Position numbers and translations under genes: made by a program. 33,843 nt of DNA from Nitrososphaeria archaeon (GTDB lineage Archaea; Thermoproteota; Nitrososphaeria; Nitrososphaerales; JARVJX01), in NCBI GenBank assembly GCA_029775995.1, contig JARVJX010000007.1, positions 1-33,843 on the forward strand, in the 5' to 3' direction. Each line of letters starts with the position of its first letter. Position 1 is the stretch's first letter. Below are positions 1-33,843 of this stretch, in pieces. Below the pieces are notes generated by a model. That model saw only the letters and a list, made by a program, of their open reading frames with translations, had not been told where the DNA came from and made no database searches.

Positions 1-49
1 GAAGCTCACCACGCCTAATAAGCCTCTCATCAACAACAGACCAATACAT
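1..49 (-). CDS. 5' fragment of an IS transposase gene, truncated by the window end (MYWSVVDERLIRRGEL...)
   Basis: Reverse complement of 1-49 is an open frame from ATG. The same start occurs at the right end of the window within a perfect inverted copy. The N-terminal style resembles archaeal IS4/IS5-type transposases (by eye). Confidence 0.55.
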   Translation of the reverse strand, partial: MYWSVVDERLIRRGEL

Positions 50-97
50 AGATTAAAGCAAGACATAAGAAACTTAAAGAATTAAGCCACAAAGCAA
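24..97. repeat. 74-bp perfect inverted repeat of 33770-33843 (5' end of an IS element)
   Basis: CTCTCATCAACAACAGACCAATACATAGATTAAAGCAAGACATAAGAAACTTAAAGAATTAAGCCACAAAGCAA equals the reverse complement of 33770-33843; identity stops at nt 98. Confidence 0.95.
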
Positions 98-347
98 GAA
101 AAGCTTGAAAAATTTATGAAATCTGTTAAAAGAGTCTAGTAAATTCAGGCTTCTAAGTAGCTATTAAGCCTTTCTGGAGTCTACAAAAGGTTTTTACTAT
201 CTTAGGCTTTGGCAGAAAAATTCATTTTAGTTTAAATTTTATGATAACTTAACAGTCTACTCTTTCATAAAAGAGACGATAAAGTAGCTTTTCTGCCACA
301 GCCACTATCTTACAAAAATTTATATTCAAGTTACAGTATTTAATTCT

Positions 348-722
348 ATGAAAAGGATTATAATATTGGGTGGTGGAGCTGGTGGGGCTGTTACAGCCCA
401 TAGATTATCAAAGAGGCTAAGAGGAGAAGTTGAGTTACTTTTAGTTGATAAGAGTCAGTATCACGAGTTTAGACCCTCCTACCTAAGAGTAGCTATGGGA
501 GTTAGAGAACCTGATGATATTAGGAGACCGTTATCCCTACTCAGCAACAAGTGTGTTAAGGTAGTTAATGATGAGGTCCTTGAGATAGATGCTGCAAATA
601 GGATGGTGAAGATGAAGGCCAATGGGATAAGCTATGATTATCTTGTAGTTTCGTTGGGTGCTGAGATAAAGCCAGAGCATCTTAAGGGCTCTGAGCACAT
701 ATTATTTCTGGAAAACCATTAA
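348..722 (+). pseudogene. N-terminal fragment of an NDH-2/sulfide:quinone-type FAD-dependent oxidoreductase
   Basis: GGGAGG dinucleotide-binding motif and a Rossmann N-terminus typical of NDH-2/SQR. The ORF is only 124 aa where the family is about 370-400 aa, and no continuation is seen downstream. Confidence 0.65.
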
Positions 723-1053
723 TAAGGAACAGGATAATATAAAGCTGAAATTTACATATAGGATTTTAATAACTTGATACCCTGGGGAGAAAAGGAGAAA
801 TCATTTTTTATTTAAAAAGGCTTTAATTATTTGTTTGTTTATTTTTACAAACCTACAATTACACTAAACAAGATAAGAGGTTATCAAACATTCATATTTT
901 ATCACAACAACCTAAGAAGGTAGTCTTAAGTTGTCACATGAGTAATTGAGCCTTAAAGCAGTAATTTATAAAACATAAATTTTAAGGGTTTCAAATAAAA
1001 AAGAATGGGAAAATTAAGTTAGCATACCTTACTAGAGCCCTTAAGATAGGAGT

Positions 1054-2727
1054 TTAGTCGCTTGGTGTTTCTCCACCTTTTTCTCCGCCTTCCTCTCCAC
1101 CAGGTGGCGTTGGTGGCTTTGGCGTCTCTTTAGTCTTACCTGCAGCTACTACATCATCTATCCTTAATATCATACTAGCTGCTTCAGTAGCTCCCTTTAT
1201 GATCTGCTCTTTAACTACTAAAGGCTCATAAATTCCCAAAGCTTCCATATCATCCACTTTACCTTTAAATAGGTTTACACCATACCATCTATTTCCCTTA
1301 CTATGCATACTTCTTAACTCTACACCAATATCTATAGGATCTAAACCAGCATTTGTAGCTAAGGTTAAAGCTATACTTTCAATGGCATCAGCGAATCTTT
1401 GAGCTGCTAACTGCTCTCTACCTGATAAAGTATTTGACCATTCTCTTAGCTTATAGGCTAATTCAGCTTCTGGTGCTCCTCCTCCTGCAACTATATAAGG
1501 CTTTTCAATAACATCCTTAACTACCATTAAGGCATCGTGTACGCTTCTCTCAGCTTCATCTACAACTCTTTGTGATCCTCCCCTAATAAATAGGGTAACA
1601 GATTTAGGATTCTTACAGCCTTCTATGAATACCCACTTATCAGTTTCAACTTTTCTCTCTTCTACCAATTCAGCCTCACCTAAATCGTTTGGTGTTAAAT
1701 CATCTATGTTATTAACTATTCTTCCTCCAGTAGCCCTAGCCAAGTTCTTCATATCGCTTTCTTTAACTCTCCTAACAGCTAATATTCCTTTTTTAGCTAA
1801 GAAGTGTTGAGCTATATCATCTATACCCTTTTGGCATATAACTACATTTGCCCCAGTATTTACAATTTTATCCACCATTTCCTTTAGTATCTTTGTTTCT
1901 TCATCCATAAAGCGCTTTATCTGTAAAGGATCGTTTATTCTAATCTCAGCGCTAAATTCTGTTTTTTCAATTTCTAAGGGAGTGTTAAGTAAAGCTATTT
2001 TGGCCTTCTCAATTCTCTTTGGCATTCCTGAATGAACTACTTCTTTATCTAAAGCTACACCTTTAATTAGCATGGTATCCCTTAAAGAGCCTCCAGGCTT
2101 CTTCTCAACCTTAACATAATCTATTTCAACTTTATATTGTTCACCAACTTTCTCCCTAACTTGAAGTAAAGCATCTACCACAAGCTCAGCTAGGTAGTCA
2201 CTTTCTTCAGCTACTAATTTAGAGGCCATAGGTGTTGTTGCAACTTTTTTGAGCCATCCTTTATCATCAGGGTCAATCCTTATAGCTATATCTTTTAAAA
2301 TCTCTAAAGCTTTTTCAGAAGCATTTCTATATCCATCTACAATTATGATAGGATGAATATCTTTATCTATCAATTCTTCAGCCCTTTCTAATAGAGCTCC
2401 AGCTAAAACTACTACACTTGTTGTACCATCTCCAACTTCATTATCGGTAGCCTTTGCAAGCTCTACCATCATTTTAGCTGCTGGATGTTGCACATCTATC
2501 TGCTTCAGCATGGTAGCTCCATCGTTGGTTATGGTAACATCTCCTATACTATCTACTATCATTTTATCCATTCCCTTGGGTCCTAGGGAGCTTTTTACAA
2601 GCTCAGCTATGACCTTTGCAGCCATTATGTTATTTTTCTGGGCTGCTCTACCCTTAGTTTCCGTTGCTGCTTCCTTTAAAAGGAGAACCGGTTGACCTGA
2701 AGCCGTTGTAGCGGGTATTACTGCCAT
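1054..2727 (-). CDS. ths: Thermosome (group II chaperonin) subunit
   Basis: 557 aa; contains SSLGPKGMDKM, TNDGATMLK, GDGTTSVVVLAG and the GGE-rich C-terminus typical of thermosome subunits. Confidence 0.98.
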   Translation of the reverse strand: MAVIPATTASGQPVLLLKEAATETKGRAAQKNNIMAAKVIAELVKSSLGPKGMDKMIVDSIGDVTITNDGATMLKQIDVQHPAAKMMVELAKATDNEVGDGTTSVVVLAGALLERAEELIDKDIHPIIIVDGYRNASEKALEILKDIAIRIDPDDKGWLKKVATTPMASKLVAEESDYLAELVVDALLQVREKVGEQYKVEIDYVKVEKKPGGSLRDTMLIKGVALDKEVVHSGMPKRIEKAKIALLNTPLEIEKTEFSAEIRINDPLQIKRFMDEETKILKEMVDKIVNTGANVVICQKGIDDIAQHFLAKKGILAVRRVKESDMKNLARATGGRIVNNIDDLTPNDLGEAELVEERKVETDKWVFIEGCKNPKSVTLFIRGGSQRVVDEAERSVHDALMVVKDVIEKPYIVAGGGAPEAELAYKLREWSNTLSGREQLAAQRFADAIESIALTLATNAGLDPIDIGVELRSMHSKGNRWYGVNLFKGKVDDMEALGIYEPLVVKEQIIKGATEAASMILRIDDVVAAGKTKETPKPPTPPGGEEGGEKGGETPSD

Positions 2728-2948
2728 TCATCTATCACCTCAATATCATATGATGGTCTATTTTTCCTAATTTTTATATTTTTCTCTTATATTTGTGCAA
2801 TAGGATTGTACTGGCATGTTCGTGTGTAAAAAGAGGAGTTAAAGGAGCTAAACCTACACATATTGGTGCGAGAGTGAAATAATTTTATAGTGAAATAAGA
2901 AAGGACTATGACTACAAAAACTACTAGAATTTTTAGTTTAGATATAAG

Positions 2949-3653
2949 GAGGTTGTCAACTTAGCGTGAGCAGGTTGTATAGATGGTAGGCTTCCATCTC
3001 CATCCATTTCTCAGCGCTCTTTAGGCTTCTTCTGTAGGGATAGTTGTTGTAGAACCTCTTCGTCCTATGCTTAAGGATGCTGAACCACTGCTCTAGGGCC
3101 TTACGCTTACCGAAGGTCTCCTTCCTATATAAAGCCTTGGGCTTCTAGGGCATAAGGATACCATGGTCCTCGGTCGAAGAGGATGAGGGGCTTATTCAAA
3201 CATCTATACTACCCTTCTCAGGAAGAGGCTTGCCTTAAGGTTAGACCTGGCATGGGATAGTAGATAGCTAAGACCTCCTTAGAGGCTACATCCCTTCAGA
3301 GTAGATAGAACTGAGATCTCCTACCTTCACCTTCGTCTAATCCATGGCTACAACCTATCTCACCCTCCTCCCCAAGCTTGGCATAAAGGGCTTAAGCTTC
3401 AAGTACCAAGGCCTGATGGCCTCTTGGCTTACTTTAGGCTAGGCTGCGAAGCAAAGCCCTAGCCTTCCTGAAGCTTAGACCAGCATGGTCTAGGGTATGG
3501 ATAAGGACTTCAGCCTAGCGGGCTTACGCCTAAGCCAAAAGACTCTTTTATCTTGAAAAAGATTCATCGAAGGGGATAGCGCCCAGATCACCTCCAGTAG
3601 AGTCAAGCCCTACAGGATGGGGTGGACGTCACCCCTCTTAAGTTGACAACCTC
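2949..3653 (-). mobile_element. Degenerate IS6-like insertion sequence with 15-bp terminal inverted repeats
   Basis: GAGGTTGTCAACTTA at 2949-2963 and its reverse complement TAAGTTGACAACCTC at 3639-3653. The minus strand near the left end encodes ...LEQWFSILKHRTKRFYNNYPYRRSLKSAEKWMEMEAYHLYNLLTLS*, resembling IS6-type transposase C-termini. The rest has no ORF of at least 60 aa in the track. Confidence 0.75.
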
Positions 3654-3654
3654 T

Positions 3655-4035
3655 GTGTAGATGAGCATTCATTCCTCTAAGTATATCTTTAGGTCCTGGA
3701 AATGAGCATGACTCAAGAAGGATAGATGATTTATTGAAGGGCTTGGAGGAGCCTCCAAGAGAGTTATACGCTTACTCAGTATGCGATACTGAACCCATAA
3801 GAGGTAAGCTATCATCCACGAATAGCAAGGCAAATATATAAATTCTAGGAAGGGTAGGAAGCCTAAACCATACCATATCGAGATCTATAAGAAGATGAGG
3901 TCAGCTGTTGAGAGATTCTATGGATGGCTTAAAAGCTTCAGAAGAATAATAATAAGATATGAGAGGATAGCAATAATATACAAAGCACTCATAACAATAG
4001 CATGTATAATAATACACTTAAGATATGGAGTTTAG
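3655..4035 (+). pseudogene. Frameshifted remnant of an IS5-like transposase (C-terminal part)
   Basis: + strand fragments DDLLKGLEEPPRELYAYSVCDTEPIRGKLSSTNSKANI* and, in another frame, GRKPKPYHIEIYKKMRSAVERFYGWLKSFRRIIIRYERIAIIYKALITIACIIIHLRYGV*, which resembles an IS5-type DDE C-terminus. Confidence 0.7.
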
Positions 4036-4157
4036 AGATGAGTTCATCTATAAAATCTATCTTTAGAAATTGCTGAACTATCCTTAATAAGAGATCTTTT
4101 AATTGCTTTAAAACACCACTTTTTTTCTTTAACTATAAAAGAATTCTGTATAGAGAT

Positions 4158-4844
4158 TTATAATAAAAAATTCTCTTTGGCCATCTTAAAAACTTTTAAC
4201 CACTCCTCCCACTTCAACTTCCCTGTTTGAGTATTTTGCCTACTTGGATGATAAGAAGCAATTAAAATATAATTCCCAATTCTATAATTTTCTCCATGCT
4301 TAAATTCTAACTTTATTTTGTACCCTTTCCCTCTCATTATGCTTAGAAAGTTTTCAAAGGCAATTCTTCCCAAAGTTATAACCACTTTTACATTTTTTAG
4401 TAGGCTAAGCTCTTCTCTCAGATACATCCTACAATTTTTCAATTCATCTCTATTGGGTTTATTCTTTGGTGGAGCGCATCTTAAGCTTGCAGTTATATAA
4501 ACATCCTTTAAAAGCAAGCCATCATCCCTACTAATACTTACAGGTTGATTGGCAAAACCAAGCTCATACAAGGCTTTAACCAACCATTCTCCTGATCCAT
4601 CTCCAGTAAACATCCTTCCTGTTCTATTCCCTCCATGGGCAGCGGGGGCTAAACCTATTATAAGCAATTTTGCGTTAATATCCCCAAAACCAGGTATAGG
4701 CTTAGCCCAATAATTCCAATTTTTATAACGCTTAGGTTTATTCTTAGCTAACTCTTTTATGTAAGAGGCTAATCTTGGACATTTTTTGCAGCTAATGATC
4801 CTTTCATTTAGCTCCTCTAACTCTTTAAACACATTCTTTATCAA
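4158..4844 (-). CDS. Uracil-DNA glycosylase, family 5 (UdgB-like)
   Basis: CxxCPRL N-terminal cysteines and the GLAPAAHGGNRTGRMFTGDGSG motif typical of UDG family 5. Confidence 0.9.
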   Translation of the reverse strand: MIKNVFKELEELNERIISCKKCPRLASYIKELAKNKPKRYKNWNYWAKPIPGFGDINAKLLIIGLAPAAHGGNRTGRMFTGDGSGEWLVKALYELGFANQPVSISRDDGLLLKDVYITASLRCAPPKNKPNRDELKNCRMYLREELSLLKNVKVVITLGRIAFENFLSIMRGKGYKIKLEFKHGENYRIGNYILIASYHPSRQNTQTGKLKWEEWLKVFKMAKENFLL

Positions 4845-4862
4845 ACGGAAAATTTTTAGCCT

Positions 4863-5651
4863 TTAAAAGCCTAAATTGTGAAGTTGTCTTAAGCTCCTTT
4901 TGTGTAAACGAACGAATCTAACAGGCTCTTCATGTTTCTTAACTTGAACCATTTCACCAGAATCTACTTTCTCATAAAACTGCCCATCTAAGACCAAAAG
5001 ACACTCTTGATTTGCTACTAGGCTTAAAGGGTTAGGAGGTAAAATAAGAGAAGGTAATCGATTTAAGGGAGCAATAGGAGTAACTATAAAGAGCTCTAAA
5101 TTTTCATAAGTTATGGGTCCCCCTAAAGAATAAGAGTGGCCTGTGGTTCCTGTAGGTGTGCTTACTAATAGACCATCCATCTTTTCACTTAACTCATCCT
5201 CTTTTGAGAAGATGAGCTTAAAGGTTGGAGTATGCAAAGGTTCAGCCCTAATGAGTAATACCTCGTTCATAACAGGAGGGTAACTTTTACCTTTAAATTC
5301 AACTTTAATTCTCATCCTCTGTTCAATTATAAAGTTTCCCTTCAAAATTTTTTCTAAAGCCTCTTGAAATTCTTGAGGCTTAACTTCAGCTAAAATTCCC
5401 CTCCCACCAGCATTTATCCCAAGAATAGGAATATTAGCTTTAACTATTCTACTGCACCTTATGATGGTTCCATCTCCACCTACACTTATGAGCAAATCAA
5501 CATCCTCAAACTTCAAATCCAAATCTTTATCTGATAAAAATTCTTCTGAATAATTTACCCTAAAGGCTTTTAGGATATCCTTTATCTTAAGAGAGGCCTT
5601 TAAAGCCCCTTCATGCTTATCCTTAATCAATAAAAGAGCCTTTTTAACCAT
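4863..5651 (-). CDS. nadK: NAD(+) kinase
   Basis: SVGGDGTIIR, GINAGGRGILAE and STPTGTTGHSYSLGG motifs. Confidence 0.93.
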   Translation of the reverse strand: MVKKALLLIKDKHEGALKASLKIKDILKAFRVNYSEEFLSDKDLDLKFEDVDLLISVGGDGTIIRCSRIVKANIPILGINAGGRGILAEVKPQEFQEALEKILKGNFIIEQRMRIKVEFKGKSYPPVMNEVLLIRAEPLHTPTFKLIFSKEDELSEKMDGLLVSTPTGTTGHSYSLGGPITYENLELFIVTPIAPLNRLPSLILPPNPLSLVANQECLLVLDGQFYEKVDSGEMVQVKKHEEPVRFVRLHKRSLRQLHNLGF

Positions 5652-5807
5652 AACCCCTTTAACTAAAAAAAAGAAAGATAAGAGTTTTACGAGAAATAAG
5701 AGTAAGAAGGTCTTCCCTTTTCCATTAACAAATTACTTAACCTTTTTATATAGTCTCCCTCCTGTTTATATCTAAGTTTGTGTTTTAATAGAGTATATTA
5801 TAATCTT

Positions 5808-6296
5808 TTATTCTTCGATTATAATTTTGCCTAACATCCCTCTCTCTAAATGACCTGGAACAGTACATATATAACTGAAAGAACCAGCTCTATTTGCAGT
5901 AAATATTATACTACTTTCAACATCAGGGAAGATGGGTTTTGATGGTGAACCTATAGAAGCTCCAAATAAAGGAGTTGCATCAAACTTTAACTCTTGAACA
6001 ATAGCAAAGGTGTGAGGTATTTGACCTTTGTTGATGAAGTTTATTTTTACTGTTTCACCAACCTTTACTTTAAGGGTTGGTCCAGGCGATGATAAAGCTT
6101 GCCCTTCAAAGGCAAATCCGTATTTGTCATCAAATTCTCCTCCAATTAAAGTTATCTCTACTGTTGGAGCTCTTGGTTGAGCTTGTTGTAAAGGGGAAAG
6201 TGGAGCCACTAAGACAACTATAATAGCAAGTAATATTACTATTCCAATGACAAGGGCAGCAATGTAAGCAAGCTTTAAGCTCTTCATCTTACTCAC
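5808..6296 (-). CDS. Membrane-anchored cupredoxin (type 1 copper protein)
   Basis: N-terminal TM helix; PHTF ligand and CTVPGHLERGM (C-x4-H-x4-M) type 1 copper loop; overlaps the upstream cox gene by ATGA. Confidence 0.88.
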   Translation of the reverse strand: MSKMKSLKLAYIAALVIGIVILLAIIVVLVAPLSPLQQAQPRAPTVEITLIGGEFDDKYGFAFEGQALSSPGPTLKVKVGETVKINFINKGQIPHTFAIVQELKFDATPLFGASIGSPSKPIFPDVESSIIFTANRAGSFSYICTVPGHLERGMLGKIIIEE

Positions 6297-6562
6297 TCCA
6301 TGGCATGAGTTATACTTAGAATCATACCTATTATCAATCCACTTCCTGTAAGAAAGCTCGCTAAATAAAGCATAGAAACACCCTTTGGCTCTTTAAGGAC
6401 ATTTTGGTAAAAGAAAACTACTAAAGAAGCTTGAAGCCAGGCTAGGACCATTATACTTATTACTCTAAGATTTGAAGCTTTTACCCCTCCAAAAATCACT
6501 AACTGTAAAAGGGTAGCCAAGATTAAAGCTATCCAAACAGCAAAATAACCTAGGGTTCTCAT
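6293..6562 (-). CDS. Small membrane protein, cytochrome c oxidase subunit IV-like
   Basis: 89 aa with three predicted TM segments, located within the cox operon. Confidence 0.65.
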   Translation of the reverse strand: MRTLGYFAVWIALILATLLQLVIFGGVKASNLRVISIMVLAWLQASLVVFFYQNVLKEPKGVSMLYLASFLTGSGLIIGMILSITHAME

Positions 6563-6571
6563 GCCATCACC

Positions 6572-8911
6572 CTATATGAGGTACAATAAGGGAAATATAA
6601 AGAGCCATACAACATCCACAAAGTTCCAATACATATCAAAGTATTCTACAGAATCATAGTTTTCTCTACTAAATCCTCCTTTGTAAGCCCTTACTAAAAG
6701 GTATAATAACACAATTAATCCAGCTAACACATGAGCTCCATGTATTCCTGTAGTAGTGTAAAATATGGTTGCAGGTAAGCTGCTTGAAGGGGTAAACCCA
6801 TGCTTAAATAACTCTTCCCACTCAATACCCTTATTTATTAAGAACAATAAACCTAAAGCAAAGGTAAGGAGGAGGCCTAGCTTTAAACCCCTTTGTTCTC
6901 CTTTTCTTATGAAATTTAAAGCCATCATAGCTGTAAGGCTACTTGTAATAAGTAAAAAGGTATTAATTGAGGCAAGTTTAAGATCAAAGACTTCTCCCAA
7001 TATAGGCCAGCTTGTACTGTTAGCTCTTATAAATAGATAGCCTCCTAAAATTGAGCTAAAGAATACAACTTCTCCAAATAGGAAGAACCAAACCCCTAAC
7101 TTCATATTACAAATACTTGAAAAGGGCCATCTTTCCCCCACTTCAGGCTCCCTTATTACAAACCTACCTAATATATTCTCTTTAGCCCAACCAAATAAGG
7201 CTATAGCAAAAATTATACTCCCAATTAGAAGAATAAAGATCGATAAACTAACCCCTAATAAAGCTAAAAAGGTTCCAAGGGCTACCATCAGGGGACCTTT
7301 ACTTAAATGAACATTATGAGTTTCAGATTCTACAGAACCACCATTAGCATTTATTACCTTTATAGTTCCATCCGATTCAACCTCTGGATTAACATCAAAG
7401 TTATGATAGGGTGGAGGAGATGGAACCATCCACTCAAGGCTCCAAGAGCCCCAAGGATTACTTTCAGCCCTTTTACCATTTCTCAGGCTCTTCAATAAAA
7501 TTAGAAAGAATATTATCCATGATATTGCAAAGATAAAAGAGCCTATGGTAGATAGGTAATTGTTTAACCAAAGGCTTCCCTCCTCAGAATATACAGCAAC
7601 ACGCCTAGGCATATCTACCAAAAGATGCATGGGAAAGTAAAGTAGGTTAAAGCCTATCATGTAAATGGTAAAATGAAGCTTCCCTAATCTCTCACTATAC
7701 ATACGACCAGTCATTTTAGGCCACCAATAGTAAAGAGCAGCAATTAAACCTCCTGTAGCCCCTCCCACTAAAGTGTAGTGGAAGTGTGCAACTATCCAAT
7801 AGGTCCCTCTTAAGTTGTAATCTAAGGCTACCGATGAGTTAAATACACCCGTTATACCTCCAACTATAAACAAGGCAAGGGAACCTAAAGCAAAGAGCAT
7901 GGGAGTCTTAAATCTTATGGAGGCTCTAAATAGGGTTAGTATGAGGCATAGGGTGATGATTCCAAAGGGTATAGAGATGGCTTCTGTAGTTATGGTCATG
8001 AACTTTCTAAAGCCTGGATCTATCCCTGTTACAAACATATGGTGGGCCCAAACTATGAAGCTCATTGCAGAACCAATTATAGCTGCAAAAATTAGTATTC
8101 TCTTTCCGTAAAGGGGTCTCCTAGCAAACACAGGGAATATCTCAGCTATAGCCATTAAACCTGGCATTAAAAGGATGTAAACTTCAGGATGGCCAAAGAA
8201 CCAAAAAAGATGGTCCCAGAGAATTGCCCCTCCTTCATTAGATAAAAAGTAGAGAGTACCTAATAACCTATCAGCCACTAACATTATAACCCCAGCTAAA
8301 ATGGATGGGAAGGCCAATAGCATCATGAAAACCGTTAACAAAATTCCCCAACTATACATGGGCATTTTAAAGAGGCTCATACCTTTAGCTCTTAATCTAA
8401 ATATGGTTACCAAAAAGTTTACAGTACCCATGGTAACTGAAGCAATCAACATTAGTAATCCAGCCCCTCCTAAAGTTACCCCTAATTGTCTGCTATAGTT
8501 TAGGGTATTGAGGGGAGCATAAACCGTCCATCCAGTATCAATGGCTCCTCCTGGTGTAAAGAATCCTACGGCTGCTAACAAGCCTCCAAAAAGGTAAAAC
8601 CAGTAGCTCATGGCATTTAACCTTGGGAAGGCTAAATCTCTTGCTCCTATCTGTAAGGGAACAATATAGTTTGCAAAGGCAAAGGCTAAAGGAGATAGAA
8701 ACCATAAAACCATTATAAGGCCATGAACCGTTACAGCCTGATTAAAGGGGCCTGCTGAAAGAAATTGGTTATTAGGGAGCATGAGCTGAATTCTCATTAA
8801 TATGGCTAAAGCACCTCCTAAAATTAAAAAGTAAAGGGATGTTACTAAATAAAGAATTCCAATATCTTTATGATTCGTTGTGAAAAGCCAACGGGTTAAA
8901 GAGCTATCCAA
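6572..8911 (-). CDS. Haem-copper oxygen reductase, fused subunits I+III
   Basis: FGHPEVYILLMPG, WAHHMF and VAHFHYTL motifs (subunit I), followed by a subunit III-like domain (ATIFYTTTGIHGAHVLAGL...YWNFVDVVWLFIF). Confidence 0.96.
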   Translation of the reverse strand: MDSSLTRWLFTTNHKDIGILYLVTSLYFLILGGALAILMRIQLMLPNNQFLSAGPFNQAVTVHGLIMVLWFLSPLAFAFANYIVPLQIGARDLAFPRLNAMSYWFYLFGGLLAAVGFFTPGGAIDTGWTVYAPLNTLNYSRQLGVTLGGAGLLMLIASVTMGTVNFLVTIFRLRAKGMSLFKMPMYSWGILLTVFMMLLAFPSILAGVIMLVADRLLGTLYFLSNEGGAILWDHLFWFFGHPEVYILLMPGLMAIAEIFPVFARRPLYGKRILIFAAIIGSAMSFIVWAHHMFVTGIDPGFRKFMTITTEAISIPFGIITLCLILTLFRASIRFKTPMLFALGSLALFIVGGITGVFNSSVALDYNLRGTYWIVAHFHYTLVGGATGGLIAALYYWWPKMTGRMYSERLGKLHFTIYMIGFNLLYFPMHLLVDMPRRVAVYSEEGSLWLNNYLSTIGSFIFAISWIIFFLILLKSLRNGKRAESNPWGSWSLEWMVPSPPPYHNFDVNPEVESDGTIKVINANGGSVESETHNVHLSKGPLMVALGTFLALLGVSLSIFILLIGSIIFAIALFGWAKENILGRFVIREPEVGERWPFSSICNMKLGVWFFLFGEVVFFSSILGGYLFIRANSTSWPILGEVFDLKLASINTFLLITSSLTAMMALNFIRKGEQRGLKLGLLLTFALGLLFLINKGIEWEELFKHGFTPSSSLPATIFYTTTGIHGAHVLAGLIVLLYLLVRAYKGGFSRENYDSVEYFDMYWNFVDVVWLFIFPLLYLI

Positions 8912-8920
8912 TTTACCATC

Positions 8921-9583
8921 TCACTCAGCATACCATCTATCAAAATCTTCAGGCTCCATGACTATCATCTTACCCTTCATCCAAGAATGGCCAATACCAC
9001 ATAATTCAAAGCATTGTATGGTGTAAACTCCAGCTTGAGAAGGCTTAATCCATATTGTATTAATCTTACCTTTTATAGCATCGCCTTTAACCTTGAATTC
9101 AATTAATCCAAAATTGTGAAATACATCATCGCTGGTAACTTTAAAGGTTATTACTTCATTTTTTGGAACCCTTAACTCTCCAACCACTTGCTTCCCATTA
9201 GGATATATGAATTTCCATCCCCATTGATAGGCATGAACTTCAATGGTTAGGGAACCCTTTGGAGGTTTCTCTATTAAATCTACTGTTTGCATGGTTCCTA
9301 AGGTAATGGTAAATAGTATTCCTGCTACAATTAAAGTTAATACAAAAGCAACCTTCATGGTTCCCCTCTCAGCTGGAATCTTTCCTAAACTTGGAGCATC
9401 TTTCGGCTCCCTTTCACCTTTAGCTTTATATTTTATAGAGCTATAGATCAAAAAGCCTATAACGATGGCTCCTACAATAGAGCCTATAGTAGCATATAGG
9501 ATAAAGAGCCAATCCCATTGAGCGGTAATGGGGGAAAGCACAATAATCCTTCCTTTAAATTTAAAATAAATTCTCACCTTCAC
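8921..9583 (-). CDS. Haem-copper oxygen reductase subunit II with CuA site
   Basis: CFELCGIGHSWM CuA motif. The start may be the GTG at 9541 (VLSPITAQWDW...), preceded by a purine-rich AAGGAAGG. Confidence 0.95.
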   Translation of the reverse strand: MKVRIYFKFKGRIIVLSPITAQWDWLFILYATIGSIVGAIVIGFLIYSSIKYKAKGEREPKDAPSLGKIPAERGTMKVAFVLTLIVAGILFTITLGTMQTVDLIEKPPKGSLTIEVHAYQWGWKFIYPNGKQVVGELRVPKNEVITFKVTSDDVFHNFGLIEFKVKGDAIKGKINTIWIKPSQAGVYTIQCFELCGIGHSWMKGKMIVMEPEDFDRWYAE

Positions 9584-9613
9584 TTATGAAGGTTTTTAAG
9601 GTAGTTTTTTAAA

Positions 9614-10288
9614 TTGATACTTATGCTACAGGTTACTTTATCGGTTAAGATGGATTGCCCTTGGTTAGATTACCTTCAAAGGAACCCTGATGGAAATTTC
9701 ATTATACTCCAATGTATCCCTAGAGCTGAAGAAGAGGGAGTATCAGCCTTAGCTAAGGTAAATGGACCAGATTGGGCTCCAGAAAGAATCACTCAAATAG
9801 TAACTAAACATCCCTCAGTAAAAAGAGCTAAATTCATGACTTTAAATCCCTCCATATTTTTAGGAATGGTAACTACAAAATTTTGCCCTTGCTCATCTAC
9901 TTTGCTTCCCTACTATAACCATTTGAAAATTACCTCTGAAGATAGAAATAGATTAAGATGGACCTTGCTAATTAACGGGAGCAAAGCCCTAAAAAAGCTG
10001 ACCAAATCCTTAGAGGATAAAAGCATAGATTACAAAATAGAAGAAATTAGAGAGGTTAAGTATAAAGAATATATCCTTACAGCTAAACAGGAGCAGCTAA
10101 TAAGAGCTGCCCTAGAGCTTGGTTTTTATGATGTTCCTAGAAGGATCAGACTTAGAGATTTGGCTAAGGTTTTTAACATCTCCCCAAGGGCACTATCGGA
10201 GAGAATTAGAAGGGCCCATAAAAGAATCATATTAATTTTTTTAAATTCTGAATCTCTCCAATTAATGGAGGATAGCAATAAAAGATAA
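9614..10288 (+). CDS. HTH_10 (bacterio-opsin activator-type) transcriptional regulator
   Basis: C-terminal LTAKQEQLIRAALELGFYDVPRRIRLRDLAKVFNISPRALSERIRRAHKRII. Divergent from the cox operon; the internal ATG at 9623 is an alternative start. Confidence 0.85.
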   Translation: MILMLQVTLSVKMDCPWLDYLQRNPDGNFIILQCIPRAEEEGVSALAKVNGPDWAPERITQIVTKHPSVKRAKFMTLNPSIFLGMVTTKFCPCSSTLLPYYNHLKITSEDRNRLRWTLLINGSKALKKLTKSLEDKSIDYKIEEIREVKYKEYILTAKQEQLIRAALELGFYDVPRRIRLRDLAKVFNISPRALSERIRRAHKRIILIFLNSESLQLMEDSNKR

Positions 10289-10323
10289 AAAATATTTAAA
10301 GCTAAAAATCAAAGCTAAGGGGT

Positions 10324-10599
10324 ATGGATAAAGATTTAATATGGGTAGGGGTTACCATGATACTTATTGGATTAGGAGGTATTTATGCTGTATTCTCTGG
10401 TGTTGCTGAAACCTTTCAAGAGGGTTTACAGGGACCAGCTGCTTTTACTGTAGTTATGGGTTTCTTATTCTTTATTGGGGGATTACTTAGAGATGGCTTA
10501 CCTACCATTGGTCTTGTAGCTAAATCCCTGATACTAACGGTTATAATAATAAGTGTAGCTACATTACTAACCTATCTAATAATTCTTCCCCCTGTATAG
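10324..10599 (+). CDS. Small integral membrane protein of unknown function
   Basis: 91 aa with about three hydrophobic helices. Confidence 0.6.
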   Translation: MDKDLIWVGVTMILIGLGGIYAVFSGVAETFQEGLQGPAAFTVVMGFLFFIGGLLRDGLPTIGLVAKSLILTVIIISVATLLTYLIILPPV

Positions 10600-10659
10600 A
10601 AAGCAAAAAATGCCAAGGGGGAGTTATCCTTTTTAATTTGGTTATAGAATATATATTGA

Positions 10660-11661
10660 TTGGAATTAAGTTTAGGTAAAAGGGATTATGCAAGATATCC
10701 CTTTTTAAAGGAAGCTGGAGAACTAGTAAGATTGCTAGACCTCTCCCTTTACGATGTTACGAAGTTTCTTAAAATTTTAGATAGAGCAAAGGAAAGGATT
10801 TTACAAGCTTTTAAAAGGGGAAAAATAGAGCAAGAGCTTGAAGATAGTGAAGATGAACTTTTAAGTTTTTCCTTGGCTCTCTTCTTAGTTAAAGCCATTA
10901 ATAATGAGTTTGCCATCAAGAGGTATTCCTTAGCTGAAGCCCTCAGAGTTGAGGCTTTTCTTAACGAAGAATTCTCCAATAACAATATAAGCATAATAAT
11001 ATATCTTTTTAAGAGGCTCTTCAAGATTGAGATAAGGGAGTTTCATAAAGATGAAGAATTTTTCTTTGAAATACCCTTCAAAGATTACCTTATAAGGGCT
11101 ACAAAATTTCATGATGAAAGCTGGAAACTGATCAATAGGCCTTTATATCATGGCTATGTTAGGCTTAAAGCTAAGGATCTAATTAGGCTCATTAGAGAAG
11201 AAATAGCCCTTATGATTGAAGAGAGGATAAAGCTCTTGAAGCTGGCTAAATTCCCTGAAAAACTTAAGGAAATTGTAAACGATTTAAAGCAGAAGGCTCC
11301 TCATCCTACGCTATGGATAGGAAGGGGGGAAGTTAAAGATTATCCTCCCTGTGTAAAACATGCTTTAAAGGAGTTAGAAGAGGGTAGAAATTTACCTCAT
11401 TATGGAAGATTTCTTTTAGCCAGCTATATGTTAGCTATAGGAAAAGGAGTCGATGAAATAGTTGGACTTTTTTCAAAGGCTCCCGATTTTAAGGAGAAGA
11501 TAACAAGGTATCAGATAGAGCATATAGCAGGATTAAAGGGAGGAGGTACAAAGTATAGGGTTCCAAGCTGTAAAACTTTAGCTGAGCATAACTTCTGCTT
11601 TAAAACTGAAGAATGTAATAATATCAGAAATCCTTTTCAATTCGGTAGGAAAAATGAATGA
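10660..11661 (+). CDS. priL: DNA primase large subunit PriL
   Basis: GKRDYARYPFL N-terminus and four cysteines (PPC, PSC, NFC, EEC) as for the Fe-S cluster; adjacent to priS. TTG start. Confidence 0.93.
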   Translation: MELSLGKRDYARYPFLKEAGELVRLLDLSLYDVTKFLKILDRAKERILQAFKRGKIEQELEDSEDELLSFSLALFLVKAINNEFAIKRYSLAEALRVEAFLNEEFSNNNISIIIYLFKRLFKIEIREFHKDEEFFFEIPFKDYLIRATKFHDESWKLINRPLYHGYVRLKAKDLIRLIREEIALMIEERIKLLKLAKFPEKLKEIVNDLKQKAPHPTLWIGRGEVKDYPPCVKHALKELEEGRNLPHYGRFLLASYMLAIGKGVDEIVGLFSKAPDFKEKITRYQIEHIAGLKGGGTKYRVPSCKTLAEHNFCFKTEECNNIRNPFQFGRKNE

Positions 11662-12799
11662 AAGAAGCTTAGAATTTTTAAAAAAGGAGTTCAAGTGGTA
11701 TTATTACTACAAAGATGATGAAATAGAAGAGCCAAAAAGGATAGAAGAAAGAGAATTTGGTTACATGCCCTTTAGTAAGGGTATGATAAGGCATCTAAGC
11801 TTAAAGAGTAGAGGAGAGCTCATAGCCCTTTTATTAAGGGAGGTTCCAGCTGGGGTTTACTGCTCCTGCTCTTACTACCTTTCCCCTCATCTTCCCATGG
11901 GAGAAAAGGGATGGAAAGGCTCAGACCTCATCTTTGATATAGATGCTGATGGGCTAAATTCTCCTTGTAAAACAGAGCACGATAGATGGATATGTAAAAA
12001 TTGTGGTTTTAATGCCTTTGGTAAAAGGCCTGAGCTCTGCCCAAATTGTAATAGCTTAAAGATTGAAGAGATTAGCTGGTCTTGTGACCTTTGCATGAAT
12101 AAAGCTAAAGAGGAGGTTCTTAAGCTTCTAGAGATTTTGGAGGAAGATTTTGGTTTAAGCAGGAAGGAAATTCAAATATATTTTTCGGGCAACATGGGCT
12201 ATCATATTCAGGTTCAGAGTCCCTTGATAGAGGAACTAAACCAAGATGGTAGAAATGAGATTGTGGATTATTTAAGCTGTAAAGGACTTAATATAGAAAA
12301 GCTAGGTTTTGTAAGGGGGCTAAGATATGATGAAATTCTTCAAAGGCTTTCAAATTTGGATTATTATGGATGGGGTAGAAGGTTACTAAAATTCTTTGAA
12401 AATAATTACAATGGTAATCCTACAATTAAATTGGCTGAAATGTTAAGTAAAGAGGGTTATAAAAAATTCTCAAAAGCTCTTAAAGATTTATTTGATCAGT
12501 TATCCGTAAAAATAGATAGAGAAGTAACCATAGATTTGCACAGAATCTTTAGATTACCTGGAAGTTTACATCAAAGATCTGGTCTAATTAAGAAAAAGGT
12601 TAATGATTTAGATTATTTTGACCCCTACGATGATACCTGCCCTTTTAATGATGAACCCGTTAAGATAAGGATTAGTTTCTCCCCTAAATTTAGATTAAAA
12701 GGAAAAGAATTTGGGCCCTATAAAAACGAAACTTTAACTTTGCCTAAATATGCCTGTCTATTCTTAGTTGCAAGGGGTGTTGCCGAGGTTGAAGGTTGA
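11654..12799 (+). CDS. priS: DNA primase small subunit PriS
   Basis: IFDIDADGL catalytic motif, SGNMGYHIQV motif, and an internal Cys-rich zinc-binding insertion. Confidence 0.95.
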   Translation: MNERSLEFLKKEFKWYYYYKDDEIEEPKRIEEREFGYMPFSKGMIRHLSLKSRGELIALLLREVPAGVYCSCSYYLSPHLPMGEKGWKGSDLIFDIDADGLNSPCKTEHDRWICKNCGFNAFGKRPELCPNCNSLKIEEISWSCDLCMNKAKEEVLKLLEILEEDFGLSRKEIQIYFSGNMGYHIQVQSPLIEELNQDGRNEIVDYLSCKGLNIEKLGFVRGLRYDEILQRLSNLDYYGWGRRLLKFFENNYNGNPTIKLAEMLSKEGYKKFSKALKDLFDQLSVKIDREVTIDLHRIFRLPGSLHQRSGLIKKKVNDLDYFDPYDDTCPFNDEPVKIRISFSPKFRLKGKEFGPYKNETLTLPKYACLFLVARGVAEVEG

Positions 12800-13346
12800 A
12801 GAGCTTTACAATTACTTTAAAGCTGAAAAAGAAAATCCAATGATTCAGGATGTACCTAAGGATTTGTATAAAAGAATTGCCCAGTATCTAAGTCGCTTTG
12901 AAAATTTGGAGGAGAGTAAAGAAATAGGCTACCTTTTACTAATAAAGGAGAGGAATTTGCTCATTGAGTTGGCTGAAAGGCTTATCAATCTTAGATTAGA
13001 GAAGGCAAAGAAGCTTGAGGAAACTGATGAGCAATTGTTAAAGCTAACCGATGAGGAAAAGTATATTCTACACCCTTTTAAAAGAGAGGTGAAAAGGAAA
13101 AATCTAGTCCTTGAGGCCTTAAAGATGGGAAGGGTAAAGCAATTAGAGAAGGCTTCAAGAATAGTAAGCTCTAGAACTTTACTGGTTAGATTTCTTCAGG
13201 ATATTCCAACCATAGTGGGTTCAGATTTGAAGAGCTATGGCCCCTTTAAAAAGGAGGACGTTTCAAATTTACCTTATGACAATGCTATAACCTTAATAAG
13301 GAAGGGCATTGCTGAGGAAGTGGAATCTTTAGAACTTTCTGAGTAG
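12768..13346 (+). CDS. Archaeal GINS complex subunit (Gins15/51-like)
   Basis: C-terminal RTLLVRFLQDIPTIVGSDLKSYGPFKKEDVSNLPYDNAITLIRKGIAEEVE resembles the GINS B-domain; located downstream of priS. The true start is probably the TTG near 12791 rather than 12768. Confidence 0.85.
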   Translation: MQGVLPRLKVEELYNYFKAEKENPMIQDVPKDLYKRIAQYLSRFENLEESKEIGYLLLIKERNLLIELAERLINLRLEKAKKLEETDEQLLKLTDEEKYILHPFKREVKRKNLVLEALKMGRVKQLEKASRIVSSRTLLVRFLQDIPTIVGSDLKSYGPFKKEDVSNLPYDNAITLIRKGIAEEVESLELSE

Positions 13347-13487
13347 TATGCTTAGCCTTAGAAAAGAAATTTTAGTCATAATATCAATATCTTCAAAGAC
13401 TGCACCCCTCAGAAATTCATAAAGTCAGAGCCACTGTTAACAAAATTCATATAAATATCAGTAAAGAATTTTACTAAGGGGATAAAA

Positions 13488-13763
13488 ATGGTATCCAAAA
13501 AGCAACAAGAAAATTTAGCTAAGATAGATAAGGCTATAAATAGTTTAAAACATGTAGCTGATAATGTCCTTGCTCCAAAGAATGTTAGAAAATTTGTTAA
13601 AAATTCTATCTCAGTTCTTCAAGATAGTAGTTTAAGTCCTGCAGTTAGAGCAGCTAACGCTATAAGTTTATTAGATGAAATCTTACAAGATCAAAATATG
13701 CCCAACTTTATAAGGGTAACTTTATGGCAAGTCTTGTCTATATTAGAAGGTATAAAGGAATAG
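13488..13763 (+). CDS. UPF0147 family protein
   Basis: 91 aa; LAPKNVRKFVKNSISVLQDSSLSPAVRAANAISLLDEILQDQNMP is the conserved pattern of this archaeal family. Confidence 0.88.
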   Translation: MVSKKQQENLAKIDKAINSLKHVADNVLAPKNVRKFVKNSISVLQDSSLSPAVRAANAISLLDEILQDQNMPNFIRVTLWQVLSILEGIKE

Positions 13764-13782
13764 ATACTTCTAAACTTTTAAT

Positions 13783-14214
13783 TTATGAAGGTTCAAAGCA
13801 AAAATAAGGTAAGCCATTATTAATTTTCTCTATGGCTATTTCGATTAGAAAATCTGAAATGTTAAAAGATTTGTGATTCCAATCAAAGTCAGAAATTACA
13901 AACTCTTTCTCTCCTCTCTCATAAATTTGCTTCCATTTAGCCCTACCATAAAAAGGTTTCACCAATCTACAGTCCCATCTTCTACATTTTATACCATTTC
14001 TTGAAGAAAAATGCATACAATTAAAACAATGTTTAGATAGCCAAATTATACTCTTTTCTCTCTTTCTCTTCTTAAGTTCTTCTATTAGAGAGTCTGATTG
14101 AGCCCTAGCCATATCAAATAATTCTTTTCTACCCTTTTCTGTATCAAGATAATATTCTAAATTTTGACTAACGATCTTTTTCCAATCCTCTTTCTCTTCT
14201 TTTTTCTGCAACAA
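13783..14214 (-). CDS. Hypothetical protein with a four-cysteine cluster
   Basis: 143 aa; CFNCMHFSSRNGIKCRRWDC (C-x2-C-x10-C-x4-C); no confident family assignment. Confidence 0.6.
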   Translation of the reverse strand: MLQKKEEKEDWKKIVSQNLEYYLDTEKGRKELFDMARAQSDSLIEELKKRKREKSIIWLSKHCFNCMHFSSRNGIKCRRWDCRLVKPFYGRAKWKQIYERGEKEFVISDFDWNHKSFNISDFLIEIAIEKINNGLPYFCFEPS

Positions 14215-14491
14215 TCAATAATAGAACACTAAGTATTTTACTCTTTCTGAGTTTACCAGATTTGATAATCAAACTTGATAATACCATTAAGGAACCAGAA
14301 GAACGATAGACTGACTTCTTAGGAAAGGCTTAACTTAATCTATCCTAGGCTGTAATATATCTCCTTATCTTTATATATGCTTGACCAAAAACAAACTAAA
14401 AAGAAAAGCTCTAAGAATCTTGAAATCCTTCAAATAAGAAGACAAACAATATGATAAAAGTTTATAATATGCCTATTATTTATTTAAGATA

Positions 14492-15832
14492 ATGATAGAA
14501 GAGAAGAAAAACGAGGTAGCTTTTAAGTACTATAACAAAATCTTTGAACTTTTAAAGAACCATCATGAATGGTTTAGGAATTCTATACCCTTGATAGCCT
14601 CTGAAAATTTGCCTAGCCCTGCCGTTAGGGAGGCTTTAATTAGCGATTTTGGAAATAGATATGCTGAAGGATGGCCTGGAGAAAGGGTTTATGCTGGGTG
14701 TTTGTACATAGATCAGGTAGAGCTAATTTGTATAGATTTGGCAAAGATTTTATTCAATGCTGAATTTGTAGATGTTAGACCTATATCAGGAGTCTGTGCC
14801 AATCTGTCTTTGTATTCAGCCTTTACGCAGCCTAACGATAGAATGATGGCTTTAGCCATACCTAATGGAGGGCATATATCTATGGGAAAAAAAGATTTCT
14901 TTGGTACAGCTGGTTTAGTTCACGGTTTAAGGGTTGAATACTTTGCCTTTAATAAAGAAGAGATGAATATTGATGTAGATAAGACTAAGGAGAAATTTGA
15001 GAAGATGGTTAAAGAAGATAAGGAGATACCAAAATTAGCTATCTTTGGAGGTAGTGTTATACTATTTCCTCACCCTGTTAAAGAGCTAAGTGATTTCTTT
15101 AAGAGCCATAATTGTTTTGTTGCCTACGATGCTGCCCATATAGCTGGTTTGATTGCTGGTAAAAGGTTTCAAGACCCCTTAAGAGAAGGAGCAGAGGCTA
15201 TGACCATGAGCACTCACAAAACTTTGTTTGGACCTCAAGGGGGAGCCATAGTTAGCTATGAAAGGTACGCTGAGCAGATAAAGAAAGCAGTATTTCCAGG
15301 AAACACTAGCAATCATCATCTTCATTCTGTTGCTGCTAAGGCTGTAGCCTTTGCTGAGTTTCTGAAGTTTGGAGAGGAATATGCAGAGCAAGTTATAAGA
15401 AATGCAAAGGCTTTAGCCCAAGCTTTACATGAAAAGGGTTTAAAGGTTTTAATGGAAAATAAAGGCTTTACAGAATCTCACCAAGTTGTTTTAGATGTAA
15501 CTAAGTTTGGAGATGGAGGAACCCTAGAAAAGCTCTTGGAAAAAGCCAACATAATAGTAAACAGACAGCTTATACCTGGGGATATTCAGGCTGGTAGGCA
15601 TTATACTAACCCAGGGGGCTTAAGGTTAGGAACCTCGGAGGTTACAAGGTTAGGTATGAAAGAGAGTGAAATGAAAGAGATTGCTGAATTCTTTAAGAAG
15701 GTTATAATAGATAAAAGGAACCCAGAAATCATAGCAAAGGAAGTTTCTAAATTTAGAAAAGATTACCAAAGGGTTCACTATGCCTTTGAAAATGTAAGAG
15801 AGGCTTATAGCTATGTAAATGTTAGGACATGA
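14492..15832 (+). CDS. glyA: Serine hydroxymethyltransferase
   Basis: IPLIASENLPSPAVREALISDFGNRYAEG and the PLP-lysine motif TMSTHKTLFGPQGG. Confidence 0.97.
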   Translation: MIEEKKNEVAFKYYNKIFELLKNHHEWFRNSIPLIASENLPSPAVREALISDFGNRYAEGWPGERVYAGCLYIDQVELICIDLAKILFNAEFVDVRPISGVCANLSLYSAFTQPNDRMMALAIPNGGHISMGKKDFFGTAGLVHGLRVEYFAFNKEEMNIDVDKTKEKFEKMVKEDKEIPKLAIFGGSVILFPHPVKELSDFFKSHNCFVAYDAAHIAGLIAGKRFQDPLREGAEAMTMSTHKTLFGPQGGAIVSYERYAEQIKKAVFPGNTSNHHLHSVAAKAVAFAEFLKFGEEYAEQVIRNAKALAQALHEKGLKVLMENKGFTESHQVVLDVTKFGDGGTLEKLLEKANIIVNRQLIPGDIQAGRHYTNPGGLRLGTSEVTRLGMKESEMKEIAEFFKKVIIDKRNPEIIAKEVSKFRKDYQRVHYAFENVREAYSYVNVRT

Positions 15833-16992
15833 TAGAAATAAATTCTAAGAGTTTAGTTGAAGAACTTCAGAATTTGATTAGGATACCCTCTAGAAACCCT
15901 CCTGGAGAGGAGAAAAATCTTGCCCTTTATCTTGAAAAGAGGCTCAAAGATCTTGGTTTGGATAAAGAATTAATAGCTGAACCTTATGAGAATAGACCTC
16001 AGGTAGTTGCAAGGTTAAAGGGAAGCTTAGGAAAGCCAAAGCTCATCATAAATGGGCATATGGATACAGTTCCTGAAGGAGATGTAAATAGGTGGAGCTT
16101 TAAACCCTTTGAAGGTGTTATAAAAGATGATAAAGTTTATGGTAGGGGGGCAAGTGATATAAAAGGGGGTATTGCATCCACTCTAATAGCCTTAGATTAC
16201 CTTTTAGAGAAAGATATAAAATTAAAAGGAGATTTAATTCTTCAGTTTGTTATAGGAGAGGAAACAGGGGAGCCTGGGACTAAGGATCTATTGCTGAATA
16301 AAAAGTTAGTGGGAGACTATGGTATAGTGTTAGAGCCTACAAGCTTAAAGGTAGCTAATGCAATAAAAGGTTTAGCTTGGTTTCATATTAAATTTATAGG
16401 TAAGCCCTGCCATGCCAGTTGCCCAGAATATGGAATAAATGCCATATTTAAAGCCTTAAGTTTCTGTAATAAAATTGAAAGTTATTCTTTAAAGCTTAAG
16501 GAGAGGAAGCATAAATTATTGAATAACCCTAAGGTATCTGTAACCATGATTAGAGGAGGGGTAAAGGAGAACATGATACCCGAAAGCTGTTTAGTTTCTT
16601 TAGATAGAAGAATAATACCTAATGAAAGTTTAGAATCTGTAAAAAGAGAGATAGAAGAAATTCTTGAAGGTATGAAGAGGGAAGATAAAGATTTAGTTTA
16701 CGAATGTTGGATAAAGGGAAATTACGAACCTGCAGAAATTCCTGAAGATGCTGAAATTGCAAGTGTTATGAGGAAAAATGTAGAGCTAGTAACTAAGGAA
16801 AGACAATTACCCTTTGGACTTCCAGCAGCTACTGATATGAGAAATTTTGTTAACGATGCTAAAATACCAGCTGTAACCTTTGGACCTGGAAATTTAAGGG
16901 AAGCTCACTCAATAGATGAATACGTTGAGGTTAAGCAATTGGTTAACGCATCAAAGGTTTTAATACTAACTATAAAAGACCTTCTATCATAA
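15829..16992 (+). CDS. M20 family metallopeptidase/deacylase (ArgE/DapE-like)
   Basis: NGHMDTVPEGD, GRGASDIKGG and EETGEPGT motifs; ATGA overlap with glyA. Confidence 0.93.
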   Translation: MIEINSKSLVEELQNLIRIPSRNPPGEEKNLALYLEKRLKDLGLDKELIAEPYENRPQVVARLKGSLGKPKLIINGHMDTVPEGDVNRWSFKPFEGVIKDDKVYGRGASDIKGGIASTLIALDYLLEKDIKLKGDLILQFVIGEETGEPGTKDLLLNKKLVGDYGIVLEPTSLKVANAIKGLAWFHIKFIGKPCHASCPEYGINAIFKALSFCNKIESYSLKLKERKHKLLNNPKVSVTMIRGGVKENMIPESCLVSLDRRIIPNESLESVKREIEEILEGMKREDKDLVYECWIKGNYEPAEIPEDAEIASVMRKNVELVTKERQLPFGLPAATDMRNFVNDAKIPAVTFGPGNLREAHSIDEYVEVKQLVNASKVLILTIKDLLS

Positions 16993-17004
16993 AAGGATGA
17001 ATAA

Positions 17005-17835
17005 ATGTCAGATTTATCTAAAAGAGATGAAATTTTAACTTTAGTATGTCTTTATAGTGATAATTTTGGAGAGAGGGTAATAAGAAATTTAATAAACGAC
17101 CCAAGCTTCTGCGATTCCTGTGGTCTCTACTGTGATTTTTGTAAATATGGTGTTTATAGCTATGTCCGTAATGTTAGAGCTGTAATAAAGTTACCAAGCC
17201 TAGCAGAATTACCACCCTTTATAGAAAACCCAAGGGAATATATGCCCAAGAAGATGCCAGAGGCTGATTTATGTATAGCTTCTGGATTACATAAAGATTT
17301 ACTATTAGAACTTCCCTACCAATTAAAAGAGTTTAGAATAAAGGCCTTAATTGTACCCATAGAGGATTTCAACGAGGTTCCCTCTGGTCTAAGGAAACAG
17401 GTAGAGGAGAGGTGTGAAGAATTAGGGTTAGAGTATGCTTTTCCAAAACCTTTTTGCTCTTTGGAACCATCTCCAAATAAACCAACCGTATCAAGATTTG
17501 TAAATGAGCTAAAGATAGGAAGGCCTTTATTAGAAATTTCAATAAAAAAGAGTGGGAATAATGAAGTTATAGACTCTATAACAGTTAGGAGGAGTGCTCC
17601 CTGTGGTTCCACATGGTATATAGCAAGAAAGCTAAGAGGAATAGAACTGAAGAGGGAAACTTTATATGGTGAGATAGCAAAAGCCCATCATAGCTATCCC
17701 TGTACAGCTACCATGAAGACAGACCCAGAATTAAAGGAACCCATACTTCACTTTTCAGGTTATATAATAAGGAAAGAATTTGAAAGAGCCTTAAAATTTA
17801 GCAACCTAAATAGAAGAGATACGAAAGATAAGTAA
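17005..17835 (+). CDS. DUF166 family protein
   Basis: CDSCGLYCDFCKYGVYSY and RRSAPCGSTWYIARKLRG...KAHHSYPCTATM pattern recognised from DUF166. Confidence 0.82.
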   Translation: MSDLSKRDEILTLVCLYSDNFGERVIRNLINDPSFCDSCGLYCDFCKYGVYSYVRNVRAVIKLPSLAELPPFIENPREYMPKKMPEADLCIASGLHKDLLLELPYQLKEFRIKALIVPIEDFNEVPSGLRKQVEERCEELGLEYAFPKPFCSLEPSPNKPTVSRFVNELKIGRPLLEISIKKSGNNEVIDSITVRRSAPCGSTWYIARKLRGIELKRETLYGEIAKAHHSYPCTATMKTDPELKEPILHFSGYIIRKEFERALKFSNLNRRDTKDK

Positions 17836-17883
17836 AGCTTTGACTAAGTTTTTTCGCTCTTGCTTTAAAATTTCTTTAGGTGG

Positions 17884-19086
17884 ATGAAACTCTTCATCGT
17901 ATCTAATCAAGGTCAATTAAATCTTTTAGAGCTTGTGAGCTATCTATCTGATAGAAGAATAGCCTATAGGTTGGAGGCTTCTTCGGATTGGGGATTAATC
18001 TTTGAGACTAATTTAGATCCAAAGATCTTAGCTAAAGATTTAGGAAGCTTGATTAAAATTGGAAGCGTTAAGCTTTCCTTACCTAAGAATCAGTTAAATG
18101 AGTTCTATAATAAAGTTAAAGGAATATCCTTTTACGATCATCTTGAGGATAAAGTTTACTGGGCTATAAGCCTCTATGAAGCTGAAGAATTAAAGCCTAT
18201 GTTAGAAGCGTATTTTCTAGAAAAATTTAAAGAAGAGGGAATAAGGAAGCAAAAGATACTTAAAGTTTACAGAGAGGAGCCTAGTGAGGTCTTTTCTTCA
18301 GAGCTTGAAAGAAAAAAGGTAATTGAAAGGGGTTTTGAAATTGTAGGCTTATTAGCTGATAATAAATATTATTTAGGAAGGACTTTAGCCCTTATAGATA
18401 ATAAAGGTTATTATGAAAGGGACTTTAAAAGACCCTATAGAGAAAGTAAAATAAGCATACCTCCTAAGTTAGCAAGGACCCTTTCAAATTTAGCTGGTGC
18501 TAATAAAGGTAAAGTAATATTGGACCCTTTTTGTGGTACTGGGACTATATTACAAGAGGCTATGCTTTTAGGCTCTGATGTTATTGGTGTTGATATAAAT
18601 GAGTTCTATGTTAAAAAAGCTAAAGAGAATTTGAGCTGGTTAAAATCAAGGTATAAGCTAAGCTCAAGATTTAGAATTTTAAGAGATGACTCAAGAAAAT
18701 TAAGTCATTTCTTAAAATTAGAAGTGGATGGTATTGCTACAGAGCCTATACTATTGCCCACTTTAAAGAAGCCTTTGAGTAAGGATAAAGCCTTAAATCT
18801 TTTAAAGAGGGCTGAAAGAATTTACCAAGATGCTTTAAAGGAATTTGTTAAAATTATGAAGGATAAAGCAAAGTTAGCTTTAGTTCAACCTTACCTATTG
18901 CTAAAAGGAGGGGAATTGATATCCTTTCCTTTAGAGGATTATGCTAAAAGTTTGGGCTTAAAACCCTATAATGAAGTTAAAGTAAAGTATCCTTTATTCT
19001 TCAAAAGTGAGAAGGAGAAAAGGGTGAACAGGGGGGTATGGCTCTTTACTAAAAGTGATACTCAAAGTAAAAACAAGTTAGCTTAA
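17884..19086 (+). CDS. THUMP-like/class I SAM RNA methyltransferase (TrmG10-like)
   Basis: VILDPFCGTGTILQEAMLLGSDVIGVDIN SAM-binding motif; AYRLEASS-type N-terminus. Confidence 0.87.
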   Translation: MKLFIVSNQGQLNLLELVSYLSDRRIAYRLEASSDWGLIFETNLDPKILAKDLGSLIKIGSVKLSLPKNQLNEFYNKVKGISFYDHLEDKVYWAISLYEAEELKPMLEAYFLEKFKEEGIRKQKILKVYREEPSEVFSSELERKKVIERGFEIVGLLADNKYYLGRTLALIDNKGYYERDFKRPYRESKISIPPKLARTLSNLAGANKGKVILDPFCGTGTILQEAMLLGSDVIGVDINEFYVKKAKENLSWLKSRYKLSSRFRILRDDSRKLSHFLKLEVDGIATEPILLPTLKKPLSKDKALNLLKRAERIYQDALKEFVKIMKDKAKLALVQPYLLLKGGELISFPLEDYAKSLGLKPYNEVKVKYPLFFKSEKEKRVNRGVWLFTKSDTQSKNKLA

Positions 19087-19122
19087 AACTTATTACAAAG
19101 TTCTAATATATCTTTTAGGGAG

Positions 19123-19641
19123 TTGAATAAAAGCTATCCTTTTCTTTTTTTATTAATAGCAGGAATTATAGGTATCCTTCTCTTTCCATTCTTTTTAGCA
19201 CCTTTTCACCTTATTAATCCTTCAATGAGGGGGGTGATGGAAAGGATGATGGGCTCCTCCTATGAAACCATAGCTCTAAATCCTTTAATGCTAGAATTAT
19301 CCTTAGGCTTTTTAGCCCTTCTCATAATTGGTATATTTGGATTGGTCTATTTCATGATCCTTCCTGAAATACCTTCTCATTCAGAGCCCCTTAAATCTGA
19401 AAAAACCTATGGGGTGGTTCTTAATATCCTAACCAAAGAGGAGAGAAAGGTGGTTGAGCTTTTACTTGCCCATAATGGGGTTTACCTTCAAAAGTATATT
19501 GCGAAAGAAGCTGAGTTGAGCAGATTAAAGACCCATAGGATAATAAAGCGTTTAGCTGATAGAGGTATTGTAACAGCCCAATCAAAGGGTAATACGAGGG
19601 AGATAAAGTTAGCTGAATGGTTTAAGCCTTCTCCTGATTAA
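19123..19641 (+). CDS. Membrane-anchored winged-helix transcriptional regulator
   Basis: Two N-terminal TM helices followed by a wHTH (LTKEERKVVELLLAHNGVYLQKYIAKEAELSRLKTHRIIKRLADRGIVTAQSKGNTREIKLAEW). TTG start. Confidence 0.82.
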   Translation: MNKSYPFLFLLIAGIIGILLFPFFLAPFHLINPSMRGVMERMMGSSYETIALNPLMLELSLGFLALLIIGIFGLVYFMILPEIPSHSEPLKSEKTYGVVLNILTKEERKVVELLLAHNGVYLQKYIAKEAELSRLKTHRIIKRLADRGIVTAQSKGNTREIKLAEWFKPSPD

Positions 19642-19648
19642 AGGTTTT

Positions 19649-19697
19649 AGTGTAAACGTTTCACTTAATATTTATATTTTGTTTCAAATTTGTTTCA
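19649..19697. promoter_or_regulatory. Candidate operator: near-palindrome plus phased GTTTCA repeats around a TATA-like tract
   Basis: AGTGTAAACGTTTCACT at 19649-19665; GTTTCA at 19658, 19681 and 19692 (spacings 23 and 11 nt); AT-rich TATTTATATTTT between them. Confidence 0.4.
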
Positions 19698-19744
19698 GCA
19701 AACCTTTAAATTGGGTCTATTCTTAAAAAAGCTGGGATGATGAA

Positions 19745-20599
19745 ATGACAAATACAACTAAGTCTATATTGGTAGCATCGTTAGTGGTTATAGCTGTTAT
19801 AATAATAGTATCCTTAGGGTTTGCCTTTGCATGGAACAATAATAGTATGATGAGTAGAGGATGGTGGAACGGTGCTCCTATGATGAATGCTTGGAATAAT
19901 GTCCCTATGATGGGAAATTGGGTAGGTAACCCAATAACACAGCAAGCAAAGAATAATCCATCTTTAAGTCCTGACAATTGGTTCGGTATGGGAATGATGG
20001 GTAATAATATGATGGGCTATAACTGGAACAGAGGTCCTATAAGAGGTATGGGTCCTAACTATATGGGTGCTTGCCCTGGTACTGTATGGTATCAACCTAC
20101 TATTTCAGCGGAGCGTTTATCCATAGATAAGGTTAAGGAAAAGCTTGAAAGCTATTTGAATAGCTTAGAGGGTAACTTTGCTTTACATGAGATAATGGAG
20201 TTTCAGAATAACTTCTATGCTATAGTAGTTGAGAAGGATACCGGGATAGGTGCCTTTGAGCTTTTAGTTCATCCCTACACAGGATTCATCATGCCAGAGC
20301 CAGGACCAAATATGATGTGGAATATAAAATATGGGATGCATAACATGATGGGTTATACAATTACTACAACTATGAATATAGATTCAGAGCAAGCTAAGAA
20401 ATTAGCCTTAACCTATCTTCAACAATACTTTAGCAATGTAGAGGTGGAAGAACCTATACAATTCTATGGCTACTATACTCTAGACTTCAAAGTGAGTGGT
20501 GAAACCTATGGAATGCTGAGTGTAAATGGATATACAGGGCAGGTATGGTATCACAGTTGGCATGGTAAATTCATACAAGAATTAGAAATAGAGGAGTAA
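19745..20599 (+). CDS. Secreted/membrane-anchored Met/Asn/Trp-rich protein with PepSY-like C-terminal repeats
   Basis: N-terminal TM helix, then a segment dense in MM/GM/NN/WN, then two PepSY-like modules (LSIDKVKEKLESYL...; IDSEQAKKLALTYLQQYF...SVNGYTGQVWYHSWHG). Confidence 0.75.
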   Translation: MTNTTKSILVASLVVIAVIIIVSLGFAFAWNNNSMMSRGWWNGAPMMNAWNNVPMMGNWVGNPITQQAKNNPSLSPDNWFGMGMMGNNMMGYNWNRGPIRGMGPNYMGACPGTVWYQPTISAERLSIDKVKEKLESYLNSLEGNFALHEIMEFQNNFYAIVVEKDTGIGAFELLVHPYTGFIMPEPGPNMMWNIKYGMHNMMGYTITTTMNIDSEQAKKLALTYLQQYFSNVEVEEPIQFYGYYTLDFKVSGETYGMLSVNGYTGQVWYHSWHGKFIQELEIEE

Positions 20600-20639
20600 A
20601 TTCTCCTTTCTTATTTTTTATTTTATGTTAAAAAGGTCT

Positions 20640-21698
20640 TCAGAGAAATCTCTCCCAACCTGCAAATTTATTTATATACTTTCCTCTAATGGGTATCTTT
20701 TCATCACACCTAGGACACTTATTATCGCTAAGACCATAGTAGCTGACCCTTGCATTTTGCCTAACTATGAGCATCTTACTACATTTAGGGCACTTCGTTG
20801 ATTCGAACTCCCATATACCTGTATTACCAATGTAGACGAATTTAACACCCATTTCCTCAGCCTTCTTCTTAGCCTCTAGTAGCTTACTCAAGCTAGTTGG
20901 GGGCTTTATATACCTATGGGCTGGATGGTACCTATTTATATGCAGAGGAATATCTTCACCTAAAACATCTAAATGTTCCTTTATGATCCACTCAATACAC
21001 TCAGCTGAGTCGTTAAAGCCTGGAACCATTAGAAAAACAGTCTCTACATGACCTCCATTATTCAGTATTATCTTTGCGTTCCTAAGAGGAACCACAGGGT
21101 TCACACCCTTAAGGATACTTTTATGAGCTTTTGGACAACCTTTTATATCCACAGAGAATCCATTGGCACCTGCTTCCATTAAGGCCGATAAAGCTCTCTC
21201 AGTAAAGTAGCAATTCGTTACAATAGTAGAGTAAAGGCCTTGCTTAGAAGCTAAACTGAACACATCTATCAGATAATCAACTTGAGTAGAAGGCTCTGTG
21301 AAGCTTGCACAGATACCCTCATCACCGTTGGTGATAGCTAATTTGATGAGTCTTTCGGGTGGGAAATATATGTCTTCGCTGGTGGGTCTCCTAAAGCTTA
21401 TGTGGTGATTCTGGCACCAAGGACAGTAAAAATTGCAACCATAGTTGGAGAAGGTTAAGGATGTGGAACCTGGCCAGTAATGAAAGAAGGGCTTTATCTC
21501 AATTGGTCTACTCTCTATAGCACTGAGCAAACCATAACCTAAGTTGATAAGTTTACTATCCATGTTAGCATAGTTTCCACAGATACCTATACTACCTAAC
21601 CTTATTTTACAAATTCTCTCACAAGCTAAACACTTTAATCTTCCATCATCTAAGAACTCCCAGAATAAAGCTACTTTAGGCTCTACTTTGGATATCAT
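20640..21698 (-). CDS. amrS: AmmeMemoRadiSam-type radical SAM protein (AmrS-like, PflA-related)
   Basis: SNYGCNFYCPWCQNHHIS radical SAM motif; C-terminal C-x2-C...C-x2-C zinc ribbon; HINRYHPAH motif. Confidence 0.88.
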   Translation of the reverse strand: MISKVEPKVALFWEFLDDGRLKCLACERICKIRLGSIGICGNYANMDSKLINLGYGLLSAIESRPIEIKPFFHYWPGSTSLTFSNYGCNFYCPWCQNHHISFRRPTSEDIYFPPERLIKLAITNGDEGICASFTEPSTQVDYLIDVFSLASKQGLYSTIVTNCYFTERALSALMEAGANGFSVDIKGCPKAHKSILKGVNPVVPLRNAKIILNNGGHVETVFLMVPGFNDSAECIEWIIKEHLDVLGEDIPLHINRYHPAHRYIKPPTSLSKLLEAKKKAEEMGVKFVYIGNTGIWEFESTKCPKCSKMLIVRQNARVSYYGLSDNKCPRCDEKIPIRGKYINKFAGWERFL

Positions 21699-21821
21699 CC
21701 TATCTATAGGTATGGAAAGTATAATAAAAAGGTAAAGAATATAGAAACATAGAAGAGCTTGAAGATATTATAATAAAAAGATAAACCTCTTATAAAAGTT
21801 TAATGATAAGAAGTTGATAAC

Positions 21822-22261
21822 ATGCCAATTAGCAAAAAATCCTTAGACTGGATATCTATGGCTGAAGAAGATTTGGAAGATTCTGAGGCTGATTATAGAG
21901 AAAGAAGGTATGCCAGTTCTGTCTTCCATGCAGAACTCTGTGCTCAGAAGGCTTTAAAGGGGATCATTATAGCATTAGGCTTTGAACCAGGTAAAACTCA
22001 TAGACCAAGCCTAGTTTTAAAGGGCTTAATAAGTGGGGCTTGATAAACTTGAAGGAGGAAACCATGGGTGAGCTAGATAGAATAATTTCTCTTTCTCTTG
22101 TTCTAGAAGATCAGGGTGTAATACCTCGCTACGGATGGGAAACTTTGAGCAGAATCATAAAACCATCAGAGATCTATGATGAAGAAAAGGCTGGACTTCT
22201 CTTAGAGAATGCTAGAGAAGTTCTGAGATTGGCTAAAAAATTAATTGGTGAATTAAACTGA
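21822..22261 (+). pseudogene. HEPN domain protein (COG2250-like) split by a frame change
   Basis: ORFs 21822-22043 and 22040-22261 together reconstruct one HEPN domain (...HAELCAQKALKGIIIALGFEPGKTHRPSLVLKGLISG / LINLKEETMGELDRIISLSLVLEDQGVIPRYGWE...). The break is near the GGGG at about 22034-22038. Confidence 0.75.
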
Positions 22262-22683
22262 TAAATTCTTTAATAAAAGATAAAAGGTACTTAGAGGATC
22301 TGAGGGAATACCTAGAAGTCCTATTAGGTAATGAAAAGGTAACTGCCATAATACTTTACGTCTCTCTTCCAAAAGGTAAAGTTAAACCTTACTCTGAAAG
22401 TGATATAGATCTATTAGTAATAAGTAAGGATCTACCAAAGGATTTAGTAGAGAGAAGACTCAAAGCTCTTAAGCTAAAAAAGCGCCCTATGGCTATAGAG
22501 GATATATGGGTTACAGAGGAGGAACTTTTAGAGGGTTTAAAGGGTGGGTGGGGGCTTATCTTAGATGCTTTAACCTATGGTAAACCTCTTTATGACCTAA
22601 AAAAATTCTTAGAACCTATGAGAAAATTTGTAGGTGAGAAGTATAAAAGAATTGGTAAAATATGGGTTTTAAGAGATGGATAA
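22261..22683 (+). CDS. MNT-type minimal nucleotidyltransferase, no canonical start codon
   Basis: The open frame runs from 22252 and encodes ...LEDLREYLEVLLGNEKVTAIILYVSLPKGKVKPYSESDIDLLVISKD... The track's ATG at 22489 is internal. No ATG/GTG/TTG lies upstream in frame; ATA at 22261 (after GGTGA at 22247-22251) is the best-placed candidate. Confidence 0.65.
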   Translation: MNSLIKDKRYLEDLREYLEVLLGNEKVTAIILYVSLPKGKVKPYSESDIDLLVISKDLPKDLVERRLKALKLKKRPMAIEDIWVTEEELLEGLKGGWGLILDALTYGKPLYDLKKFLEPMRKFVGEKYKRIGKIWVLRDG

Positions 22684-22928
22684 ATAAGAAGAAGGCCATT
22701 TTATTATAATTACTTTAAATTAGTGAATAAAGCTTGGTTTAAAGAAGGTTTTGGATTGGATATAGATTGGCTACGTATAATTGATGTGATTACTAAGGGA
22801 ATAAGAATGTACGAAATAATAGAGCAAGAGTTAATGAAAAACCTATTTCAGAAGTAGGTTTAGATAATAAAAATAGGAATTATAGAGAGTAGAAAATAGA
22901 GTTGAGCAAAAGTTAAATCTGGAGTAGT

Positions 22929-23070
22929 GGGGACGGTGGGATTTGAACCCACGATTTTCGGGTCACCGCAGCTCCAATTTCACATCATCTTTAATCAGCT
23001 GACCCAAAACTTCTGGAGCCCCTAGCGGCACCCAAAGGGCTGACGCCCTGCCTTACTAGACTACGTCCCC
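22929..23070 (-). tRNA. tRNA-Trp(CCA) with two introns
   Basis: Exons 23070-23042, 23021-23013 and 22963-22929 join to GGGGACG TA GTCT AGTAAGGCA GGGC G TCGGG CTCCAGA CCCGA AAATC GTGGG TTCAAAT CCCAC CGTCCCC, a fully paired cloverleaf with anticodon CCA. Intron 1 is 20 nt at 28/29; intron 2 is 49 nt at canonical 37/38. Confidence 0.9.
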
Positions 23071-23136
23071 TATACAAAACTTCCCTTTACCTTCTATAAA
23101 AGTTTAAAGTTAGGATAATGATATTATTAAATTAGT

Positions 23137-23823
23137 TTGAAGTTTCTTGTTAGTGTTACCGATAAGGTTGAAGCCCTTAGAGCCTATAGAGGAGGAGCAG
23201 ATATAATAGATATTAAAAATCCTAAGGAAGGCTCTGTAGGTGCAAACTATCCTTGGATAATAGATGAGATAGTTAGTTCTCTTAAGGGAAAGGTAGAGAT
23301 CAGTGCAACTATAGGAGATTTAAATTTCTTACCTGGAATGGCTTCTTTAGCCTGCTATGCAGCTTTAAAATTAAAGGTAGATTATGTTAAAGCTGGTTTC
23401 TATAAATTAAACCTTGAGCAAGCAAAGAGTTTGGCTAAAAGTCTATCAAAGACCCTTGAAATGAATAAAGAGGCTAAGTTAGTTATGGTCAGTTTTGCCG
23501 ATTATAAAGAGTTTAGGGGCTTATCCTACTGGAAGCTTTTAGAGATAGCTAAAGACTACTTTGATGGGTTTCTTTTAGACCTTAAGCTTAAGGGTGAAAG
23601 ATGCCTATTCGATTATCTGAAAAAAGAAGAGCTGATTAGGATCAGAGATTTCTGTAGAAATAATTCTTTAATTTTTGGTATGGCAGGAGGCTTAAAATTC
23701 GAGCACTTAAAAATGGTGAAGGATTTAGAGCCTGATGTATTTGGGGTTAGGAGAGGAGTTTTGGATAAGTTAAAGGTTAGTGAAAGCTTGGTAAGAACTT
23801 TTATTAAAAGCATTAGAAGTTAG
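23137..23823 (+). CDS. mfnB: (5-formylfuran-3-yl)methyl phosphate synthase (MfnB, former DUF556)
   Basis: GGADIIDIKNPKEGSVGANYPWII and SATIGDLNFLPGMASLA motifs. TTG start. Confidence 0.88.
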   Translation: MKFLVSVTDKVEALRAYRGGADIIDIKNPKEGSVGANYPWIIDEIVSSLKGKVEISATIGDLNFLPGMASLACYAALKLKVDYVKAGFYKLNLEQAKSLAKSLSKTLEMNKEAKLVMVSFADYKEFRGLSYWKLLEIAKDYFDGFLLDLKLKGERCLFDYLKKEELIRIRDFCRNNSLIFGMAGGLKFEHLKMVKDLEPDVFGVRRGVLDKLKVSESLVRTFIKSIRS

Positions 23824-23917
23824 TTCTAAGCCATAAACAACATTAAAGCTCTTATATTGAAACTTTAAAAGTTAGCTTTGAAAGGTTTTATATCCTTTTC
23901 TTTATATAAGGATAGGG

Positions 23918-24055
23918 TTGAGTTCCCTTAGTGATAAGCTTAAGGAAAAGCTTACTCAGGAGGATTATGATTTTGCCCTTCAAATTCTTAGCTTACCAAC
24001 TAGTAAAATTAGAAGCTTTTTAGAAGATAAAGTAAAGGAGGTGGTTAAGGATTAG
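23918..24055 (+). CDS. Small 45-aa protein upstream of the Rad50-like gene
   Basis: TTG-initiated frame LSSLSDKLKEKLTQEDYDFALQILSLPTSKIRSFLEDKVKEVVKD*; downstream of a TATA-like tract. Its stop overlaps the next gene's candidate start. Confidence 0.5.
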   Translation: MSSLSDKLKEKLTQEDYDFALQILSLPTSKIRSFLEDKVKEVVKD

Positions 24056-25766
24056 ATTAGTAGATTTAGAAATCTTTAACTTTAGAGGAATAGAGCAGGA
24101 AGAGATAAAGCTCAATCCCTTACATGTATTTCATGGTCCTATGGGTAGTGGAAAAACATCAAGGCTCTTAGCAATTCTCTTCGCATTAACGGGCTCTACT
24201 CTTGCTGGGTTAACCTTGGATGATATGATAAATCTTAACTCTGATAGAATGGTGGTTAGAGTAGGTATAGAAAAGGATGGGAAATATCATAAAGTTGAAA
24301 GAAGTAAGAGGAGAGGTTATTCATCCTCTTTAAAATTTTTAGGAGAGCCCCTTACCCTTGCTATAGATGAGAATATCTATATAGAAGGTAGGAAAATATC
24401 CGAAATATTCTTTGGGGCTCCAAAGGAAAAGATGCTAAAACTGGATGCTCTATTAGGTTTATCCGATTATAACTTAGCCTTACAAGAAATAACTACAGCT
24501 CCCATAGATAAAAAGTTAGAGGAATTTAAGAAGCATAAGGAGGATATGCTTAGAGCCCTTGAGTATGAGGAGAAGACTAAAAAATTAGAGGAAGAAATAA
24601 AGAACATAAACTCAAGGTTAGATGAAATAAATTCAGCTCTAAGTAGTGAGTTGAATTCAAAAGCTTGGGCAGAGGAAGTAATTAAAAGGGCTTCTGAAAG
24701 TATAAAAATTAAAGGAGAGATAGAGAGCAAAAGGGAATTAATAAAAAGTTATAAAGGACAGCTGGATTCTATTCCTAAGTATTCAGAAAACTTAGAAGAA
24801 GAGCTTAACGAATTAGAATCTAGGTATAAGGCTATGCAGAGAAGAAAAACCTATCTAGAAGGTTCCTTTCAAATTTTTGATCTCGAATCTATAGATAAAA
24901 TTACCAACTGCCCTTTATGCTATTCTCCCTTATCAAAGGAAAAGGTTAGTGAGTTTAAACAGTATTATAACGAATATAAGGAACTGATCTTAAAGTCTAG
25001 AGATTTAGAGGAAGCTTTATCTATAAAAAGAAAAGAAGTGGAGCAGGCTAGAAAGGATAAAGAGAGAGCAAAATGGCTTTATTCTCAAATTTTAAGCTTG
25101 GAAGCTGAGATATCTAGCAGGAGTTTTGATGTTATAAATGAAGAGGATATTAATAGAGCGAAGCAAGTAATGGATAGATTTGATAGATTAAAAAAGGAAA
25201 ATGAGGAGCTTAAATTCAAAAAAAGGACTTTGGAGGAGCAGATAAGGGATTATACTTCTTTAAAGGAAAAATTTTCTGTTTACAAAACCTATAATTTAGA
25301 TAAAAAGTTAGAGGAATTAGAAGCTTTAAGAGATAAAATAGTTAGGATAAAAAAAGCTTTAGAAGAGGCTCTAAGGGAAATCAGAGAAGAAGAGCTCTTA
25401 AAGTTAAGAGATTCCTTCAGGAGAGCCTTTAGAAAGATCTATACCTATGAAAAATTTAAGGATGCAGACTTTGATCTCATAAATTATAAGGGAAGGGAAG
25501 TTTTAACCCTTAAGGCTAAAGTTAATGAAAGCTGGATAAGAGCTGATCAAATGAGCACTGGAGAAACGGTAGCTTTAAGTTTTGCCCTTCTATTTTCCAT
25601 AAATCAGATTGAAAGTCCTTCCATCTTACTATTGGATGAGCCTGAAGAAGGTTTAGATGATGAGGGTATAAGAGGATTAGCAAAAGTATTAAAAGATCTA
25701 TCAAACAATACACAGATTTTAATAGCTACAAGAAATAATCTTTTAGCGGAGCTTCTTAAAGGATGA
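24051..25766 (+). CDS. Rad50/SMC-like coiled-coil ATPase with CxxC hook
   Basis: Walker A HGPMGSGKTS, CPLC hook mid-protein, signature MSTGE, Walker B SILLLDEPEEGLDDEG. The frame extends upstream of the track's ATG (24141) to ATT 24051 (IRLVDLEIFNFRGIEQEEIKLNPLHVFHG), preceded by GGAGGTG at 24037-24043. Confidence 0.85.
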   Translation: MRLVDLEIFNFRGIEQEEIKLNPLHVFHGPMGSGKTSRLLAILFALTGSTLAGLTLDDMINLNSDRMVVRVGIEKDGKYHKVERSKRRGYSSSLKFLGEPLTLAIDENIYIEGRKISEIFFGAPKEKMLKLDALLGLSDYNLALQEITTAPIDKKLEEFKKHKEDMLRALEYEEKTKKLEEEIKNINSRLDEINSALSSELNSKAWAEEVIKRASESIKIKGEIESKRELIKSYKGQLDSIPKYSENLEEELNELESRYKAMQRRKTYLEGSFQIFDLESIDKITNCPLCYSPLSKEKVSEFKQYYNEYKELILKSRDLEEALSIKRKEVEQARKDKERAKWLYSQILSLEAEISSRSFDVINEEDINRAKQVMDRFDRLKKENEELKFKKRTLEEQIRDYTSLKEKFSVYKTYNLDKKLEELEALRDKIVRIKKALEEALREIREEELLKLRDSFRRAFRKIYTYEKFKDADFDLINYKGREVLTLKAKVNESWIRADQMSTGETVALSFALLFSINQIESPSILLLDEPEEGLDDEGIRGLAKVLKDLSNNTQILIATRNNLLAELLKG

Positions 25767-27187
25767 GCTTCGAGAGGCAAAGGGTAATAGGAGTAATTGC
25801 CAGCGAGTCTAGTGAAACGGAAGCTAGAGTTATACTAAACTATAAAGAAGAATTAAATATCAAAACCGAAGATTTAGTTGTAGTTGAAAATCTTATTGGA
25901 GGTAAAGTTTTAGCCGTTTTAAGGGGAGGAAGAGGTTTAAATGAAAATCTTAAGACTGGAGGTTATCATCCAGCTTTAAGTTATGCAAGAATAGGAGGAA
26001 ATCCAAGTAAAGCTAAAGAAAGCTATGATTTTAGGCTATTGGTTATTGGAGAGATTACAGAAGAAGGTTTAGTTCAGAATAAGAAGATTCTATCACCAGG
26101 CTCTCCTGTTAGGCTCTTTAGTGAAAAAGATGATCCTATGGTTTATTTATCAAAAAATAAAGGCTTCACTTTGGGTTACTATGAAGGAAGACCCAATTGG
26201 AAAGTTCCTGTAAATATTGATTTTATTCCCTATCATATAGGAGTCTTTGCCACTACTGGAGGAGGAAAGTCTTACCTTGCAAGATACGAGATAATACCCT
26301 TACTAAAAAAGGCTGGATATGGTGTATTGATCTTAGATTGGAAGGGTAGAGATTATGCTCCTTACTTTAAGGACGTGATTAGTATAGCTGATATAGCCCT
26401 TGATACTGAGAGTGTTAAAGACTACCTAATTAGACTCTTTGGAAACTTTGGATACTCTACAGATACAAATCTCCCTAGGCAAGCTTTAGAAGCTTACCTT
26501 GAGAAAGAAGAATGGAGAGGTCTAGGTGAGAAAGACCTCAAAGATAGTTTAAAGGAAGGGATTATAGAAGAAATAAAGCTTTTAAAGGATAGAAGAAGTG
26601 AAGAGGCTATAAATAGGGTTGAATTGGCCTTTAAGAAAATTCAGAGTAGAGAGTTATCCTTCATCTTAGGTATAAAAACTCCTGAAAACGTTCTTGAAGA
26701 GGTTAGAGAAAAGGGAATAGTGGTTATTAACATGAAGAAGGCAAGTAAGCATATTAAGCTACTTTGCTTTTTGGCCCTTGGTAAGTACTTAATGGATATG
26801 ATGTATAACGATGAAGACCCAAATCTAGCTTTGGTCATAGACGAAGGTCCTCAATACTGTGGATTCAATCCTATAGGAATTGAGAAGGAAACAACAGATA
26901 TAATCATAGATATGTGCGCTTTAGGTAGAAGCCACAAATTATGTATATGCTTGCTATCTCAAGGAATAGCTGGAGAAATTGGTATAAATGCAGCTGTGAG
27001 AAGGAATCTTAATACTCAACTCATTGGGAAGATTCATCCCTTGGATATGAATGAAGCATCAAATTGGCTCTCTCCTTATAATATAGATCCAAAGTTCTTG
27101 CTCTCTTTACCTCCTGGACATTTTTACTTTATGGGCAGTATGAATCCTTCTCCTATGCCTCTATTAATTACTTTTGCCATAGGTTAA
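25763..27187 (+). CDS. HerA-like (DUF87) hexameric ATPase
   Basis: HAS-barrel-like N-terminus, Walker A FATTGGGKSYLA, Walker B LALVIDEGP, Arg-finger region AAVRRNLNTQLIGKI; ATGA overlap with the Rad50-like gene. Confidence 0.88.
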   Translation: MSFERQRVIGVIASESSETEARVILNYKEELNIKTEDLVVVENLIGGKVLAVLRGGRGLNENLKTGGYHPALSYARIGGNPSKAKESYDFRLLVIGEITEEGLVQNKKILSPGSPVRLFSEKDDPMVYLSKNKGFTLGYYEGRPNWKVPVNIDFIPYHIGVFATTGGGKSYLARYEIIPLLKKAGYGVLILDWKGRDYAPYFKDVISIADIALDTESVKDYLIRLFGNFGYSTDTNLPRQALEAYLEKEEWRGLGEKDLKDSLKEGIIEEIKLLKDRRSEEAINRVELAFKKIQSRELSFILGIKTPENVLEEVREKGIVVINMKKASKHIKLLCFLALGKYLMDMMYNDEDPNLALVIDEGPQYCGFNPIGIEKETTDIIIDMCALGRSHKLCICLLSQGIAGEIGINAAVRRNLNTQLIGKIHPLDMNEASNWLSPYNIDPKFLLSLPPGHFYFMGSMNPSPMPLLITFAIG

Positions 27188-27199
27188 ACGATTATGCCT

Positions 27200-27410
27200 A
27201 AGTTTTGTGCAAATAGCCCTACATTATATAGCCTAAGAAGATAGTCGGACCTTAGATACCTTTGAAGAGGAAGTTGGAATAGATTATCAGTAGAGGATAA
27301 TAACTCATAGGACTTCCTAATGAATTATTAGATTCATAGAGGGGGGATATGTAAATGGAGGCATAAGGATTCTTCCCTTTTATTCAAAGCGAGACTATTT
27401 GCACGAACTT
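27200..27410. mobile_element. Possible small non-autonomous element or IS remnant with imperfect terminal inverted repeats
   Basis: AAGTTTTGTGCAAATAG at about 27200-27216 and the reverse complement AAGTTCGTGCAAATAG at about 27395-27410 bracket about 210 nt of apparently non-coding DNA. Confidence 0.4.
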
Positions 27411-27591
27411 GGATATCGTAAAGGAAGAGGGTTAAAAAGTAAGTAAATAATCTTGATATGACTTCCATTAGATGATAACCAATAGCTTGAGTTGTTCAAT
27501 CTAAGTTTTAAAGGTTAAAGTAAAGATTTTTAAAATTTTAGCCCACCCAATTAATGGGTGAATTTGATGAGAAATCGTAGGATTTTACTGG

Positions 27592-27831
27592 CTACCATCG
27601 GTAAGGGGGCATATCAAAGGTAACTTCTACTGTGAGATTACTAAGGGGTCCATTTATGGTCTTAAGTGGGTAGGTAACTTGAACTGTGGAAACTGATGGG
27701 AGTGTAGCTTGGAAGGAACAGATCCTGTGTGGGGCAAGTTCATAGTGAAGTTCAACTTCGACTCTAAGGTATTTTGAACTGTCTTGGGAAAGACCCTTTG
27801 GTGGGGTTACTAAAGTCACAGAAGAAATCAT
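27592..27831 (-). CDS. Hypothetical 79-aa protein
   Basis: Open frame in a gene-poor stretch; no recognised family. Confidence 0.3.
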   Translation of the reverse strand: MISSVTLVTPPKGLSQDSSKYLRVEVELHYELAPHRICSFQATLPSVSTVQVTYPLKTINGPLSNLTVEVTFDMPPYRW

Positions 27832-27839
27832 AAATGGGG

Positions 27840-27862
27840 AGCTTAGGATAGCCCCCTAAGCT
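27840..27862. other. 8-bp perfect stem-loop
   Basis: AGCTTAGG-atagccc-CCTAAGCT followed on + by a T-rich tract. Confidence 0.45.
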
Positions 27863-28149
27863 TTATAATTCTTTATTTTTAGGTCAGGACTATGTAAATT
27901 TCTTACTATTTGCGCCTGTTTAATAAAACAAGTTAAACCCTTTTATTAACTATTCCTGGGAAGAGATGTGTAAAATCTTAATTTTTGAGAACAAGGATAA
28001 GGGAAAAACTATTTTTATCATAGAGCAATAAGACTTATGTATTTCTTTAAGGAATTGTAGTTTTAATGCATCCAAGGGGGTACCTTAGAATACTTAGATA
28101 GCTAGAGAGGTTTAGCTAATAGAAGAGGCATTTTAACTTTCTATTAACG

Positions 28150-30375
28150 CTAAAAGCATTTGGTGTATCCACAGTGTAAGCACTTATAGCAACCTTCTTC
28201 AAAACTCAAAGTAGCTTGCCCACATTGAGGGCACTTTGATAATTTAGTTCTGATTTCAACTTGTATTCCTGAAAACATTTCTAGGGCTTTAGCCACAGCA
28301 TCAGGTACAGAATATATGGGAAGACCATGATCCCAACTAGAGCTTTCTCCCTGAATACCCTTTAAGCTCTTTATAACATCTTTAATATCCCCTCCTTTCT
28401 GTAAGAATAAGCTTATGAGCCTCCCAATGGCTTCTGAATTTGCTTTATCATCAGCTCCAGATTTACCTAAGGTTACAAAAACCTCCTTTATTCCCTCTTC
28501 ATCTCTATTTACCGTTACATATAAGCCCCCTTGAGGTAAACGAAACTTTATGGTTTCTCCAATTAAAATTCTTGGTCTCTCCCATTTTTTCACAATTTCC
28601 TTCTTAGCTTCCTTTTCTTTTACAAGTATTCCTTCTCTAGAGCCCTCTCTGTAAACAGTTATCCCTTTACAGCCTAACTTCCAAGCCAAGAAGAAAATCT
28701 TTTCCACTTCCTCTACTTTAATATCTTGAGGTAAGTTTACCGTACTTGATATGCTTGAATCTATATGCCTCTGTATCATAGCCTGCATCTTAACCCTTTG
28801 CTCAGGCTTTATCTTATAAGCTGGTATAAAGGTAGGGGGTAAATCCTTCTCATCCTGCACTTTAAAAAGACCCATGTATTCCTTTACCAAGGGGTGATAA
28901 ACTTTGAACTCTTGCTCAGTCAAAGATTTTGATCTTCTTACATAGCTTATTGCGTAAAGGGGCTCTATTCCGCTTGATGTACCAGCCAATATGGAGCCTG
29001 AACCAACAGGAGGTATGGTTAAAATACAAACATTTCTTAATCCTTTCTCCTTAATCCTTTCAACAATTTTAGGTTCTAACCTTTTAACAAAATCCCTCTC
29101 TAAATGCTTATTTAAATCAAAGCCTGGAAAATTTCCCTTTTCTTCTGCAAGGTTACAGCTCTCATCATAGGATATATTCTTTATCTTTTCAAATAGACTC
29201 CCTACAAATTCTATGGTTTCATCTTCATCATATTTCATATTTAACTTTATTAGCATATCAGCTAAGCCTGTGAAGCCTAAACCTATTCTCCTTGAATATA
29301 AACTTGCATCTCTCTGAGCCCTTAAAGGATGCCTACTAGCGTTATAATCTAATACGTTATCCAAAAATCTTACACCATATCTTACAGCCTTTTCCAAATT
29401 TTCCCAATCGATTCTTGCTTTATTGGTAAAGGGATTAAGAACGAAGGAAGACAAATTAACGCTTCCTAAGCAGCAGGAACCATAATCTTCTAATGCCTGC
29501 TCAGAACAAGGATTAAATCCTTTAACCTCCATACCATTATACTCGCTTGGGCTCTCTCTTTTTACCGTATCCCAGAAGAGAACCCCTGGTTCTGCACTCT
29601 CCCAAGAAGCCCTTACTAATTTCTCCCAAATCTCTCTAGCTTTAACTTTCTTGCTAAAACTTGCTTTATCACTATGAAATTTAAGCTCAAAATCCTTATC
29701 TTCTTCAACGGCCTTCATAAATTCATCGGTAACTAAGACGCTAATGTTTGCGTAATTCACTTTAGTTAAATCCCTTTTAATATCTATGAAATCAAATATG
29801 TCTGGATGGTCAACCCTTAGGGTTATGAGCAAGGCTCCTCTTCTTCCTGCTTGACCGATAGTTCCGGTAGTTATACTCATAAGCTCCATAAAGGATACAG
29901 AGCCTGTAGAATAAATGGCAGCATTGTTTACTGGTGCTCCTTTATAGCGAAGGATACTTATATCCACCCCAACCCCTCCACCAAAGGAATAGGTTCTCGC
30001 AGCCTCTTTACACCAATCAAAGATTCCCTCTATACTATCTTCTTTAATAGGGATAAAGTAACAATTTAATAAAGTTGCCCTTCTCTTTTGACCAGCACCA
30101 AATAGTATTCTACCTCCTGGTATGAATCGAAAATCCTCTAAAAGCCAATAAAATTTCTCCTCCCATTCTCTTCTCTTCTCATCATTAATTTCAACGGAAG
30201 CTATTTCCCTTGCAACTCTCCTCCACATTTGTGGAGGTAAGCTTTCAACTATATTACCTCTTTCATCCCTTAAAGCATACTTTTCATAAAATACCCTTGC
30301 CCTAAGCTCATCACCTTTAAAGAAATCTAAAGTTTCCTTAGGTAACTCTAATTCCTTTTTAAAAACTAGACTCAT
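28150..30375 (-). CDS. nrdJ: Class II (adenosylcobalamin-dependent) ribonucleotide reductase
   Basis: NCYFIPIKEDSIEGIF, FNPCSEQALEDYGSCCLGSVNLS and IPPVGSGSILAGTSSGIEP motifs; C-terminal C-x2-C zinc-ribbon/redox cysteines. Confidence 0.95.
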   Translation of the reverse strand: MSLVFKKELELPKETLDFFKGDELRARVFYEKYALRDERGNIVESLPPQMWRRVAREIASVEINDEKRREWEEKFYWLLEDFRFIPGGRILFGAGQKRRATLLNCYFIPIKEDSIEGIFDWCKEAARTYSFGGGVGVDISILRYKGAPVNNAAIYSTGSVSFMELMSITTGTIGQAGRRGALLITLRVDHPDIFDFIDIKRDLTKVNYANISVLVTDEFMKAVEEDKDFELKFHSDKASFSKKVKAREIWEKLVRASWESAEPGVLFWDTVKRESPSEYNGMEVKGFNPCSEQALEDYGSCCLGSVNLSSFVLNPFTNKARIDWENLEKAVRYGVRFLDNVLDYNASRHPLRAQRDASLYSRRIGLGFTGLADMLIKLNMKYDEDETIEFVGSLFEKIKNISYDESCNLAEEKGNFPGFDLNKHLERDFVKRLEPKIVERIKEKGLRNVCILTIPPVGSGSILAGTSSGIEPLYAISYVRRSKSLTEQEFKVYHPLVKEYMGLFKVQDEKDLPPTFIPAYKIKPEQRVKMQAMIQRHIDSSISSTVNLPQDIKVEEVEKIFFLAWKLGCKGITVYREGSREGILVKEKEAKKEIVKKWERPRILIGETIKFRLPQGGLYVTVNRDEEGIKEVFVTLGKSGADDKANSEAIGRLISLFLQKGGDIKDVIKSLKGIQGESSSWDHGLPIYSVPDAVAKALEMFSGIQVEIRTKLSKCPQCGQATLSFEEGCYKCLHCGYTKCF

Positions 30376-30561
30376 AATTTTTTCACTACCCTTTACTATG
30401 CACTAAATTTGTTATATTGTATCGCGTCTTATAAATTTAACCAATTTCTCCTACAGGCCTTCCTCTAATTTTTAAAAAAAACAATGAGATAATTAGATTT
30501 TAAAAAAGGAAATAGAACCTAACATGAGTTTTATTGAGTAGGATTAAAACTCAACATACTC

Positions 30562-32568
30562 TCAGGATATAATTACTGGTTGAAGTTTAAAACCACAAAC
30601 GCTACATTTTTCAAAACTCTGTAAAGTCTTAAAACCACAAACTTGACATAAATTTATCTCCCTTTGAAACCTTGCAAATATAAGCTTATTAATCTCTGAT
30701 GTAATAAAGTTAACAATTTTACCCCTCTCGTCTTTCTTCAGTTTAAGGGCTAAATAGCATCCCCCACTAACATTCTTTAGCATCCATTCTGCCCAATCTA
30801 AAGCATCTGAATCTATCAAATCTCCTTGTAAACTTATACCTTCACAGTAGCTCTTTTTATTTAGGTCTAGATGTTTTCCGTATTTCTCTTGATCTATATT
30901 AAAGAAACGAGTGGATGCCTCATCTTCCATAAATCCTATATTTATTTTTTCATTAACCTTTAAACTTAAATCGTTAGCCAATTTATTGACCCCTTCTACA
31001 AACCTCTTAGAAAATTCTCTAAAATCTCTTACACTAGCATCGTTACCAAGAACTGCTAATCCAGCTTCTTCTAGCCCAATTAGGTTAACTATGGAAGATA
31101 TTGAATCTTCTCTATAATTTAGAGATAAGAAAGGGAGAAGGTTTCTATTTAAGTTTTCTGTAATAAGCTTCTTTTTACTCTTTAATGCACTTACAGAGTT
31201 TTGTAAAGTTATGTAGAACTTAGCTCTAAAGTATATCTCATCCTTTCCAGCTGCATAGCCAATTCTTGGAAGATTTATAGACAAGGAATGAATAAATAAT
31301 TTCACCCCATTACTTAGTGAATTGTGCTTAATACCACGATAGGATCTAATCTCTTCATTGGCTAAGGCTAAAGGAATTCCATGAGCCAAGGCTTCATTAA
31401 ACTCGTAGGGATTTTTTTTAAGGAGATTAAAGGGTAGAATTAAAACTACCTTAGGATTAGGAGTTTTACTGTTATACTTCTCATATTCTTTTAATAACTT
31501 TAAATTTTCCTCCCTTAAGAAAAAAGATACTATTAAGGAGTCAGAACTTTGAGGAAGGGTTGATGATAGTAATTCAAAGAGAAGGCAAAAATCTCCTTCA
31601 CTCACATTTATATTATTTTTTTGTAAAAAGGAATCTAGGTTCGTGAAGCAAACTTCAGAATTTATCTCTCTCGAAAGTAGAGAGGTTAAATGGCATAAAA
31701 CCTTTATAAGTTCTTTAAAGTCTTTTATTTTTCCATCAATCCTAGGGAGAGAGGGAATCTTAGAATCTAAACTAAAGCCATTTTCAAAAATGTAATTCAG
31801 ATTTACAAAGGCTGTATCAGGCAAAAAACTCCAACTATTAATTTTAGATAAGTGTATATCTCCAGAAAAGTGAAGATCGGCTATATCTTTTGTAAGTTGA
31901 ATTAAAAGCAAATACTCAGCTAATATGGAACCAGCCATAACATCCTTTAGCTCATCCATAGCCCATTTACCTGAGCCTGTAGAACTTATCAGTTCTGAAA
32001 CATCATATACAGGTTTGCCTAAACGGGTTAGCCTTTGCCTATAAACTTCAAGACCTTGCTCTATTAAAAGAGCATTTACTATTTCTCTAATTAAAGGAGC
32101 TGTAAGGTAATGAGTTTGAATTTTAGGCAATCTACTTTCAATCTCATTGGTTATTCTTTGGGCAAGCTCTAAAGGCATATCAGCCTCCTTAACCAAAGAC
32201 TGTAAAATTTTATCAGGGTTAAAGGGCTCTATTCTATGCCTTGATGTTCTCACATAAAGCTTACCACTCTCGAAGAGAGTCTGCTCTTCTATCTGCCTAT
32301 TTAAGTTAAGAATGGATCTCCCTAAGTTTGAAATGATGTATTTCCTTTGGGCTCTATCTAAACTTACTAAATTCTGCCTAACTAACTTTCTTAAATGGTA
32401 GGCAAATTTTCCACTCTCTTTTTTTGATTTAAAGCCTGATAAACTCTTGAGCTCAGAGTAAGTTAAAGGACTGTGAGAATTCAAAATCTTCAAAATTTCT
32501 AATCGGTTTAAATTGGCTATAACAGAGTAAATGGCCTTTATCCTCTTTGTTGCCCCTAGGTTTTGCAC
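30562..32568 (-). CDS. HTH + ATP-cone + degenerate NrdD-like domain + C-terminal zinc ribbon; probable regulator
   Basis: N-terminal wHTH (LNRLEILKILNSHSPLTYSELKSLSGFKS...FAYHLRKLVRQNLV), ATP-cone (YVRTSRHRIEPFNPDKILQSLVKEA...), NrdD-like HSLSINLPRIGYAAGKDEIYFRAKFYITLQNSVSALKSKKKLI, C-terminal CQVCGF...CSVCGF. GTG start. Confidence 0.85.
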   Translation of the reverse strand: MQNLGATKRIKAIYSVIANLNRLEILKILNSHSPLTYSELKSLSGFKSKKESGKFAYHLRKLVRQNLVSLDRAQRKYIISNLGRSILNLNRQIEEQTLFESGKLYVRTSRHRIEPFNPDKILQSLVKEADMPLELAQRITNEIESRLPKIQTHYLTAPLIREIVNALLIEQGLEVYRQRLTRLGKPVYDVSELISSTGSGKWAMDELKDVMAGSILAEYLLLIQLTKDIADLHFSGDIHLSKINSWSFLPDTAFVNLNYIFENGFSLDSKIPSLPRIDGKIKDFKELIKVLCHLTSLLSREINSEVCFTNLDSFLQKNNINVSEGDFCLLFELLSSTLPQSSDSLIVSFFLREENLKLLKEYEKYNSKTPNPKVVLILPFNLLKKNPYEFNEALAHGIPLALANEEIRSYRGIKHNSLSNGVKLFIHSLSINLPRIGYAAGKDEIYFRAKFYITLQNSVSALKSKKKLITENLNRNLLPFLSLNYREDSISSIVNLIGLEEAGLAVLGNDASVRDFREFSKRFVEGVNKLANDLSLKVNEKINIGFMEDEASTRFFNIDQEKYGKHLDLNKKSYCEGISLQGDLIDSDALDWAEWMLKNVSGGCYLALKLKKDERGKIVNFITSEINKLIFARFQREINLCQVCGFKTLQSFEKCSVCGFKLQPVIIS

Positions 32569-32693
32569 ATACCCAATAAAACTTGAGCAATATTTAATTG
32601 TAACGTCCTATCTTTTCAATCATGTCAATATAAGATTTACCCTTTTGTCAAAGATATTTGAGCCATACCTTTTTATCTTACATCATCTACCTT

Positions 32694-33587
32694 TCATTTC
32701 TTAACTACACTTACAACCTTTTCTGAGAAGAGCTTTACAGCTTCATCTAGATTCCTTTGATTAAAGACCAAAGTAAACTGACTAATCCCCGCATCCATAT
32801 ATCTTAAAAGCTTGGTTAAGCAATCCTCAGGATTTCCTACTAAGTTTCTATCAAAGTAATCTTGAGGTAAATAATTTCTCAAGAAATAATCCTTAGCCTC
32901 TTTTAAAGCTTCCTCTCTATCTCTGTGTATGAATACATCGATTTCAAGACTAATAGGTAGCCTACTATTCAAAAGCTCTATTTTTTTACGAATTTCATGA
33001 ACCCTTAAAAAAGAAATCTCTGCCATATCAGCATATTTTGAAGCTATTTTTAGCATTTTCTTTCCCATACAGGCTACTATTATAGGTATATGCCTTTGAT
33101 AACACTTTGGCCCTAAATTTGCATTAAGAACAGAGAAATATTTTCCTTTAAAGCTAAACCTATCTTTAAGAAATAGATTCTTTATAATTTTAAGACCTTC
33201 TTCAAGCATCTCAACCCTCTCTCTACTATTTGGGTAATCATATCCATAGGCTAACCACCATTCCTTAATCTTAGGATAATTGGCTCCACAACCTACCCTT
33301 AAATCAAACCTTCCCTTACTAAGGTTATCTAAGGTTGATGAAGCTTTAGCCAAAGCTATGGGCTCTCTATAGCCTTTGAATAGATTGCTTAAAGCTGGTC
33401 CTAACCTTATCCTTGATGTTAAAGAGCTTAGATAGGATAAAGTAGAGAAGCAATCTAAGAGGTAATTCCAAGGACCATCACCATAGTAAAAGGCATCATA
33501 ACCTAAATCTTCACAGAGCTTACAGAATTTAGCTACTTCCTCTACCTTATTACCAAAGGACTCTACACAAAATTTAACCATGACCAT
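32694..33587 (-). CDS. LLM-class (luciferase-like) flavin/F420-dependent oxidoreductase
   Basis: CKLCEDLGYDAFYYGD, RIRLGPALSN and SKGRFDLRVGCG motifs. Confidence 0.88.
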   Translation of the reverse strand: MVMVKFCVESFGNKVEEVAKFCKLCEDLGYDAFYYGDGPWNYLLDCFSTLSYLSSLTSRIRLGPALSNLFKGYREPIALAKASSTLDNLSKGRFDLRVGCGANYPKIKEWWLAYGYDYPNSRERVEMLEEGLKIIKNLFLKDRFSFKGKYFSVLNANLGPKCYQRHIPIIVACMGKKMLKIASKYADMAEISFLRVHEIRKKIELLNSRLPISLEIDVFIHRDREEALKEAKDYFLRNYLPQDYFDRNLVGNPEDCLTKLLRYMDAGISQFTLVFNQRNLDEAVKLFSEKVVSVVKK

Positions 33588-33637
33588 GATATATAAAAGG
33601 GGTAAAGTTAATTTATCCCTTTTCCTATACCAAATTA

Positions 33638-33753
33638 GCCGGCCATAGGGACGGTGTTCGACCTGGTCTCATTCCGAACCCAGAAGTCAAATCCGTCACC
33701 GCCGTTGTGTTAGTGAGGTGCGAGAGCCCTCGCGAAGCAACGGTGCCGGCACC
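33638..33753 (+). rRNA. rrf: 5S ribosomal RNA
   Basis: GCCGGCCATAG...GACGGTGTTCGACCTGGTCTCATTCCGAACCCAGAAGTCAAATCCGTC...CGGTGCCGGC; complementary termini; followed by T8. Confidence 0.96.
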
Positions 33754-33754
33754 C

Positions 33755-33762
33755 TTTTTTTT
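33755..33762 (+). terminator. Oligo-T terminator after 5S rRNA
   Basis: TTTTTTTT immediately downstream of the 5S 3' end. Confidence 0.7.
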
Positions 33763-33769
33763 AAATTTT

Positions 33770-33843
33770 TTGCTTTGTGGCTTAATTCTTTAAGTTTCTT
33801 ATGTCTTGCTTTAATCTATGTATTGGTCTGTTGTTGATGAGAG
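33770..33843. repeat. 74-bp perfect inverted repeat of 24-97 (5' end of the same IS element)
   Basis: Exact reverse complement of 24-97; runs to the last base of the window. Confidence 0.95.
33818..33843 (+). CDS. 5' fragment of an IS transposase gene (MYWSVVDE...), truncated by the window end
   Basis: Same ATG and codons as the left-end copy. Confidence 0.5.

Follow-up and report, generated by a model that had tools for sequence, protein, structure and literature searches.

A candidate one-kink-turn box C/D guide in the tRNA-Trp intron of Nitrososphaeria

Could the second intron of an archaeal tRNA-Trp gene guide the 2'-O-methylation of the very tRNA from which it is removed? The window (the whole stretch of 33,843 nucleotides of Nitrososphaeria archaeon DNA that was analysed) raises this question, as the intron in it combines box-like motifs with stretches antisense to its own tRNA. 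The precedent is the box C/D guide in the intron of euryarchaeal pre-tRNA-Trp, reportedly described for Haloferax volcanii and Pyrococcus (sR50) by Clouet d'Orval (2001), Bortolin (2003) and Singh (2004). In that guide the C'/D' motif serves position 39 of the tRNA and the C/D motif position 34.

The tRNA-Trp(CCA) gene lies on the minus strand (22928–23070; Rfam tRNA, 42.7 bits) and is interrupted twice; ARAGORN in its default bacterial setting did not detect it. Exon 1 (23070–23042) is followed by the 20-nt intron 1 between positions 28 and 29 (23022–23041), exon 2 (GGGCTCCAG, 23021–23013), the 49-nt intron 2 at 37/38 (22964–23012) and exon 3 (22963–22928), which starts with ACCCGA. After removal of both introns by hand, the acceptor, D, anticodon and T stems all close. 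Intron 1, as read from the sequence, has a relaxed splice motif (GGCG/CGCU, with cuts between UC and A and between AG and G) and occupies the same position in relatives. When the structure of the entire precursor is predicted, intron 1 (UUUGGGUGCCGC) forms pairs with GCGGUGACCCGAA and so competes with the position-39 guide, discussed below, for the same stretch of the 3' exon, which may have a bearing on splicing order. As to the neighborhood, a 4-HFC-P synthase gene (PF04476; window 23137–23823) is divergent from the tRNA gene with its start 67 bp away, and window 24141–27187 holds genes for an SMC/Rad50-like ATPase and, after it, a HerA helicase (PF01935), likely a DNA-end repair pair.

Intron 2 contains CTGA, the candidate box D' (22995–22998), and 6 nt after it ATGATGT (22988–22982), with the UGAUG core of the candidate box C' at 22983–22987; these motifs had been pointed out in the preliminary description, and their minus-strand coordinates and spacing are as given there. 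That description had also judged the intron degenerate, a view at odds with the comparison of 108 distinct introns (69 from the class Nitrososphaeria and 39 from elsewhere), in which boxes and geometry proved conserved across class and phylum. All 69 class introns have either CUGA (56) or AUGA (13) as box D', and UGAUG or UGAUU as box C'. The two boxes form a kink-turn across the loop 22994–22988, and its pairs vary in concert: D' position 1 and C' position 5 form C-G in 56 of the 69, A-U in 11 and A-G in 2, while the loop-closing pair, between the nucleotide after D' and the nucleotide before the 2-nt bulge, is C-G in 52, U-A in 13, U-G in 3 and C-A in 1. The loop between the boxes is often a GNRA in this class, and the D'/C' stem is longer in families f4, f10, f11 and f12. 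The kink-turn pair C-G has changed to A-U in f10 and again outside the class, in the Thermoprotei MAG L204. In other classes D' is relaxed to NNGA, yet is followed by a stem that forms a genuine helix (CC...GG). Co-variation of this kind marks a kink-turn, which is the motif bound by L7Ae, and the intron would accordingly be predicted to bind this protein. For Sulfolobus acidocaldarius, one tRNA is reported as enriched in L7Ae RIP-Seq (PMC5539422).

Upstream of D', the ten nucleotides TTTTGGGTCA (23009–23000; guide nucleotides 2–11) pair at all ten positions, one of them a G-U, with UGACCCGAAA (22965–22956), which spans the 3' exon–intron junction. The N+5 rule thereby selects C39 (22962) as the predicted 2'-O-methylation target, just as the preliminary description had proposed. 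At least 8 of the 10 positions pair in 31/69 class introns and in 27/39 of the other set. In a swap test uncorrected for kinship, actual guides and targets pair better than swapped ones, with z 9.2 overall and z 7.5 for the two intron-end positions alone, which are unconstrained by the mature tRNA. At these same intron-end positions, L017 and L018, which are congeneric species, are distinguished by a compensatory change from G-C to U-A (UGACCC/GGGUCA versus UUACCC/GGGUAA); this within-genus case, together with the spread over families, answers in part the caveat of relatedness. In alignment A1, 90.2% of the structure cells are paired versus 28–43% when slid, and the covariation is 0.231 versus 0.107 in shuffles. 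Among introns selected only on pairing at 38–41, guide nucleotides 2–11 are paired and nucleotides 1 and 12 unpaired. The guide to 39 has been lost, with the kink-turn and the 34 arm retained, in at least four lineages (f9, genus g28 of f14, f22 and most of f10).

On the other side of the kink-turn, UGGAGC (22971–22976) is complementary to G31–A36, as had been noted earlier, and is nearly invariant among related introns. Its nucleotide 22974 lies opposite the wobble nucleotide C34 (23016), the predicted second target, and 9 nt from position 5 of box C'. This distance is exactly 9 nt in 99/107 introns and stays so while intron length varies between 49 and 88 nt, with 12–41 nt separating the 5' splice site from D' and 4–20 nt lying between the arm and the 3' splice site. 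With a canonical C'–D guide, typically of 12 nt, the N+5 rule would select this very site. Numbered from the start of the would-be box D, nucleotides 2–11 of the arm pair, 1 and 12 are unpaired and the target falls at 5. Beyond G37 the arm co-varies with intron positions +1, +2 and +3 (z 7.3, 5.8 and 5.2) and ends at +4; in most relatives it spans the 5' splice junction. The phylum-wide geometry would suit a guide to C34, but the arm of the window has only 7 pairs, none contiguous beyond G37, with no box D to anchor it. GCGG (22966–22969) stands at the would-be box D start and at the same time supplies the intron strand of the central helix of the bulge-helix-bulge, pairing with CUCC at 32–35 with a mismatch at C34; 18 other Nitrososphaeria introns have GGAG or GGGG at this place. 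We considered whether UGGAGC is itself the strand of the splicing helix and rejected this on account of families with a second GGRG copy beside the 3' splice site: because 38/107 introns have their own separate copy (GGAG or GGGG at −6 to −3, the bulge-helix-bulge site), UGGAGC is distinct from the splicing helix. A search for a stand-alone C34 guide sRNA (pattern TGATGN{4,14}TGGAGNNCTGA) yielded none in the genome of the window and scattered matches only elsewhere.

Both arms thus obey one rule, with pairing at guide nucleotides 2–11 and the target at 5, which splicing needs alone would hardly account for. This pairing window agrees with the 10-bp guide limit attributed to box C/D RNPs (Yang et al. 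2016, as cited in PMC7089733). What the comparison itself shows is the conservation, the co-variation, the geometry and the presence of intron nucleotides within the pairing. We looked among the introns for a terminal C/D motif, linear or circular, and found none: a UGA at the C site together with a GA at the D site, at the canonical outer positions, occurs in 0/108 introns, and only the Hadesarchaea MAG L205 has a C-like GUGAAGA. In vitro, efficient methylation was reported to require symmetric C/D and C'/D' RNPs, going by the titles of Tran 2003 and Rashid 2003 as cited in PMC3608112.

How, then, does this intron relate to the known guides? It shares with the euryarchaeal pre-tRNA-Trp guide the position at 37/38, the antisense stretches to both 39 and 34 and a pairing that takes in intron nucleotides; in the euryarchaeal case this participation of the intron means that modification precedes splicing (PMC2584109, PMC7994747). 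It differs in lacking terminal C and D boxes, in its length (49 nt versus 103 nt in H. volcanii) and in its target at 39 (C39 versus U39). As a positive control, the tRNA-Trp intron of the Euryarchaeota MAG L211 matches the Rfam model RF01133 (sR3) with 51.8 bits and displays the full canonical set of boxes (C, D', C' and D), its CUGA standing one nucleotide after UGGAGC, where the window reads GCGG. The same model has no match to the window or to 20 additional introns sampled from class and phylum, and none of the Rfam models tested finds the intron guide. With canonical bipartite archaeal box C/D sRNAs the intron has in common the D'/C' kink-turn or K-loop, the N+5 rule and the 10-bp guide at 2–11; unlike these, which combine two kink-turns with two guides, it has only the D'/C' kink-turn. 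Given the single kink-turn and the lack of an sR3 match, we set it apart as a variant rather than a member of the known type. The earlier suggestion that it performs the same trick as the euryarchaeal intron finds good support, in its core, in the conservation, the compensatory changes and the 39/34 geometry. The sequence comparison makes it most likely that the intron works like the euryarchaeal guide and is its homologue. In the open-access literature, no account of such a guide from Thaumarchaeota or Crenarchaeota was found; the supplement of PMC2584109 is stated to list 'at least 29 archaea', and given the open-access scope, specialists may already have known of a form from one of these groups.

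A covariance model of 92 positions, built from 22 introns with their exon flanks, matches 182/300 genomes of the order (E ≤ 1e-4) and 170/398 genomes of the phylum (E ≤ 1e-6), as well as the Thermoprotei and Hadesarchaea MAGs mentioned above. A clear exception is family f7, whose tRNA-Trp gene, located by BLAST with the joined exon sequence, has a short intron at the same place without the kink-turn. AmoA is present in families f2, f3, f7 and f9 and was not detected in f1, the family of the window (Nitrososphaerales).

We consider it likely that the intron is a reduced, one-kink-turn version of the euryarchaeal guide, directing methylation of C39, and probably of C34, before splicing. In this scheme the D'/C' kink-turn would bind L7Ae and carry both antisense arms, the 5' arm pairing across the 3' splice junction so as to bring guide nucleotide 5 opposite C39, and the 3' arm pairing with the anticodon loop so as to bring C34 to the equivalent point; the kink-turn would then recruit Nop5–fibrillarin for the 2'-O-methylation of C39, and probably C34, of the unspliced pre-tRNA-Trp. 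An unspliced substrate would be expected because the pairing takes in intron nucleotides on both sides, the conclusion also drawn for the euryarchaeal guide (PMC2584109). Most likely, the guide molecule would act on another pre-tRNA molecule: action in trans is probable because the arms cover the strands needed for the splicing motif in cis, and in vitro work on H. volcanii favours one molecule acting on another (PMC2584109, PMC7994747). The terminal C/D kink-turn would have been lost, with the splicing motif occupying its place in the window intron. Two introns assembling together, or the splicing motif holding the outer ends, may allow one kink-turn to be active, and the action of the guide may be coupled to splicing.

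S. acidocaldarius is a member of the same phylum as the organism of the window. Cm34 has been observed in its tRNA-Trp, and is the sole mark seen named for it in PMC7668247, which fits the guide model; the same paper gives the predicted C39 methylation as undetected in P. furiosus tRNA-Trp, which calls for caution regarding the 39 arm.

These points also bear on two other readings. In the first, which we hold to be unlikely, the intron guides no methylation and is a device for folding or timing, in which L7Ae and the arms mask both splice sites until the precursor is ready to be spliced. As such a mask would allow, each duplex crosses a splice junction and varies in concert with intron nucleotides, loss of the 39 guide does leave the kink-turn and 34 arm in place, and no terminal C/D motif is present; however, the exact 2–11 window, the lack of pairing at nucleotides 1 and 12 and the constant 9 nt to C34 are the geometry of box C/D RNPs and needless for a mask, and the Cm34 of S. 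acidocaldarius likewise speaks against it. The second reading, on which only the 34 arm guides modification while the 39 arm aids folding or is a relic still pairing by chance, strikes us as rather improbable. The P. furiosus result and the repeated loss of the 39 arm favour it, whereas in the window it is the 39 arm that is intact (10/10) and the 34 arm that is the weaker, and the compensatory changes maintain the pairing with 39.

The preliminary description had further suggested that the full guide might exist only once the excised intron circularises, its joined ends supplying the C and D boxes. The window junction GCGGTG+AAGT does yield a C-like GTGAAGT, and GTG+A[A/G]G occurs in 30/69 Nitrososphaeria introns, but only lineages whose intron ends in GTG have this junction, which reads GGA+AGGT, GAA+TGGT, GAA+AACC and others elsewhere and is unconserved in other families, and the supposedly D-like CTGC is not conserved either; moreover, the terminal TG is already accounted for by its pairing with the guide, and we regard a circle-only guide as very improbable. 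That this is an ordinary tRNA intron with accidental boxes and pairings can be dismissed, for although CTGA followed by RTGATG appears in 0.7% of 200,000 dinucleotide-preserving shuffles of intron 2, a 10/10 guide to 39 upstream of a CTGA appears in 0/200,000, and the phylum-wide conservation and co-variation refute it.

If the one-kink-turn guide is real, it would carry a textbook device of Euryarchaeota into a second phylum, a hint that the device is ancient in Archaea, and would be a naturally occurring guide lacking the second kink-turn, which in vitro studies had deemed necessary. Only tentatively do we go further and propose that a single-kink-turn box C/D guide functions across much of one phylum, with the splicing motif replacing the terminal C/D motif and the methylation of C34 and C39 tied to the timing of splicing. 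Two questions become testable in this manner, namely whether half a box C/D RNA can do the job in vivo and whether a link exists between the order of splicing and the wobble methylation of tRNA-Trp. The Cm34 of S. acidocaldarius tRNA-Trp may also find its explanation in an intron guide.

Several tRNA-Trp genes in the comparison show peculiarities of their own. In L106 (G013:C1:1007800-1008060), a degenerate second copy lies about 1.7 kb from the working gene, with the 5' exon absent, the T arm broken and an intron 2 identical to that of the working copy; it may be what is left of an attachment site or else a guide-only copy. In L116 and L209 the variable region holds a further intron-like insert in addition to the guide intron, and in L351–L356 (f7) a second insert lies inside the T loop. 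Finally, in L085 and L097 (f9), A37 replaces G37 beside the anticodon.
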